A stretch of DNA of 64,000 nucleotides, taken from NCBI GenBank assembly GCA_003990705.1, contig AP018318.1:5195001-5259000 (forward strand). The letters are read 5' to 3'. The position numbers were made by a program, and so were the translations under genes. This document shows positions 1 through 64,000 of the stretch, one piece after another; within the stretch, counting starts at the first letter, position 1, and every line of letters starts with the position of its first letter. The notes beneath the pieces were generated by a model, which had not been told where the DNA came from, did no database searches, and was given only the letters and a program-made list of their open reading frames with translations. This DNA comes from Nostoc sp. HK-01. GTDB taxonomy: Bacteria > Cyanobacteriota > Cyanobacteriia > Cyanobacteriales > Nostocaceae.

Positions 1-32
1 GCAGCCTTCAGGGTCTCTGACTCTACAAGTTT

Positions 33-151
33 TCCTGGTGCCTATGGCGCGGTGGAACCACACTGATACCTTCCCGAACTCAGAGGTGAAACGCTGCTGC
101 GGCTACGATAGTTGGAGGGTTGCCTCCTGCCACAATTGCTCGGTGCCAGGT
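33..151 (+). rRNA. rrf: 5S ribosomal RNA
   Basis: The segment matches the cyanobacterial 5S rRNA as I know it: it opens with TCCTGGTGCCTATGGCG, carries the conserved CCGAACTCAGAGGTGAAACG core, and closes with GCTCGGTGCCAGG, which pairs with the 5' end (CCTGG/CCAGG). Bases 1-32 would be the 23S-5S spacer, so the window begins at the end of an rRNA operon. A plus-strand terminator follows 17 bp later. The ends are placed by the terminal helix and may be off by one or two bases. Confidence 0.95.
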
Positions 152-168
152 TCTATATTCAAACAAAT

Positions 169-202
169 AGCCCCTTTCTTACAAGAAAGGGGCTTCTTTT
201 TT
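169..202 (+). terminator. Intrinsic terminator of the rRNA operon
   Basis: A 12-bp stem AGCCCCTTTCTT / AAGAAAGGGGCT (169-180 with 183-194) has a tiny loop and runs into a T-rich tail (TTCTTTTTT). It stands just behind the 5S gene in the transcribed direction, which is where the rRNA operon should end. Confidence 0.9.
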
Positions 203-387
203 ATCCACAATCTGTAATAGAGTTGTTGTCTTCCCGAATAACAACTCAAAAACTACAAGTCGCCCATCTTCGACATCCTATCACTCTTACAATGCCTGTT
301 ACCGTTGCTGGAAATATTATCTTCTCACCTCATATACCTGCTGAATATGGGCTAAAAAATGTAATGACGAATTACGAATGAATAATT

Positions 388-1881
388 ATGACTTTGCTAA
401 CTTGTCGCAATTATATTAATGGTCAGTGGGTGGATGCTACGACAGGAAACATTCTGGAAAGTTATAACCCAGCTTTGGTAAGTGAAGTTGTAGCGACCTT
501 TCCTCGTTCTCAAACCGAGGATGTAGATAAAGCCGTCGCTGCCGCCCGTAAAGCTTATAGCAGTTGGCGGAAAGTTCCTGCCCCAAGCAGAGCCGAATAT
601 ATTTTTCGTGTGGGGGAATTATTACTTCAGCATAAAGAAGAACTCGCCCAATTAATTAGTCGGGAAATGGGTAAACCTCTCACGGAAGCTAGGGGTGATG
701 TGCAGGAAGGTATTGACTGCGCTTTTTATAGTGCTGGTGAAGGACGGCGACTGTTTGGGTTAACGACACCTTCAGAAATGCCAAATAAATTTGCGATGAC
801 GGTGCGAATGCCCATTGGTGTTTGTGCTTTAATTACACCTTGGAATTTCCCTGTAGCTATTCCTTGCTGGAAAGCTATGCCAGCTTTAGTATGCGGTAAT
901 ACTGTTATTCTCAAACCAGCAGAAGATACTCCAGCTTGTGCAACGAAACTGGTAGAAATTTTCGCCGCCGCAGGTTTACCAGCCGGTGTAATTAACTTAG
1001 TGCATGGTGTTGGTGAAGAAGTCGGTAAAGCTTTAGTCGAACATCCCAATGTTGATTTAGTTTCTTTCACTGGTTCTTCGGAAACGGGTGCTTTTGTGGG
1101 CGCAACTTGCGGACGAACTCACAAGCGTGTCTGTTTGGAGATGGGCGGCAAGAATGCTCAAGTGGTGATGGAAGATGCAGACTTAGGACTGGCTTTAGAC
1201 GGTGCTGTTTGGGGGGCTTTTGGGACAACTGGGCAACGTTGTACAGCTACGAGTCGGCTAATATTGCATCGTGACATTAAAGAAAAGTTTACGGCTATGC
1301 TGTATGAGCGTGCTAGTAAGTTACGCTTAGGTGCTGGTAATGACCCAAATACAGAAATTGGGCCGATAATCAATCAAAAGCAACTGCAACGGGTGAATGA
1401 ATATATGAACATCGCCCGTGAAGAAGGGGCAAAAATATTAATTGGTGGGGGAATAGCTAGTGAAGGACAACTAAAAGAGGGGAATTTCTTTTTGCCAACG
1501 ATTTTAGATAATGTTACACCAGATATGCGCGTTGCCCGTGAAGAGATATTCGGGCCTGTGGTGGCATTAATTGAGATTAATTCTTTTGAAGAAGCGATCG
1601 CTATTCTCAATGATACTAATTACGGTCTTTCTTCTTCCATTTATACCCGCGATATTAACCGAGCGTTTACCGCAATGCGCGACATTGAAGCAGGTATTAC
1701 CTATATTAATGGCCCGACTATTGGCGCAGAGGTACATTTGCCTTTTGGTGGTGTGAAACAAACAGGTAACGGCCACCGCGAAGCCGGAACCACTGCTTTA
1801 GATGTTTTCACAGAATGGAAGAGTGTGTATGTTGACTTTTCTGGTAGTTTACAACGCGCTCAAATAGATAATCGAAGTTAG
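388..1881 (+). CDS. NAD(P)-dependent aldehyde dehydrogenase
   Basis: This 497-residue protein has the full length and layout of the ALDH superfamily. It would oxidise an aldehyde to the acid with NAD(P)+ in the cytoplasm. Visible motifs: the TPWNFP cofactor-binding stretch near residue 150, the general base in LEMGGKNAQ (Glu251), the catalytic cysteine in GQRCTATSR (Cys285) and EEIFGPV near residue 385. The C-terminal [13 protein letters not shown] resembles ALDHs acting on 2-oxoglutarate semialdehyde or piperideine-6-carboxylate, but the substrate cannot be read from sequence. ATG 388 is the first in-frame start after the rRNA terminator. It converges with the kinase gene on the other strand. 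Confidence 0.93.
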
Positions 1882-1894
1882 TCCACAGGAACGG

Positions 1895-1924
1895 AACCCA
1901 ACATTATCCAAACTTTGTTGGGTT
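1895..1924. terminator. Hairpin between convergent genes
   Basis: AACCCAACA (1895-1903) and TGTTGGGTT (1916-1924) form a 9-bp stem with a 12-nt loop, between the aldehyde dehydrogenase and the convergent kinase gene. The T-tail is weak on both sides, so a bidirectional terminator is likely but not certain. Confidence 0.5.
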
Positions 1925-1964
1925 TCGCTATCCCTAGGATTTAACCTAATTTCTCTGATTATCT

Positions 1965-1994
1965 GCGTAGCCTGCGGTAAGCCACTAACGCTAC
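1965..1994. repeat. Dispersed GC-rich palindromic repeat
   Basis: GCGTAGCCTGCGGTAAGCC is followed by CACTAACGCTAC. It is a diverged copy of the element at 17688-17716 (TAGCCTGCGGCAAGCCGC...). It lies in the short gap downstream of the kinase gene. Similar short palindromes are scattered in Nostoc-type genomes; the function is unknown. Confidence 0.5.
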
Positions 1995-2012
1995 ATCCGC
2001 ATCCATCTGCGG

Positions 2013-4115
2013 TTAATTTGCATTAGGTATCGTGGGAACAATGATGGGTTTTGATTTATCTTTGTGTAGTTGATTCTCAGCTTGATTACGTGCAGCGATC
2101 GCTTCTGGATAATCTGGCTTATATTTAATAGCTTGATTATAAGATGCGATCGCCTCTTGATAGCGGTTTAAATTTAGTAAGGCATTACCTCTGCTATACC
2201 AACTTTCGTAATGTCCTGGGTTGTAACGAACAGCTTTATTATAAGCTGCGATCGCTTCTGGATATTTCTGCAAATTATATTGAGAATTTCCCAAACTGTA
2301 CCACAATTGGTAATCGTTGCGTTTAATAGTGGCGGCTTTATTATAAGCTGTGATTGCGTCTGCGTAGCGTTGCAACTGATGTTGTGACCATCCAATATTA
2401 TACCATGATTGATAGTTATCAGAATCATTTTTAATTACTTGCTTAAATGATTCTATGGCTTCAGTATAGCGTCTTAAAGTAATGAGAACATTTCCTCTTG
2501 ATAGCCATGCTTGGTAATAATTTGGCTGATATTGTACCGCTTTATCATAAGCTGTAAAAGCGTCTGCGTAGCGGTTTAAATTTACCAAAGCGTTGCCCCG
2601 ATTATACCATGCTTGGTAATAATCAGATTTAATTTCTAAGGCTTTATTGTAGGCGGCGATCGCTTCATCATAATTTTTTAAATTTTGCCACGCTAAGCCT
2701 TTACTATACCAAGCTTCGACATAATCTGATTTTAAATCTATGGCTTTATCGTAAGCTTTAATTGCGTTATCATATTGCTTTAACTCGCTAAATACTTCAC
2801 CCTTCGCATTCCAAACTTCTGGGTAATCATCGTGGAGTTGTAAAGCTTTATCAAAAGCTGCGATCGCTTCTGGATAGCGTTGTAATTTTTGTAAGGTAAA
2901 ACCTCTACCACTCCAAGCATCTACATAATCTGGCTGAATTTGAATTGCCTTTTCATAAGCAATCAGAGCTTCATCATACTGCTTTAATTTAAATAATGTT
3001 TTACCTTGACCATTCCATCCTTGAGCATAATCTGGTCTAATATTCACTGCCTCTTCGTAGACTGATAAAGCATCTTGATAACGTTGTAATTCAAACAGGG
3101 TATTTCCTTGTTTTGATAATTCTATAGCATTATTAGCATTAATTTTATTCACCACAAATAAAGATGCTATGCCAGTGATTCCCAATAAAAAAATAGCCCA
3201 GAATAATTTAACAACTAAACTTTTATCTGACTTGCCAACCTTAAGCTTTTTTGGTAAAAATCCAGTAGATATATTAACGGTTTTATTCTCAGGTTGATTA
3301 ATTTTTTTTAATGCTTCTAATGCTACTCTTGCTGAAGTATACCTTTGCCGAAAGTCATAACAAATCATTTTATTTAAAAATCTGGCTAACTCTGGTGAAG
3401 CTTGGACTTTGTTTTCCCAGATAATTTCATTCGTTTCTGCATCTTTTTCTAACTCTTCAGCAGATATTCCCGTCAAAGCTTGTATTGCAATCATCCCCAC
3501 TGCATAGATATCACTGCTAAATTTTGGTGTACCTTGCGCCTGTTCGCTAGGGAGATAACCAGGAGTACCAATTGCAACGGTAGCCTTTGTTTGTCCTTCG
3601 GGCGTTACTACTTGAGTAGTGATTTGTTTGACTGCCCCAAAATCTATTAAAATTAACTTGTTATCATCATCCCGTCTGAGTAAATTGCGGGGATTAACAT
3701 CACGATGAATAACGTTTTGTTGATGAACAAATTCTAATATTTCTAATATTTCTTGTAAGAGTAAGATAACTTGGGCTTGACTGAAAGTTTTTCCCGGAAT
3801 TAACTCTTTACTTAAATCATGACCAGGGATAAATTCTTGTACAAGATAAAATTCGGCATTCTCTTCAAAATATGCTAACAGTTGGGGAATGCGATCATGC
3901 GTACCTAATTTATAAAGAACTTGAGCTTCTGTGTCAAATAAACGCCTAGCTATCTCTAATGTGGCTGCATTGCTAACTTGGGGTTTGAGTTGCTTGACAA
4001 CACATTGCGGCGAACCTGGAAGTTGAGTGTCACAAGCTACAAAGGTTTCACCAAATCCTCCACCTCCCAAATGGCTAATAATTTGGTATCTTCCAACAAG
4101 TGTGTTTCCCAGCAT
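2013..4115 (-). CDS. Membrane Ser/Thr protein kinase with TPR repeats
   Basis: The 700-residue product is a Hanks-type kinase (about residues 9-270), a single membrane segment (about 300-325) and some ten TPR units (about 330-680), so the TPR domain probably lies across the membrane or serves as a docking surface. The glycine loop LGGGGFGETF, the VVKQL lysine, DFGAVK and GTPGYLPSEQ are present. The catalytic loop reads HRDVNPRN (His137, Asp139): Asn141 stands where most kinases have Lys. The APE motif is PSE, as in many cyanobacterial kinases. The TPR motif (YxxAIxAYxKAxxxxPDYxxAW) repeats every 34 residues. No partner gene is adjacent. Confidence 0.93.
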   Translation of the reverse strand: MLGNTLVGRYQIISHLGGGGFGETFVACDTQLPGSPQCVVKQLKPQVSNAATLEIARRLFDTEAQVLYKLGTHDRIPQLLAYFEENAEFYLVQEFIPGHDLSKELIPGKTFSQAQVILLLQEILEILEFVHQQNVIHRDVNPRNLLRRDDDNKLILIDFGAVKQITTQVVTPEGQTKATVAIGTPGYLPSEQAQGTPKFSSDIYAVGMIAIQALTGISAEELEKDAETNEIIWENKVQASPELARFLNKMICYDFRQRYTSARVALEALKKINQPENKTVNISTGFLPKKLKVGKSDKSLVVKLFWAIFLLGITGIASLFVVNKINANNAIELSKQGNTLFELQRYQDALSVYEEAVNIRPDYAQGWNGQGKTLFKLKQYDEALIAYEKAIQIQPDYVDAWSGRGFTLQKLQRYPEAIAAFDKALQLHDDYPEVWNAKGEVFSELKQYDNAIKAYDKAIDLKSDYVEAWYSKGLAWQNLKNYDEAIAAYNKALEIKSDYYQAWYNRGNALVNLNRYADAFTAYDKAVQYQPNYYQAWLSRGNVLITLRRYTEAIESFKQVIKNDSDNYQSWYNIGWSQHQLQRYADAITAYNKAATIKRNDYQLWYSLGNSQYNLQKYPEAIAAYNKAVRYNPGHYESWYSRGNALLNLNRYQEAIASYNQAIKYKPDYPEAIAARNQAENQLHKDKSKPIIVPTIPNAN

Positions 4116-4504
4116 TTCGTTTGCCTAGCTAAATGCAACGCAGTCTGATTCCAATATTGACACAAGGAAAAGTATGAAGTGTGAAATTTTGCCTTTTGGC
4201 TATTGACAAAAGACTATTGACTAATTCCCATAATTTTGATTCGCGATCGCCTGCATTATCCTAGCAAAGCAATGGTCAATTATTGGTTGATTGGCATTAA
4301 TCTTGCTGTCTTTCTTGGGGAACTTCAGTTAAACCTGAATTGCCATTAATTGGGGCAAATGGAGCGATCGCGTAGCCTGATAAATTGAACATATACCTTG
4401 CGGCTGAATAGTTTATGTACCCAGTGAGAGATTGTATTTTTGCCCAAAAAAATCCATACTCATTCACACGATAGGGTCTCTGCCGTGTCAATTGAGATTA
4501 TTTA
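4116..4504. other. Intergenic region between divergent kinase genes
   Basis: This 389-bp gap separates the divergent Ser/Thr kinase and histidine kinase genes and should hold both promoters. Two HIP1 sites (near 4243 and 4364) are visible. A 64-codon minus-strand frame at 4297-4491 has no recognisable family and I do not support it as a gene. No clear terminator or RNA is seen. Confidence 0.5.
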
Positions 4505-4522
4505 TTGCAAGTGGTTTTCAAC

Positions 4523-7093
4523 ATGCCAGACCATGATCGAGATGAATTAGCAGCTTTACGGCAGCGTGTTGCAGAGTTAGAACATTTAGAAATTCACTAT
4601 CAGTGTCAGCAAGTTGCACTTGAGGTGCAATTAATTGAACTACAAGCAAAACTGACAACAGGAAATATTAATCCTCATAGTCAAGCAGATATGGCATTGA
4701 CGCTACAACAACTTCAACAAGAAAAAGCTGAAAGAAAACAAGTTGAAGTCGCCCTACAAGAAAGTGAACAACTCTTGAGATTGGCTATAGATGCTGCTTG
4801 GATGGGTTTTTGGGACTGGGATATTTTTACCGATAAATTAATTTGGTCGGAAAGTCATGAACTGTTGTTTGGTTTATCTCCCGGTAGCTTTGAACGCACT
4901 TACGCCGCCTTTTTAGCTTGTCTGCATCCTGAAGATAGAAAATCTGTCACGATAAATATTACTGCTGCTTTGTCAAACAAAACTGACTATAAAGACGAAT
5001 TTCGGATTATTTGGCCTGACCAAAGCCTGCATTGGATTTCTTCTCAGGGAAAATTTTACTATGACGAGCAGGGACAGGCGGTGCGGATGTTTGGCGTATG
5101 TATGGATATCACTGGTCACAAGCAGACAGAAGAAAACACTCGCCAACTCACCAGCCAAGTTCAAGAACAAGCAAATCTGTTAAATGCTATTCTGGCAACT
5201 TCTGTAGATCATATTTATATATTTGATCGCACAGGTCGCCATCAGTATATTAGTCATGGTGGCGCGGCTATCTTAGGCTTAAAACCCCAGGAACTTTTGG
5301 GTAAAACCTTACGAGACTTGAATTTACCGAATGATTTTGCTGAACAAGTGGAAACTCAGCAACAAGCTGTAATGGAATCTGGGGAATCAGTCAAGGATGA
5401 ATGTCAACTACTCACAATCGAAGGATTGCGTGACTACGAATATATTCTCACGCCCTTACGCAATCATACTCAAAGCATTGAAGGTGTAATTATCGTCTCG
5501 CGTGATATTACTGCACATAAAAAAGTTGAACAGTCGTTACGAGAAAGCGAAGCTCGATTCCGCCGCTTGTTTGAGTCTAACTTGATAGGCGTAGCTTTTT
5601 GGAATATGGAAGGCTATATTACTGATGCCAACGATGCTTATTTACAATTAGTTGGTTACACCCGTGATGAGTTTGCGGTTGTAGGGAAAATTGATTGGCG
5701 AGAACTCACACCAGCAGAATATCTAGTTTTAGACAATCACGCCCTAGCAGAAGTCCAAAAAAACGGAGTTTCGCAGATTTACGAAAAAGAATATATCCAC
5801 CGCAACGGTCAGCGAGTAGCGGTAGTTTTAGGGATAGCGTTGTTAGCCGACTGTCAAGATAGGGGTGTGGCTTTTGTTTTAGATATTAGCGATCGCAAAC
5901 GCGCCGAACAAGAACGCGATCAACTCTTACAAACAGAACGCATCGCCCGTCAAGAAGCAGAATTTGCTAACCGTATTAAAGATGAATTTCTCGCGGTTCT
6001 CTCCCACGAACTGCGGACTCCACTCAACCCGATTTTAGGCTGGGCGAAATTGCTGCGAAATCGTCAGTTTGACGAAAAAACTACGAAACAAGCTTTAGAA
6101 ACTATTGAACGCAACGCCAAATTACAAACTCAATTAATTGAAGATTTATTAGATGTTTCGCGCATCCTGCAAGGAAAATTAAGCTTAAATGTCTGTCCGG
6201 TAAGTTTGGTAATGGTTGTGCAAGCAGCGTTAGAAACAGTACGCTTGGCAGCAGAAGCCAAATCTATGCAAATTCATACCGTGTTTGACCCTAATATCGG
6301 TCAAGTTATGGGTGATCCAAATCGCTTACAACAAGTGGTGTGGAATTTACTTTCCAATGCAGTTAAGTTTACCCCAGCATCTGGACAGATAGAAATTCAA
6401 GTTAAAGAAATTGATGGTCAAGCGCAAATTCAAGTTAGTGATACGGGAAAAGGCATTAGACCAGAATTTTTACCATTCGTCTTTGATTATTTTCGTCAAG
6501 CAGATGGGACTACAACCCGGAAATTTGGCGGCTTGGGTTTAGGATTGGCGATTGTCCGTCAGGTAGTAGAAATGCACGGCGGTACAGTTAAGGCAGACAG
6601 CCCCGGTGAAGGCTTGGGTGCTACCTTTACAGTGAGGATACCTTTGTTAGTGATTAACGAACCAGTCAAGCGAGGAGAGAATGAATTTTTATCTTCTGAG
6701 TCTGAATCTCCCCATCTTGTCGGTATCAAAGTTTTAGTAGTGGATGACGAACCTGATATCCGCGACTTAATTACGTTTATTTTGCATGATTATGGTGTGG
6801 ATGTTACCGCAGTCACATCCGCAACCGCAGCCCTAAATGAACTGTCGCAGTCCTTACCTGATATCTTGATTAGTGATATTGGAATGCCCGAAGTAGACGG
6901 TTATATGCTAATTCGTCAATTACGCCAGCGATCGCCCCAACAAGGCGGAAATGTCCCCGCGATCGCTCTCACAGCCTACGCTGGGGAAATAAACCAACAG
7001 CAAGCACTCACAGCCGGATTTCAATTGCACATACCCAAGCCAGTCGATCCAGATGCTCTAGTAAGTGCGATCGCTAGTTTAGTTAAGCGTTAG
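4523..7093 (+). CDS. Hybrid sensor histidine kinase with three PAS domains
   Basis: A soluble multi-domain sensor with no membrane segment. Order: N-terminal coiled coil (about 1-75), PAS (about 80-200), PAS (about 220-335), PAS (about 340-465), HisKA with the H-box LSHELRTPLNP (His495), HATPase with NLLSNAVKF, DTGKGI and GGLGLGLAI, and a C-terminal receiver with VVDDEPD, the phosphoacceptor in ISDIGMP (Asp785) and KPVD. A phosphorelay from His to Asp within one chain is expected. ATG 4523 is chosen; an in-frame TTG at 4505 would add six residues. No separate response regulator is next to it. The signal sensed is unknown. Confidence 0.94.
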   Translation: MPDHDRDELAALRQRVAELEHLEIHYQCQQVALEVQLIELQAKLTTGNINPHSQADMALTLQQLQQEKAERKQVEVALQESEQLLRLAIDAAWMGFWDWDIFTDKLIWSESHELLFGLSPGSFERTYAAFLACLHPEDRKSVTINITAALSNKTDYKDEFRIIWPDQSLHWISSQGKFYYDEQGQAVRMFGVCMDITGHKQTEENTRQLTSQVQEQANLLNAILATSVDHIYIFDRTGRHQYISHGGAAILGLKPQELLGKTLRDLNLPNDFAEQVETQQQAVMESGESVKDECQLLTIEGLRDYEYILTPLRNHTQSIEGVIIVSRDITAHKKVEQSLRESEARFRRLFESNLIGVAFWNMEGYITDANDAYLQLVGYTRDEFAVVGKIDWRELTPAEYLVLDNHALAEVQKNGVSQIYEKEYIHRNGQRVAVVLGIALLADCQDRGVAFVLDISDRKRAEQERDQLLQTERIARQEAEFANRIKDEFLAVLSHELRTPLNPILGWAKLLRNRQFDEKTTKQALETIERNAKLQTQLIEDLLDVSRILQGKLSLNVCPVSLVMVVQAALETVRLAAEAKSMQIHTVFDPNIGQVMGDPNRLQQVVWNLLSNAVKFTPASGQIEIQVKEIDGQAQIQVSDTGKGIRPEFLPFVFDYFRQADGTTTRKFGGLGLGLAIVRQVVEMHGGTVKADSPGEGLGATFTVRIPLLVINEPVKRGENEFLSSESESPHLVGIKVLVVDDEPDIRDLITFILHDYGVDVTAVTSATAALNELSQSLPDILISDIGMPEVDGYMLIRQLRQRSPQQGGNVPAIALTAYAGEINQQQALTAGFQLHIPKPVDPDALVSAIASLVKR

Positions 7094-7216
7094 CTACAGC
7101 AAGGTCTATTGTCTAGCCGCGATTTCTCTATGGCTAGGGCTTGGTGCAAGATATGAGCATACACCCTTGCACCCTTACACCCGTGTCTTTCTTGAAAGTA
7201 AAGACGCTATGACAAA

Positions 7217-8656
7217 TTACAAACTCATCGCTTGATTCAATCTTGACTTATCTAAACCAAGATGGTTTAACAGTAACCAAGATTGGATCAGGTCGGGGCC
7301 ATGAACATCTCCAGTTAGAGCGACTCGGAGCGATCGCATCACTAAGCCTTTCTTCACGTTCTGTTCTTTAACCACCTGTTTAATTATGTCTTGAGCAACA
7401 GCTTCAGTTAGTTGGGACTGATTTTCTAAGGCGGCGAGTATCCCACTCAAAACAGCACTAGAACCTTCTTGTTGCAGTTGTTTACTGCCCTCTTCGCTCA
7501 ATTCTACAGTGTCGCTGAAAAACAATTTACCCATTTCTACAGCATCTACCAAGCGAGTCATGCTAGGGCCAATTAAAGCAACTAACTGCTCTAACCAAGG
7601 ACGTTCTCTCCCTTCTGCAACTGGGTAGCCAGCTTCTTGCCAATAGGGAATCAGTAAATCTGTGAGTTGATCTACTGGCATATTGTGGATGTATTGACTG
7701 TTCAACCAATCGAGTTTTGCCCAGTCAAATTTAGCACCTGCCTTATTTACTCGGTCAAAAGTGAAAACTTTGCCAGCCTCTTCTAAAGTAAATATTTCTT
7801 GGGTAGACTCTGGTGGCGACCAGCCTAACAAAGTCATATAATTTACCAAAGCTTCCGCTGTAAAGCCCATTTTTTGAAAGTCAGAAATAGAAGTTACTCC
7901 ATCTCGCTTTGATAACTTGCGCCCATCCATGTTCAAAATCAGCGGTGAATGGGCAAATTCTGGGATTTTCGCACCTAAAGCTTCGTATAACAGAATTTGT
8001 TTAGCGGTGTTAGCAATGTGGTCTTCTCCGCGGATGATATGGGTGATTTGCATATCAATGTCATCGATCACTACGACAAAGTTATACAGTGGTTGACCAA
8101 TGCCATCTTCTGACGCACGGGCAATTACCATATCACCGCCAAGGTCACTACCCCGCCAAACCATTTTGTCTCTTACTAAATCATTCCAGACAATTTCGCG
8201 GTCATCATCAATTTTGAAGCGGATGACAAAGTTACGTCCTTCAGCTTTAAAAGCAGCTTCTTGTTCTGGGGTGAGGTGACGATGACGGTTGTCGTAACGG
8301 GGGGCTTCGCCTCTAGCTTTTTGGGCTTCCCGCAGTGCCTCTAATTCTTCTGAGGTGGTGTAGCAACGATAAGCTAAACCTTGATCTAAAAGCTTTTGTA
8401 CTGCTGTTTTGTAAAGGTCTAAACGTTGGGATTGGAAAAAAGGGCCTTCATCCCAATTCAGTCCCAGCCAGCGTAAGCCAGCAAGGATATTATCTGTGTA
8501 TTCGGGGCGCGATCGCTCTAAATCTGTGTCTTCGATGCGTAAAATAAACTTGCCACCGTGGTGGTGGGCAAATAGCCAATTGAATACAGCAGTTCTGGCT
8601 GTACCAATATGTAAATTTCCAGTTGGGCTTGGTGCAATACGGACTCTAACAGTCAC
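7217..8656 (-). CDS. gltX: Glutamyl-tRNA synthetase
   Basis: This class I aminoacyl-tRNA synthetase charges tRNA-Glu in the cytoplasm. In cyanobacteria Glu-tRNA also feeds tetrapyrrole synthesis, and such enzymes often also charge tRNA-Gln for later amidation. The 479-residue length is normal. The HIGH signature is HIGT in [12 protein letters not shown] near the N-terminus and the KMSKS signature is KLSKR (residues 247-251). An ATG start lies directly before the conserved [12 protein letters not shown]. It reads toward the histidine kinase gene and has no obvious operon partner; the tRNA-Asp gene lies upstream on the same strand. Confidence 0.98.
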
Positions 8657-8882
8657 AGTTAATTCTCTCTTTCACAAAAGCATGATCAATATAACAAGTG
8701 CTGAGTCACTCAGGTTCATATACCTGTGGCAAGTGACACTTTAGAAGTGTAGGTTTTCGCTCTCACTTTGACTTCCCTCTCGGCGCTGAGTATTAAACTA
8801 ATGTCAGAGGATTCAAAAATAACAAGCTAATTGTAAATAATGCTTACATCAGCAATTGCTATTAACTAATTTGGTTTTTTAA

Positions 8883-8956
8883 CGGGACTGACGGGGCTCG
8901 AACCCGCAACTTCCGCCGTGACAGGGCGGTGCTCTAACCAATTGAACTACAGTCCC
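8883..8956 (-). tRNA. trnD-GTC: tRNA-Asp (GTC)
   Basis: On the minus strand the 74-nt sequence folds as a canonical cloverleaf: acceptor GGGACTG/CAGTCCC, D-arm GTTC...GAGC, anticodon stem CCGCC/GGCGG with loop CTGTCAC (anticodon GTC), T-arm GCGGG-TTCGAGC-CCCGT with a terminal G-T wobble, and discriminator G, all typical of tRNA-Asp. CCA is not encoded. Confidence 0.97.
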
Positions 8957-9114
8957 TTAATTTGCAACTTTATTACTGTCGCACTTTTCTTTTGATTTGT
9001 CAAGTATTTTTTGCTTTTTTGCTTACCTAAGCTTTTAGTGCTGCGGTTTTTACTCAACGATTTACTATTATAACGTTTAAACGAATTTTTGCAAGTGGTC
9101 TTTTATATAATTTT

Positions 9115-10641
9115 CTAAGTTGTTGAAGCAGTCACAATCTTTGATTTAGAGGATAAATGTTCTAGGATATGAACTTGTATTTGTTTATACTGCTGTTTTA
9201 ACAAATTCTTACTGTTCAAGGCTTGATCGGACTGAGGCTGGCTTTTACTTTGTTCAATCCACTGTTTTAATCTTTGTCGTTGGGTATTAATAATATGAGT
9301 GTTCAAAACAGTGACACAGCTATGAGGTGCTTCCAAGGTAAAGCAAATTAAAGAATAGCGTCCATGTTCTATTAAACGAGAAACCAGTTCTTGGTTTTGG
9401 GGATTCTGCATATCTAAGTAGCAAGGTAGCCATTTCGAGCCAATTTCTGGATCGTGGAGGAGGGTGATCCACAGCAGCATTGGGTGTGGTGCTGTAATAA
9501 AAACAAAATGGTTGTAACGCTGACACAAAACTCGTTTTTTGATTTCTTGTTTAGGTAACATCAGCCACAAGGCTGGCAAATTGCCTTGTGACTGGTCTAA
9601 AACTTGGGGAAATACAATTTCTTGAATGGGTTTATTTTGTGGCCATCGCAGTTGTTCAAAGTTTGTTTTTAGTACTGGAGGCAAATCAGCACCAAAAGTC
9701 AAACTAGGGTTATATTGTGATGCTAAAGGTGTGGGTAAACTCTGACAACTCGACTTTTCGAGACTATCTAGAACTTGCAGAATTTCTGTCATATTTTGAG
9801 GACGATCGCTTGGTTTTTTAGCCAAGCAAGCCATGATGAGATTGTTGAGTTGTTGGGGTAATTTGAGTTGGGGGCTAACAGTTGCGATCGATTTTGGTGC
9901 TTCAAAGTTATGTGCTTTATACCAAGCCCCAAATAAATCTGTTTCTGGCTGCCAAGGTTTAGCACCTGTCAGCATCTCAAACATCATTACACCCAAACTA
10001 TAAATATCCGAGCGACTATCAATTTCTGTGCCTTCTAGTTGTTCAGGAGAACAGTATGGCAAGGTGCCATGAAAGCCTTTATTAGTATTAACACTGTTTG
10101 TATAATTAATAAATTTAGCAATACCAAAATCAAGAATTTTAATTAATCTTCCTAAAATTGGATCGGGCAAAACTAATATATTAGCTGGTTTAACATCTCT
10201 ATGAACTAATTGATAAATTTTGCCATCAATATTAATACCTTGATGGGCGCATTGTAAACCTAAACAAATCTGACGCGTTAACGTCAAAAACTTAGGTATG
10301 GGCATAGGTATTAAATCTTTTAAACTTTTACCATTAAGATATTCCATCACATAAAATGGCTTACCTTCGGCACTCACACCATAATCGTAGGCTCGCACAA
10401 TATGGAGACTTTTTTGACTTAAAGCTGCACTTAACATTGCTTCCCTTGCAAAGTCTTGCTGCATTTTTTCATCACAAAATGTTTGAGTTAAAAATTTGAC
10501 GGCAACAGGTGTTCCACCTAGTAAAATATCATCTGCTAAAAAAACTTCACCCATGCCACCACTACCAATCAACTGTTTAAGCTGATAGCGATTGGCCAGC
10601 AATCCTGTAATGTGTGGAGAGATGAATGCACTTTGATTCAC
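9115..10641 (-). CDS. Ser/Thr protein kinase with unknown C-terminal domain (second of tandem pair)
   Basis: A 508-residue Hanks-type kinase. The domain spans about residues 18-290: glycine loop IGSGGMGEV, VAVKFL lysine, catalytic loop HRDVKPAN, DFGIAK, and GTLPYCSPEQ in the activation segment. After a short linker, residues about 330-490 form a domain also found in the upstream kinase (10706-12295). Shared landmarks are WPxNKPI, a P-x-L-x-LMLPKQEI-like strand, PMLLW(I/V)T and a basic C-terminal helix. I do not recognise this domain. No membrane segment is seen. The gene lies 64 bp downstream of its paralogue, so the two are probably co-transcribed. Confidence 0.92.
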   Translation of the reverse strand: MNQSAFISPHITGLLANRYQLKQLIGSGGMGEVFLADDILLGGTPVAVKFLTQTFCDEKMQQDFAREAMLSAALSQKSLHIVRAYDYGVSAEGKPFYVMEYLNGKSLKDLIPMPIPKFLTLTRQICLGLQCAHQGINIDGKIYQLVHRDVKPANILVLPDPILGRLIKILDFGIAKFINYTNSVNTNKGFHGTLPYCSPEQLEGTEIDSRSDIYSLGVMMFEMLTGAKPWQPETDLFGAWYKAHNFEAPKSIATVSPQLKLPQQLNNLIMACLAKKPSDRPQNMTEILQVLDSLEKSSCQSLPTPLASQYNPSLTFGADLPPVLKTNFEQLRWPQNKPIQEIVFPQVLDQSQGNLPALWLMLPKQEIKKRVLCQRYNHFVFITAPHPMLLWITLLHDPEIGSKWLPCYLDMQNPQNQELVSRLIEHGRYSLICFTLEAPHSCVTVLNTHIINTQRQRLKQWIEQSKSQPQSDQALNSKNLLKQQYKQIQVHILEHLSSKSKIVTASTT

Positions 10642-10705
10642 TTTTACAACCTCTAATATTGCCGTAATTAAATAACTACAAACTCACTCCATCTCAAATT
10701 TATTT

Positions 10706-12295
10706 TTAAGAACGTGATATAATTTGGAGGATTTTATCAAATAGTTGAGATAACCAAGCTCTAAAACCAAGTTTGGCAATTTGTTGTCTTTCTACTAATT
10801 TTTGTAAAATTTCTGATTTTAAGTTTAGGTATTCTGCTTTCAAAATAGTTTTAGCTTGTTCAGATGCGATCGCCTCATGAGATTTTTCCTCTAATTCCAG
10901 CCAATCGGTAAGTTGCTGTCTTTGCTTGGCTGTCAGAGTTAAGGTCATCACATTAGCACATTGAGTTGGTTCTTCCAGAGCGAAAAATAGTAGATGATAG
11001 TAACCTCTATCTGCTAAAAGTTTAGCAATTCTCTGACCTCTATTATCTTTTAAATCTAAGAAATAAGATAGCCATTTAGTCAGAGAGAATTGAGCATTGT
11101 ATAGAACTGTAACCCATAACAGCATGGGGTATAAATTCATTTTGTCAATAAATTCTGTACTGTGATATTTATCAGAAAAATTAGTAATTTCTTGTTTAGG
11201 CAACATTGCCCAAAAAGTTGGGATAACTCCTTGGGTAGTATGTAATAAATGTGGAAAACCAATAGATGCAATTGGTTTATTCTTAGGCCATGTTTTTTGT
11301 AAACATTCTTTTTCAGAAATTGAAGTTACTGGTACTAAGTTAACAGGAGATGAAACGCTATCACTTTCGAGTGAAAAATCTCTAGCAACCTGTCGTTTAA
11401 TTTTCTCTAGAACTACTAAAACTTGACTAATAGTTTGAGGACGTTCACTAACTTCTTTAGCCAAACAAGTTAGTAATAATTTTTTTAGTACTTGAGGTAT
11501 TTTGACTTCGGGATTTACTTGTTCTGGTGTTGGTGGAGCTTGAAAACGATGCGCTTGATACCAGCTACCAAAAGTATTACTTTCTATTTGAAATGGATGT
11601 TTACCTGTCAACATTTCAAACATTAATACACCCAAACTGTAAATATCAGAACGGACATCTAGAAGTTTACGTCCTTCCATGTGTTCTGGAGAGCAATAAG
11701 GCAAACTCCCAATAAAAGAATCAGTCAGGGTCATCCCACTGCGTTCTGTTAAAAATTTAGCAATGCCAAAATCAAGAATTTTAACAATTTCGCCTTGTTT
11801 GCCATCATCAATAATAAATATATTTTCTGGCTTAATATCTCGATGAACAATCGGATAAATTTCTCCTTTGAGGCTGATACCTTGATGAGCGCACTGTAAA
11901 CCTAAACAAATTTGCTGGCAAATGTCGACAAACTTGACAAGTGTTAATGGTTGTACTTTGAGAATCTGCTTGAGGTTTTTACCTTGCAGATATTCCATGA
12001 CATAAAAAGGTGTTTTATCATCTGTCATGCCATAGCTTAATACCTGAACAATATTTTTGCTTTTACGACCTAACTGAGCGCCAATAAAAATTTCTCTGGC
12101 AAAACGTTGCGATATTTGCTGGTTTCCTAGACTTAGCATTAAAATTTTGACAGCTACTAAAATTCCACCCTTAGCTGCATCTTCTGCTAAGTAAACCCTA
12201 CCCATACCGCCTTTACCAATTAAATCTTTTATTAAATAGCGATTATTTAAAAACTTTCCAATATAAACATCTATTTCGGTTTTAGGCACTACCAT
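10706..12295 (-). CDS. Ser/Thr protein kinase with unknown C-terminal domain (first of tandem pair)
   Basis: A 529-residue Hanks-type kinase (domain about residues 16-290) with IGKGGMGRV, VAVKIL, HRDIKPEN, DFGIAK and GSLPYCSPEHMEG. It has the same organisation as the downstream kinase. Residues about 340-500 repeat the shared, unrecognised C-terminal domain (WPKNKPI, MLPKQEI, PMLLWVTVL, LTDWLE). The C-terminal tail (LGFRAWLSQLFDKILQII) is amphipathic and may contact the membrane. Both kinases keep all catalytic residues. The pair probably arose by tandem duplication and has since diverged strongly outside the kinase core. Confidence 0.92.
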   Translation of the reverse strand: MVVPKTEIDVYIGKFLNNRYLIKDLIGKGGMGRVYLAEDAAKGGILVAVKILMLSLGNQQISQRFAREIFIGAQLGRKSKNIVQVLSYGMTDDKTPFYVMEYLQGKNLKQILKVQPLTLVKFVDICQQICLGLQCAHQGISLKGEIYPIVHRDIKPENIFIIDDGKQGEIVKILDFGIAKFLTERSGMTLTDSFIGSLPYCSPEHMEGRKLLDVRSDIYSLGVLMFEMLTGKHPFQIESNTFGSWYQAHRFQAPPTPEQVNPEVKIPQVLKKLLLTCLAKEVSERPQTISQVLVVLEKIKRQVARDFSLESDSVSSPVNLVPVTSISEKECLQKTWPKNKPIASIGFPHLLHTTQGVIPTFWAMLPKQEITNFSDKYHSTEFIDKMNLYPMLLWVTVLYNAQFSLTKWLSYFLDLKDNRGQRIAKLLADRGYYHLLFFALEEPTQCANVMTLTLTAKQRQQLTDWLELEEKSHEAIASEQAKTILKAEYLNLKSEILQKLVERQQIAKLGFRAWLSQLFDKILQIISRS

Positions 12296-12644
12296 ATTTG
12301 GAAATGTTACGCTATAAAATTTTTGGATACATATTGCTCAAGGTTTAATTGTAACCATGAATAATTTCACTAATTTTAGAGAATCAATTATAAAGTATAA
12401 AACTCACTTTAAAAGGCAATAAAGGTTTAATAAAAGAGTGAATGATTTTTCTGCAAAATTGCTTAAACATTATGTAACATATTAATTAAGCAAAATAAAT
12501 GAGGAAATCCACTGAAACGAAAGAGAATCTGAAGGTGGTACCTCTCTAATAACAGTAAATCTACGGTTAATAGGGATCATTACTGAAAACATTTTCAAAA
12601 GCGATCGCCTGAAAATTAATGTAAATCTCCTGATAATCTAGCAA
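12296..12644. other. Gene-free gap upstream of the tandem kinases
   Basis: 349 bp of AT-rich sequence upstream of the kinase pair and downstream of the phytase-like gene (same strand). It holds one HIP1 site (12601-12608) and presumably the kinase promoter. I see no ORF, RNA gene or convincing terminator. Confidence 0.5.
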
Positions 12645-13820
12645 TTAGGAAAAATTTAATATCCGGCGAAACCATCTGATAATTGGTGGTTCAATTTTAA
12701 GTTGAAAAGCTAAAAACTGAGTACGTTGTAGAGAATTAAAATTATTATCGCTGACAAGAATTAATGAACGCCGTCCATTAGGTAGCCAAGGGCCGAGTGT
12801 TAACCCTTCAATATTATCTAGGGCTACATCCAAGGTTCGCAAATCTAATAAGAGTTTTTTTGTAACTGGGCGAATATTTTGGGAGTTTGTTAAAAGGCTA
12901 CTGATATTGTGAATATCATCAGCATCGGCTAAGGAAATTTGAAATAAAAAAATGGCAAATCCTAAACCAGTAAAAGACCTTTCTATACTCAATAAGTGTC
13001 CTTGATTATCTAAGGCGAGTAAATCTGGTAAGCCACTAGTAAATCTACCCGTTATGTCTAGTAATGGTGCAACTGGTTCAGTTTGGTATAAGAACTCCCT
13101 TTCTGGTTGCTGAGTAAGCAGGTTATATTGCAAAATTCGGCAAGGTGTACCAACATTTGGTTTCGCCACTGACCCATCTTGAATTAAGGCATTTTCATTT
13201 GCGGTGATTAAATACTGATTGTTGGGTGTAATAGCCAGACTTTCAAACGCCAAATTATTACGTATACCAGTTTTACCCCTTTTATCTGGCAAGAACTTTT
13301 TTGGTATAGGTAGTGTTGTAATTGTTTTACCAGAAGATAAGGAAAACTCTTGAATAAAAGGATTAATTAATTTTTCAACATCACCTTCAGAAGATATGAA
13401 GACAGTATCTTTATCAGTTAAAGCAATCCCTTCTGTATCGGTTGTTGTTGGCGGAAAGTTTTGACCATTTTGATTTAACAGCATTGTTACCCCAACAGGC
13501 ATAACATCACCGTTTTCTAGCAAACCTTTACTCAAATTAATTTTTAAAGTATAGAATCTTGCAGGAGCTTTTTGCCCTCGGTCATCGGAAATAGCATAGT
13601 AAAGGTCATTTTTAGCATCATAAGTAATGCCTGATAAACCACCAACTTCGGTTTTTTGGAAAGATAATCCTTTGGATAATGTGGCTTCTCCGATGAAATC
13701 AATGCTACTGATTTCAACAGCATTGGGGGAAAAATTTATAATTAAAAGTATGCTAATTAAAATAGCAATTCCTACATAAAAAATCTTGGGAATATCCCAG
13801 ATTTTTCTGACTATTTTCAT
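12645..13820 (-). CDS. Phytase-like esterase-family secreted protein
   Basis: 391 residues, with an N-terminal hydrophobic segment (about 12-30, FYVGIAILISILLIINF) acting as signal anchor. The rest resembles the esterase-like activity of phytase family (PF13449): GGLSGITYD with YYAISDDRG, a central TEGIAL, FESLAITPN and a terminal DNIEGLTLGPWLPNGR with LILVSDNNF, as expected of a beta-propeller that binds calcium. It would act in the periplasm or at the cell surface; the substrate is unknown. It lies upstream of an unrelated PEP-CTERM gene on the same strand. Confidence 0.85.
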   Translation of the reverse strand: MKIVRKIWDIPKIFYVGIAILISILLIINFSPNAVEISSIDFIGEATLSKGLSFQKTEVGGLSGITYDAKNDLYYAISDDRGQKAPARFYTLKINLSKGLLENGDVMPVGVTMLLNQNGQNFPPTTTDTEGIALTDKDTVFISSEGDVEKLINPFIQEFSLSSGKTITTLPIPKKFLPDKRGKTGIRNNLAFESLAITPNNQYLITANENALIQDGSVAKPNVGTPCRILQYNLLTQQPEREFLYQTEPVAPLLDITGRFTSGLPDLLALDNQGHLLSIERSFTGLGFAIFLFQISLADADDIHNISSLLTNSQNIRPVTKKLLLDLRTLDVALDNIEGLTLGPWLPNGRRSLILVSDNNFNSLQRTQFLAFQLKIEPPIIRWFRRILNFS

Positions 13821-13861
13821 ATTGATAATTCTACAAGAGCAGGCGATCGCAGTTTTAATGC

Positions 13862-13892
13862 AAAAAGGTACGTGAATGAAATATCACGTACC
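13862..13892 (-). terminator. Intrinsic terminator of the PEP-CTERM gene
   Basis: GGTACGTGA (13867-13875) and TCACGTACC (13884-13892) form a perfect 9-bp stem. On the minus strand it is followed directly by TTTTT. It sits about 30 bp behind the stop of the PEP-CTERM gene. Confidence 0.85.
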
Positions 13893-13923
13893 CTACAATA
13901 TCAGGCGATCGCACTTTCCTTAA

Positions 13924-14571
13924 TTAAGCATGTTTACGCTTGATAGCTGAACTAGCCCCAAAAACACCGACCATTAGCACGCCCAGGATAGATCCTGCTT
14001 CAGGAACAGCCACGGCTACAACACTAACATCATCAATGTAAGTTCCGCGGGTATTAGACAACTCACCAAAGTTATCAAACCGTAAAGTGGTTATAGTGTC
14101 ATTGGCTACTAAATTGTAAGTAAAAACGTTCCAATTCGTATTAGAACGCCCCGCACCACTAGCTGTTAAATTTGCAACGGTCTCTCCATCCCAAAAAACA
14201 TTCAGTCTATTGTCTCTCTCCCCAGGACGTGGTGAAAAGGCAAAACTCAACTGATACTGACGACCCACAACTGTCGAGATATTCTGGAAAATTCCCGATG
14301 TAGCCCTACCATCCAGCTCGGCAAATTGACTACCAGCAAATGGACTCCCGGCAACATTATCTTGAATCTCAATACCAGCACCGGGAGCAGAGTCAGGCGT
14401 AAGACTCCATCCTGGAATAGGGTTAATGGTTGAGTAGCTTCTGGGACGAATGTCAGGGGATTCAAAACTACCGTTAACAAGTAAGTTTAAACTAGCGGCT
14501 GATGCTGATCCAGCTATTACCAGAGGCATCAATGCAGCGCTAGATGCAGTTATTAACAGTTTTTTAAGCAT
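13924..14571 (-). CDS. PEP-CTERM protein, carbohydrate-binding-like
   Basis: About 215 residues: a signal peptide (KKLLITASSAALMPLV, cleavage near SASA), then a jelly-roll-like domain beginning NLLVNGSFESPD, with GWSL and GSQFAELDG, as in DUF642 or carbohydrate-binding exported proteins, and a C-terminal VPEAGS motif, hydrophobic helix and basic KRKHA tail. That tail is the sorting signal processed by exosortase, which is not encoded here. ATG 14571 is chosen because it puts the signal peptide at the N-terminus; a TTG at 14604 would add 11 residues. Likely cell-surface or extracellular. Confidence 0.88.
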   Translation of the reverse strand: MLKKLLITASSAALMPLVIAGSASAASLNLLVNGSFESPDIRPRSYSTINPIPGWSLTPDSAPGAGIEIQDNVAGSPFAGSQFAELDGRATSGIFQNISTVVGRQYQLSFAFSPRPGERDNRLNVFWDGETVANLTASGAGRSNTNWNVFTYNLVANDTITTLRFDNFGELSNTRGTYIDDVSVVAVAVPEAGSILGVLMVGVFGASSAIKRKHA

Positions 14572-14775
14572 ATTTTTGTTGTATTTTGTTGCCTGATTTT
14601 GCAATAACTTGAGATGTTACCAATTAATAGGGTTGATAATTATAATCCGAAATAATACGCAATCTTTAACCAAAGCAGACACATACTCTTGATCAATCCA
14701 GAAGTTGGCTCAACCAGTAAAATGTCTGAACAATCAAATACTAAGGAATTTTACGGGTACTGTCAATCTATAGAA

Positions 14776-16266
14776 TTAGAAGCTTTTAGGTATTGCTAAT
14801 TGATGGGCATTTTGAAAAAAATTTGCCAGCCAATCTTTCACGCTACGAGTAGCATGGCAGTCATCTTCGTTGTAGCGTTGGATGATGTCTAAGAAAGAGC
14901 GATCGCCTGTTTCCAACCATTGATCATACCAGTAAATACACTTAGCTCCACTAGATTCTTTATCACGCCACTCAAAGCCCAGCCATCGTGCAATCACTTT
15001 TAGGGCGTAACTTTCTACAGGTAAGGCGACACTTTGAATTAATTGTTCGTATACATCGACAAATCTATAAAGAACAGGATTAACTAAAGATTTCGGCGTA
15101 CGATATAGCTTGGCTAATCGTTTGACTGTATCAAATTCGTAAACACAAAAGTGATAAATTGGCGCGTCAGGATATTGCCAAACTAAGTCGAGAAATTGTT
15201 GCCAGATCAATTCTTCATCAGCGGGTGTTTCAGCTAAAAACGAATAAAACTGTTGTGTATTGTTTTGTCTATCAACAACTAAAACACCTAAAAGATAATC
15301 TAAATCTAAGTCTGGCTGGGCTTCAATATCAAAATACAGTTCTACAGGTGCAGTAAATGCAAGTTCTGTTGGTGGTAGAGACGTTGGTAAAATCAATGGA
15401 CGTTTTTCGATCACAGCTTGCGCTTGAATGATCAATTTAGTGGCTACTATACTGTCAAATCCAGGTAAATCTTCCAGAATGGTGGGGCTTGCATTAGCCA
15501 GAGATTCCAGTGTTGTTAAAGAAAGTTCTTGGAGTTGGGCGTAGCGCACAGGTGTAACGCCTGGTAATAATGAGAGATGTTTTTGTGCTTGGGCGATCGC
15601 GTAACATTGACTATGCCAGTGGCAAAGATTGCACTTTTGCCGCGAAATAAACATCTCTGGCGGTTCTGGTAACTCTAGCGCTTGAATGAACTCCGCCAGA
15701 ATTTGTAACATCTGTGGTGTCCATTTCGCTAAATCTACGGAATAACTAATGTCTTTGGTTCGCAATATCAACCAAGCTTTATCAGGGGTTACTCCTTGCA
15801 CGGTTGCTAAAGCTTGGGTATGAAATGCCGCCACAACTTGATATTCTTGTTTGGGACGTTTACCCAGTTCCATGTTCGCTGGAACATACATCCAATTACC
15901 AAAACAAGATTCTCCTGGCTGTTTAATCAGTAAATCTGGACGGCTGAGAATTGTATGTTCTTCACTAGCTGTTTCTACCCAATCTTGATAATTGCTTAAC
16001 AGCACTCCATGATAAATATACTCAACTCCCCGTTGCATTAATTCTAAAGTCGCGGCTTGCGCTGCTTCCCTATTCCCTGGTGGATATTGGGGTTGTTCAT
16101 AGTTAAAGTCTGCCAAAATACCGCGATGATAAGCAATTTTGTCTTGTTGCAGTTTAGTCAACAAGTCATTAGGTGCATCTCGCTGGTTTTTGTCAGCATT
16201 GATATCTAAAATAGGCCGGCGTTTGCAGCGTTGGTATTGCAGTAAGTGTTCAGCATTAATCAACAT
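14776..16266 (-). CDS. TM0106-family RecB/Cas4-like nuclease with RNase H-like domain
   Basis: 496 residues. The N-terminal half resembles RecB/Cas4 PD-(D/E)XK nucleases. Cys14 with C212-x2-C215-x5-C221 (CNLCHWHSQC) can form the 4Fe-4S cluster known from AddB, Cas4 and Dna2. A helix-hairpin-helix-like stretch follows (ILEDLPGFDSIVATKL). The C-terminal half is an RNase H/DEDD-like exonuclease (ELYFDIEAQ, YEFDTVKRL, YNEDDCHAT). This layout matches the TM0106 family of putative nucleases, common in cyanobacteria and of unknown role. No cas genes or CRISPR repeats are nearby, so an adaptation role is not indicated. Confidence 0.88.
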   Translation of the reverse strand: MLINAEHLLQYQRCKRRPILDINADKNQRDAPNDLLTKLQQDKIAYHRGILADFNYEQPQYPPGNREAAQAATLELMQRGVEYIYHGVLLSNYQDWVETASEEHTILSRPDLLIKQPGESCFGNWMYVPANMELGKRPKQEYQVVAAFHTQALATVQGVTPDKAWLILRTKDISYSVDLAKWTPQMLQILAEFIQALELPEPPEMFISRQKCNLCHWHSQCYAIAQAQKHLSLLPGVTPVRYAQLQELSLTTLESLANASPTILEDLPGFDSIVATKLIIQAQAVIEKRPLILPTSLPPTELAFTAPVELYFDIEAQPDLDLDYLLGVLVVDRQNNTQQFYSFLAETPADEELIWQQFLDLVWQYPDAPIYHFCVYEFDTVKRLAKLYRTPKSLVNPVLYRFVDVYEQLIQSVALPVESYALKVIARWLGFEWRDKESSGAKCIYWYDQWLETGDRSFLDIIQRYNEDDCHATRSVKDWLANFFQNAHQLAIPKSF

Positions 16267-16455
16267 TCATTTAAGCTAACAATAATTATGGCTTTCTGGG
16301 ACTGAGTAAAAGAGAATGGGCAACAAGAATGATTTTTTCCCTAACCTTAAGGGTTTTTTATACCCTGAAAAAAGGACGCACAGCTATGCGACCCTGCTCA
16401 TTGGTGGGAAAATGAAACACTAAACGAGTAACAATGTTGATTTTTGGCATTATTT

Positions 16456-17643
16456 ATGACCAGTATTTCTGCTATCCAAACAGATTTGCATCGCCATCAA
16501 GAACAATTTCCCGCTTTAGCTAATAAGATTTATTTTAACTATGGTGGACAAGGGCCGTTACCTAAAAAGGCAATGGATGCCATTATCGAAACTGAAACTC
16601 ATATTCAGCAGCTAGGCCCTTTTGGTAATGAAGTTGGACGCTGGATAGGATCATATACTCAAACTATCAAACAAGCGATCGCCACAGAATTAAACACAAC
16701 CCCAGAAACCATCACCCTCACCGAAAATGTGACTGTGGGCTGTAATATTCCTCTGTGGGGAATTGATTGGCATTCTGGCGACCATCTGTTGCTATCTGAC
16801 TGCGAACATCAAGGGGTAATTGCCGCAGCGAAAGAAATTGGGCGGCGGTTTAATGTGGAAGTTACCACCTGTCCGTTAATGTCAACTTTAAATGAGGGCG
16901 ACCCTGTAGCGGTTGTTAGCGAAAATTTACGCCCTAATACTCGCTTAGTTATTCTCAGCCACGTCCTTTGGAATACTGGTCAAGTTTTACCGCTGGAAAA
17001 GATGATCGAAGTATGCAGAAATAATAATTCTTTAGTATTAGTAGATGCTGCTCAATCTGTGGGTTTATTACCTTTAAATTTAACTGAATTGGGGGCAGAT
17101 TTTTATGCTTTTACTGGACATAAATGGTGGTGTGGCCCGGCTGGGGTGGGTGGTTTATATGTTAAACCAGACGCATTAGAAAAACTTGCCCCAACGTTTA
17201 TTGGTTGGCGTGGTGTAATTAAAGATAGTCAAGGTCAGCCGATAGATTTGTTACCCGATGGACGGAGATATGAAGTCGGGACATCGGCTTATTCATTTTA
17301 TGCGGGATTGGTGGAGGCGATCGCAGTTCATCAAAAATGGGGTACAGCCGAGGAACGTTATCAGCAAATTTGCCGCAACAGTGAATATCTCTGGCGAAAA
17401 TTATCTGCCTTACCGCAAATTAAATGTCTGCGAACTTCTCCACCAGAAAGCGGTTTAATTTCGTTTCAATTTGTCCAGCATGATTCTCAAACCAGTTTAA
17501 AATTAGTCCAATTTTTAGAGACAAATAGGATATTCACCCGCACAATTGCCAAGCCTGACTGTGTTCGCGCCACCGTTCACTACTTCACTTTAGAGTCAGA
17601 AATGGATGAGTTAGTCGAACAAATAGACAAGTTTAGTCAATAG
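16456..17643 (+). CDS. Cysteine/cystine C-S lyase (class V aminotransferase fold)
   Basis: 395 residues of the PLP-dependent aminotransferase class V fold. The PLP lysine is in FTGHKWW (Lys223). The sequence closely follows my memory of Synechocystis C-DES, an L-cysteine/cystine lyase that releases persulfide for Fe-S assembly: YFNYGGQGPLP at the N-terminus, LLSDCEHQGVIA, VILSHVLWNTGQVLPL, GPAGVGGLYV and a terminal RATVHYFT. It lacks the SufS-type active-site cysteine loop, as C-DES does. ATG 16456 is preferred to the in-frame TTG at 16444. A SufS-like desulfurase is the alternative. Confidence 0.85.
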   Translation: MTSISAIQTDLHRHQEQFPALANKIYFNYGGQGPLPKKAMDAIIETETHIQQLGPFGNEVGRWIGSYTQTIKQAIATELNTTPETITLTENVTVGCNIPLWGIDWHSGDHLLLSDCEHQGVIAAAKEIGRRFNVEVTTCPLMSTLNEGDPVAVVSENLRPNTRLVILSHVLWNTGQVLPLEKMIEVCRNNNSLVLVDAAQSVGLLPLNLTELGADFYAFTGHKWWCGPAGVGGLYVKPDALEKLAPTFIGWRGVIKDSQGQPIDLLPDGRRYEVGTSAYSFYAGLVEAIAVHQKWGTAEERYQQICRNSEYLWRKLSALPQIKCLRTSPPESGLISFQFVQHDSQTSLKLVQFLETNRIFTRTIAKPDCVRATVHYFTLESEMDELVEQIDKFSQ

Positions 17644-17687
17644 TCATTTCTCAAAAGACTAAATAATTAAAATTTCCGACTTCATAC

Positions 17688-17716
17688 TAGCCTGCGGCAA
17701 GCCGCTACGCGTCTAC
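17688..17716. repeat. Dispersed GC-rich palindromic repeat
   Basis: TAGCCTGCGGCAAGCCGC followed by TACGCGTCTAC, in the 90-bp gap between the lyase and glycosyltransferase genes. It contains the stem GCGGC-AA-GCCGC. A diverged copy is at 1965-1994. Such short elements recur in Nostoc-type genomes. Confidence 0.6.
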
Positions 17717-17733
17717 AAACTTCCTACTTTTAT

Positions 17734-18822
17734 ATGAAACGCCCAATTTTATACGTAGCCATTACGAATCACGGTTTTGGTCATGCTACTCGCACTGCAT
17801 CTGTAGCTGCAACTATCCAAAAGTTGTGTCCTGATGTGCTGTTAATTATGGTGACAACTGCACCGCGCTGGTTGCTAGAGTCATATATCGAAGGTGATTT
17901 TATTCATCGTCCCCGCGCTTTTGATTTGGGTGTTATACAAGCTGATAGTTTGACAATGGATAAAGACGCAACTTTAGCAAAATTATTAGATATTAAAAAG
18001 CACCAAAATTCTTTAATTGCTTCCGAAGTTAATTTTATCCGGCAAAATCGGGTTGATTTAATCTTGGCTGATATTCCGTTTCTTGCGCCCTTAATTGCTA
18101 AAGCGGCAAATATTCCTTGTTGGATGATGAGTAACTTTGGTTGGGATTTGATTTACAGAGATTGGGGAGGTGAATTTATCGCGATCGCAGATTGGATTAG
18201 TGAATGTTATTCTAAGTGCGATCGCTTGTTTCGGCTACCATTTCATGAACCAATGCAGGCTTTTAAAAATATTACCGATGTTGGTTTAACAGGTGGTTTA
18301 CCGCGTTATTCTGCTGATGAATTACATACTAATTGGAAAATAACTGCACCACAAGATAAAACTATTTTACTTACCTTTGGTGGCTTAGGTTTACAGCAAA
18401 TCCCTTACACAAACTTACAAAATTTCCCAGATTGGCAATTTATCACTTTTGACAAATCTGCACCTAATTTACCTAATTTAGTCAAAATTCAAGACAATAA
18501 ATACCGCCCTGTAGATTTTATGCCAATTTGTGGAAGAGTAGTTTCTAAACCGGGTTACGGCACTTTTTCTGAGGCGACGCGTTTGGATATCCCAATGGTG
18601 ACAATTCCTCGCGATGATTTTGCTGAAGCCAGTTATCTTTTAGAGGGAATTACTAATTACAATCATCATCAAATTGTTACTCCCGCAGAATTTTTTGCAG
18701 GTGATTGGAATTTCCTCCATGAACTACCACAACCACCAAAGCAAACCCAAAAAATTGCCAAGGATGGAAATGAGGCGATCGCTCAAGCTATGATCAATCA
18801 AATGGGAAGTACATCAGAATAA
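17734..18822 (+). CDS. Glycosyltransferase (GT-B fold, MurG-like)
   Basis: 362 residues. The start YVAITNHGFGHATRT is the N-terminal nucleotide-sugar transferase signature seen in MurG-like GT-B enzymes and in the front half of L-arabinokinase. The C-terminal donor-binding region has LTFGGLGLQQ and SKPGYGTFSEA (glycine-rich loop plus acidic residue). Acceptor and sugar are unknown. The stop codon directly abuts the stop of the convergent gene, with no spacer or terminator between them. The upstream neighbour is the C-S lyase 90 bp away. Confidence 0.82.
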   Translation: MKRPILYVAITNHGFGHATRTASVAATIQKLCPDVLLIMVTTAPRWLLESYIEGDFIHRPRAFDLGVIQADSLTMDKDATLAKLLDIKKHQNSLIASEVNFIRQNRVDLILADIPFLAPLIAKAANIPCWMMSNFGWDLIYRDWGGEFIAIADWISECYSKCDRLFRLPFHEPMQAFKNITDVGLTGGLPRYSADELHTNWKITAPQDKTILLTFGGLGLQQIPYTNLQNFPDWQFITFDKSAPNLPNLVKIQDNKYRPVDFMPICGRVVSKPGYGTFSEATRLDIPMVTIPRDDFAEASYLLEGITNYNHHQIVTPAEFFAGDWNFLHELPQPPKQTQKIAKDGNEAIAQAMINQMGSTSE

Positions 18823-20760
18823 CTATTGACGATGAGGATAAACATGGCGCATTTCAAACCGACATTGTTCCCATAGCGGTAACAAAGCCTGTTTTGCTGC
18901 ATTTAATTGCCCTTGAGAATGATTTATTTTCCCATTATCAATTATCCAAATAAACACTCGCGTGATTAAATCTGCCTGGGAACTACTTTCGTATTGACAA
19001 TTATTTATTTTTGCTACTTGTGTATCTAAGCAATAGATAACATCGTTAAAATTCCAAATTTCTTCTTTGAATATATCTGCTGAGGGAAGTTTCCAAATGA
19101 TTTTTTCTAAATTCATTGTGATGTAATCTAAACCTGCGATCGCTGAATCAGTATTTCTCACTAAATCTGTGAATACTTGGTAATATTGTTTCAAGCTTGT
19201 AGCTGCAATATTTTCACTATATTTTTGTAGCCATACTTGTATATCTCGTAGATAAGGCAATAAATCTTTAATCTCATTCATCTCTTTAATTATTGTATGT
19301 TGACTTTGATAATTTAAGATATTTTTATCTAAGTCAAATTCTAATACTTGAAATTCCTGAGAATAATAATTAATTACTTTTGGAATAAATTTTTCTATCA
19401 ACCAAGTTTTGGTATATTTGGCTGTCCATGTTCCTCTTATACCAATATCCTCTTGCCACGAATTTAAGTTACTTCTTTCTAAGGTTGCTATGTGGATATC
19501 ATTAATTTCGTAGAAGATATCAACTTGATTATTAGAAAATGCAGAGTAAGAATTACTCAGGCGCGGCACAATAAAGGTATGATCACGAATTCCTCGACTG
19601 ATGCGAATAGAAATATTTCCCTGATCAAATAAATGCCATTCTGATTTTCCTTGGGCATAATTAAATTTTTTCATAAAATTGTGCATAATTTTCCATAGTT
19701 TGACATCTATAGAAAATAGGTGAAATCCTCTGACATCAGAGAATTCTACAAATTTAAAATCCCAAGTTTCTAAATTATCTTCAAATTCGATAATTCTCTT
19801 TTTATATTCTTGACAAATAGCATCTATACATAAGCATAAGTCTGCTGCTTCTAACTCAGATAAAATAACTGTTGTTTGTCCTAAAGATGCTTCAAATGTG
19901 TCTGCATCTATTTGTTTTAGAAACCGACGACAACCCCATTCAGGTTTAGTGTAAAGTCCTGTTATTAATTGTCCTAAAATTTGTGGGTGGGTTAGGCAAA
20001 TTTTTAAACGTCTTAAAATTATGCTACTAAATTGAATTACACAATCACCTTTGCCAAATGCTTGTGGTAAATTGCATTCAATTAAAACTTTGGGTTTGAC
20101 AACAATTAAGTGATGACCTGTTTTAAGTAAACAAGGCTCAAATTCAGACTTTTCTAGAATCTTGCCAAATTCCGTATGTCTGCTTAAATATTTTTCTATA
20201 TTACTAAATTCAGTATAACTAAAGTTTTTTAGTGTGGTTTTATTAGTTTTTCTAAGTGAATCAAAATTAAGCTGATAATAAATATTTTCAGCTACTTGCT
20301 TATTTCTCAATGTATCAATTATCGAATCAAAGATTAGTTCTTCTCGATGGTAAGGAAAACATTTAAATATTTTAAGACTGTAGCCATTAGTAATTAGCAA
20401 AATTAAAGGTCTTAGATAATTACTATAAAATTTAGCTTGATTAATTGCTTCCGAGAAAGATTGTGTATTTGGCGATAAATAAATAACAATTACTAATGAT
20501 GTGGATACATTTTGCTGAATAACATCATCAGTTGCAAAATAAATTTGAGCATTTTTAAGTTGCTTGGCTGGATTATCTAAATTATTTGTTAAAGCATACT
20601 TACTCTGCCGATAGGAATCTGGATAACCTAAATGCTGAAACATCGGCAAAATAAACTTTTTTTCTACATCTTCTACGGTTTGTAAAATCCGAATATCAAA
20701 AACTTGTATCCATTTAATAAATAATTGCAGCGAGTCAGGAATATACATTAGAGAATCCAC
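18823..20760 (-). CDS. Large protein with degenerate HsdR-N-like domain, function unknown
   Basis: 645 residues that I cannot assign. Residues about 30-135 resemble the N-terminal nuclease domain of type I restriction subunit R (VEKKFILPMFQHLGYP, then INQAKFYSNYL and LLITNGYSLKIF). The strand that should carry the catalytic E-x-K reads VIVIYLSPN (90-98), so the active site appears lost. The rest is rich in Ile, Lys, Asn and Tyr, with no helicase motifs or membrane segment. GTG 20760 gives this length; ATG 20748 would remove four residues. AT-rich compared with its neighbours, possibly acquired. No methylase or specificity gene is beside it. Confidence 0.7.
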   Translation of the reverse strand: MDSLMYIPDSLQLFIKWIQVFDIRILQTVEDVEKKFILPMFQHLGYPDSYRQSKYALTNNLDNPAKQLKNAQIYFATDDVIQQNVSTSLVIVIYLSPNTQSFSEAINQAKFYSNYLRPLILLITNGYSLKIFKCFPYHREELIFDSIIDTLRNKQVAENIYYQLNFDSLRKTNKTTLKNFSYTEFSNIEKYLSRHTEFGKILEKSEFEPCLLKTGHHLIVVKPKVLIECNLPQAFGKGDCVIQFSSIILRRLKICLTHPQILGQLITGLYTKPEWGCRRFLKQIDADTFEASLGQTTVILSELEAADLCLCIDAICQEYKKRIIEFEDNLETWDFKFVEFSDVRGFHLFSIDVKLWKIMHNFMKKFNYAQGKSEWHLFDQGNISIRISRGIRDHTFIVPRLSNSYSAFSNNQVDIFYEINDIHIATLERSNLNSWQEDIGIRGTWTAKYTKTWLIEKFIPKVINYYSQEFQVLEFDLDKNILNYQSQHTIIKEMNEIKDLLPYLRDIQVWLQKYSENIAATSLKQYYQVFTDLVRNTDSAIAGLDYITMNLEKIIWKLPSADIFKEEIWNFNDVIYCLDTQVAKINNCQYESSSQADLITRVFIWIIDNGKINHSQGQLNAAKQALLPLWEQCRFEMRHVYPHRQ

Positions 20761-21170
20761 TGCTTGTATAAATTTGCCTTTACGGGAATGGTTAATTAAC
20801 TGATGCGAGTTTGATGGATATCAAAACCCCTCTCCAAGCCTTTCCTTATGTAGGAGAGGTTCATCTAACTCAGGTTTAATTAGTAATTTATCAAGTCAGT
20901 TTTTATAAGATAGTAATTGCGAATACTCTGCCAGTTGCCACAGAGATTTCAAATTTTGACAAAAATATCTGATAAATTCTATGCGCCTTTATACAAAAAA
21001 AATCAGGTTATTGGCACTAAAGTCGGGTGGGAAATGATGGAAAGTTGCTAAAAACCTGAGTTTTACGTTGTAGACATTGCTTACCCTAAAGTTAATCAGG
21101 TTACAAAAAAAATTAGGGAACATCACTGCTCCCCTCTGCTTACTTGCTATATTTACGGGAAAAGTTAAAT
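20761..21170. other. Gene-free gap with a dispersed repeat
   Basis: 410 bp between purQ and the 645-residue gene (both minus strand). At about 20825-20861 lies an inverted CCCCTCTCC...GGAGAGG repeat of the family also seen near 25785, 26860 and 32690. The rest is AT-rich with no supported gene; it should carry the promoter of the upstream-facing gene. Confidence 0.5.
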
Positions 21171-21848
21171 CTACACTAAAGCAGCGACTTTCTCTAATAA
21201 CCCTTGAAATAGACTTAAGCCATCACTATTACCTAGCATGGCATCAGATGCTCTTTCTGGGTGTGGCATCATCCCCAAGACATTGCCTTGACGATTGCAA
21301 ATTCCCGCAATTTTGTTGAGTGAACCGTTGGGGTTTTCGCCTGCATAGCGAAACACTACCTGTCCATTGTCTTCTATTGCCGATAGAGTCGATTTATCAG
21401 CATAAAAGCGACCTTCTCCGTGGGCAATAGGTAAAGTAATTACTTCACCAGTGCTGTAAGTTTTTGTCCAAGGAGTATTTGCATTTTCTACTTTTAAGGG
21501 GACGCGATCGCAAATAAAATGCAAATCACGATTTCTGGTTAATGCCCCAGGTAAAAGTTTAGCTTCAGTTAATACCTGAAACCCGTTACAAATACCGAGA
21601 ACAAACTTACCCTTTTGTGCATGTTCAATCACTTGCTGCATTACAGGCGAGAACCGAGCGATCGCACCGCAGCGCAGATAATCACCATAACTAAAGCCGC
21701 CTGGGATGATAATTACATCCAAATCAGCAATATCAGTGTCTTGATGCCAAACCATGCGCGTTGGTTGACCTAACAAGTCTCTGGTGACATAAGCAACATC
21801 GCGATCGCAATTAGACCCTGGAAAAACAATAACGCCGAATTTTGTCAT
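21171..21848 (-). CDS. purQ: Phosphoribosylformylglycinamidine synthase, glutaminase subunit
   Basis: PurQ (225 residues) hydrolyses glutamine and hands ammonia to PurL in the fourth step of purine synthesis. It is a class I glutamine amidotransferase: the nucleophile cysteine is in GICNGFQVL, and the His-Glu pair in MMPHPERASD near the C-terminus. The start FGVIVFPGSNCDRD is canonical. purS lies 96 bp upstream on the same strand, as usual for the PurLQS complex; purL is not in the window. Confidence 0.98.
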   Translation of the reverse strand: MTKFGVIVFPGSNCDRDVAYVTRDLLGQPTRMVWHQDTDIADLDVIIIPGGFSYGDYLRCGAIARFSPVMQQVIEHAQKGKFVLGICNGFQVLTEAKLLPGALTRNRDLHFICDRVPLKVENANTPWTKTYSTGEVITLPIAHGEGRFYADKSTLSAIEDNGQVVFRYAGENPNGSLNKIAGICNRQGNVLGMMPHPERASDAMLGNSDGLSLFQGLLEKVAALV

Positions 21849-21861
21849 TTGTCATTTGGAT

Positions 21862-21945
21862 ATGAATAAGTAAAAAGTAAAAAGTAAAAAGGCAAAAGAC
21901 AAAAGATTGGGTTCTTTTTACTTTTACCTTTTACCTTTTAACTTT
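21862..21945. repeat. Heptamer-type spacer with self-complementary arms
   Basis: The purS-purQ spacer holds tandem AAAGTAA/AAAGTAAA-type units, followed by the complementary TTTTTACTTTTACC series, so the two halves can pair as a long A/T-rich hairpin. This is typical of short tandem repeats in Nostocales spacers. Confidence 0.6.
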
Positions 21946-22223
21946 TAAAACACTCCCGTCTGTGTTTCGACCTCAATTAAATCAAACCGATAGTTCTCAA
22001 TCACGGGATTTGCTAACATCTGGTCACAAATGTTGTTTAAATCTTGACGTGCTTTTGTCTCATCAGGGGAGATGATGGTGAATTCTATGTACTTCCCAAT
22101 CCGCACATGGTCAACAGTATCGTATCCCATTTGCTTGAGACCAGATTGTACAGCCACACCAGCAGGGTCTAGGACTGAAGGACGAAGCGTTACGAGAATT
22201 TTAGCTAGATACTTCCGTTGCAC
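21945..22223 (-). CDS. purS: Phosphoribosylformylglycinamidine synthase subunit PurS
   Basis: 92 residues. PurS bridges PurL and PurQ in the FGAM synthase complex. The family start (KYLAKILVTLRPSVLDPAG), VDHVRIGKYIEF and the terminal NPVIENYRF are clear. Translation begins at GTG 22223 with no strong ribosome-binding site. It lies upstream of purQ on the same strand and diverges from the Fur-family gene. Confidence 0.96.
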   Translation of the reverse strand: MQRKYLAKILVTLRPSVLDPAGVAVQSGLKQMGYDTVDHVRIGKYIEFTIISPDETKARQDLNNICDQMLANPVIENYRFDLIEVETQTGVF

Positions 22224-22369
22224 AGTTTTTTTGCTGAATGCTGCGATCGCTATACTATAACTTTCTGTTCCAACTGAGTGAAAATAAGATTGTGAAACAG
22301 TTAAAGTTAATTTAATTAGATAGCCAGTATAACAGCTTCCACTACAGTGGCGAATATCCCCAATTGCTT

Positions 22370-22756
22370 ATGAGAGCCATACGCACCCGCAGTCAAGAGC
22401 GGATTTTAAACCTACTAAAAAGCATGAAACAAGGCATTTCCGCCCAAGATATTTATATTGAATTGCGTAATCGCAATCAGAATATGGGTTTAGCCACTGT
22501 TTATCGCTCCTTGGAAGCTTTAAAACTTGAAGGTTTGGTGCAAGTGCGGACTTTAGCTAATGGTGAAGCCCTCTACAGCCTAGCGCAGCAAGACAAACAC
22601 CATTTAACTTGTCTACAATGTGGCACTTCCATACCTATTAATCAGTGTCCAGTTCATGATCTGGAAGACCAACTACAAACCAATCATAAATTTAAAATTT
22701 TCTACCACACTTTAGAGTTCTTTGGTTTGTGTGGTCAATGTCAGGTTAATGAATAG
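22370..22756 (+). CDS. zur: Fur-family transcriptional regulator, Zur/FurB-like
   Basis: 128 residues. N-terminal winged helix (ISAQDIYIELR, GLATVYRSLEAL recognition helix) and a C-terminal metal-binding dimer domain with two Cys pairs (CLQC and CGQC) that hold structural zinc, plus His residues (HHLTC, HTLEFFG). The sequence is close to what I recall of Anabaena FurB (Zur), the zinc-responsive repressor. Fur and PerR paralogues are the alternatives. ATG 22370 is chosen; the in-frame TTG 22364 would add two residues. It diverges from purS. Confidence 0.85.
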   Translation: MRAIRTRSQERILNLLKSMKQGISAQDIYIELRNRNQNMGLATVYRSLEALKLEGLVQVRTLANGEALYSLAQQDKHHLTCLQCGTSIPINQCPVHDLEDQLQTNHKFKIFYHTLEFFGLCGQCQVNE

Positions 22757-22838
22757 TCCAGAGTCAAAAGTCCATAGTCCATAGTTAAATCATTGACCTT
22801 TGACACTTGACCATTGACTATTGACCATTGACATCAGG
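22757..22838. repeat. Short tandem heptamer repeats running into a gene
   Basis: Tandem units of the TGACCAT/TGACTAT and GTCCATA types fill the gap between the Fur-family and SPFH genes (convergent). They continue into the last codons of the SPFH gene, where GTC AAT GGT CAA encodes its C-terminal VNGQ. Confidence 0.75.
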
Positions 22839-23816
22839 TACTTCCCTACCTAACCAAGATTTAGAATCTACTTGCGTATCAGAAACTATGGAGCGAATAC
22901 CCTCGAAGGCCGCCGGAATGGTGCGAGGGTCGATAAACATAACCTTGCTGCTATCGCTTTTACCGATAGTCGCGCCCATATCTAAATAACCTAAAGCAAA
23001 CAGAACTTCTAACGCTTTATTAGCATTGGGATTAGTGTTAATTTTTTGGGCGATAATTTCGGCTGATTCTGCAATGGCTTGGGCTTTGAGAACTTGCTGT
23101 TGGCGTTCGGCTTGGGCTTTAAGAACGATCGCTTTTTGTTCTGCTTCAGCGTTTAAAATTACGGATTTTTGCCGGGCTTCTGCATCTAAAATTTGGGCTT
23201 CCGCTTTACCTCTAGCACTATTAACTGCTGCTTCCCGTTCACCTTCAGAATTTAAAATTGCCGCCCGTCTGCGTCGTTCAGCGGACATTTGCATTTCCAT
23301 TGATTCTTGTACTGCTTTGGAAGGGATTAAATCTCGCAGTTCTACCCTTGTGACTTTCACGCCCCAAGGATCTGTGGCGATGTCTAAATCGCGTAACAAA
23401 AGCTCATTGATTTGCGTCCGGGCGGTAAAAGTTTCATCTAACTCCAGTTGTCCCATTTCTGAGCGAATTTGAGTTAGTACCAAATTTGTCATTGCCAACT
23501 GGAGATTTTCTACCTTATACCAGGCTTTTTCCATATCGACAATCCGCCAGTACACCACTGCATCTACTTCAATGCTCACGTTGTCGCGGGTGATACATTT
23601 TTGTGGAGGAATATCTAAAACTTTTTCGCGGATAGTTTGTTGGTAGACGACTTTATCTAAAAAAGGTAGAACAAAATTAAGTCCTGGTTCTAGTTTTTTG
23701 TTATAGCTACCTAATCTTTCTACCAAAGCTTCATTACCTTGATTAATAACTTTCACAGAACCTGCAACCGCAGAACCACCAAGGGCTAAAAAGACTAGTA
23801 AAAAAAACTGTTCCAC
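22818..23816 (-). CDS. SPFH/Band 7 membrane-scaffold protein (stomatin/QmcA-like)
   Basis: 332 residues: an N-terminal membrane anchor (about 4-20), then the Band 7/SPFH domain ([40 protein letters not shown]), then a long Ala/Glu/Gln-rich coiled coil (about 175-255) and a hydrophobic [10 protein letters not shown] end. These proteins form large membrane-bound rings and microdomains and often act with FtsH-type proteases. The adjacent upstream gene encodes an NfeD-like protein, the classic partner. The last residues VNGQ come from a tandem repeat, so the tail may be a recent extension. Confidence 0.93.
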
Positions 23817-23873
23817 TGTAAATCTCCTGGTTATTAAATATTTTCAAATCTCAACTTTTATACTTCACACTTC

Positions 23874-24305
23874 CTAAGAATGTAATAAATTTTCTGGCAT
23901 AACAATTAATGTCGTGCCTTCTCTTCTGACTACATAAACTCTTTGATGGGGAGCAACATCGAGTTTGTCATCATCGCATCTAGCACGCCAAGAATTGCCT
24001 TCATATAGCACTCGCCCCGTTTTACCAGCAGGGATTTCTGTTAATGTTTCAGCTATAATTGCATCTTGAATTTTTGACTTGCGTCGTCGCGGTTGCAAAA
24101 ATCGCCGGGATAGTAACACCAACATTGTCGAAAGCAATAGCCAAATTGCTACTTGCAGCCATAAACTCAAACCCAGTTGAGACAGTAGCGCCACTACAAA
24201 GGCGCTAATTCCCATCATGAAGGCGACAAAAGCCGACGGTAAAAACAGTTCCGATAAACACAAAACCGATCCAGCTAGGAGCCAAATTAAAGTAAAACTT
24301 GGCAT
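23874..24305 (-). CDS. NfeD-like membrane protein
   Basis: 143 residues: about three transmembrane helices in the first half (TLIWLLAGSVLCLSELFL; SAFVAFMMGISAFVVALL; LWLQVAIWLLLSTMLVLL), a basic linker RRFLQPRRRKSK, and a C-terminal OB-fold (GKTGRVLYEGNSWRARCD, VYVVRREGTTLIVMP). This is the short NfeD form. It lies 57 bp upstream of the SPFH gene on the same strand; the two families are routinely paired and are thought to work together in membrane quality control. Confidence 0.93.
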   Translation of the reverse strand: MPSFTLIWLLAGSVLCLSELFLPSAFVAFMMGISAFVVALLSQLGLSLWLQVAIWLLLSTMLVLLSRRFLQPRRRKSKIQDAIIAETLTEIPAGKTGRVLYEGNSWRARCDDDKLDVAPHQRVYVVRREGTTLIVMPENLLHS

Positions 24306-24854
24306 AGAGCCATCCTAGACACTACATTTACGAAAAGGATTTCTGAGATTAGATTCACTGATAAATAGATGTTTTACACAAAGCCAACCTTGATCTTTTA
24401 AAAATTAATTTTGATTAATTTCATTGACAAGATGTAGCCAGATGTACACGAAACCAGTCTATTCTAGCCAACAAGTCTTTGACACCTGAATGTAATCGAA
24501 ATTCACGAGTGAATTTTTTGGGAAATGTTTATAGCAGGGGACAGGTGACAGAGTGAAAAGTCTTTGATTGTCTAAGAGGTTGTTTTAAAAGTAGTTATCT
24601 GTGATTATAAGTACTTATTGATCCCCCCTAACCCCCCTTAAAAAAGGGGGGAATTGAATTAAAGTCCACGCCACTTGCTTCTCCTCATCGGAGACGCTAC
24701 GCGAACAAGTCGGCAAAGCCGCCCAACGCAGTGGCTCCCCTTTTTAAGGGGGATTTAGGGGGATCTAAAATGTTTTGCTACCAATGAGATGACTTTCCAA
24801 ATATCCTTGAAGAGCGATCGCTTCCCTTTCTGGTATTTATACTTATACTTAGTC
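24306..24854. other. Gene-free gap carrying an inverted-repeat element
   Basis: 549 bp between nfeD-like and the next minus-strand gene. The middle holds the 146-bp mobile-looking element described separately (24620-24765). A HIP1 site lies near 24813. Outside these I see no supported gene or RNA; the NfeD-side 300 bp should contain the promoter of the NfeD/SPFH operon. Confidence 0.5.
24620..24765. mobile_element. MITE-like element, copy 1 (with internal module)
   Basis: The 146-bp element begins GATCCCCCCTAACCCCCC and ends as the near-complement (GGATTTAGGGGGATC), with TTAAAAA and TTTTTAA just inside, giving terminal inverted repeats of about 25 bp. Between them is a module starting CCACGCCACTTGC and ending CAACGCAGTGGCTCCCC. 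There is no ORF. Two relatives in the window (25920-26038, 27728-27806) share the ends. A target-site duplication is not clear. Confidence 0.75.
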
Positions 24855-25736
24855 TTAAGGTGCAATGATTTTAGAAACTTCTGGAGCGAGAATCAGCAAA
24901 TGTCCTGGATCACCTTCTTGAATAGCGATTACTGCTGGACGGTTATTCGGTGGGGCATTTGGTAGTAGTGTGGAGAACAAATAAATCCAACCGCCACGTT
25001 CTAGAAGTAAGCGCCAAACTCTCGGCTGTTGGGGATTACTGACATCAGTATCTTCTTTACCGCGGAGGTCTTCAAATAAACCTCTATCGCCAATTATTTT
25101 GTAGCCTTTTAACAGTGGATCAGTAAACTCATCTTCAAGTTTACGTCCCGCGACAAATTTTTCTCCTGGGGTAATAAACGCAATTACAGGTAAGGTGGAA
25201 TTTTGCCCCGCATCTCGCCTTGCATCAGCAATGCCTTGCCACTGGGCTAACCAAAATATGACAATTAAAACCCAAGATACAATCACAATTTCATTGACAA
25301 GCGATCGCAAAAAATCTACTAACCGCAACTGTTGAGAACTGTAGTTAACCAGAGAATTGAGAAATCTAGCTGTGATTGACCGCCGATGTTGAGTTGCGCG
25401 GATAATACGATGTGATAAATCGTGAAAGCAGTTAACTATAAATTCGCTAGTGATTCTAATTAACCATAGAGTCAGGTTAATAGCGATCGCCGCCAATAAA
25501 AAAGCGATCGCTGTTCTGCATATTGTCCAACCATCCCCAAGAAATATTTGTATGGGAACTATAAGAAACGACTGTGCAGGTAAATCTAGGTTAGAAATTT
25601 CTAGTTGGAAAAAAGAAAAATATGCCCAACGGTAAATCCAACCTGCAAAGAAAAGAGCCGCACCTAGTAAACCAATTACACTAGTAAATTTGCCTAAAAT
25701 ATTTGGATCTGCGGTCGGATTGGGGTTGGAAGTCAC
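24855..25736 (-). CDS. Multi-pass membrane protein of unknown function
   Basis: About 293 residues. Four hydrophobic stretches are visible: near the N-terminus (SVIGLLGAALFFAGWIY), LIVPIQIFLG, TAIAFLLAAIAINLTLWLI and IVIVSWVLIVIFWLAQW, followed by a soluble C-terminal part (about residues 180-293) with DRGLFEDLRG, WRLLLERGGWIYLF and a terminal APEVSKIIAP. I do not recognise the family. GTG 25736 is chosen because GGAG stands 7 nt upstream; a TTG at 25760 would add eight residues. It is flanked on both sides by inverted-repeat elements. Confidence 0.75.
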   Translation of the reverse strand: MTSNPNPTADPNILGKFTSVIGLLGAALFFAGWIYRWAYFSFFQLEISNLDLPAQSFLIVPIQIFLGDGWTICRTAIAFLLAAIAINLTLWLIRITSEFIVNCFHDLSHRIIRATQHRRSITARFLNSLVNYSSQQLRLVDFLRSLVNEIVIVSWVLIVIFWLAQWQGIADARRDAGQNSTLPVIAFITPGEKFVAGRKLEDEFTDPLLKGYKIIGDRGLFEDLRGKEDTDVSNPQQPRVWRLLLERGGWIYLFSTLLPNAPPNNRPAVIAIQEGDPGHLLILAPEVSKIIAP

Positions 25737-25874
25737 AAAAGCACTCCAAAGAATTACCAAAAATTAATTTGAGTTGAATGAACCTCTCCCCAACCCCTCT
25801 CCGAAGCGGAAAGGGGCAGAAATATTACTTGTTTTCACCGAAAAAATAGAGTTTTAAAGCCTCTCTCCCTTTGG

Positions 25875-26063
25875 GCTACGGTGTACACACAAGTCTTATA
25901 AAGTGCTTAACAGTGTTTTGATCCCCCCTAACCCCCCTTAAAAAGGGGGGAATTTCTTCAAGTCCCCCTTTTTAAGGGGAGCCACTGCGTTGCGGGGGTT
26001 CCCCCCGTTGTAGCAAGTGGCGTGGATTTAGGGGGATCAGATGATTTGTGTATATACCGTAGC
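25875..26063. repeat. Outer inverted repeat enclosing element copy 2
   Basis: GCTACGGTGTACACACAAGTC (25875-25895, 21 nt) and the complement of 26043-26063 agree at 18 of 21 positions; all three differences are transitions. The arms face each other across a 147-bp interior that contains the GATC-ended element, so the whole 189 bp can fold as one nested cruciform. Confidence 0.65.
25920..26038. mobile_element. MITE-like element, copy 2 (internal module inverted)
   Basis: 119 bp with the same GATCCCCCCTAACCCCCC and TTTAGGGGGATC ends as copy 1. The internal module is present in the opposite orientation relative to the ends: it reads GGGGAGCCACTGCGTTG ... TAGCAAGTGGCGTGG, the complement of copy 1's module. 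The centre contains the small palindrome CGGGGG-TT-CCCCCCG. It is non-coding. Confidence 0.75.
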
Positions 26064-26241
26064 TCCCTTTGGGGGAGAGGTTTGGAGAGAGTTTTCAATA
26101 TAAGTCGTTTATTGCGTTAAAAAACTAAAACCATCATAATTTCTTAAATCAATCAATTTATTTTCCGTTATTTTACGGAAATTTGCTAAATAGTAAGGAA
26201 GTTAAATAAAAAATTAATACATAAGAAACAGTGTAAAGACT

Positions 26242-26832
26242 ATGGCAGCTTTTCTGAAAGTAATGTTTGCAGGAGTTTTGATGACAGGAGGAGTGCTGGC
26301 AGCAAACACCATATCTGCAATTGCCAAAGAAGTCAAGACGGGAAATTTATTAATAGCACAAACACCAGCAAAATCACAGGTTATAGCATTGCCCATCGCT
26401 TTACCAGATTCAGCAGATATTTCTTTAAAAGATGGAGAATCCGTGAGTGGTAGGGTAATTAAAGTAGATCCTCAAGGACAAACATTAACAATTCAGCGTA
26501 GTAGCAAAACTCGCTCTATTCCTCTAAATAAAATTGACAAAGTACTGTTCAAAAATGCCGCTGCTTATGTAACTCGCGTTTATCCAAGAATGCGCGGTGA
26601 ACGCAAACGCCCTATAGGTAAACCAATAACTTGGAATGGTGTACCTCTAAATACTTTTACAATTAAAAATCCAGTTAAAGGTGAAGCAGAAGTTACGTTG
26701 GCTCCCCCTGTTGTTTCCCGCGCGGGGTTGTTAGGTATTCAATCAGTAGCTAAAGATCGGCAATATGTAGTAGATCAAATCCAGTTTAATCCGCAGAAAA
26801 GAACAATGACTATTCAGGCAACACCTTATTAA
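26242..26832 (+). CDS. Exported protein of unknown function
   Basis: 196 residues with an N-terminal hydrophobic segment (FLKVMFAGVLMTGGVLAAN) that looks like a signal peptide. The middle reads LKDGESVSGRVIKVDPQGQTLTIQRSSKTRSIPL, a beta-rich module of alternating polar and hydrophobic residues, followed by a basic patch (RMRGERKRPIGKP) and further beta strands. I do not recognise a family beyond conserved cyanobacterial exported proteins. It probably acts in the periplasm or thylakoid lumen. No operon partner is seen: the next gene is on the other strand. Confidence 0.75.
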   Translation: MAAFLKVMFAGVLMTGGVLAANTISAIAKEVKTGNLLIAQTPAKSQVIALPIALPDSADISLKDGESVSGRVIKVDPQGQTLTIQRSSKTRSIPLNKIDKVLFKNAAAYVTRVYPRMRGERKRPIGKPITWNGVPLNTFTIKNPVKGEAEVTLAPPVVSRAGLLGIQSVAKDRQYVVDQIQFNPQKRTMTIQATPY

Positions 26833-26849
26833 CGTGAGTTTGACGGATG

Positions 26850-26977
26850 TCAAAAACCCCTCTCCAAACCTCTCGCCCACGGTGAGAGAGGCTTTGAAAC
26901 CTTGAATTTTTTGTTCAAAATTAGGGGGATTTAAGCCCCTCTCCGTGTCGGAGAGGGGTTGGGGAGAGGTTCATCAA
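26850..26977. repeat. Paired CCCCTCTCC / GGAGAGGGG repeats
   Basis: The gap between two convergent genes is filled by AACCCCTCTCCAAACCTCTC ... GTGAGAGAGGC and GCCCCTCTCCGTGTCGGAGAGGGG. The latter is a 10-bp-plus hairpin that can serve as a bidirectional terminator. It belongs to the same dispersed family as 20825, 25785 and 32690. Confidence 0.65.
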
Positions 26978-26990
26978 ACTTACGTTAGAT

Positions 26991-27353
26991 TTAGGTAGTA
27001 CTTAAAGCCATACCTTGACGCATTGCACGCTTGCGATCGCTTTTTCGAGTTCCTCCAGCCATTTGATACTCGTGGCTATTGTTGCCAAACTTATAAGCAA
27101 TTCCACGCAAAATATTTTCCGAATAATCTGCTAAATGTTCCTCATTTTCCACAATCTGGGTTAATAAAACATCAATACTAGAAAGAGTAGTATTATACGA
27201 TTCCAGTAATTGTCTCATCTTTTCTATTTTTTCAGTATAATCTGTGACTGTTAATCCTTCCCCTACATCCAGAGTTGAACTGATAGATTTAATGCTGGCT
27301 AGACGCATTTCGGCTTTTTCGAGAATACGTGAAGTGCGCTTTCTTCTTGACAT
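26991..27353 (-). CDS. Small helical protein of unknown function
   Basis: 120 residues, very basic at both ends (MSRRKRTSR, RKSDRKRAMR) with a central helical, coiled-coil-like region (EKIEKMRQLLESYNTTLSSIDVLLTQIVENEEHLADYSENILRGI). No signal or membrane segment. The coding character is convincing (charge pattern, normal codon use), but I do not recognise the family. The divergent gap upstream of it carries the 21-bp palindrome array. Confidence 0.7.
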   Translation of the reverse strand: MSRRKRTSRILEKAEMRLASIKSISSTLDVGEGLTVTDYTEKIEKMRQLLESYNTTLSSIDVLLTQIVENEEHLADYSENILRGIAYKFGNNSHEYQMAGGTRKSDRKRAMRQGMALSTT

Positions 27354-27497
27354 AATTAATACTCATTTTTTGAGTTAACCTTTACTCTATAGTGAACAAT
27401 TGTATAAAAAGTTGCCATACGTAAAATCATTGATTTTTGTTAAATAATCAATGTTAAAGCGGAAACTACTACAGACTGAGGGAAACACGGAAATGTA

Positions 27498-27644
27498 AAA
27501 GCAGAAGTTACTTCAAGAACAACAAAAGTTACTTTCCCTAAAGCAGAAGTTACTTCAAGAACAACAAAAGTTACTTCCGGGAAAGCGGAAGTTATTTTCA
27601 AGAAAGCAGAAGTTACTTCTAGGAAAGCGGAAGTAACTTTAGAT
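27498..27644. repeat. Seven-unit 21-bp tandem array of palindromes
   Basis: Seven units of exactly 21 bp, at 27498, 27519, 27540, 27561, 27582, 27603 and 27624. The core of each is GAAGTTACTTC or a near variant, an 11-bp dyad (GAAGT-T-ACTTC). Units 1, 3 and 6 are perfect; unit 2 is the perfect variant AAAGTTACTTT; the others have one or two mismatches. A 70-codon minus-strand frame crosses it but is pure repeat and is not supported as a gene. Confidence 0.85.
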
Positions 27645-27727
27645 AGCATCAAATTTGAGATTGCGATCGCCCTAGTATATAAAAATGTAGTATTTGCAAA
27701 AATGCGATCGCTTGAGCATTTGTAGAA

Positions 27728-27806
27728 GATCCCCCTAAATCCCCCTTAAAAAGGGGGACTTTAAGAGAATTATTAGCCCCCCTTTTTAAGGGGGGTTGGG
27801 GGGATC
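27728..27806. mobile_element. MITE-like element, copy 3 (minimal form)
   Basis: 79 bp made of little more than the two inverted ends: GATCCCCCTAAATCCCCC-TTAAAAAGGGGG on the left and CCCCCCTTTTTAAGGGGGG-TTGGGGGGATC on the right, joined by about 20 bp. It lacks the internal module of copies 1 and 2. It lies 83 bp upstream of the TPR-CHAT start. Confidence 0.7.
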
Positions 27807-27889
27807 TCCAGGGCGAACGTCACCAACAAGCAAACTTTAAAAACATCCTCTAAACTTCTCAATTTTCCCCAACCAAATCAAACTGCAAT

Positions 27890-30484
27890 ATGCAAAAAAT
27901 TCTTACCAGTGTATTAGCTGTATGTGTTTACCTAACGCCCTTAACAGTGACACTCATAGCTCAACCCAGTTGGGGAGAAACGGAAACACCCCAAGCACAA
28001 ACAACTGAAAAACTACTACAACAGGCAATACAAAAGAGAGAACAACAAGAATATCAACAAGCCATCCCCATATTCCAGCAAGTTTTGGTTATGGCACAAG
28101 AACACAAAGACCAAAAGCTAGAAGCAACCGCACTTTTGTGGCTTGGATTTTGCTACTCCGCATTAGGAGAAAAGCAGCAGGCATTGTCATATTACAACCA
28201 AGCTCTACCCCTTTTTCGTGCCGTGGGCGATCGCGTGGGGGAAGCTGCTACTCTCCATAACATTGGTCAAGTCTACTCCGTATTAGGAGAACAGCAGCAG
28301 ACATTGTCATATTACAACCAAGCTTTGCCCCTTTCTCGTGCCGTGGGCGATCGCGTAGGGGAAGCTGCTACTCTCACTAGTATTGGTGCAGTCTACTTCG
28401 TATTAGGAGAACAGCAGCAGGCATTGTCATATTACAACCAAGCTCTGCCCCTATATCGTGCCGTGGGCGAGCGCGCGGGGGAAGCTATTACTCTCAATAA
28501 CATTGGTCTAGTCTACTGGGCATTAGGAGAACAGCAGCAGGCATTGTTATATTACAACCAAGCTCTGCCCCTTTCTCGTGCCGTGGGCAATCGCGCGGGG
28601 GAAGCCAGAACTCTTACTAGTATCGGTGCAGTCTACGACGCATTAGGAGAAAAGCAGCAGGCATTGTCATATTACAACCAAGCTCTGCTCCTTTCTCGTG
28701 CCGTGGGCGATCGGGAGGCGGAAGCTATTACTCTCCATAACATTGGTCTAGTCTACTGGGCATTAGGAGAACAGCAGCAGGCATTGTCATATTACAACCA
28801 AGCTCTGCCCCTTTCTCGTGCCGTGGGCAATCGCATGGGGGAAGCTGCTACTCTCACTAGTATTGGTGCAGTCTACTGGGCATTAGGAGAACAGCAGCAG
28901 GCATTGTCATATTACAACCAAGCTCTGCCCCTTTTTCGTGCTGTGGGCGATCGCGTGCGGGAAGCTGCTACATTGGCTAATAGAGGTATATTATTTCATA
29001 ATATAAATCGACCAATTAAAGCCATTACTGATTTAGAAAAATCTCTGCAAATCAATTTAGAATTGCGTCGGGGTTTAAAGCAAGAACATCGCCAAAAGTT
29101 TTTACCGCAATATGACTGGAGTGCAACTGCTCTAGTCGATGTCTTGATTAATCAAAAGAAAAATGACCAAGCTTTTGCTTGGGTTAACCTGTTCAGCACT
29201 GCTGATTTAGCTGACTACAATCGTCTAATTAATGCCAAAGTTGCCAACCCCGCAGCCCAACAAGCTATTAATAATTGGAATTTAAAAAATCAACAACTAG
29301 AAACTCAACGACAACAACTGCAAAATAACTTTTCCGCAGACTTCGCTGAAAAAATTCGCCAATTAGAAACACAAGTTTATCAGCAAGCCACAGATGTATC
29401 TCGCCAATTTCCCGAAGTTGCCGAACTTTTTGAAACCACACCCGCCGATATTGACAAGCTTAAATCATCTATCTCCGCCGACACAGTAATAATTCAACCA
29501 GTCTTGTTGACTAATGCGGGAAGTATACCAAAGTCTTTAGCAATATTTATCTTAACTAAGAATAAAGTAACCGTTATTAAAACATTAATTAAACCAGATG
29601 AATTTGATCAACTTCTTACCCAATATCTAGAGCAATTAGAAGATGACAGTGATTTTGGCTTTGCAGAAAATAGCACTAAATTATATGATATTCTCATTCG
29701 ACCTGTAGAAGCTGAAATCCAAAAATTGCAACCCAAGCAATTAAGCATCATCGCCACAGGCAAATTCAGCTATCTCCCTTTTGAAACCCTCAGAGACAGC
29801 AAAACAGACAAGTATTTAATCCAAAAATATCCCGTTAATTATCTCAGCCGCATTTCTACAAGTTCTTTAAGTTCATCAAAAGAAACTACAAGCCAAGCAC
29901 CAAAAGTTTTGGCTTTTGGTAATCCTGTACCTCGTGAATCGCAGAATTTACCAGGTGCAGAAACAGAAGTTACCGAAATCAAGAAATTACTACCAGGAAG
30001 CGAAGTTTATCCTGGCAATAAAGCCACCCTGGCAAATTTCAAAAATCAGGTCTTTCGCTTTAATTTTGTCCATTTAGCAACTCATGGCTGCTTCCAAAAT
30101 GCCGACTGTACAACAATAAATTTAAAAAATAATTCATTGCTGTTTGCCGATGCACAGTTTAACATTGCTGATGCAGCATTTTTAGGTTTAAAAGGTACAC
30201 AATTATTGACCCTGAGTGCTTGTCAAACTGCCAAAAAAATTGATGATAAAGGCGTAGGTATTGCTGGTGTTGCTTATATATTTGAACGCGCTGGCGCTAA
30301 AGCAGTGATGGCGAGTTTGTGGGCGGTTGAAGACGACTCAACCCAAAAACTTATGATTGATTTTTATACAAATCTCCAGCAAGGTAAGACTAAAGGAGAA
30401 GCATTACAACAAGCCAAGTTAAAGCAAATTGAGCGTCATCCCTTTTATTGGTCGCCATTTGTCATCATTGGCGATGCACGGTGA
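27890..30484 (+). CDS. TPR-CHAT caspase-like protein
   Basis: 864 residues: an N-terminal signal-like segment (ILTSVLAVCVYLTPLTVTLIA), a first TPR unit, seven near-identical 40-residue TPR units (about 91-363), a helical linker, and a C-terminal CHAT domain (about 600-864). The caspase-type dyad is visible: His732 in HLATHG and Cys778 in LSACQT. Also present are the CHAT hallmarks GKFSYLPFE, GVGIAGVAYIFERAGA and ASLWAVED. CHAT proteins are separase/caspase-like peptidases; TPRs would bind a partner. The PP2C gene begins 66 bp downstream and is probably co-transcribed. Export is suggested by the N-terminus but not certain. Confidence 0.92.
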   Translation: MQKILTSVLAVCVYLTPLTVTLIAQPSWGETETPQAQTTEKLLQQAIQKREQQEYQQAIPIFQQVLVMAQEHKDQKLEATALLWLGFCYSALGEKQQALSYYNQALPLFRAVGDRVGEAATLHNIGQVYSVLGEQQQTLSYYNQALPLSRAVGDRVGEAATLTSIGAVYFVLGEQQQALSYYNQALPLYRAVGERAGEAITLNNIGLVYWALGEQQQALLYYNQALPLSRAVGNRAGEARTLTSIGAVYDALGEKQQALSYYNQALLLSRAVGDREAEAITLHNIGLVYWALGEQQQALSYYNQALPLSRAVGNRMGEAATLTSIGAVYWALGEQQQALSYYNQALPLFRAVGDRVREAATLANRGILFHNINRPIKAITDLEKSLQINLELRRGLKQEHRQKFLPQYDWSATALVDVLINQKKNDQAFAWVNLFSTADLADYNRLINAKVANPAAQQAINNWNLKNQQLETQRQQLQNNFSADFAEKIRQLETQVYQQATDVSRQFPEVAELFETTPADIDKLKSSISADTVIIQPVLLTNAGSIPKSLAIFILTKNKVTVIKTLIKPDEFDQLLTQYLEQLEDDSDFGFAENSTKLYDILIRPVEAEIQKLQPKQLSIIATGKFSYLPFETLRDSKTDKYLIQKYPVNYLSRISTSSLSSSKETTSQAPKVLAFGNPVPRESQNLPGAETEVTEIKKLLPGSEVYPGNKATLANFKNQVFRFNFVHLATHGCFQNADCTTINLKNNSLLFADAQFNIADAAFLGLKGTQLLTLSACQTAKKIDDKGVGIAGVAYIFERAGAKAVMASLWAVEDDSTQKLMIDFYTNLQQGKTKGEALQQAKLKQIERHPFYWSPFVIIGDAR
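28161..29000 (+). repeat. 120-bp in-frame tandem repeats inside the TPR-CHAT gene
   Basis: Seven units of exactly 120 bp begin at 28161, 28281, 28401, 28521, 28641, 28761 and 28881, each starting near TTAGGAGAACAGCAGCAG. Long stretches are identical between units, including the GTGCCGTGGGC stretch, and several carry a HIP1 site (GGCGATCGCG). Such DNA-level identity means recent duplication or gene conversion. Confidence 0.9.
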
Positions 30485-30550
30485 TCGCCCCTACTATAAT
30501 GATCACCAAATATCTGGATGAAATTCTTTATTAATGCGTAAGTCTTATTT

Positions 30551-32482
30551 ATGATGATTTCTACTCAACGCATAATTTATTGTATAAATCCAACGTGCGA
30601 TCGCCCGGCTAATTCTATAGAAGAGCGCATCTGTACCAATTGTCAAACTCCTTTAATTCACCGTTACCTCTGGGCTACTGGCACTTTAGCCGCCAATATT
30701 CTACCCGAAACGCAAGTTGCAGAGCGATATGAAGTTATTCAACAACAAATATGGCTAGATACTCAACCAGGGCTACCACCAGAAACCTTACAAGATTTAC
30801 CAAAAGCCGTTATTCCTTACTTAAAGCTATATCAACAGCAGTTACATCTTCCTCAAGTCTATGGGGTGGCTTTTTTTGAGGATGAAGATGATATTCTCTT
30901 ACTAGAAAATGTGCCGATAGATGCAACAGGCAACCTTTATCCCACCATCACTGATGCTTGGGAACAAGCCACAGCAGTTAGACAAGTTTATTGGCTATGG
31001 CAAATTCTCCAACTTTGGCAACCCTTAGCAGAACAGGGAGTTGAGCAAAGTTTACTAATTCCCGATAATTTACGTGTTCAAGGTTGGTGTGTGCGTTTGT
31101 TAGAACTGCATCCCACCCAAATTGATGAAAAACCCAGCTTACGTGATTTAGGAAAGTCTTGGCAACCTTGGATAGCATTAGCACAACCACAGATAGCTAA
31201 ATCATTGCAGAAGATAGTTGAGCAAATGTGCGATCGCCCAGTAGATTTAGAAACTATCACCACTCAACTTAATACGCTTTTACTCTCAGCCGCTGCTGAA
31301 TTACCTCTTAGTTTGCAAGTTGCAGGCGCAACAGATATAGGCACAGAACTCACCCAAAACGAAGACACTTGCTATCCAAGTACAGATGAACCATATAATC
31401 CACTCATGCCGCGCTTATCGATGGTTTGTGATGGCATTGGTGGACATCAAGGTGGTGAAGTTGCCAGCCAAATGGCAGTACAATCATTAAAATTGCAAAT
31501 CCGTGCCTTATTAGCAGAAGTCGCCGAACAAACTGAACCCGTAGCGCCAAAATTATTGCAAGAACAGCTAGAAGCCAGCTTGCGGGTAGTCAATAACTTA
31601 ATTTGCTCACGCAATGATGAACAGAAACGCCAAGGTAGAGAACGTATGGCGACAACCTTGGTGATGGCACTGCAATTACCCCAAAGAATCGCCACAATCT
31701 CAGGATGGATATCTGATAATGCCCATGAACTTTATTTAGCTAATATTGGCGATAGCCGCGCTTACTGGATAACCCGTAACTACTGCCAGTTACTCACCGT
31801 GGATGATGATGTAGCGTGGCGAGAAGTCCGTTATGGCAGAAGTTTATATCGTCAAGCACTCCAGCGAGGAGATGCAACGGCTTTGACTCAAGCATTAGGC
31901 ACAAAAGATGCAGAATCTCTGCGGCTGTCAATTCAACGATTCATCATTGATGAAGAAGGATTATTATTGCTGTGTTCTGACGGTTTAAGTGATAACGATT
32001 GGGTGGAACATTCTTGGCAAGAGTTTGCCATCCCAGTATTAACAGGTGAACTCTCAATTGCAGAAACTGTCCAGAATTTGATTAATTTTGCCAATCAAAA
32101 AAACGGTCATGATAACACGTCGGTTGTTCTCACTCTTTGCCGTCTTTCTAAAGAATACTTAGTGCCAGTAACTTTAGTATCGCCACCAGTAGAGATTGTT
32201 GAACCAGAAACACCAGAATTAGAAGAACCTGCTTTGGCAGAAAGCGCTCAAGCCTTATTAGATTTGGATTTGACAGAGGAACCAACACCTCCACCAATAC
32301 CCACACCAATCAAAAAACCTCGTCGAAGTAAGCCTTTAGTACTCGTTGGCGGATTATTAGCCGTGTTAGTTGGAAGTACAACTTTGGGATTATTCGCTTG
32401 GTGGCTACTAAACCCCCAAACATTCCAGCAAGGATGTCAGAAATTACCTCAACCAATACAGTCTATTTGTCTTGACAAATGA
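30551..32482 (+). CDS. PP2C-type Ser/Thr phosphatase with N-terminal zinc ribbon
   Basis: 643 residues. Residues about 10-33 carry a zinc-ribbon pattern (CINPTC ... CTNC). Residues about 60-240 look like an adaptor, perhaps an eroded kinase-like fold. The PP2C domain (about 255-535) has the metal ligands in GATDIGTELTQNEDT, VCDGIGGHQGG, NIGDSRAYWI, LLLCSDGLSDNDW and NGHDNTSVV. A Pro-rich linker and one membrane helix (about 597-620, LVLVGGLLAVLVGSTTLGLF) follow. So it is a tail-anchored metal-dependent phosphatase, a plausible counterpart to the Ser/Thr kinases nearby. It directly follows the TPR-CHAT gene. Confidence 0.93.
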   Translation: MMISTQRIIYCINPTCDRPANSIEERICTNCQTPLIHRYLWATGTLAANILPETQVAERYEVIQQQIWLDTQPGLPPETLQDLPKAVIPYLKLYQQQLHLPQVYGVAFFEDEDDILLLENVPIDATGNLYPTITDAWEQATAVRQVYWLWQILQLWQPLAEQGVEQSLLIPDNLRVQGWCVRLLELHPTQIDEKPSLRDLGKSWQPWIALAQPQIAKSLQKIVEQMCDRPVDLETITTQLNTLLLSAAAELPLSLQVAGATDIGTELTQNEDTCYPSTDEPYNPLMPRLSMVCDGIGGHQGGEVASQMAVQSLKLQIRALLAEVAEQTEPVAPKLLQEQLEASLRVVNNLICSRNDEQKRQGRERMATTLVMALQLPQRIATISGWISDNAHELYLANIGDSRAYWITRNYCQLLTVDDDVAWREVRYGRSLYRQALQRGDATALTQALGTKDAESLRLSIQRFIIDEEGLLLLCSDGLSDNDWVEHSWQEFAIPVLTGELSIAETVQNLINFANQKNGHDNTSVVLTLCRLSKEYLVPVTLVSPPVEIVEPETPELEEPALAESAQALLDLDLTEEPTPPPIPTPIKKPRRSKPLVLVGGLLAVLVGSTTLGLFAWWLLNPQTFQQGCQKLPQPIQSICLDK

Positions 32483-32485
32483 CAA

Positions 32486-32665
32486 ATGACTAATGACAGT
32501 CTCAACCAGAGAATTTGTAACTTGAATGCACACCAGCTTACCCAATCTCAACAACAAACCTTTGTGCATAAGTTCTATGACTGTCAGACACAGCATCTAG
32601 GAACGTCATATCCATTTGATGTAGAATTGGAACTGTCGTTAAAACGCACAGAAAAACTAAAATAA
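32486..32665 (+). CDS. Possible 59-residue protein or gene remnant
   Basis: A 59-codon frame opens 4 bp after the phosphatase stop. Its first codons are made from a heptamer repeat (ATGACTAATGAC). The later part has a protein-like mix: LTQSQQQTFVHKFYDC, then PFDVELELSLKRTEKLK. No family is recognised. It could be a small gene, starting here or at TTG 32522, or the tail of a decayed gene. Low confidence. Confidence 0.3.
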   Translation: MTNDSLNQRICNLNAHQLTQSQQQTFVHKFYDCQTQHLGTSYPFDVELELSLKRTEKLK

Positions 32666-33054
32666 CGCGATGTGCGACTTACCTTTTAAAACCCCTCTCC
32701 AAACCTCTCCCCGCAACGGAGAGAGGCTTTAATTCTTGCTACCCTTCCCTACAAGGGAAGGGGTTGGGGGTTAGGTTTGAGATAAAGTTGCACATTGCGT
32801 AAAACGAGTCTTTCTTAGCCTGTTAGCTGACAAATCCTCAAAAAAGCGCTTTTGAGACACCAGCAAGCGTGGACAAGTGCAACGAGGAAAAAAGCAGTGA
32901 GACATTTGTCGCTGATTAACTATGAACAAAGCCTGCACGGTCAGGCTTTGTTTGTATAAAAGTGATAAACGCATAAAATAGAGCGTTTGTCTTGATGATA
33001 TGGGAAAAAACTGTTCTCAACAGTTTGTTTTTCGAGCAGCAAGTTCGATGAGGG
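32666..33054. other. Gene-free gap with repeats and hairpins upstream of ftrV
   Basis: 389 bp. It holds a CCCCTCTCCAAACCTCTCC / GGAGAGAGGC repeat and an AAGGGAAGGGGTTGGGGG run (about 32690-32775), the hairpin CTCAAAA-AAGCGC-TTTTGAG (32837-32856), and a strong terminator-like hairpin at 32925-32957. A small non-coding RNA ending at that hairpin is possible. A 67-codon minus-strand frame here is not supported. Confidence 0.5.
32925..32957 (+). terminator. Strong intrinsic-terminator-like hairpin
   Basis: AACAAAGCCTG (25-35) and CAGGCTTTGTT (42-52), counted from 32900, form a perfect 11-bp stem with a 6-nt loop, and TTTGT follows on the plus strand. No plus-strand gene ends just before it except the doubtful 59-codon frame 260 bp upstream, so it may end a non-coding transcript. 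Confidence 0.6.
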
Positions 33055-33327
33055 ATGGCTGTGGAGATGCTTGTAGAACCGCAAAAGCTAGGTGTAAATG
33101 TTCTTATGAAAGTTGGCGATCGCGTCCGTGTTAATCAATCGGTAGTAGTCTACCATCATCCTGAACATCGCTCTCAAGCTTTTGACCTCAAAGGCTCAGA
33201 AGGCGAAATTGTGGATATTGTGACTCAATGGCAAGATAGACCTGTAAGTGCTAACTTGCCAGTATTAGTTCAGTTTAGTAAAAAATTTAAAGCCCACTTG
33301 CGCGAGAATGAGTTAGAAATTATCTAA
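33055..33327 (+). CDS. ftrV: Ferredoxin-thioredoxin reductase, variable chain
   Basis: FtrV is the small beta-barrel subunit of ferredoxin-thioredoxin reductase, which passes electrons from photosynthetic ferredoxin to thioredoxin. The family sequence is plain: VGDRVRV, SVVVYHHPEH, AFDLKGSEGEI, ANLPVLVQF and FKAHLRENEL. As opened at ATG 33055 it has 90 residues. The usual protein begins near MKVGDRVRV, i.e. ATG 33106 (73 residues), and the AGGG abutting ATG 33055 is too close to help, so the shorter start is quite possible. The catalytic chain gene (ftrC) is not in the window. Confidence 0.93.
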   Translation: MAVEMLVEPQKLGVNVLMKVGDRVRVNQSVVVYHHPEHRSQAFDLKGSEGEIVDIVTQWQDRPVSANLPVLVQFSKKFKAHLRENELEII

Positions 33328-33332
33328 ACTTC

Positions 33333-33557
33333 TCAAAAGCGGCGAAGGAACCACCGAAAAATGTTGAGTTCGCCGCGCATTTTTTTAAGTTCTTGACGGT
33401 GATATTTTGCTTCAGCGTCATACCATTGACAATAACGTTGAAACTCTAAGCGTTGCTGAACTTCATAATAAAATTCATGGGTGGTTTGGTACCCACTAAA
33501 AGTTGCTTCAACTTCAGGTTGGGGAGAGGGAATAATATGAGGTAATTCTTGACGCAT
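33333..33557 (-). CDS. Small conserved-looking protein of unknown function
   Basis: 74 residues from ATG 33557 (a GTG at 33566 would add three). It is rich in aromatic and charged residues (HEFYYEVQQRLEFQRYCQWYDAEAKYH...), with a basic C-terminus (FRWFLRRF). Amino-acid usage looks like a true protein. It converges with ftrV across a 5-bp gap. No family recognised. Confidence 0.6.
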   Translation of the reverse strand: MRQELPHIIPSPQPEVEATFSGYQTTHEFYYEVQQRLEFQRYCQWYDAEAKYHRQELKKMRGELNIFRWFLRRF

Positions 33558-33683
33558 GATTCTCACAACATAGTGTTCTGGGTCTTGAGAGATTCAACCA
33601 CCAAAACTTCCAGACTATTGAAATTATAGCTATTAGCAACAACACGACTGCGGCTGAGATAACTGGCTACCACGCAACAATTT

Positions 33684-34475
33684 TTAAAGCCAGCCACGTA
33701 AGCCATAAATCAAATTACCTATATATTCTTTCAAAGCATTAGTAAATTGATGTAGGTTATCTGTATTCGGTAACAAATTGAGTAAAGCTGCTTTGGGTGT
33801 ACTACCAAGTTCTTGTAGTTCGCCTTGAGTAACGAGAAAATCAGTCGGCGCAGGGATAGCATCAATGCTTTGACGGCGGAAAATTTTCAGCGATCGCGGC
33901 ATGTGCATAGCCGAAGTCACCAATAACACTTTGTGAATACCACGAGACTGCAAAATTTTCTTGACATTCACCGCATTTTGATAAGTATTGAGAGATAATG
34001 GTTCTTCAATAATTGCCTGTGATGGTACACCGATTTCTGTCAGAATACTGGCCATATCTGTTGATTCTGGCGTACCACCATTTCGCCAGTCGATGCGACC
34101 ACCACTCACAATAATTACAGGTGCTTTTTTTTGACGATATAGCTGTGCTGCATAGATGATGCGATCGCCTTGTTCACTTAAATCAACATCAGGTCTCGGA
34201 AAAAAGGCTGATTTAGTTACACCACCCAAAACTATAATTGCTTCAGCATTTGGCATTTGCTGAGATGGGAGATTTTGCCATTCTAGCGATCGCACCAGTG
34301 CCTTAGCCACCCAAGCATTGCTACAAAGTAATAATAAGCTTAAAGAAAAGGCGATCGCAGCTGTTGCTGTGCGCGGTTGTTTCCATACTGTGATCAAAGC
34401 CACTACTAAACTCACACTGGCTAATCCTAAAGGATAAAAAAACAGTGGCAGCAACTTAGAAAGGTATAAAAACAT
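33684..34475 (-). CDS. YdcF/ElyC/SanA-family (DUF218) membrane protein
   Basis: 263 residues: two N-terminal membrane helices (LLPLFFYPLGLASVSLVVALI; TATAAIAFSLSLLLLCS) and a DUF218 domain from about residue 78. The domain signature is clear: AEAIIVLGG, VIIVSGGR, STDMASIL, EPLSLNTYQNAVNVKKIL, VLLVTSAMHMPRSLKIF. Family members such as E. coli ElyC and SanA are envelope-biogenesis factors, though biochemical activity is largely unknown. It lies downstream of a small membrane-protein gene on the same strand. Confidence 0.9.
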   Translation of the reverse strand: MFLYLSKLLPLFFYPLGLASVSLVVALITVWKQPRTATAAIAFSLSLLLLCSNAWVAKALVRSLEWQNLPSQQMPNAEAIIVLGGVTKSAFFPRPDVDLSEQGDRIIYAAQLYRQKKAPVIIVSGGRIDWRNGGTPESTDMASILTEIGVPSQAIIEEPLSLNTYQNAVNVKKILQSRGIHKVLLVTSAMHMPRSLKIFRRQSIDAIPAPTDFLVTQGELQELGSTPKAALLNLLPNTDNLHQFTNALKEYIGNLIYGLRGWL

Positions 34476-34527
34476 ATTGGTTACTAATGCTAAATGAAAA
34501 CTGAAAAGATGTCAGTAACAATAACTT

Positions 34528-34560
34528 TTGCCTTTTGCCTTTTGTCTTTTGCCTTTATTC
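34528..34560. repeat. Tandem TTTTGCC heptamers
   Basis: Tandem copies of TTTTGCC and TTTTGTC fill the end of the spacer between two minus-strand genes. A typical Nostocales short tandem repeat. Confidence 0.7.
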
Positions 34561-34561
34561 A

Positions 34562-35056
34562 TTACCTTTCCCAAAATCTAAAATTAATCCCTCTAGCGCG
34601 ACGGAAGCGACGAGTAGGTCTTCTTTTTTGCTGTGTAGTAGATCTGAGGCTTGGTCTTTCTTCTCCCTCTTCTATAGTTTCAACTGGTAGCTGAGTTCTA
34701 GTTTCTTCTTTGCTACCCCACCAAGCAATAATCCAGCCGCTACCAATAGCACCTATTCCCCCTAGCAAGATACTCATCGGTGCTGAGTAACCCAACCACA
34801 CAAAGCCTAGTAAGAAAAATAACCAGTATTTAAGTCCGGCATCAATACCATCAGAAGAGGCGACTGTTGGCGCTTGGGGACTATTTTTACTCACACTGGT
34901 CATCCAACCCAAGGTGAACCCACCCAGAATTCCTAAGAAAATACTCAGAGATGCGGGTGAACCAGTCAATATTAAAATGAAGGTTAAAAATGACCCAAAT
35001 ATTAATTGCGAAATAAAGTCAGGGGTGAAATTAAATAAGTTGTTATTTTTAGCCAT
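34562..35056 (-). CDS. Small membrane protein of unknown function
   Basis: 164 residues: three or four hydrophobic segments (about 15-33, 36-52, 76-93, 95-113), then a cytoplasmic-looking, Arg-rich tail (QQKRRPTRRFRRARG). The ATG start is clear. I do not recognise the family. It precedes the DUF218 gene by 86 bp on the same strand and may share its transcript. Confidence 0.7.
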   Translation of the reverse strand: MAKNNNLFNFTPDFISQLIFGSFLTFILILTGSPASLSIFLGILGGFTLGWMTSVSKNSPQAPTVASSDGIDAGLKYWLFFLLGFVWLGYSAPMSILLGGIGAIGSGWIIAWWGSKEETRTQLPVETIEEGEERPSLRSTTQQKRRPTRRFRRARGINFRFWER

Positions 35057-35061
35057 GAGTC

Positions 35062-35150
35062 CAGTAAGGGTATAAGGGTATAGGGGTGTAAGGGTGTAGG
35101 GGTAGGGACAAAATTTTAACTAATACCTTACCCCCTTACCCTTTAAACCC
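35062..35150. repeat. Tandem G-rich repeats with complementary C-rich partner
   Basis: Units such as AGGGTAT and GGGGTGTA run in tandem (about 35065-35107), followed by TACCTTACCCCCTTACCC, so the two parts are complementary and can fold as a hairpin. This fills the spacer after the kinase gene and overlaps its last codons. Confidence 0.6.
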
Positions 35151-36693
35151 TTTTTTCGCTCAGAAGTTTTAATTGTGCCTCGTTTGCTTGAGTGGTATCC
35201 CAAGTATGAACGTAAGATGTTTCTGCTTCAGTAAAAGCTTCAGCTTGTTTGAGTTGTGATGCTAATAAATCTACCGTAGCGTCAGCAATATCACCAGTAC
35301 GATTGATCAGACGCTCTTGAATTACTTCGACGGGTGCTGTGCAGTGGATAATCTGGAGAGGTAGTTGGTAGTTTTTTGCTTGGGAAATAGCTTCTTGGCG
35401 TTGTTGTTGTCGATCATACTTAGCATCTAAAATCACTGTGAAACCTTGATTAGCTAGTATAGTTCCCAAGTTCAACAACCGTGTATATGTTTTCTGGGTC
35501 ATTTCTGAGGTATACAAATCATCACCCCCACGTTCTGACAAAGAAATTCCTGCCAAATGCTTGCGTACAGCATCTGAGCGAATATGAATCGCATTAAATT
35601 GTCGAGCTAAATATTTGGCTGTTGTACTCTTACCAGAACCTGATAAACCCGACATTAAAATCAGCCGTCCTTGTTTGGGTTGAGTATATTCCCAAGCCAG
35701 CTTGTAATATTTGGCTGCGGTTTTTGTCGCCTCTTGTTTTACTTCTGCTGGTACACCAGGATCATCTAATAAAAATGACGTTACTTTTGCCCTTACATAA
35801 GACTGCCGATTTAAATATATAGGCAATACCTCTAAGCCTTCCCAATCACCAGTCTGCTCTAAATAAGTATTTAAATAAGCATTACTTAAGTCTTGACGTT
35901 CTTGCGCTTCCAAATCCATCACCGCATAAGCAACATCGAACATGACATCAACAAAGCGGAATGGTTCGTTAAACTCTATGCAATCAAATAGCAAAATTTT
36001 CTCTTGCCATAAACAAATATTGCGGAGGTGTAAGTCTCCGTGACATTCTCGAATACGGTGGTTTTGAATTCTTTTTTGAAATAACTCTTGCCTTTCAGCA
36101 AAAAACTTATCTGTATAAGCTTTGCTTTCGTCAAACTGCTGCTGTGTCTGGGGGCCACCGATATATTTCTCAGTTTGCTCATAATTCTCATCAAATGCAG
36201 CCCGCACTTGCGATACTTCGCCAAAACTCCGAATATAATCATTTGTCTCGGTTTTGGCATGATACTGAGCTACAACCCGTCCCAATTCTTTCAAGTTAGC
36301 TTCATTCAACTTGCCCTCTGCAAATAAGTTACTCAATAGGGTTTTTTGGGGAAACTCACGCATTTTGACTACATATTCTACAGCTTCTCCTGTTCCTCCT
36401 AGACGATATTCCTCTCCTTCCAAAGTTATGGGTAACACTTCCAAATACAGTTCAGCGGCTCCTCGTTTATTAAGGCGCAACTCTTCCTGACAAAAATGCC
36501 GCCGCTTTTCCAAAGTCGAAAAATCCAAAAACCCAAAATTGACTGGTTTCTTCAGCTTGTAGGCGTAATCTCCCGTCAGCAATACATAAGAAACGTGGGT
36601 TTGGCTGAGTTGAATAGGTTCTGTTACAGGGTGGGGATAAAATCCCGGCTGTAACATCTGCTGAATTAAAGCTGGAAGAGTTACTTCTGTCAT
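35143..36693 (-). CDS. Bifunctional aminoglycoside-phosphotransferase-like / P-loop kinase
   Basis: 516 residues. The N-terminal two-thirds (about 1-335) are an APH-like kinase fold with the catalytic loop HGDLHLRNI and metal-binding FDCIEF. The C-terminal third (about 340-516) is a separate P-loop kinase with Walker A GLSGSGKST, SDAVRKHLAG and VILDAKY. This two-kinase fusion is a known architecture in bacteria, usually listed as an AAA-family ATPase; its substrate is undefined. No resistance role should be inferred. The stop lies within a G-rich tandem repeat tract. Confidence 0.88.
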   Translation of the reverse strand: MTEVTLPALIQQMLQPGFYPHPVTEPIQLSQTHVSYVLLTGDYAYKLKKPVNFGFLDFSTLEKRRHFCQEELRLNKRGAAELYLEVLPITLEGEEYRLGGTGEAVEYVVKMREFPQKTLLSNLFAEGKLNEANLKELGRVVAQYHAKTETNDYIRSFGEVSQVRAAFDENYEQTEKYIGGPQTQQQFDESKAYTDKFFAERQELFQKRIQNHRIRECHGDLHLRNICLWQEKILLFDCIEFNEPFRFVDVMFDVAYAVMDLEAQERQDLSNAYLNTYLEQTGDWEGLEVLPIYLNRQSYVRAKVTSFLLDDPGVPAEVKQEATKTAAKYYKLAWEYTQPKQGRLILMSGLSGSGKSTTAKYLARQFNAIHIRSDAVRKHLAGISLSERGGDDLYTSEMTQKTYTRLLNLGTILANQGFTVILDAKYDRQQQRQEAISQAKNYQLPLQIIHCTAPVEVIQERLINRTGDIADATVDLLASQLKQAEAFTEAETSYVHTWDTTQANEAQLKLLSEKRV

Positions 36694-36804
36694 ATTGCCA
36701 GTATTAGTTTTTAAACCGCAGATTATTATCTCAAATCATCGGCGTGCATCGGCGTAAATCGGCGGTTGCAATTTTTAATTTAAATATTCACGTTTGTAGC
36801 TTAA

Positions 36805-36829
36805 CAAAAAACCAGGGTTTTACCCCTGG
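36805..36829 (-). terminator. Intrinsic terminator behind rplY
   Basis: On the minus strand CCAGGG and CCCTGG pair around a short loop and are followed by six T residues (36806-36811). It lies about 60 bp downstream of the rplY stop, so it would end the purA-rplY transcript. Confidence 0.85.
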
Positions 36830-36887
36830 CATCATCAGCAATTATCACTAATTTAGAGTGTTGTTAAAGACAGGTCATACACCTGTT

Positions 36888-37190
36888 CTAACCTTGATTA
36901 TTACCAGCATAAAAACTCAAGTGGTAAGGTGTACCCTTGGCTGGATGAACTTGAACTTCTTTTAAAACTGTTTTACCAGTCCACTCAAGATCGGGAATGC
37001 TGAGTTCAATTTCTGTCTTGTTAACCGCAGCTTTTTTCAGCAGGCGTTCAACAACTTTGGCATCAATTACCAAAGAAATAGACTCTGTACCGTTATGTCC
37101 GTACAAATTGGCGGGGATTAAACCAGAACGACGTAAAGCATTTGGTTTACTGCCTTCTGGGCGCTTTTGAGATTCAACTGTCACAGCCAT
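36888..37190 (-). CDS. rplY: 50S ribosomal protein L25
   Basis: 100 residues matching the short L25 form: [29 protein letters not shown], the beta strand ending [13 protein letters not shown], and no CTC extension. L25 binds 5S rRNA in the large subunit. It lies 65 bp downstream of purA on the same strand with heptamer repeats in between, and a strong terminator follows. Confidence 0.95.
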
Positions 37191-37202
37191 GTTATTTGTC
37201 CT

Positions 37203-37254
37203 TTGTCAATGGTCAATGGTCGATGGTCAATGGTCAATGGACTATTGACTAAAT
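37203..37254. repeat. Tandem (TCAATGG)n heptamers
   Basis: Runs of TCAATGG with the variant TCGATGG fill the purA-rplY spacer, ending with the partly complementary ACTATTGACT. The 7-bp period is exact for several units. Confidence 0.85.
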
Positions 37255-37255
37255 A

Positions 37256-39049
<1,794 letters not shown>

Positions 39050-39751
39050 TTAAGGCAGAAAAGCCAACACACCCACAGGAGAACCAGAACCACCACGTAA
39101 TCTGAGAATTGCGATCGCTAATGTAGTACCTTGAGGTGGTAATTTATCTAAATTCGTCAAATTCTCCAAAATAATGCCTTGTTGTGCCAACACTAAACGG
39201 TTAGTCGTAAAATTGTGGTCTTGTCCGGGGTCAACACCGTGAGTATCAATTCCTACACCTGCAATTTGTCGTTTATCCAACAAAAACTGCGTAGTATCAC
39301 TACTAAACCCTGGAAAGTGCGTAATTCCTTGAGCATCTTGGTTAAAGAATGCGTTTCTATCTGTCCACTTATGCTGCCAGCCAGTGTAAAGTAGCACTAA
39401 ACTACCGCTTTTAATAACACCATATTTTTCCTCCCAAGCCAGAATATCAGTGATACTCAAAGCGTAATCAGGATTATCAACTGCAACTTCGCAGATATCT
39501 ATCACTACCGCCGATAATACTAGTGAGTCCGCCGCATATTCATCAATTCCCGCGCCAGCAGGATCAAAACTATTGGGGGCGTTGATATGGGTAGCACTAT
39601 GTTCACCCAAAGCAAAACGCCGCAGATAGTAACCATCGTCGGCAATATCCGCAACAGTGGTAAATTCTACTGGTGGGTCGCCCGGCCATAAAGGAATATT
39701 TCTATCAATAATATGGCTTAAATGTATAACGCGGGAATAATTAATTTGCAT
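39050..39751 (-). CDS. Cyclase-family protein (kynurenine formamidase-like)
   Basis: 233 residues of the cyclase/KynB family (PF04199), metal-dependent amide or ester hydrolases. LSHIIDRNIPLWPGDPP at the N-terminus and GVGIDTHGVDPG near residue 185 fit. The metal motif, usually HxGTHxDxPxHF, reads HSATHINAPNSF here: both His are kept, but Asp is Asn and the last His is missing, so activity or substrate may differ from true formamidases. ATG start. No tryptophan-degradation genes are adjacent. Confidence 0.85.
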   Translation of the reverse strand: MQINYSRVIHLSHIIDRNIPLWPGDPPVEFTTVADIADDGYYLRRFALGEHSATHINAPNSFDPAGAGIDEYAADSLVLSAVVIDICEVAVDNPDYALSITDILAWEEKYGVIKSGSLVLLYTGWQHKWTDRNAFFNQDAQGITHFPGFSSDTTQFLLDKRQIAGVGIDTHGVDPGQDHNFTTNRLVLAQQGIILENLTNLDKLPPQGTTLAIAILRLRGGSGSPVGVLAFLP

Positions 39752-39966
39752 AAAAGTGCAGGAACTTTCTTAGCAATTTCCAGTATCCCACCCCTTAGCA
39801 ACTGAGCGATTTCATACTAATGGCGTTGATTTGTTCATTACTGAAACGTACAGTATGAGTAGGATAAAGGGAATGAGGAAAACTAGAACTTTTCGTGCTT
39901 TCTTTAGCTTCCTCTCTTTCCCTATCTACTGAAAAACAACATTTGAGACTATAAAATCACAATCTG

Positions 39967-40764
39967 TTAACGGAAATTGCCAGGATTTAAGCGAGTCCGA
40001 TTTTGAGATTGAGTAGGAGTTTGACGGCGAATTGCAACACCATTACGTAATTTTGTCCCAGTTCCACCATCTTTGCGATCGAGAAAAGGTTTGAGATTAA
40101 TTCCACTTTTTGATGAGCTAACTTGACGATTGCTTCCACCCAAAATTGTGCGACCTATGTTGTAGATTTCATCTACTCCACCTCTATTGTTGCGGAAAGT
40201 ATTCACAGCCGTAGTTTGTTGACCATCATCCGCAGAAATTAAGTTTTGGAAAATGCTATTGCGGACAGTATATGGGTCTTTATCCCGTGGTACTGTCAAG
40301 ACAATGCGACAGCTAGAGTTAGCTTCGGTGGTAACACAGACAATATTTTCGTTGTTTAAGAAACCTGTTTGGAGTTCTTGCAAGCCATCGGGACGATATT
40401 CTTCTAAGCGTTGAGCAATGGTAACACAACGTTTATAGGGATCCCAACCACCGCCCAATTGTGCAGGAGCCGCCCAAGGGAAGAATCTTCCTGGTTGACT
40501 TTCGGGCTGATACATAACAACGTATTGACCGTTAGTATTTTGGCAGCTAAATCTAGTACCAGTAACTACAGTACCTGTTGAGGAAGTGGGTACACCTGTT
40601 GTTGTATCAACAGGATTTGATGAACCAGATGGATAGGGATCGGAAGTAGTAGGTACAACGATACCACCACCGTCGTTAACTTGGGCAAAGGCGGCAGAAT
40701 TACCCAAAAACAAGGATAAGCCCAAACCGCTTAAACATAATAGCTTCAAGGGTTGTAATTTCAT
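39967..40764 (-). CDS. COP23-domain exported protein
   Basis: 265 residues with a signal peptide (LLCLSGLGLSLFLGNSAAFA), a Ser/Thr/Pro-rich linker (about 30-68), and a domain that matches COP23, the circadian oscillating protein family of cyanobacteria: FSCQNTNGQYVVMYQPES, WDPYKRCVTIAQRLEEYRPDG and two conserved Cys pairs. The C-terminal quarter is basic and low in complexity. COP23 is membrane-associated; its function is unknown. It lies downstream of the M48 protease gene on the same strand (70 bp). Confidence 0.88.
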   Translation of the reverse strand: MKLQPLKLLCLSGLGLSLFLGNSAAFAQVNDGGGIVVPTTSDPYPSGSSNPVDTTTGVPTSSTGTVVTGTRFSCQNTNGQYVVMYQPESQPGRFFPWAAPAQLGGGWDPYKRCVTIAQRLEEYRPDGLQELQTGFLNNENIVCVTTEANSSCRIVLTVPRDKDPYTVRNSIFQNLISADDGQQTTAVNTFRNNRGGVDEIYNIGRTILGGSNRQVSSSKSGINLKPFLDRKDGGTGTKLRNGVAIRRQTPTQSQNRTRLNPGNFR

Positions 40765-40834
40765 AAATTATCCTTTAGTAGATATGAGGTTAGCTAATTG
40801 ATAATTACAGTGACGCAGAAATTTGTTTTTTGAT

Positions 40835-42418
40835 TCATTCAGAACGCCGCTTTTTCTCCTCTCGTTCTTTTTTCTCTTTCAACAGTTGTTTGACTTTTGC
40901 TTGAATGGCTGTGTGACGTTCAACTCCTTCGTAGCTGTAGCGGTTGTAGTTACCACGGGTAATCAAGTTTTCTAGATAACTCACTCGTTCTTTACCGCCT
41001 GGGTGGGATGATAACCAAGTAGGAGGAGCATTTTTTTGTTGCTTTTGCAGCGTCGCCATTAAGTTACGCAACCCATCAGCAGCATAGCCATTAGCCACAA
41101 TCAAGCGAGTACCAAGAACATCTGCTTGACGTTCCATTTCACGGCTGTAGCTGAGAGAAAAGAGTTGACCGAATGTACCACCAAAAGGCAGATATTGAGT
41201 AACGTTAGAAATCAGGTTTCCTTGGGTAATTAATTGAAAACCGTGGGATAAAACTACGTGAGATAATTCATGACCGATTAACCCAGCTATTTCAGCTTCG
41301 GATTTACTTTTAGCGATCGCACCAGCATTAATAAAAACTTTACCTCCTGGTAAGGCAAAGGCATTTAATTCTTCTTCAGGAATAACAAAAAATTCATATT
41401 TAAATTCGGTGCGTCCTGAAACTTTGACTAGTTTTTGCCCAATTTCGTTAATGTAGGCCAGCACTTCCTCATCTTTAACTAATGGTAGCTGTTGTTTGGC
41501 TTGTTTAGCTACCGACTCACCCACCGCACCTTCTCCTTGCAGCAGCAAGATGGTAGAGTCTAAGGCAGAAAACGGCCCTAACAAGCTCCCTGTGACAGCA
41601 TACCCAACTGCACCTGTAATAATGTTAGCGAGAGTATTACCTCTAATTTCTTCGCGGATATGGGCTTTATAGCGTTTGAGATTTTTTTCTGCAAGTTGGG
41701 TAAATTCCTCGGCTTGCGGATCACGAGGATAAAGAATGGCAAATTGACGCGCTGCTAACGATGCTTCCATCCATTTTTTTTCATCAGCTAGTGCTGTAAC
41801 TTTGGCTTTAATTAAATCTGGCTGATCGGGATATAGTGATGATGCTCGTTCTAAAATATCTACAGCTTCTTTGGGGCGATTATATTGCTTGAGAATCTCA
41901 GCATAGCGAATATGACCAGGAATAAATTCAGGATACTGCTCGACTAGTAACTTCAACGGTACTTCTGTTCTAGTTTGCAATTTAGCCGCAATTCCCGCCT
42001 CTGATTCTCGCCAGTAAACTTTGCCAGCTGGTGATAGTTGCATCGGGTCAAGAATCGCTGGTTTGCGTTCTTGAGTTGCAATATCTGTGCTCGTAAATGG
42101 TGTTTTTACTTCCCGATAGAGTTTTTCCGCATCAGTAATATTTCCGGCGAGATATAACTTGTCTGCGGCGATAAACTTCTGTTGACGCGCAATTTCTTCG
42201 GGAGTGAGTGCAGGTTCCGCCGCCGCATCTGGTTTTTCGGTCTGATTTGGCTTTGGACTTTCGGAATTGGGTGTATCTTTTGTTTCTACAGTTGTAGTTG
42301 TAGGTTCTTGGGCTGGAACAGGTGCTAAAGGTTGCGTCAGAATAATTACAATTGAAGTACTAACTGACAACAATATCCAACTCAAGGTGAGCAGCAGAGA
42401 CTTCCTGGTTCGTTTCAT
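40835..42418 (-). CDS. M48-family metalloprotease with TPR region
   Basis: 527 residues: signal peptide or anchor (LLLTLSWILLSVSTSIVII), a low-complexity acidic/Pro linker (about 35-75), TPR-like helices (about 85-235), and an M48 peptidase domain (about 300-500). The zinc site is HELSH (383-387), with the third ligand Glu in SREMERQADVLG. This resembles periplasmic BepA/YfgC-type proteases that help outer-membrane protein quality control, although the TPRs precede the protease here. The C-terminus is highly charged (KKEREEKKRR). Confidence 0.92.
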   Translation of the reverse strand: MKRTRKSLLLTLSWILLSVSTSIVIILTQPLAPVPAQEPTTTTVETKDTPNSESPKPNQTEKPDAAAEPALTPEEIARQQKFIAADKLYLAGNITDAEKLYREVKTPFTSTDIATQERKPAILDPMQLSPAGKVYWRESEAGIAAKLQTRTEVPLKLLVEQYPEFIPGHIRYAEILKQYNRPKEAVDILERASSLYPDQPDLIKAKVTALADEKKWMEASLAARQFAILYPRDPQAEEFTQLAEKNLKRYKAHIREEIRGNTLANIITGAVGYAVTGSLLGPFSALDSTILLLQGEGAVGESVAKQAKQQLPLVKDEEVLAYINEIGQKLVKVSGRTEFKYEFFVIPEEELNAFALPGGKVFINAGAIAKSKSEAEIAGLIGHELSHVVLSHGFQLITQGNLISNVTQYLPFGGTFGQLFSLSYSREMERQADVLGTRLIVANGYAADGLRNLMATLQKQQKNAPPTWLSSHPGGKERVSYLENLITRGNYNRYSYEGVERHTAIQAKVKQLLKEKKEREEKKRRSE

Positions 42419-42676
42419 GCTGAGTTTGTTTATGCAAAGGGGCTGTTTTAATGCTATGAGTAACTGACCCTATCCGCCTAGAGCGATCGCCACTGTTTTA
42501 CTACAATCTCAGGGTATAAACTTTCTTATTTTGAAACCAGAATAATTATGATTTCAGAAAGATAAAATAGTTATAAATACTCTATTAAATCTATATTTCT
42601 GAAATAGGTGAAATGCCAAGAGAAGAAACGTTATAATAACAATCTTAGGTCTGTTAATGTGATTCAAGTAAATGCT

Positions 42677-43108
42677 ATGCAGCAAAAAGCTGATGAGATT
42701 GTCAAAACACTCAAGAGCAAAGGATTGCGAGTGACTCCCCAGCGCTTCGCAGTATACGCAAATCTACTGGCACGAGAAGACCATCCTACGGTAGATCAAA
42801 TTCTGACAAACTTGAATCAGGATGCGCCAACTTCATCCCAAGCCACTGTTTATGCGGCATTGCAAGCATTACGTGAGGTAGGCTTAGTCCGAGAAGTGCT
42901 GTTAGAAGAAGGTGTATCTCGTTATGATGCCAATGTGGGACTACATCATCATTTTCGCTGCAAGTGTTGTGGTGCTATTGAAGATATTGGCTGGGATACA
43001 TTTGAGTGTATTGATTTGAACAAACTGCGGTCTGGATTGAAAGCAGAAAGATATGAAGTGACTGTGCAGGGAATTTGCGATCGCTGTGAAACAAAGTCTA
43101 AAGTGTGA
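42677..43108 (+). CDS. Fur-family regulator, PerR-like
   Basis: 143 residues. Winged helix with LRVTPQRFAVY and SSQATVYAALQAL, then the metal domain: the regulatory-site pattern SRYDANVGLHHHFRC, with CKCC and CDRC Cys pairs for structural zinc. The RYD...HHH arrangement is closer to PerR (peroxide sensing by metal-catalysed oxidation) than to Fur or Zur. ATG 42677 gives the canonical N-terminus; a GTG at 42608 would add 23 unlikely residues. It differs clearly from the Zur-like gene at 22370. A 15-bp hairpin follows. Confidence 0.88.
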   Translation: MQQKADEIVKTLKSKGLRVTPQRFAVYANLLAREDHPTVDQILTNLNQDAPTSSQATVYAALQALREVGLVREVLLEEGVSRYDANVGLHHHFRCKCCGAIEDIGWDTFECIDLNKLRSGLKAERYEVTVQGICDRCETKSKV

Positions 43109-43143
43109 AGTATGAAGTCTGAAATTTTAGACTTCATACTTCA
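43106..43143. terminator. Bidirectional hairpin between convergent genes
   Basis: TGAAGTATGAAGTCT (43106-43120) and AGACTTCATACTTCA (43129-43143) form a perfect 15-bp stem with an 8-nt A/T loop between the PerR-like gene and dgcN. There is no long T tract, but the position and stem favour a shared terminator. Confidence 0.65.
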
Positions 43144-43147
43144 GCTG

Positions 43148-44200
43148 TCATACTTCACTCCGCATCACTGCATCTAACAACAATCCAGCACCAAAACGCA
43201 CCGGATCGGTGCAAGCTAAACCGGTTTCGGCTGTAGTTTGAGCGATCGCTTCTTGGGCAGCAAATTCATCTAAATGTGCAGTATTTAATGCTATACCCAC
43301 CACAGGTACTTTCCCAAAAGCACCACCCGCACTCGCTACAGATTCATACATTTGAATCACTTTCGTTAACGGTGGAATCGGGACATGAGGATTATTCCGG
43401 TTGTGGGTTTGTCCCGCTCGATGTACTAATATCAATTGTGTGGGCTGAGAACCGCGAATCAAAGGCAAGGTAGCTGTAGAACCAGGATGTAACAGCGAAC
43501 CTTGTCCTTCAATTTGCAGAATGTCATAGTTTTTGCCATAACGCATCACTATTTGTTCCACAGCACCAGCCGCAAAATCTACTCGGACTGCATCTAAAGC
43601 TATACCATCCCCTTCTAACATCAAACCAGTTTGACCTGTAGCAATAAACTTAGAACGCCAACCCCGCAACTTTGCCGCCCAGTGTAGTTCTAAACTAGTA
43701 GACATTTTCCCAATCGCCATATCTGTTCCCACTGTCAACACACGGCGACAGGGAAGCGTCCGCGCCATTCCACTCGCTACCTCTATATTTGGTGGTTCTT
43801 TGCGGACATCCCAAATTAACTGTCCAGGTTTGAGAATTGCATTTAACTCTGCCATTGTCGCCAATGGTGTGTGTAAACCATTCACTAAAGACATCCCAGC
43901 CTCTAGCGCATCTTTGATTTCTACCCAATAATCATCGGGTACAGCACCACCTTTGGGTGCAATCCCAATTACCAATACTTCTGGTTTATATGCCAAAGCT
44001 GCGGTGACAGATTCCACAATCGGCACATCACGCTTGATACCTGTTAATTCTGGCAAAGACCTACCAGCAGTTACCTTATCAATAACTGCGACAATCGGGG
44101 CTTCACTGTAGCGTAAAATTGCCAACCCTGTTTTGCCCTGTGTTCCTGTAGTTCCTTCATGCAGCAGAATAGCGATTCGTTGATTAAGCGGCAAACGCAC
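43148..44200 (-). CDS. dgcN: DUF1611 protein, DgcN-type
   Basis: 350 residues of DUF1611 (PF07755): an N-terminal Rossmann-like part (IAILLHEGTTGTQGKTG, VIDKVTAGRSLPEL) and a C-terminal P-loop domain with VGTDMAIGKMSTSLEL, ATGQTGLML and QIEGQGSLLHPG. Characterised relatives (DgcN) N-acetylate D-glutamate and work with an enolase-superfamily racemase, DgcA. The gene here overlaps by 17 bp with just such an enolase-superfamily gene, which supports a joint pathway. The GTG start at 44200 lies inside the upstream gene, so translation is probably coupled. Confidence 0.85.
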   Translation of the reverse strand: MRLPLNQRIAILLHEGTTGTQGKTGLAILRYSEAPIVAVIDKVTAGRSLPELTGIKRDVPIVESVTAALAYKPEVLVIGIAPKGGAVPDDYWVEIKDALEAGMSLVNGLHTPLATMAELNAILKPGQLIWDVRKEPPNIEVASGMARTLPCRRVLTVGTDMAIGKMSTSLELHWAAKLRGWRSKFIATGQTGLMLEGDGIALDAVRVDFAAGAVEQIVMRYGKNYDILQIEGQGSLLHPGSTATLPLIRGSQPTQLILVHRAGQTHNRNNPHVPIPPLTKVIQMYESVASAGGAFGKVPVVGIALNTAHLDEFAAQEAIAQTTAETGLACTDPVRFGAGLLLDAVMRSEV

Positions 44201-45236
44201 TGTATTGTACCCCCAAGCCTGGTAAATCGTTTGGTAAAACTTTTCCTTCTACTACTAATGCACCCATAAACGGGTCATCAACTAAGTTCAGATGACTGTC
44301 TAAATCTAAATAATCAGCGAGTGGTGCTAATTGTGCTGCGGCTGTGTTAGCTAGTGAACTGTCAGAATAGCAGCCAAACATCACTTGTAAACCATAAGCC
44401 CGCGCTGTGTGTATCATCCGCAATGCTTCGGTTAAACCCCCTGACTTCATCAGTTTGATATTAATTCCATCCACGTAGTTCGCCAAATGGGGAATATCAA
44501 CGCTAGTAAAGCAACTTTCATCAACAAAAATCGGTAGGGGTGACTCTTGTTTGAGTGCGGCTAAACTTTCTTCCTGACCCCTTGCCAGTGGTTGTTCTAC
44601 ATACTTTACACCTAAATCAGCCAGCCAATGACACATCTTAATTGCATCTGGTAAACTCCAACCACCGTTTGCATCCACAAAAAATTCTAGGTTTGGTGCT
44701 TCTTGTTGGACTGCTAATAGCATTTGCTGATCTGCATCAATGCCATCGGGACTACCTAATTTGACCTTAAACAGCCGGACATCCAGATAATTTAACCAGT
44801 CCCGCGCCCTCTCCCTAGCGCCCTCTGGTGAATTTATACCAATAGTTACCGAAGTCGGGACAATGAGATTGCGATCGCATCCCCAAATCTGCCACAGTGG
44901 TAAGCCAACAAACTTACCCAACCAATCGTGCATCGCCATATCCACCGCCGCCCGCGCCGCAGAAGGAATCTGCTGTTGAATTAATAATTGCTCAACTTGC
45001 TGTCTCTGCAAAGGACTAAAAGTTGTTAATAATGGTATAACTTTCTCGATAGCATCTTTGATTTGCTCGGTTTTTTGAGCATGATTTCCGACACCAAATG
45101 GTGATGCTTCACCCCAGCCCTCAACGCCATCTTGCGAAATTTTTACCCATACATTCGTTGTCTGTGCCGTTGTACCCCGACTAATAGTTAAGGGAAATCG
45201 TTTATTGACAGTAAATACCTTGACTTCTACTTGCAT
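44184..45236 (-). CDS. dgcA: Enolase-superfamily dipeptide epimerase / DgcA-type racemase
   Basis: 350 residues of the mandelate-racemase-like branch of the enolase superfamily. The KxK catalytic motif (FKVKLGS), metal ligands in FFVDANGG, YVEQPL and IFVDES, and the second lysine in INIKLMKSGG are all visible, with the C-terminal DLDSHL motif of L-Ala-D/L-Glu epimerases. It could racemise Glu in murein dipeptides, or N-acetyl-Glu with its overlapping partner. ATG 45236. It is the first gene of the two-gene operon. Confidence 0.88.
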   Translation of the reverse strand: MQVEVKVFTVNKRFPLTISRGTTAQTTNVWVKISQDGVEGWGEASPFGVGNHAQKTEQIKDAIEKVIPLLTTFSPLQRQQVEQLLIQQQIPSAARAAVDMAMHDWLGKFVGLPLWQIWGCDRNLIVPTSVTIGINSPEGARERARDWLNYLDVRLFKVKLGSPDGIDADQQMLLAVQQEAPNLEFFVDANGGWSLPDAIKMCHWLADLGVKYVEQPLARGQEESLAALKQESPLPIFVDESCFTSVDIPHLANYVDGINIKLMKSGGLTEALRMIHTARAYGLQVMFGCYSDSSLANTAAAQLAPLADYLDLDSHLNLVDDPFMGALVVEGKVLPNDLPGLGVQYSAFAA

Positions 45237-45334
45237 AAGTCTGCTCTATGATGGCTAGGGCAGAAAATAGTTTAAGGGATTTTAGCTGATTTTCTGCATC
45301 TGTTATACTTTTTTACATTTGTTAATTAGCATCT

Positions 45335-45883
45335 ATGAGAAATCTCAAGAAATGGAAAATCTTGCAATCAAAAATGGTGTTCAACCATCCTTGGTGTAGA
45401 GTCAGGCAAGATAAAATCGAATTACCTAACGGTAAGGTCATTGATGATTATTTTGTCAGTATTAAACCAGAAATTGCCCTTATTTTGCCAATTACCAGTA
45501 ATCAAGAAATTGTTTTCGTTAGGCAATACCGTCACGCAGTCGCAGATTTTTTTATCGAATTACCAGCCGGACATTTTGACCCTACGCAAGAAAGTGCAGA
45601 AATCGCCGCCATCCGAGAATTACAAGAAGAAACTGGTTATCTTGCTCAACAAGTTAAAAAAGTCACTGTTTTTTATGATAAACCCAGCAAAGATACCAAC
45701 CGCATACATTTATTTTTAGCTGAGAATGTCATAAAAGTTGGGGAACAGAATTTAGATATTACAGAAGAAATTGAAGTAATCTTAATTCCTGTTGCCGAAG
45801 TGTTAGATAAAATACATCAAGGTGAAATTTCAGTATCAGGAACTATTGCTGCTCTATTTTTAGGCTTACAACTTGTCTCATAG
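45335..45883 (+). CDS. Nudix hydrolase (ADP-ribose pyrophosphatase-like)
   Basis: 182 residues. A complete Nudix box (Gx5Ex7REUxEExGU) reads GHFDPTQESAEIAAIRELQE followed by ETGY, where the Glu residues bind Mg. The sequence around it (FVRQYRHAV upstream, VFYDKPSKDTNRIHLFLA downstream) fits the ADP-ribose/nucleoside-diphosphate-sugar group. Cytoplasmic housekeeping enzyme. It diverges from the epimerase gene, and HIP1 pair hairpins follow it. Confidence 0.93.
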   Translation: MRNLKKWKILQSKMVFNHPWCRVRQDKIELPNGKVIDDYFVSIKPEIALILPITSNQEIVFVRQYRHAVADFFIELPAGHFDPTQESAEIAAIRELQEETGYLAQQVKKVTVFYDKPSKDTNRIHLFLAENVIKVGEQNLDITEEIEVILIPVAEVLDKIHQGEISVSGTIAALFLGLQLVS

Positions 45884-46218
45884 ATAATATCGCTGACAAA
45901 ATTCGCTTATTATTAATTACTAAATTTCCTAATATGCAAATATTACTTAAAAAATAGGCGATCGCATCTATAACTCAAAAGAGCGATCGCCTAAAATTTA
46001 GTCCAGTAAATTCAAAGCTTGAGAATTAGTAAATAGAAATTCCCAAAATCAATATTTCTCTCCTTCTCTAATAAAATCGGCAAGAAAATGTAAGAATGCA
46101 GAATACAGAAGTAAGATGGTTTAGAGTTTGATAACAAATACTATTAGAATATTAAAATTTCTATCTAGCAGACTCTTTATTTATCTAGGATTCTGACTCG
46201 TGAGTTCTTACAAAAAAA
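45884..46218. other. Gap with a HIP1-pair hairpin
   Basis: 335 bp between the convergent Nudix and PEP-CTERM genes. The only structure I see is the HIP1 hairpin at 45955-45993. No gene is supported. Confidence 0.5.
45955..45993. repeat. HIP1-pair hairpin
   Basis: TAGGCGATCGC (45955-45965) and GCGATCGCCTA (45983-45993) form a perfect 11-bp stem; each arm is a HIP1 copy (GCGATCGC) with matching flanks. Probably a terminator for the Nudix gene, though the T tract is weak. Confidence 0.65.
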
Positions 46219-47019
46219 TTAATTAGCACCCTGTCTTTTCGACTTCATTCTTAAAGCCAATACAAGTGTAGCCGCAATCCCAACAACTGCACTTGGTTCA
46301 GGAACAGAGGTTGTATCATTTACATATTTGGCGCTGGCTACGTTATTGACAGATTCTGCATTAGTTATATCAACCAACATTTTTTCAGTATTGTCACTGT
46401 AAAAAATATCGTTAACCGCTAAGAATAAAAACTTAGCATTGGTGGGAATCTTAATTGTCATCTCGCCTAAGATTCCAAACACACCATCAAACAATGTTTT
46501 TTGACCGCAAGTTCTAGTAGGGTCGCTCAAACTTGCACCATCACACATATAAGCATTTTTTGCTGAATCAAATGTAGCGCCAGCGGCATAACTGGAATCA
46601 AATAAAGTATTAGAAGTCCAGCTTGCTTCTGTATAGCCATACTTACTCGCCTCTTCAGAATCAAGGCTAATAGCATCAGCCACGCGCTGTTGAAAAGACG
46701 AATTAAGCAATGTATCTGACGCACTGAAGACCCCAATCATATCGTTTCTTTGTCCAGGGTTCCAAACACTCCAGTTAAATGCACCAGATGTACTTAAACG
46801 AATTGTATTTCCAGCTTCAAGACCCAAATCTGCTAAAGAGATTGCTTTAGTATTACCAGCAATTGTCTGAACACCATTGTAATAAGTTGTATCAGACTGG
46901 GTTTTCAAAAAAGTATAGGTAGAGTCAATCTCAAATGATGCTGCTTGAGCTTTAGCATTAAATAAAGTACCTAATCCAACTAGGCTGGAAACCATTAAAA
47001 TACGCCAGATTTTATTCAT
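46219..47019 (-). CDS. PEP-CTERM exported protein
   Basis: 266 residues with a signal peptide (ILMVSSLVGLGTLFNAKAQA), a beta-rich domain (FEIDSTYTFLK ... FLFLAVNDIFYSD) and a C-terminal sorting tail VPEPSAVVGIAATLVLALRM followed by KSKRQG. The ligand or role is unknown. It is the second PEP-CTERM protein in the window; they share only the tail type. No exosortase is adjacent. Confidence 0.88.
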   Translation of the reverse strand: MNKIWRILMVSSLVGLGTLFNAKAQAASFEIDSTYTFLKTQSDTTYYNGVQTIAGNTKAISLADLGLEAGNTIRLSTSGAFNWSVWNPGQRNDMIGVFSASDTLLNSSFQQRVADAISLDSEEASKYGYTEASWTSNTLFDSSYAAGATFDSAKNAYMCDGASLSDPTRTCGQKTLFDGVFGILGEMTIKIPTNAKFLFLAVNDIFYSDNTEKMLVDITNAESVNNVASAKYVNDTTSVPEPSAVVGIAATLVLALRMKSKRQGAN

Positions 47020-47320
47020 TTTCTTATACTCATTTCCGACTTCTCTAGCATAAGGAATAAGTTCCGTAGAATGTATAAATTCTTTTATGTATTAAGCAAA
47101 TTTAGAATAAACTTTATCCTACTATTTTGGTTTGTTTTCTCAGTATATTTCTGTGTCTACTATCTCAAATAAATAATATTTTTAATACTTTATACTCAGT
47201 ACTTATACGACAGGATACTTACAATTTATCGAAACTTATTATCTTCTCTATCTCGAACCTATCCACTACAAATTGGCTATGAGCCAATAGAACTAAAAGT
47301 TCTGCTATGACATAGCCAGT

Positions 47321-47356
47321 GCGATCGCAATTTAATCAAAAAAATTGGGCGATCGC
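47321..47356. repeat. HIP1-pair hairpin
   Basis: GCGATCGCAATTT (47321-47333) can pair with AAATT (47342-47346) and GCGATCGC (47349-47356), with a two-base GG bulge. Both arms are HIP1 copies. Confidence 0.55.
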
Positions 47357-47506
47357 ACCTATAATGCAAACTAGCGATCGTCCAAATAAATGTTTACAAT
47401 AAAAATTTTTCTATTGCTGTGGGGTTACATTTTTCTTAAAGTACGCCTTCTAACTTGATATCAGTGGACGAGAGAGCTAATACTTAGGAGCGATCGCACT
47501 TTAATA

Positions 47507-47546
47507 TAAAAAGCGATCGCATCTATAAAACAAGAGATGCGATCGC
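47507..47546 (-). terminator. Intrinsic terminator of ndhN built from two HIP1 copies
   Basis: AGATGCGATCGC and GCGATCGCATCT (47513-47524 with 47535-47546) form a perfect 12-bp stem. On the minus strand the stem is followed by TTTTTATATT. It lies 20 bp behind the ndhN stop. Confidence 0.8.
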
Positions 47547-47567
47547 CCAAAGATTAATCCAAAATAA

Positions 47568-48056
47568 TTACACAGCCTGAGAACTAACCGCGAAGGTAGC
47601 TGTCAAAGGCTTCCAGTTGAAAGCACGACTACCGCCTCTTTCCACCACTACTTTTACCTTTGGTTCCAATTTAGGCAATTCTGCTAAAAACTCAATTTCT
47701 TGGTCAGACAGAATATGCCCTTCAATAATCCACAAAACCAAACCCTTAGATTTGGGTGGTAGCTGTTCTAACTGATAGTTAACAATTGGAGGTAAATAAT
47801 AGACATTACCCACAGCCGCACCACTACCAGAACTTTTCTTACCCAGATGCGGTGGTCTGACTCCATGAACTCCTGTGAGATAAGCAGCCACATCGCCCAA
47901 TCCCCTAGCAGTCATATTTAACGTCACATAGCCAGCTGCACGCAGTCGGCGGCGATATCGACCTTCAAAACCTCCCTCTAAAGGGACGTACGTACCGAGA
48001 GCGCCAAATTTTTCCAAATCTCGGATGAAACCATTGCCAGTGGTAATTAGAGCCAT
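47568..48056 (-). CDS. ndhN: NAD(P)H-quinone oxidoreductase subunit N
   Basis: 162 residues that match the NdhN subunit found only in the NDH-1 complex of cyanobacteria and chloroplasts: FIRDLEKFGALGTYVPLEGG, YRRRLRAAGY, GVHGVRPPHLGKK, QLEQLPPKSKGLVLWIIEGH and a terminal VKVVVERGG. It is a hydrophilic-arm subunit on the thylakoid surface, used in cyclic electron flow and respiration. It is diverged across a large gap from the ribosomal cluster. A HIP1-built terminator follows it. Confidence 0.97.
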   Translation of the reverse strand: MALITTGNGFIRDLEKFGALGTYVPLEGGFEGRYRRRLRAAGYVTLNMTARGLGDVAAYLTGVHGVRPPHLGKKSSGSGAAVGNVYYLPPIVNYQLEQLPPKSKGLVLWIIEGHILSDQEIEFLAELPKLEPKVKVVVERGGSRAFNWKPLTATFAVSSQAV

Positions 48057-48998
48057 AGATTTTTGTTTATCCTATCCCACTTACATATCTCTATTATTTA
48101 CTGTTAAGTAAAATATTTAAGGTGCTGTAGGATAGTAACTAGTCCAAAACAGCCAAAAGCCTTGACTGACAAGGCAAATCTCTTCAGACAACTGGCCTCT
48201 AATAATTTATTCGCTCAATAATTCAATAATATATATGTGGTCTTGACTCGCCAAAGCCTTGTCACAAACTATCTTGCAAAATACTCGACAAATATCATCA
48301 CCCTCATCTATAATGTGAGATTGTGACCAAATGGCAAAATAGCGCTTTTCTTTTTCATTTGTATGGGGATAACATTTAACAGCTGATTGAGTAGAATCAG
48401 GTTACGATTTAGCCCAAGATGGCAAGAGACTGCTAAACTAAGAAAGCCTGAATGTTCACTAACAAAATTATGGCTAAGTAATCAAAGCCATAAGCAGGGT
48501 AGAATTTATATTCCATTCTGTAACCCGGATAAACTAGGCAAAATCTTGAACAATAGTTTAAGGTGATGTTTAAAGTAGAAACTGAGTCGTAATACTAGCG
48601 CTGTAGTAATACAAAAATCTTAGTTATCAGGATACTGAGTGGTAAATAACTACTTAAGTCCTTCTACAAAATGGAGACAACCAAAAGAGCCGTCTCCAGA
48701 ATGTGCCTAAGCAATTGCTTGGACGAAAGCATTGCTGCACAAAGTGCAAAGCTTTAGAGCATTGCCTTAAAGTCAAAAGTTTGTAATTCCTTTGGGAATT
48801 CAACTCTTGGCTGTTTTAGTAAGCAACTGAATTCAAGTAAACGGATTCACTAAAAAGTAAGGGAACGGTTTTTGTTTTCCGGATAAGAGAAAGCAGTAAT
48901 TACTGCTGGAAATTGCTGAGGATCGTCCTCCCTCAGTCGGAACATCGCCGAATATCCCCATGAATCTGCTCAGTAAGTAAAAAGGAGAACCAGTTACT
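48057..48998 (+). promoter_or_regulatory. Gene-free leader region of the ribosomal-protein cluster
   Basis: 942 bp between ndhN and rplC. The last 330 bp are rich in hairpins: TGGAGAC/GTCTCCA (48672-48698), GCAATTGCTT/AAGCATTGC (48711-48735), AATTCC/GGAATT (48785-48800), GCAGTAATTACTGC (48893-48906) and CTGAGG/CCTCAG (48916-48936). A long structured 5' leader for the cluster is likely; the promoter position is not identified. No ORF is supported. Confidence 0.5.
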
Positions 48999-49634
48999 GT
49001 GTCTGTAGGTATTCTCGGCACCAAACTGGGCATGACCCAAGTATTTGACGAAGCAGGAGCAGCAATTCCTGTCACAGTCATTCAAGCGGGGCCATGCACT
49101 GTTACCCAAGTTAAAACAAAACAAACTGATGGTTACGCCGCCATTCAACTTGGTTACGGCGAAGTCAAACCAAAAGCACTCAACAAACCCTTGTTGGGTC
49201 ACTTAGCAAAATCATCAGCCCCAGCTTTACGTCACCTGAGTGAGTTTCGCACAGATAATTCTGGCGAATACACATTAGGACAAGAAATTAAAGCAGATAT
49301 TTTTAGTGCTGGTCAAATCGTAGATGTAATCGGTACAAGCATCGGTCGCGGTTTTGCAGGCAACCAAAAACGGAATAACTTTGGTCGCGGGCCAATGTCT
49401 CACGGTTCCAAAAACCACAGAGCGCCCGGTTCCATTGGTGCTGGTACAACACCCGGTCGTGTGTATCCAGGAAAAAGAATGGCAGGGCGTTTGGGTGGTA
49501 CCCGCGTCACCATTAGTAAATTGACAGTTGTGCGTGTAGACGCAGAACGCAACTTGTTACTCATTAAAGGAGCAATCCCTGGTAAACCAGGTGCCTTAGT
49601 GAGTGTCGTACCTGCAAAGAAAGTTGGTAAATAG
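48999..49634 (+). CDS. rplC: 50S ribosomal protein L3
   Basis: 211 residues, canonical L3: [17 protein letters not shown] start, then GKGFAG-type core ([19 protein letters not shown]), [13 protein letters not shown] and [13 protein letters not shown]3 is an early assembly protein near the peptidyl-transferase centre. Translation starts at GTG 48999, preceded by AAGGAG 11 nt upstream. It is the first gene of the cluster: rpsJ (S10), which often leads this operon in other bacteria, is absent. Confidence 0.98.
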
Positions 49635-49739
49635 TCAATGGTCAATGGTCATTAGTCATGAGTCATTAGTCATTAGCTAAAGACAAATGACAAAGAACAA
49701 ATGACAAATGACAAAGGACAAATGACAAAGGACAAAAAA
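49635..49739. repeat. Heptamer repeats between rplC and rplD
   Basis: About 100 bp of tandem heptamers, (TCAATGG), (TCATTAG) and (CAAATGA/CAAAGGA) types, fill the rplC-rplD spacer up to the rplD start codon. They extend an open frame 13 codons upstream of the true start. Confidence 0.85.
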
Positions 49740-50372
49740 ATGGTTGAGACTGTAGTTAAAAACTGGCAAGGAGAGGAAGTTGGACAAAAAACGTTCGACT
49801 TACGGGTTGCCAAAGAAGAAACAGCGGCGCATATTGTACACCGCGCCTTAGTTAGACAAACGACCAACGCTCGTCAAGGAACTGCTAGTACAAAAACTCG
49901 CTCGGAAGTTCGAGGTGGTGGACGCAAACCTTGGCGGCAAAAAGGTACAGGTCGCGCTCGTGCAGGTTCTATTCGTTCGCCATTATGGCGTGGTGGTGGT
50001 GTGATCTTTGGGCCAAAACCCAGAGAATACGACCTCAAAATGAACCGTAAAGAACGGCGGTTAGCATTACGGACAGCTTTCGTAAGTCGTGCTGATGACT
50101 TAATTGTGGTAGAGGAATTCAGTAACGAACTTTCTCGCCCGAAAACGAAGGACTTAGTTGCCGCTTTGGCGCGTTGGGGAGCAAATCCAGAGCAAAAGAG
50201 CTTATTAATTTTGTCTGATCTTGCCGATACCATTTATCTGTCTGGACGCAACGTAGAAAATTTAAAAATTATTGCAGCAGATCAGCTCAATGTTTATGAC
50301 TTGCTGCACGCTGACAAAATTGTAGTCACCGCACCAGCATTAGAAAAAATCCAGGAGGTCTACAGTGCCTAA
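49740..50372 (+). CDS. rplD: 50S ribosomal protein L4
   Basis: 210 residues, the usual L4 length. [20 protein letters not shown] is the exit-tunnel loop; [12 protein letters not shown] and the [11 protein letters not shown] end are typical. L4 lines the nascent-peptide tunnel and in E. coli also represses its operon. ATG 49740 is chosen because upstream in-frame codons (from 49701) are encoded by heptamer repeats and match no L4. It overlaps rplW by 8 bp. Confidence 0.98.
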
Positions 50373-50679
50373 AATTGACCCCCGTGATCTGCCTGACTTG
50401 GTGCGTCGCCCAATTGTTACTGAAAAAGCGACGATTCTGATGGAACAGAATCAATACACTTTTGAAGTAGTACTTAAAGCAACCAAGCCAAATATTAAAG
50501 CAGCGATCGAAGACTTGTTTCAAGTCAAGGTAGTCAAAATTAATACTGCTACACAGCCACGTAAAAAACGTCGTGTTGGCAAATTTGTTGGCTACAAGCC
50601 TCAATATAAAAAAGCTATTGTCACCGTCTCACCTGGGGACGCACAGAAGATTAGACAGATTCTATTCCCAGAGGTCTAA
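50365..50679 (+). CDS. rplW: 50S ribosomal protein L23
   Basis: 104 residues. L23 sits at the tunnel exit and docks trigger factor and [42 protein letters not shown] and the basic loop with [11 protein letters not shown] are typical. GTG 50365 overlaps the rplD end and has AGGAGG 7-8 nt upstream, so translation is probably coupled to rplD. Confidence 0.98.
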
Positions 50680-50685
50680 CACAAG

Positions 50686-51549
50686 ATGGGTACTCGTTCT
50701 TATCGCCCTTATACCCCCAGCACTCGTCAAGTTACTATCTCCGACTTTTCAGAAATTACCAAAACTGAGCCGGAAAAGTCTCTGACAGTTTATATCCATC
50801 GCGCCAAAGGTCGCAATAATCAAGGGCGGATAACCAGCCGTCGTCGGGGTGGCGGACACAAAAAACTTTATCGCATTATCGATTTTAAAAGAGATAAGCG
50901 AAACATTCCCGCTACAGTATTAGCAATTGAGTACGATCCCAACCGGAACGCTCGCATTGCCTTGCTGCAATATCAGGATGGGGAAAAACGCTACATTCTC
51001 CAACCCAATGGATTGACTGTAGGTAAAACTTTAATTGCTGGCCCTGAGTCTCCTATTGAAGATGGTAACGCCTTGCCATTGGCAAACATTCCTTTGGGTA
51101 CAAGCGTTCATAACGTTGAGCTTACCGCTGGTAAAGGTGGTCAAATTGTCCGTTCTGCTGGCGCTACAGCCCAAGTAGTTGCAAAAGAAGGTAATTATGT
51201 AACTCTCAAGTTACCTTCTGGAGAAGTGCGGATGGTGCGACGTGAATGCTACGCCACCATCGGTCAAGTAGGCAACACCGATGCGAGAAACTTGAGTGCA
51301 GGTAAAGCTGGACGCAACCGTTGGAAAGGTCGCCGTCCAAAGGTCAGAGGTAGCGTTATGAACCCAGTGGATCACCCACATGGTGGTGGTGAAGGTAGAG
51401 CGCCCATTGGGAGATCTGGCCCAGTCACACCTTGGGGTAAACCAACATTGGGAGCCAAGACACGCAAACCCAAGAAACCTAGCAGTAAGTTGATTGTGCG
51501 TCGTCGGCGCAAATCTTCCAAACGTGGTCGTGGTGGTCGTCAGTCTTAA
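50686..51549 (+). CDS. rplB: 50S ribosomal protein L2
   Basis: 287 residues. L2 helps join the subunits and shape the peptidyl-transferase centre. Motifs: [33 protein letters not shown]-like GTSVHNVEL, and the signature [15 protein letters not shown] near residue 225, with the basic C-terminus KRGRGGRQS. It starts 6 bp after rplW. Confidence 0.98.
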
Positions 51550-51646
51550 AATTTTAGATTTCAAAATTTGGATTTTAGATTGATACATGATCCGAAGTCC
51601 AAATTAATAAATCCAAAATCCCAAATCCTAAATCTTAAATTTAACT

Positions 51647-51925
51647 ATGGGTCGTTCACTAAAAAAAGGGCCTTTCGTTGCCGATCATTTACTCAGCAAA
51701 ATTGAAAAGCTGAATGATAGAAACGAAAAACAAGTTATTAAAACTTGGTCAAGAGCATCAACAATTCTGCCCCAAATGGTAGGACACACTATTGCTGTTC
51801 ATAATGGCAGACAGCACGTACCTGTATTTATCAGTGATCAAATGGTAGGACACAAGTTGGGAGAATTTGCCCCAACACGCACCTACAGGGGTCATGGCAA
51901 AAGTGACAAAAAAGCGGGTAGATAA
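51647..51925 (+). CDS. rpsS: 30S ribosomal protein S19
   Basis: 92 residues. S19 forms a head complex with S13 that contacts the A-site region. [35 protein letters not shown] and [17 protein letters not shown] are diagnostic. A 97-bp A/T-rich spacer with repeats of the AAATCCAAAATC type separates it from rplB. Confidence 0.98.
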
Positions 51926-52013
51926 GAAAGAGTCCAAAGTCAAAAGTCAATAGTCAAGAGTCCCAACAAATGACCATTGACCATTGACCATTGACCATTG
52001 ACCGACTCAAGGA
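51926..52013. repeat. Heptamer repeats between rpsS and rplV
   Basis: Tandem AAAGTCC/AAAGTCA and (TTGACCA)n heptamers in the 95-bp rpsS-rplV spacer; four consecutive TTGACCA-type units are visible (about 51968-52002). Confidence 0.85.
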
Positions 52014-52020
52014 GAAAAAC

Positions 52021-52380
52021 ATGGCAACTAATACTACAGAAGTAAAAGCGATCGCCCGTTACATACGTATGTCTCCCTTTAAGGTGCGTCGTGTACTTGA
52101 TCAAATTCGGGGGCGGTCTTATAGAGAAGCGCTGATAATCCTGGAATTCATGCCTTATCGGGCTTGTGAACCAGTACTGAAACTGATCAGAAGCGCAGCC
52201 GCAAATGCTGAACATAATGCAGGTCTAGACCGCGCTCAACTGGTGATTACCCAAGCATATGCTGATCAAGGCCCAGTCCTAAAACGTTTCCAACCTAGAG
52301 CGCAAGGTCGAGCTTACCAAATTCGCAAACCTACATGTCACATCACAGTAGCTGTAGCTGCTGGCGACACTGCGGAATAA
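52021..52380 (+). CDS. rplV: 50S ribosomal protein L22
   Basis: 119 residues. L22 has a long beta hairpin into the exit tunnel. [37 protein letters not shown] and [15 protein letters not shown] are typical. ATG 52021 with AAGGAG upstream is chosen; the extra in-frame codons back to 51991 are repeat-derived. rpsC begins 27 bp after. Confidence 0.98.
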
Positions 52381-52406
52381 TTACCAGAACTTTAGAGGAA
52401 GCATTT

Positions 52407-53162
52407 GTGGGACAAAAAATTCATCCAGTTGGCTTTCGCCTCGGAATTACCCAAGAACACCAATCCCGTTGGTACGCAGATCCTGAACGCTATCCAGAAC
52501 TTTTACAAGAAGATCACAAACTTCGTAAGTATATAGAACAAAAACTGGGTAGACTTGCTCAAAATAATGCTGGCATTTCTGAAGTCAGAATTGAGCGCAA
52601 AGCAGATCAAATTGATTTAGAAGTGCGGACAGCACGCCCAGGAGTAGTCGTAGGACGTGGTGGACAAGGTATCGAATCCTTACGCACCGGACTACAAGAT
52701 TTGTTGGGTAGCAATCGCCAAATTCGGATCAACGTTGTCGAAGTACAACGAGTTGATGCTGATGCTTACTTAATTTCGGAATACATTGCTCAACAACTAG
52801 AACGCCGCGTTTCCTTCCGTCGCGTAGTCCGCCAAGCAATTCAACGGGCGCAACGCGCTGGAATTCAAGGAATTAAAATTCAAGTCAGTGGTCGGCTCAA
52901 CGGTGCAGAAATTGCTCGGACAGAGTGGACGCGTGAAGGTAGAGTACCCTTACACACCTTGCGGGCTGACATTGATTACGCTTACTGCACAGCAAAAACT
53001 GTTTACGGTATTTTGGGCATCAAAGTGTGGGTATTTAAAGGAGAAATTATTCCTGGACAGGAAGAAACTCAACCCCAACCCACAACCCGCGAACGTGAAC
53101 CTCGTCGCCGCCAACAACAGCGCCGTCGCCAGCAGTTTGAAGACCGTTCCAATGAAGGATAG
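52407..53162 (+). CDS. rpsC: 30S ribosomal protein S3
   Basis: 251 residues: N-terminal KH domain ([26 protein letters not shown] as the GXXG-like loop) and C-terminal S3 domain ([28 protein letters not shown]-like end). S3 forms part of the mRNA entry channel. GTG 52407, preceded by GAGGAA, gives the canonical MGQKIHP. The long basic C-terminal tail ([11 protein letters not shown]) is a cyanobacterial-looking extension. Confidence 0.98.
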
Positions 53163-53205
53163 TCAATATTGACTATTGACCCTTGACCCTTGACCCTTGA
53201 CAAAT
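53163..53205. repeat. Heptamer repeats between rpsC and rplP
   Basis: (TTGACCC)n with TTGACTA variants fill the 44-bp spacer; three successive TTGACCC units are clear. Confidence 0.85.
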
Positions 53206-53206
53206 C

Positions 53207-53635
53207 ATGTTAAGTCCTAGAAGAACTAAATTCCGCAAACAACAGCGCGGGCGGATGGCGGGTCTAGCCCATCGGGGTAGCACCCTCAACTTTGGTGATT
53301 TTGCACTCCAAGCACAAGAACCAGCTTGGATAACCTCTCGGCAAATTGAGGCTTCCCGTCGGGCGATGACTCGTTATATTCGTCGGGGTGGCAAAATCTG
53401 GATTCGGATTTTCCCCGATAAACCTGTTACCATGCGTCCCGCAGAAACCCGGATGGGTTCTGGTAAAGGTAATCCAGAATTTTGGGTAGCTGTAGTTAAA
53501 CCAGGGCGGATTTTGTTTGAAATCGCTGGTGTTTCGGAAGAAATTGCCCGTGAGGCTATGCGCCTAGCTGCATTTAAGCTGCCAATTAAAACCAAATTTA
53601 TTGTGCGCCCTCAAATAGAAGAGGAGCAGGAGTAG
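53207..53635 (+). CDS. rplP: 50S ribosomal protein L16
   Basis: 142 residues. L16 contacts the A-site tRNA elbow. [39 protein letters not shown]-like core, [21 protein letters not shown] and [11 protein letters not shown] are typical. It starts 2 bp after the repeat spacer and ends 3 bp before rpmC. Confidence 0.98.
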
Positions 53636-53638
53636 GTT

Positions 53639-53866
53639 ATGCCGCTTCCCAAGATTTCAGAAGCTAGAGAATTAAGTGACGAGAAATTATCTGAGGAAAT
53701 TATCGCCACTAAAAGACAACTGTTTCAGTTGCGCTTGCAAAAGGCAACCAGACAACTAGAAAAACCTCACCAATTCCGCCATGCTCGCCATCGCCTCGCC
53801 CAACTCTTAACGGTAGAGGGGGAACGCAAACGGGCAGCAAATCAACCGGTTAAGGAAGAAAAATAA
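53639..53866 (+). CDS. rpmC: 50S ribosomal protein L29
   Basis: 75 residues. L29 lies at the tunnel exit beside L23. MPLPKISEARELSDEKL, LFQLRLQKATRQLEKPHQFR and RLAQLLTV make the two-helix fold obvious. It is tightly packed between rplP and rpsQ. Confidence 0.97.
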   Translation: MPLPKISEARELSDEKLSEEIIATKRQLFQLRLQKATRQLEKPHQFRHARHRLAQLLTVEGERKRAANQPVKEEK

Positions 53867-53872
53867 GAGATT

Positions 53873-54121
53873 ATGGCAATCAAAGAACGAGTTGGCTTGG
53901 TAGTGAGCGACAAAATGCAGAAAACAGTGGTAGTTGCCATTGAAAACCGCGCTCCCCATCCCAAGTACGGCAAGATTGTAGTGAAAACCCGCCGCTATAA
54001 AGCTCACGATGAAGAAAATAAATGCAAAGTGGGCGATCGCGTGCGGATTCAGGAAACCAGACCCCTGAGCAAAACCAAGCGCTGGCAAGTCACAGAAATC
54101 CTCAACACTAAAAATTCATAA
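53873..54121 (+). CDS. rpsQ: 30S ribosomal protein S17
   Basis: 82 residues. S17 is a primary 16S rRNA binder of the lower body. [60 protein letters not shown] are typical. It lies 6 bp after rpmC. Confidence 0.98.
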
Positions 54122-54160
54122 GTTGTTATTCAACTAGCAACTGCACAAGGGAGACCAATT

Positions 54161-54529
54161 GTGATTCAACCCCAAACTTACTTGAATGTGGCAGATAACA
54201 GCGGCGCTCGTAAACTGATGTGTATCCGAGTCCTAGGCGCGGGTAACAGTCGTTACGGTTTTATCGGCGACAAAATTATTGCTGTTGTCAAAGATGCTAT
54301 TCCTAACATGGCTGTGAAAAAATCAGATGTTGTGGAAGCTGTGATTGTTCGTACTCGTCATAACATTCATCGTGATAGCGGTATGACTATCCGCTTTGAT
54401 GATAATGCCGCAGTGATCATCAACAAAGATGGTAATCCCAGAGGCACACGGGTATTTGGCCCAGTAGCACGGGAATTACGAGACAAAAACTTTACTAAAA
54501 TTGTTTCCTTAGCCCCGGAGGTGCTGTAA
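54161..54529 (+). CDS. rplN: 50S ribosomal protein L14
   Basis: 122 residues. L14 forms part of the intersubunit bridge. [40 protein letters not shown]-like VIVRTRHNI and [14 protein letters not shown] are typical. The start is GTG 54161 with GGGAGA upstream. Its TAA overlaps the ATG of rplX (TAATG), so translation is coupled. Confidence 0.98.
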
Positions 54530-54873
54530 TGGCAAGGCAAAAGGAAAAAGAATTTCATAAAATGCACGTCAAAACTGGCGACACTGTGCAAGTGATTGCT
54601 GGCAAAGACAAAGGCAAAGTTGGCGAAATCATTAAAGCATTGCCGGAACTGAGCAAAGTTGTTGTTAAAGGTGTCAACATTAAGACTAAGCACCTTAAAC
54701 CCCAACAAGAAGGGGAATCTGGGCGGATCATGACTCAGGAGTACCCGATCCATAGTTCTAATGTGATGCTCTATTCCACAAAACAAAATGTCGCTAGTCG
54801 CGTTTGCTATACCTTTACACCAGAAGGTAAGAAGGTGAGAAAACTCAAAAAAACTGGCGAGATTATTGATTAA
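54529..54873 (+). CDS. rplX: 50S ribosomal protein L24
   Basis: 114 residues. L24 starts 50S assembly. The KOW motif appears as [21 protein letters not shown] and is followed by [15 protein letters not shown] and ESGRI. The start overlaps the rplN stop by one base. Confidence 0.98.
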
Positions 54874-54970
54874 GGATGAATGTAAAGCCTGAAGTCTAAA
54901 TACTCCTTATTTTATCTTCATCCTTCATAATCTTCCCTGACCAAGACCAGGGATAACAGGACAAAAAACT

Positions 54971-55519
54971 ATGGCGACAACAAGACTCAAAACCTTATAT
55001 CGAGAGACAATCGTCCCTAAACTGACAAACCAGTTTCAATACACCAACGTTCATCAAGTACCGAAGGTGATTAAAGTTACTGTTAATAGAGGTTTGGGCG
55101 AAGCCGCACAAAACGCTAAGTCGCTGGAAGCTTCTATCAACGAAATTGCACTGATTACAGGTCAAAAACCTGTAGTTACAAGGGCGAAAAAAGCGATCGC
55201 AGGCTTTAAAATTCGTCAAGGTATGCCAGTCGGGATTATGGTCACTCTCAGAGGCGAGAGAATGTATGCTTTTCTCGATCGTCTGATCAGCTTGACACTA
55301 CCGAGAATTCGTGACTTTCGAGGTATTAGTCCTAAAAGTTTTGACGGACGCGGTAACTATACTCTAGGCGTAAGAGAACAGCTAATATTTCCAGAAGTCG
55401 AATACGATAGCATTGATCAAGTTCGCGGTCTGGATATTTCCATCATTACTACAGCAAAAAATGACGAAGAGGGCCGCGCTTTACTCAAAGAATTGGGAAT
55501 GCCCTTTCGCGATCAATAA
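54971..55519 (+). CDS. rplE: 50S ribosomal protein L5
   Basis: 182 residues. L5 binds 5S rRNA in the central protuberance. [49 protein letters not shown] and [17 protein letters not shown] are typical. A 97-bp spacer after rplX is A/T-rich and has no clear repeat or terminator. Confidence 0.98.
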
Positions 55520-55539
55520 GTTCATCTAAAGAGGGAACG

Positions 55540-55941
55540 ATGGCGGCTAACGACACAATTGCAGATATGCTGACGCGCATCCGCAATGCCAACATGGCAA
55601 GGCATCAAACAACACAAGTGCCAGCCACTAAAATGACCCGTAGTATTGCCAAAGTACTACAGGAAGAAGGATTTATTTCGGAATTTTCAGAAACCGGAGA
55701 AGGCGTAAAACGTCATCTGGTGGTTGCCTTAAAATACAAGGGTAAAAATCGTCAGCCTTTGATTACCGCCTTAAAACGGGTGAGTAAACCAGGTTTACGC
55801 GTTTATTCCAACCGAAAAGACTTACCCAGAGTACTAGGCGGCATCGGTATTGCCATTATTTCTACATCTAGTGGCATTATGACCGATCGCGAAGCTCGCC
55901 GTCAGAACTTGGGTGGTGAAGTACTTTGCTACGTCTGGTAG
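55540..55941 (+). CDS. rpsH: 30S ribosomal protein S8
   Basis: 133 residues. S8 is a central-domain 16S binder. [42 protein letters not shown] and [23 protein letters not shown] are typical. In most bacteria rpsN (S14) lies between rplE and rpsH; here rplE and rpsH are only 20 bp apart and rpsN is absent. Confidence 0.98.
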
Positions 55942-56029
55942 AAGTTATAAAGTCAAAAGTCAAAAGTCAAAAGTCAAAAGCCTTTACTGTTGACTATGGA
56001 CTTTAGACAAAGAACAAAGGACAAAAGAT
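55942..56029. repeat. Heptamer repeats between rpsH and rplF
   Basis: (AAAAGTC)n, at least four perfect units (about 55954-55980), with CAAAGAA/CAAAGGA variants before the rplF start. Confidence 0.85.
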
Positions 56030-56030
56030 C

Positions 56031-56579
56031 ATGTCTCGTATTGGTAAACGACCAATTACTATTCCCGCCAAAGTGCAAATCACCATTGATGGCACAAAGG
56101 TTGTAGTTAAAGGCCCCAAAGGTGAACTTTCACGAGATCTACCTGTTAACGTGACAGTGAGTCAAGAAGGGGAAACCTTACAAGTAGTTCGTAAAGATGA
56201 TTCCCGTACCTCTCGCCAAATGCACGGTTTAAGCCGGACATTGGTAGCCAATATGGTAGAGGGAGTTTCCCAAGGTTTTCAACGTCGTTTGGAAATTCAA
56301 GGGGTTGGTTATCGAGCGCAAGTACAAGGGCGTAACCTAGTTTTAAACATGGGTTTCAGCCATCAAGTAAACATTGAGCCACCAGATGGAATTCAGTTTG
56401 CTGTAGAAGGTAACACTAACGTCATAGTTAGCGGCTATGACAAAGAAATAGTGGGTAATACAGCTGCTAAAATTCGTGCCGTCAGACCACCAGAACCTTA
56501 CAAAGGTAAAGGTATTCGCTATGCGGGTGAAGTAGTCAGACGCAAAGCTGGTAAGACCGGAGGTAAAGGTAAGAAATAA
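56031..56579 (+). CDS. rplF: 50S ribosomal protein L6
   Basis: 182 residues. L6 supports the factor-binding region. [50 protein letters not shown] and [15 protein letters not shown] are typical. It ends 2 bp before rplR. Confidence 0.98.
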
Positions 56580-56581
56580 AC

Positions 56582-56944
56582 ATGAAACTTACTCGTAGAG
56601 AATCAAAACAGCGTCGTCATCGCCGCGTCCGTGGCAAGGTTAACGGTTCTCCTGAACGCCCACGCCTAGCCGTATTTCGGTCTAACGAACACATTTACGC
56701 GCAAGTAATTGATGATACTCAACATCAAACCTTAGTGGCTGCATCAACTTTAGATACAGAGATAAAAGCAAATTTAGCTTCTGGTGCTAACTGTGAGGCA
56801 TCAGCAAAAGTTGGTAAGTTAATTGCAGCGCGAGCGCTCGAAAAAGGCATTAATAAAGTAGTCTTTGATCGCGGTGGTAACTTATATCACGGTCGAATCA
56901 AAACACTAGCTGAAGCCGCACGCGAAGCTGGTTTAGATTTTTAA
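56582..56944 (+). CDS. rplR: 50S ribosomal protein L18
   Basis: 120 residues. L18 binds 5S r[60 protein letters not shown] and [17 protein letters not shown] are typical. The overlap with heptamer repeats begins immediately downstream. Confidence 0.98.
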
Positions 56945-57024
56945 AGTTGTCAAAAGTCCATAGTCCATAGTCAAAAGTAATGACTATTGACTCTTGACTC
57001 TTGACTGTTGACTCTTGACTTTTA
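56945..57024. repeat. Heptamer repeats between rplR and rpsE
   Basis: Tandem CAAAAGT/CCATAGT and (TTGACTC/TTGACTG)n units fill the spacer; several TTGACTN units in a row are visible (about 56984-57020). Confidence 0.85.
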
Positions 57025-57036
57025 AAGGCATTGATT

Positions 57037-57561
57037 ATGGCAACAGGTCGTCGTAAAGCTAACCGCGCAAAAAAAGAAGAAACCAACTGGCAAGAGCGCG
57101 TAATCCAAATCCGACGCGTGAGTAAGGTCGTTAAGGGTGGTAAAAAACTCAGCTTCCGGGCGATCGTCGTCGTTGGTAACGAACGGGGTCAAGTTGGTGT
57201 CGGAGTAGGGAAAGCCTCGGATGTAATTGGCGCTGTTAAAAAAGGTGTAGCCGATGGCAAAAAACACCTAATTGATATTCCCATTACAAAATCTAATTCT
57301 ATCCCTCATCCGATTGATGGCATTGGTGGTGGTGCAAAAGTCATCATGCGTCCAGCCGCACCTGGTACTGGTGTAATTGCTGGTGGTGCTGTCCGGACTG
57401 TACTGGAATTAGCTGGAGTCCGTAACGTTCTCGCTAAACAACTTGGTTCTAACAACCCACTTAATAATGCTAGAGCCGCCGTCAATGCTTTATCAACCCT
57501 GCGTACTTTAGCTGAAGTTGCTGAAGACCGAGGTATTGCTATTGACAAACTCTACATTTAG
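57037..57561 (+). CDS. rpsE: 30S ribosomal protein S5
   Basis: 174 residues. S5 helps fidelity and mRNA unwinding. [64 protein letters not shown] and [10 protein letters not shown] are typical. ATG 57037 is taken; a TTG at 57031 lies two codons upstream. It lacks a following rpmD (L30), which normally sits between rpsE and rplO. Confidence 0.98.
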
Positions 57562-57607
57562 TAGAGATTCCCTGAAAGAGTTCTTGTAAAAAAATACTAA
57601 TAACATC

Positions 57608-58054
57608 ATGAGACTCAACGATGTTAAGCCGCAAAAAGGCTCGAAAAAGCGCCGTCGCCGTGTAGGGAGAGGTATTTCGGCTGGTCAAGGTGCCAGTGCT
57701 GGTCTCGGTATGCGGGGTCAAAAATCTCGCTCTGGTAGCAGTACCAGACCAGGATTTGAAGGTGGTCAACAGCCACTGTACCGTCGTATACCCAAGCTGA
57801 AAGGCTTTCCACTTGTGAATCGTAAGATTTACACTACGATAAATGTAGAGAAGCTTGCCTCTCTTCCTGCCAATACAGAAGTAACATTGGATTCCTTAAA
57901 AGCAGCAGGTATTCTAACCTCTGTCAAGGGTTCATTGAAAATTTTGGGTAATGGGGAATTAAACGTTGCGCTCAACGTCAAAGCGGCAGCTTTCACAGGT
58001 CAAGCTCGTAGCAAAATTGAGGCGGCTGGAGGAAGTTGTGAAGTTTTAGGGTGA
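57608..58054 (+). CDS. rplO: 50S ribosomal protein L15
   Basis: 148 residues. L15 links domains of 23S r[61 protein letters not shown] and the C-terminal [22 protein letters not shown] are typical. 46 bp after rpsE; secY follows after 70 bp. Confidence 0.98.
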
Positions 58055-58124
58055 AGCCCAACCGCGCACTTAAAGACCTGCCAACTCGCTTCCAGTGCCT
58101 GGTTCACGACAAAGGTAGCACTCT

Positions 58125-59438
58125 ATGATCAGTCGAGATAAAGCCCCAACGGCTCAAGAAACTTTTATGCAGATGGCACAAGCAGCTGGGCTTAGAGGCA
58201 GGCTGCTTGTCACTGTCGGTATTTTAATTTTGGTTCGCCTAGGTATCTTTTTACCTGTACCAGGAATTGATAGAACTAGATTCCACGAAGCCATTTCCGG
58301 CAATAATTCCATATTTGGTTTATTGGATATCTTTTCTGGGCGTGGACTTTCTACTTTGGGAGTCTTTGCTTTAGGGATTTTACCCTTTATTAATGCGTCC
58401 ATTATTATCCAATTGCTGACGGCGGCTATTCCATCTTTAGAAAATTTACAGAAAAACGAAGGCGAAGCAGGACGACGGAAAATTTCGCAAATTACACGCT
58501 ACGTGACTGTAGGTTGGGCAATTATCCAAAGTACAGCGTTTTCTGCCTTTTTTCTCCAACAATTTGCTTTAACTCCAGGCCCTATATTTGTAGCTGAAAC
58601 TGCGATCGCTCTTACCGCAGGTTCTATGTTCGTTATGTGGGCATCCGAACTGATCACAGAACGTGGCATTGGTAATGGTGCATCATTGTTGATTTTTGTC
58701 AACATTGTGGCTTCGCTACCCAAATCTCTAGGGGACACCATTGACTTAGTACAAGTTGGCGGTAGAGAAATTGTGGGTCGGGTAATTGTCCTAGTGGTGG
58801 TATTCCTAGCAACTATTGTTGGGATTGTATTTGTGCAAGAAGGCATTCGCCGCATCCCAATTATTTCGGCTCGTCGTCAAGTAGGCCGGAGAGTGTTGGC
58901 AGAACAGCGTAGTTATCTACCCCTACGTCTGAATTCTGGTGGTGTGATGCCAATTATTTTTGCAGCCGCTATCCTCAGTTTGCCTTTGTTAATTGCCAAT
59001 TTTACAAAAAATCCTGAGTTGGCGAATATCGTCAATACTTATCTCAGTCCTGGTGGTTCTGCACCTTGGGTATACGCTCTGGTTTACTTAACTTCGATTG
59101 TTTTCTTTAGCTACTTCTACTCTTCATTGATTGTTAACCCAGTTGATGTAGCTCAGAACTTGAAAAAAATGGGTTCTAGTATTCCAGGAATTCGCCCAGG
59201 TAAAGCGACTAGTGAGTATATCGAACGAGTAATCAACCGATTAACTTTTTTGGGAGCGATATTTTTAGGCTTGGTGGCGATTATTCCTACAGCAGTGGAA
59301 AGTGCATTGAAAGTACCAACCTTTAAGGGATTGGGTGCTACTTCACTATTAATCCTTGTTGGTGTGGCAATTGATACAGCAAAACAAGTCCAAACCTACG
59401 TTATCTCTCAGCGCTATGAAGGAATGGTGAAACAATAG
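58125..59438 (+). CDS. secY: Protein translocase subunit SecY
   Basis: 437 residues, ten transmembrane helices. SecY forms the protein-conducting channel in plasma and thylakoid membranes. [22 protein letters not shown], the plug-side [34 protein letters not shown] and [20 protein letters not shown] are typical. ATG 58125. Its stop overlaps the adk start by one base, as in many cyanobacteria. Confidence 0.98.
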
Positions 59439-59992
59439 TGACGCGATTAATCTTCTTGGGGCCACCTGGGGCGGGTAAAGGAACTCAAGCTCAAGTTTTG
59501 GCAGAACACCTGCAAATACCTCATATTTCCACTGGGGAAATATTGAGGCAAGCAATGAAAGAGCAAACTCCTCTGGGAATTAAAGCTCAAAGTTATGTTG
59601 ATAGTGGTGAGTTAGTTCCTGATCAGTTGGTGCAAGACTTAGTAGAAGAACGTTTAGCTCAATCAGATGCCAAACCTGGCTGGATTTTAGACGGTTTTCC
59701 CCGCAAAGTCACACAAGCAGCTTTTTTAGAAGAATTGCTGGCTAAAACTGCTCAAGGTGGCGAAAGAGTAGTTAACTTAGATGCACCAGATGACATTGTG
59801 ATCTCACGTTTACTAGCTAGAGGACGAAAAGATGATACCGAAGAGGTAATTCGTCGTCGTCTAGAAGTGTATCGCAATGAAACAGCACCATTGATTGATT
59901 ACTATAGTCAGCGAGAAAGGCTGCTGACAGTTAATGGTAATCAATCCCAAGAAGAAGTCACTAGTGAATTGAAAAACATTTTCGCTCCCTAG
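59438..59992 (+). CDS. adk: Adenylate kinase
   Basis: 184 residues, the short-LID form. It interconverts AMP, ADP and ATP. P-loop [10 protein letters not shown] (about 8-17), [21 protein letters not shown], then [27 protein letters not shown] with a shortened LID lacking zinc Cys. GTG 59438 overlaps the secY stop. Confidence 0.98.
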
Positions 59993-60194
59993 CTTGAGAT
60001 TAAGGAGTAGTAATTGGGATGTATGGAATTGATCAGCTACTACTCCCAATTCCTCACTCCCGTTTTAAAACCGAATGCGGATCAATTTTAGCTAAGATAT
60101 ATTAATAAACTGTTGATATATTTCTCAAATTGTGTTCTTTTGCAGGTGAATACTGCAACCGAATGGGAAATTGTTGAGTTGAGGAACAAAAAAA

Positions 60195-60419
60195 TTGTCT
60201 AAGCAAGATTTGATTGAAATGGAAGGTACAGTTACTGAGTCCTTACCCAATGCGATGTTTCGCGTTGATTTGGACAATGGGTTTAATGTACTAGCACACA
60301 TTTCTGGAAAGATCCGCCGCAACTATATCAAAATTTTGCCAGGCGATCGCGTCAAGGTTGAACTCACTCCCTATGACCTGACAAAAGGCCGAATTACCTA
60401 TAGATTGCGGAAAAAATAA
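60195..60419 (+). CDS. infA: Translation initiation factor IF-1
   Basis: 74 residues, a single OB-fold: [59 protein letters not shown]-1 closes the A-site during initiation. The canonical N-terminus [10 protein letters not shown] directly follows TTG 60195, and no ATG or GTG can replace it, so this gene uses a TTG start. GAGGAA lies 10 nt upstream. A 202-bp gap to adk precedes it. Confidence 0.96.
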
Positions 60420-60554
60420 TTAAATCCAGAAAAAATTAGTTATATGTGAAGAATCTTACCATAAAATCAACTTGTTGGGAGATTCTCATTTACTTAACTG
60501 TAATATTTTTCTAGAAATGCTATAATTTTATATTTGGAGTCAATTACAAAAGGC

Positions 60555-60668
60555 ATGAAAGTCCGAGCCTCTGTCAAAAAAATTTGTGAAAAGTGTAACG
60601 TGATTCGCCGTCGTGGTCGCGTTATGGTGATTTGCTCTAACCCCAAGCATAAACAACGTCAAGGATAA
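60555..60668 (+). CDS. rpmJ: 50S ribosomal protein L36
   Basis: 37 codons: [20 protein letters not shown], then [17 protein letters not shown]. The zinc-binding C-x2-C ... C-x4-H pattern is complete. It is the smallest gene of the cluster. ATG 60555, with AAAAGG a few bases upstream. Confidence 0.97.
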
Positions 60669-60793
60669 CACTCTCAGTATTGGAGAGTTAACCGCGACTA
60701 GGAAAAAATCACCAAAAAAATTCTAGATGTGGCGTATCAATCACCCACATCTTAACCAAGAGAACTTGCGAGAACAACAGGGAGAAATTCATT

Positions 60794-61174
60794 GTGGCAC
60801 GTATTGCCGGCGTAGACCTGCCACGCGATAAACGCGTTGAGATTGGTCTGACTTACATTTATGGAATTGGATTATCAAGGTCGCAGGAAATTCTGGCGGC
60901 TACAGGTGTCAATCCAGACACCCGCGTTAAAGACTTAAGTGATGCCGATGTCGCAGCCCTACGTGCAGAAATAGAAAGTAACTATCAAGTAGAAGGTGAC
61001 TTGCGGCGCTTGGAAGGTATGAACATCAAGCGCTTAATTGACATTGGCACCTACCGAGGTCGCCGCCACCGGATGGGTTTACCAGTCAGAGGACAAAGAA
61101 CCCGTACTAATGCCAGAACCCGTCGTGGTAGAAGGCAGACAGTGGCTGGTAAGAAGAAGGCTCCTGGCAAATAA
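60794..61174 (+). CDS. rpsM: 30S ribosomal protein S13
   Basis: 126 residues. S13 binds the head next to S19 and the P-site t[54 protein letters not shown] and [14 protein letters not shown] are typical. GTG 60794, with GGGAGA upstream. 125 bp behind rpmJ. Confidence 0.98.
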
Positions 61175-61228
61175 TTGTTCATTGCTTGCTCATCAGAGCA
61201 AGTTTTTCCTTAAATTAACTAAACAAAT

Positions 61229-61624
61229 ATGGCGAGACAACCAACTAAAAAAACTGGGAGTAAAAAGCAAAAGCGGAACGTACCCAACGGACTTGCTTAT
61301 ATCCAATCTACCTTCAACAATAGCATTGTCACCATCACCGATCAAAATGGCGATGTCATTTCCTGGGCAAGTGCTGGTTCCAGTGGTTTTAAGGGAGCTA
61401 AAAAGGGAACTCCCTTTGCTGCACAAACCGCTGCTGAAAGCGCAGCCCGACGAGCTATTGATCAAGGAATGCGTCAAATTGAGGTGATGGTCAGTGGCCC
61501 TGGTGCAGGTAGAGAAACTGCAATTCGCGCCCTTCAAGGAGCAGGACTGGAAATTACACTTATTCGGGATATTACTCCAATTCCTCATAATGGTTGCCGT
61601 CCACCAAAGCGCCGCCGAGTCTAG
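61229..61624 (+). CDS. rpsK: 30S ribosomal protein S11
   Basis: 131 residues. S11 forms the platform near the E-site. [55 protein letters not shown] and [18 protein letters not shown] are diagnostic. ATG 61229. rpsD, often next in other bacteria, is not here. Confidence 0.98.
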
Positions 61625-61940
61625 ATAGAACTTTTAGGGCAACAAAAACAAGAAGTTTAATCAGAAATTCACCTGTAATAGCTACCAAAGCTTTGATGTG
61701 AAGACAAAATAACTTCTGATGGCTTGAGCGGGAAAAAGCCAGTTAGCTCTTCCCAGAGGGAGAGCTGCTGTATTTTCTCAAACGCCATATTTATGGATAA
61801 TCGTCCGTAGGCAAAATTAGGAAATCAAACATTGCCATCATAGTGTTGGCAGTTTGAACAACCTACAGAAAGCTTAGGGCAAAAGCAAATTGAATAGGCA
61901 ATTAATTGTTAGCAGCACCTTAATTAAGGGAGGCTACTCC
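61625..61940 (+). promoter_or_regulatory. Spacer with hairpin upstream of rpoA
   Basis: 316 bp between rpsK and rpoA. A hairpin AGCTCT-T-CCC / GGG-AGAGCT lies at 61745-61766, and an AAGGGAGG ribosome-binding site at 61926-61933, 7 nt before the rpoA start. No ORF is supported; an internal promoter or attenuation site is possible. Confidence 0.5.
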
Positions 61941-62888
61941 GTGGCGCAGTTTCAAATTGAATGTGTAGAGTCTAGTACAGAGGAAAGTCGGAGCCATTAC
62001 AGCAAGTTTGTCTTAGAACCCCTAGAGCGTGGTCAAGGGACAACTGTTGGTAATGCACTAAGGCGAGTGTTACTGTCTAATTTGGAAGGGACAGCCGTTA
62101 CCGCAGTCAGAATTGCTGGTGTTACACACGAGTTTGCCACAGTTCCAGGTGTGCGAGAAGACGTGCTAGAAATTTTGATGAGAATGAAAGAAGTCATTCT
62201 CAAAAGCTATTCTTCTCAACCCCAAATTGGCAGATTACTTGTTACTGGGCCAGCAACAGTCACAGCAGCCCATTTTGATTTGCCAAGTGAAGTAGAAGTT
62301 GTTGATCCTACCCAGTATGTCGCTACTCTAGCTGAGGGCGGGAAGCTGGAAATGGAATTTCGGATCGAAAGAGGCAAGGGTTATCGCACTGTAGAAAGAG
62401 GAAGAGAAGAAGCTACATCTTTGGACTTCTTGCAAATCGACTCGGTATTTATGCCAGTACGAAAAGTCAACTACAGCGTTGAAGAAGCCCGTGCCGATGG
62501 CTCGATTACAAAAGACAGATTGTTATTAGAAGTTTGGACGAATGGTAGTGTTTCTCCCCAAGAAGCACTATCCTCAGCTGCCAGTATTTTGGTAGATTTG
62601 TTCAACCCACTGAAAGATATTTCTTTAGAACCAACAGATATTGGTTCTGACGTTCCAGACGATCCAACTGCTCAGATTCCCATCGAAGAATTACAACTTT
62701 CTGTGCGGGCATATAACTGTCTCAAACGCGCACAAGTTAATTCTGTGGCAGACTTATTGGATTTTACCCAAGAAGATCTGTTAGAAATCAAAAACTTTGG
62801 TCAAAAATCTGCGGAAGAAGTTGTAGAAGCCCTGCAACGACGCTTGGGAATTACCTTACCGCAAGAAAGAAGCTCCAAACACAGCTAA
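61941..62888 (+). CDS. rpoA: RNA polymerase subunit alpha
   Basis: 315 residues, the normal cyanobacterial length. NTD: GRGQGTTVGNALRRVLLSNLEG-like dimer face and VEVVDPTQYVATL; CTD: ELQLSVRAYNCLKRAQVNSVADLL and FGQKSAEEVVEALQRRLG for promoter UP-element and activator contacts. GTG 61941, with AAGGGAGG upstream, is chosen; the frame stays open to TTG 61890, adding 17 residues unlike any alpha subunit. Confidence 0.97.
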   Translation: MAQFQIECVESSTEESRSHYSKFVLEPLERGQGTTVGNALRRVLLSNLEGTAVTAVRIAGVTHEFATVPGVREDVLEILMRMKEVILKSYSSQPQIGRLLVTGPATVTAAHFDLPSEVEVVDPTQYVATLAEGGKLEMEFRIERGKGYRTVERGREEATSLDFLQIDSVFMPVRKVNYSVEEARADGSITKDRLLLEVWTNGSVSPQEALSSAASILVDLFNPLKDISLEPTDIGSDVPDDPTAQIPIEELQLSVRAYNCLKRAQVNSVADLLDFTQEDLLEIKNFGQKSAEEVVEALQRRLGITLPQERSSKHS

Positions 62889-62921
62889 AGCAAAACCTTT
62901 CATAGTTCATAGTCCACTATT

Positions 62922-63272
62922 ATGCGCCACCGTTGTCGGGTTAAAAAACTTGGTAAACCAGCTGACCAGCGTCGCGCTCTGCTGCGTACCTTAGCCACTG
63001 AGCTAATTCGTCATGGTCGAATTACCACCACTTTGATCAGAGCGAAAGCTTTACGAAGTGAAGTAGATAAAATGATTACCTTAGCTAAAGACGGCTCCTT
63101 AGCATCACGTCGAGCAGCTTTAGGTTACATATATGACAAACAACTGGTTCATGCTTTGTTTGAGCAAGCTCCTACTCGGTATGGTAATCGCAGTGGTGGT
63201 TACACCCGGATTCTCCATACTGTGCCTCGGCGCGGAGACAATGCCGAAATGGCAATTATTGAACTGGTGTAA
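62922..63272 (+). CDS. rplQ: 50S ribosomal protein L17
   Basis: 116 residues. L17 lies near the exit tunnel. [41 protein letters not shown] and [20 protein letters not shown] are typical. ATG 62922. truA follows, as usual. Confidence 0.98.
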
Positions 63273-63326
63273 GTAAGTCAAAAGTCAAAAGTCAAAATTA
63301 TTGAGACGAATGACGAATGACACAAA
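63273..63326. repeat. Heptamer repeats between rplQ and truA
   Basis: (AAGTCAA)n, three clear units (63276-63296), and GACGAAT variants fill the spacer. Confidence 0.8.
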
Positions 63327-63332
63327 ATCTGT

Positions 63333-64000
63333 ATGCAAGAAACTGACCAGCCGAAACAAACTCAGCGAGTAGCCTTGGTAATTCAATACCTAGGTACTCA
63401 TTTTCATGGCTGGCAAAGACAAAATAGTCAGCGTACAGTCCAAGAAGAAATCGAAACAGCGATCGCGAGTATTCTTGGTTATCATGTCACACTGCATGGA
63501 GCAGGACGTACTGATGCTGGAGTTCATGCGGCTGCACAAGTAGCCCATTTTGATGCTACAGGTTTAATCCCGGCTCACAAATGGTCAGCAGTTATCAATA
63601 GTTATCTGCCGCCAGACATCATCATCAGGGCTTCAGCAGCCGTAAGTAACGCCTGGCACGCGCGTTTTAGCGCAGCTTATCGGCGATACCGCTACACGAT
63701 ATACACTGAAAAACGACCAAATTTGTTCGTTAAGCCCTTCAGTTGGCATTATTATCATCAGCCTCTGGATGAATTATTAATCCAGTCTGCTATGAAGCCT
63801 CTGCTGGGTAAGCATCATTTAGCGGCCTTCCATCGGGCAGGCTCCAAGCGATCGCATTCTTGGGTAGAAGTACAAGCCGCAGAATGCCATCGTAGTGGGT
63901 CATTGCTCAATATAGAAATTCAAGCAGATGGATTTTTATACGGTATGGTCAGGCTGCTTGTGGGAATGCTAGTACAAGTAGGTACTGGACAGCGAACCTT
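63333..64000 (+). CDS. truA: tRNA pseudouridine synthase A (cut by window end)
   Basis: At least 222 residues before the window ends. TruA makes pseudouridine at positions 38-40 of the anticodon arm. VALVIQYLGTHFHGWQRQ, the catalytic Asp in GAGRTDAGVHA and FSAAYRRYRY are diagnostic; also GFLYGMVRLLVGMLVQVG near the truncated end. ATG 63333 follows a heptamer spacer after rplQ. Confidence 0.97.
   Translation, partial: MQETDQPKQTQRVALVIQYLGTHFHGWQRQNSQRTVQEEIETAIASILGYHVTLHGAGRTDAGVHAAAQVAHFDATGLIPAHKWSAVINSYLPPDIIIRASAAVSNAWHARFSAAYRRYRYTIYTEKRPNLFVKPFSWHYYHQPLDELLIQSAMKPLLGKHHLAAFHRAGSKRSHSWVEVQAAECHRSGSLLNIEIQADGFLYGMVRLLVGMLVQVGTGQRT

Follow-up and report, generated by a model that had tools for sequence, protein, structure and literature searches.

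Direct-repeat arrays with 20-21 bp steps lie upstream of nearly all members of a cyanobacterial family of small genes

Results

In a cyanobacterial family of small, uncharacterised genes, direct repeats with steps of 20-21 bp form an array in front of nearly every member. Each paralog group has unit sequences of its own, in a constant orientation relative to the gene. The case analysed here is a repeat array in the window (the whole 64,000-nucleotide stretch of DNA that was studied, C1:5195001-5259000, on a Nostocaceae chromosome in a genome of 7.52 Mb). This array is one half of a two-part unit, the other half being the adjacent gene for a 120-aa protein. What looks like one odd repeat thus leads to a general rule, that members of the family nearly always own a helically phased array. 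Of 388 genomes sampled from the class, 82 gave a profile match to the family; they represent seven taxonomic families. Judging from sequence, the reading that we favour, and hold to be probable, is that the proteins act in cis, each binding the array of its own gene in the form of a phased oligomer, and that they combine self-regulation with local organisation of the DNA.

The array in the window

The initial annotation described seven units of exactly 21 bp, each with an operator-like dyad, between the divergently oriented 120-aa gene and a gene encoding a TPR-CHAT protein. The location is as claimed and the seven units are real. They start at 27498, 27519, 27540, 27561, 27582, 27603 and 27624, and their length is constant. 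Of these three lags, 42 gives the highest identity over the 147 bp (0.81), followed by 63 (0.70) and 21 (0.67). In 2000 dinucleotide shuffles the maximum was 0.44 for lag 21, and 0.52 when the best lag between 10 and 63 was taken. Tandem Repeats Finder reports a period of 21 with 6.8 copies (score 130), and scores a 42-bp superunit higher (177). The full array is longer than was first noticed, however: two weaker, diverged units at 27456 and 27477 precede the seven in the same phase, so that there are nine units in all (Table 1).

Table 1. Positions within the window of the array, its partner gene and other repeats mentioned in the text.
Feature	Position	Strand
120-aa gene, member of a multi-copy family with upstream arrays	26991..27353	-
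Spacer, 102 bp, from array to start codon of the 120-aa gene	27354..27455	-
Array, nine direct repeats of exactly 21 bp (42-bp superunits)	27456..27644	- (relative to the 120-aa gene)
Inverted repeat, 31 bp, 81% complementary, arms 19 bp apart, between array and TPR-CHAT gene	27727..27807	
Nearly identical 120-bp repeats, 6.8 copies, 87% matches, in the TPR-CHAT gene	28153..28971	
Heptamer tandem repeats (examples of many)	21868..21948, 49625..49736, 51971..52003, 55949..55980	

The spacer presumably holds the promoter of the 120-aa gene. It is well conserved in the near orthologs L040-L042, and its gene-proximal part also in L043 and L044 (sequences compared side by side); a scan of the window spacer for a sigma-70 consensus promoter gave no match. 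Between array and start codon of other family genes we noted a 7-mer, CTGAACC, present on the gene strand in 10 of 40 protein clusters and on the other strand in none. It is found in L029-family spacers (e.g., L229, L235, L225, L253, L256 and L305) at about 100 bp or less from the start codon, and may belong to a shared promoter; it is absent from the spacer in the window.

On the far side of the array lies the inverted repeat listed in Table 1, which looks like a small dispersed hairpin element; its only Rfam matches are of microRNA type and fall far below gathering scores. The repeats within the TPR-CHAT gene are nearly identical and thus point to recent expansion. TPR genes containing 120-bp repeats are also neighbours of the family genes at L183, L184 and L212.

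The partner gene and its family

A scan of named genomes recovered 31 relatives of the 120-aa gene, mostly from Nostoc and allied genera; the near relatives named are Nostoc and Fortiea. Absence or irregular spacing of the array in close relatives had been proposed as grounds for abandoning a regulatory role. Instead, 26 of the 31 ortholog loci have the array 5' of the gene, with its orientation unchanged. In a 27th, L070 of Nostoc mirabile CHAB5784 (approximately 5001-5433, reverse strand), the array directly abuts a truncated gene, the N-terminal part and the spacer being absent. An array of the window type was not detected in L043, L057, L058 (where the contig ends after 230 bp) or L069; there is a weak 42/21-bp signal of another sequence in L069, a lag-126 signal (0.68) in L057 and nothing in L043 and L058.

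Nine matches to the family, eight of them full-length, are encoded in the genome that contains the window, and other genomes contain up to 17. Family genes occur in 61 of 145 Nostocaceae genomes, and the proteins are mostly 119-146 aa long. Searches of 19 members against Pfam, NCBIfam, PHROG, PADLOC and PDB found no family that matches more than five of them; scores are weak and mostly involve helical or coiled-coil models. The best Pfam match, in four of the 19, is to HBM, a helical sensor domain (E = 1.3e-4). None of these libraries names the family or recognises a DNA-binding domain in it. The literature covered (titles and the openings of abstracts, with few subscription papers) holds no name for the family and no description of this gene-array pairing, and six unit strings had no match in the literature text searched.

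Two other readings were considered and rejected. A defence function was dismissed because each of ten PADLOC families matches weakly, and in just one of the 19 members. As for a phage or plasmid origin, neither the array nor the protein matched a phage record, and a scan of viral contigs with the window protein found no relative. There is a single plasmid record for an array of the window type (Nostoc sp. UHCC 0926), and a single one, from Kovacikia minuta (Leptolyngbyaceae), for the protein or for two paralogs of it; here plasmid pA carries a gene-array pair.

Genes within about 1.5 kb on each side of family genes are not conserved, the largest similarity group comprising 4 of 237. The TPR-CHAT gene recurs past the array in L041 and L042, and a role for this neighbour finds no support.

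Association of arrays with family genes

Paralogs of the 120-aa gene also carry upstream arrays, with quite different unit sequences. A periodic stretch, defined as identity of at least 0.55 over 84 bp at some lag, occurs within 1000 bp upstream in 114 of 122 distinct family genes and downstream in 17; eight of the 122 have no detectable array. These genes are the best-scoring loci of the searches and were derived from 138 loci after removal of 12 repeats of the same gene, three partial genes (L200, L209 and L234) and L255, which has less than 300 bp of upstream sequence. The best lag is a multiple of 20-21 bp in 109 of the 114 upstream stretches and in 4 of the 17 downstream ones. The 109 include L181 and L238 by virtue of a lag of 120, which in L181 belongs to the neighbouring TPR gene; both loci also show 21/42-bp arrays. 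The five best lags that fall outside the class are 27, 64, 69, 86 and 112, and the next-best lags include 21, 42 or 63. Composite best lags of 41, 62, 82, 83 and 125 are mixtures of steps of 20 and 21, and none is divisible by three.

Strong local repeats upstream have a lag of 21 in 55 genes, 20 in two, 18 in two and 14 in one, with none at lags 22-30; downstream, a lag of 21 was found in three. All eight full-length copies in the window's genome have an array, in one case about 1.1 kb upstream. For similarity tests, arrays were delineated in 100 of the 122 genes, 25 of which belong to the window's own subfamily. The delineated arrays have a median length of 213 bp and a median distance to the start codon of 185 bp. 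As a control, no 20-21 bp step was found upstream of any of 51 ORFs of the window, the two genes flanking the array being excluded. Among the other nine periodic stretches upstream of window ORFs the commonest lag is 14, that of heptamer repeats, which are frequent in the window (Table 1); as heptamer repeats can mimic a 21-bp step, they were monitored by this lag.

A distant relative, G521, is the only one that the searches found outside the class, and belongs to another class of the phylum (E = 2.5e-7; locus 70% GC). Here, eight 21-bp units lie directly 3' of the stop codon, on the opposite side of the gene.

Array specificity among paralogs

Sequence similarity between arrays is evident where the proteins are more than about 60% identical. 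It is confined almost entirely to the same strand relative to the gene. Below 55% identity the excess is small and nearly at chance level (mean alignment scores of 10.1-11.7 versus 9.8-10.4), and is significant in most bins above 35% protein identity. For pairs below 60% identity, the correlation between protein and array similarity is weak (Mantel r 0.10), with none of 2000 permutations as high.

In the genome that contains the window, five of the six other paralog arrays have no match away from their own gene (E <= 0.001), barring one weak 38-bp match. The sixth has a single gene-less copy (L341, C1:1817697-1817948), the units of which resemble those of the paralog at C1:1662473 and have a lag-21 identity of 0.98.

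Window-type arrays at other loci

The units of the window's array are members of a dispersed sequence family. Two further arrays of this type are present in the same genome, one between divergent and one between convergent genes; next to the latter, at a distance of 109 bp, is a remnant of the 120-aa gene, 40 residues long. A search with a 126-bp consensus identified window-type arrays in 38 of 145 Nostocaceae genomes, several per genome, and in 7 of the 388 genomes of the class-wide sample, all seven from the same taxonomic family. By visual comparison of the lists, all 38 are among the 61 genomes that have a family gene, and 30 of the 38 encode a close ortholog (E < 1e-43), versus 1 of the 107 genomes without such arrays (Fisher test, phylogeny uncorrected).

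Our collection of 110 such arrays contains 1053 units, which fall into type A (AARGCGGAAGYTGCTACAG; acceptance threshold 16 matches in 21 positions) and type B (TGCGCGAAACACGGAAACGT; threshold 15 in 21). The 110 include two identical pairs in which one record was reached twice (L056/L118 and L064/L106). Despite much base substitution among units, 1050 of the 1053 keep a single 21-bp phase within their array, the three exceptions being in L054 and L160. The two-turn phasing proposed for the window's array is thus upheld across its relatives.

Outside the window and the 31 ortholog loci there are 82 arrays. The genes around them are convergent in 28 cases, tandem in 37 and divergent in 14, and three arrays are flanked by a gene on a single side. 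Window-type arrays thus show no general link to promoters. In 63 of the 82 cases neither a family gene nor a remnant of one was found nearby, and 8 of the 38 array-bearing genomes are without a close ortholog; thus, arrays exist without their supposed partner. The leader unit AAGTCTGTTTCTNATAACGTC, whole or in part, is common to the starts of window-type arrays at different loci (L046, L047, L051-L053, L120, L121, L124, L135, L136, L152, L153 and others), and other arrays end with a similar tail, AAGACAAAACAGAGAAATTT (L044, L048, L126, L161 and others). Sharing of leaders and tails between different loci hints at dispersal as a unit.

Tests on the repeat unit

In the window, GAAGT-T-ACTTC pairs at all five positions in four of the seven units, at four of five in two and at three of five in one. 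These perfect 5+1+5 dyads, and the position of the array between two divergent genes, could be taken to indicate an operator for a repressor that controls both neighbours. The dyad GAAGTTACTTC is, however, a local variant of unit A. The consensus of the window-type family, AARGCGGAAGYTGCTACAG, is not a dyad, and a unit dyad goes beyond shuffling (p < 0.05) in 5 of 60 related arrays, where three are expected by chance. Dyads were therefore rejected as a family feature, and find no support as the operating unit. Given also that the TPR-CHAT neighbour is not conserved and that so many arrays outside the ortholog set lie between convergent genes, a dyad operator is a very unlikely explanation. The more general suggestion of a cooperative binding array for a repressor, nucleoid protein or partition-like protein gains from the phasing, and loses the dyad as its unit.

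Coding repeats were also rejected. Twenty-one is divisible by three, so that the period could equal seven codons; one frame is open through the window's seven units, and the array at L009 lies within a 140-aa ORF. Against this, no frame is open in all of the 110 related arrays (forward frames are open in 65, 40 and 67, reverse frames in 87, 87 and 1), and their positional variability has no codon rhythm. Moreover, arrays of paralogs advance in steps of 20, 41, 62 and 83 bp, which two turns of B-DNA explain and codons do not. That the arrays are, or were, coding sequence is extremely improbable.

An array could, alternatively, act as RNA, the protein binding a repeated transcript. The constant orientation of units relative to the gene would agree with this, as would folding energies below those of dinucleotide shuffles (mean z over 40 arrays: gene strand -2.3, opposite strand -2.1). 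The folding signal is nearly gone with a control that keeps the repeats (mean z of -0.5 and -0.4; 27 arrays) and the two strands behave alike, so folding does not go beyond what the repeat itself gives, and RNA structure was rejected. No Rfam family was found in the array (window positions 26000-29000 scanned), and RNA does not require a rigid two-turn step. Overall, we regard action as RNA as quite unlikely. Phased A-tract curvature was rejected as well: the 10.5-bp harmonic holds a share of 0.127 of the AA/TT power in seven harmonics, which is not a concentration.

Discussion

Proposed function

According to the favoured reading, binding of each protein to its own array in cis, the protein would recognise the unit of its array on one face of the helix at every second turn, and this spacing would allow head-to-tail oligomers to form along the array. 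Binding may set expression of the protein itself, as the position of the array upstream of the gene would permit, and may build a compact or bridged nucleoprotein patch at the locus. The paralogs would have diverged into protein-array pairs that do not cross-react. Gene-less arrays of the window type could be additional binding sites, or leftovers from lost copies. Since there are gene-less arrays, array-bearing genomes without a close ortholog, genes without an array, and a downstream array in G521, arrays may outlive or precede their partner.

A more speculative possibility, which we consider rather doubtful, is that the pairs are orthogonal, single-protein centromere-like loci, forming separate nucleoprotein foci that anchor, count or space chromosome copies or domains in polyploid cells, with proteins and arrays coevolving in the manner of kinetochore proteins and satellites. 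On this view, up to 17 related small proteins in one genome would each have a two-turn array of their own. Binding might amount to plain autoregulation, to local compaction of the DNA or to such a centromere-like role.

The arrays might instead be neutral satellites near the family, expanding by slippage and unequal exchange and without function, as the initial annotation allowed. Copy number is indeed variable and units are homogenised (lag identities up to 1.0), and the gene-less arrays and the array-bearing genomes without a close ortholog would fit. We consider this improbable because the arrays are tied to one family and to one side of its genes, because the 20-21 bp step recurs among units of unrelated sequence, and because phase is kept despite substitution.

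About as improbable, perhaps marginally more so, is a mobile element resembling REP/RAYT systems, in which the arrays would be selfish DNA whose spread is aided by the protein. This would account for the dispersal of window-type arrays, several per genome, and for leaders and tails common to unrelated loci, and paralog-specific units recall REP/RAYT pairs. The proteins are short, however, no transposase-like family was matched in them by the libraries searched, and all but one of the six other array types in the window's genome are without a second copy.

If recognition is real and private, as the favoured cis-binding reading would have it, the family would amount to a naturally occurring collection of orthogonal protein-array pairs, and would offer a way to study the organisation of many chromosome copies in filamentous, polyploid cyanobacteria.

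Comparison with known systems

RAYTs are relatives of transposases, and REPs are hairpins. As in those systems, the repeats described here are linked to one gene. They may share dispersal through the genome as well: 63 of 82 window-type arrays outside the ortholog set are away from any family gene found, and one of six other types in the window's genome has a second copy. Unlike REPs, they are direct repeats without dyads, the arrays are mostly private, and the linked protein matched no transposase-type catalytic domain in the libraries searched.

Genomes of heterocyst-forming cyanobacteria also contain heptamer STRR, LTRR, SDR and HIP1 repeats and the NsiR1 repeats near hetF. These have other unit lengths and sequences, and none is known to us to be tied to one gene family with paralog-specific units.

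Partition systems such as parABS and parMRC have an adjacent ATPase or NTPase gene; family genes have no conserved neighbour within about 1.5 kb. Searches of the 19 members found no library match that would indicate homology to KfrA, StbA or a known DNA-binding family, and thus we say that the family may work like these proteins, not that it is one of them.

The nearest working precedents for array binding are these two plasmid proteins. KfrA of plasmid RA3 binds direct repeats at its own promoter and functions in both autoregulation and DNA maintenance (PMC7783346). It has a mapped helix-turn-helix and a helical tail extending to residue 355, and its five 9-bp repeats overlap the promoter (PMC7783346). 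KfrA is longer and plasmid-borne, whereas the family described here is mostly chromosomal, with upstream two-turn arrays and many paralogous pairs. StbA of plasmid R388 likewise binds direct repeats (stbDRs) at its own promoter, with roles in autoregulation and DNA maintenance, and maintenance of R388 is independent of StbB, the ATPase of the operon (PMC3098194). The stbDRs form two sets of five 9-bp repeats with 2-bp spacing, and each plasmid has one pair, in the stbABC operon (PMC3098194). The likeness lies in a single protein with direct repeats around its own promoter, a feature that has its counterpart here in arrays adjoining the gene of the supposed binder. The difference is that StbA belongs to an operon with one pair per plasmid, while the cyanobacterial genes stand alone, with longer arrays and many paralogs.
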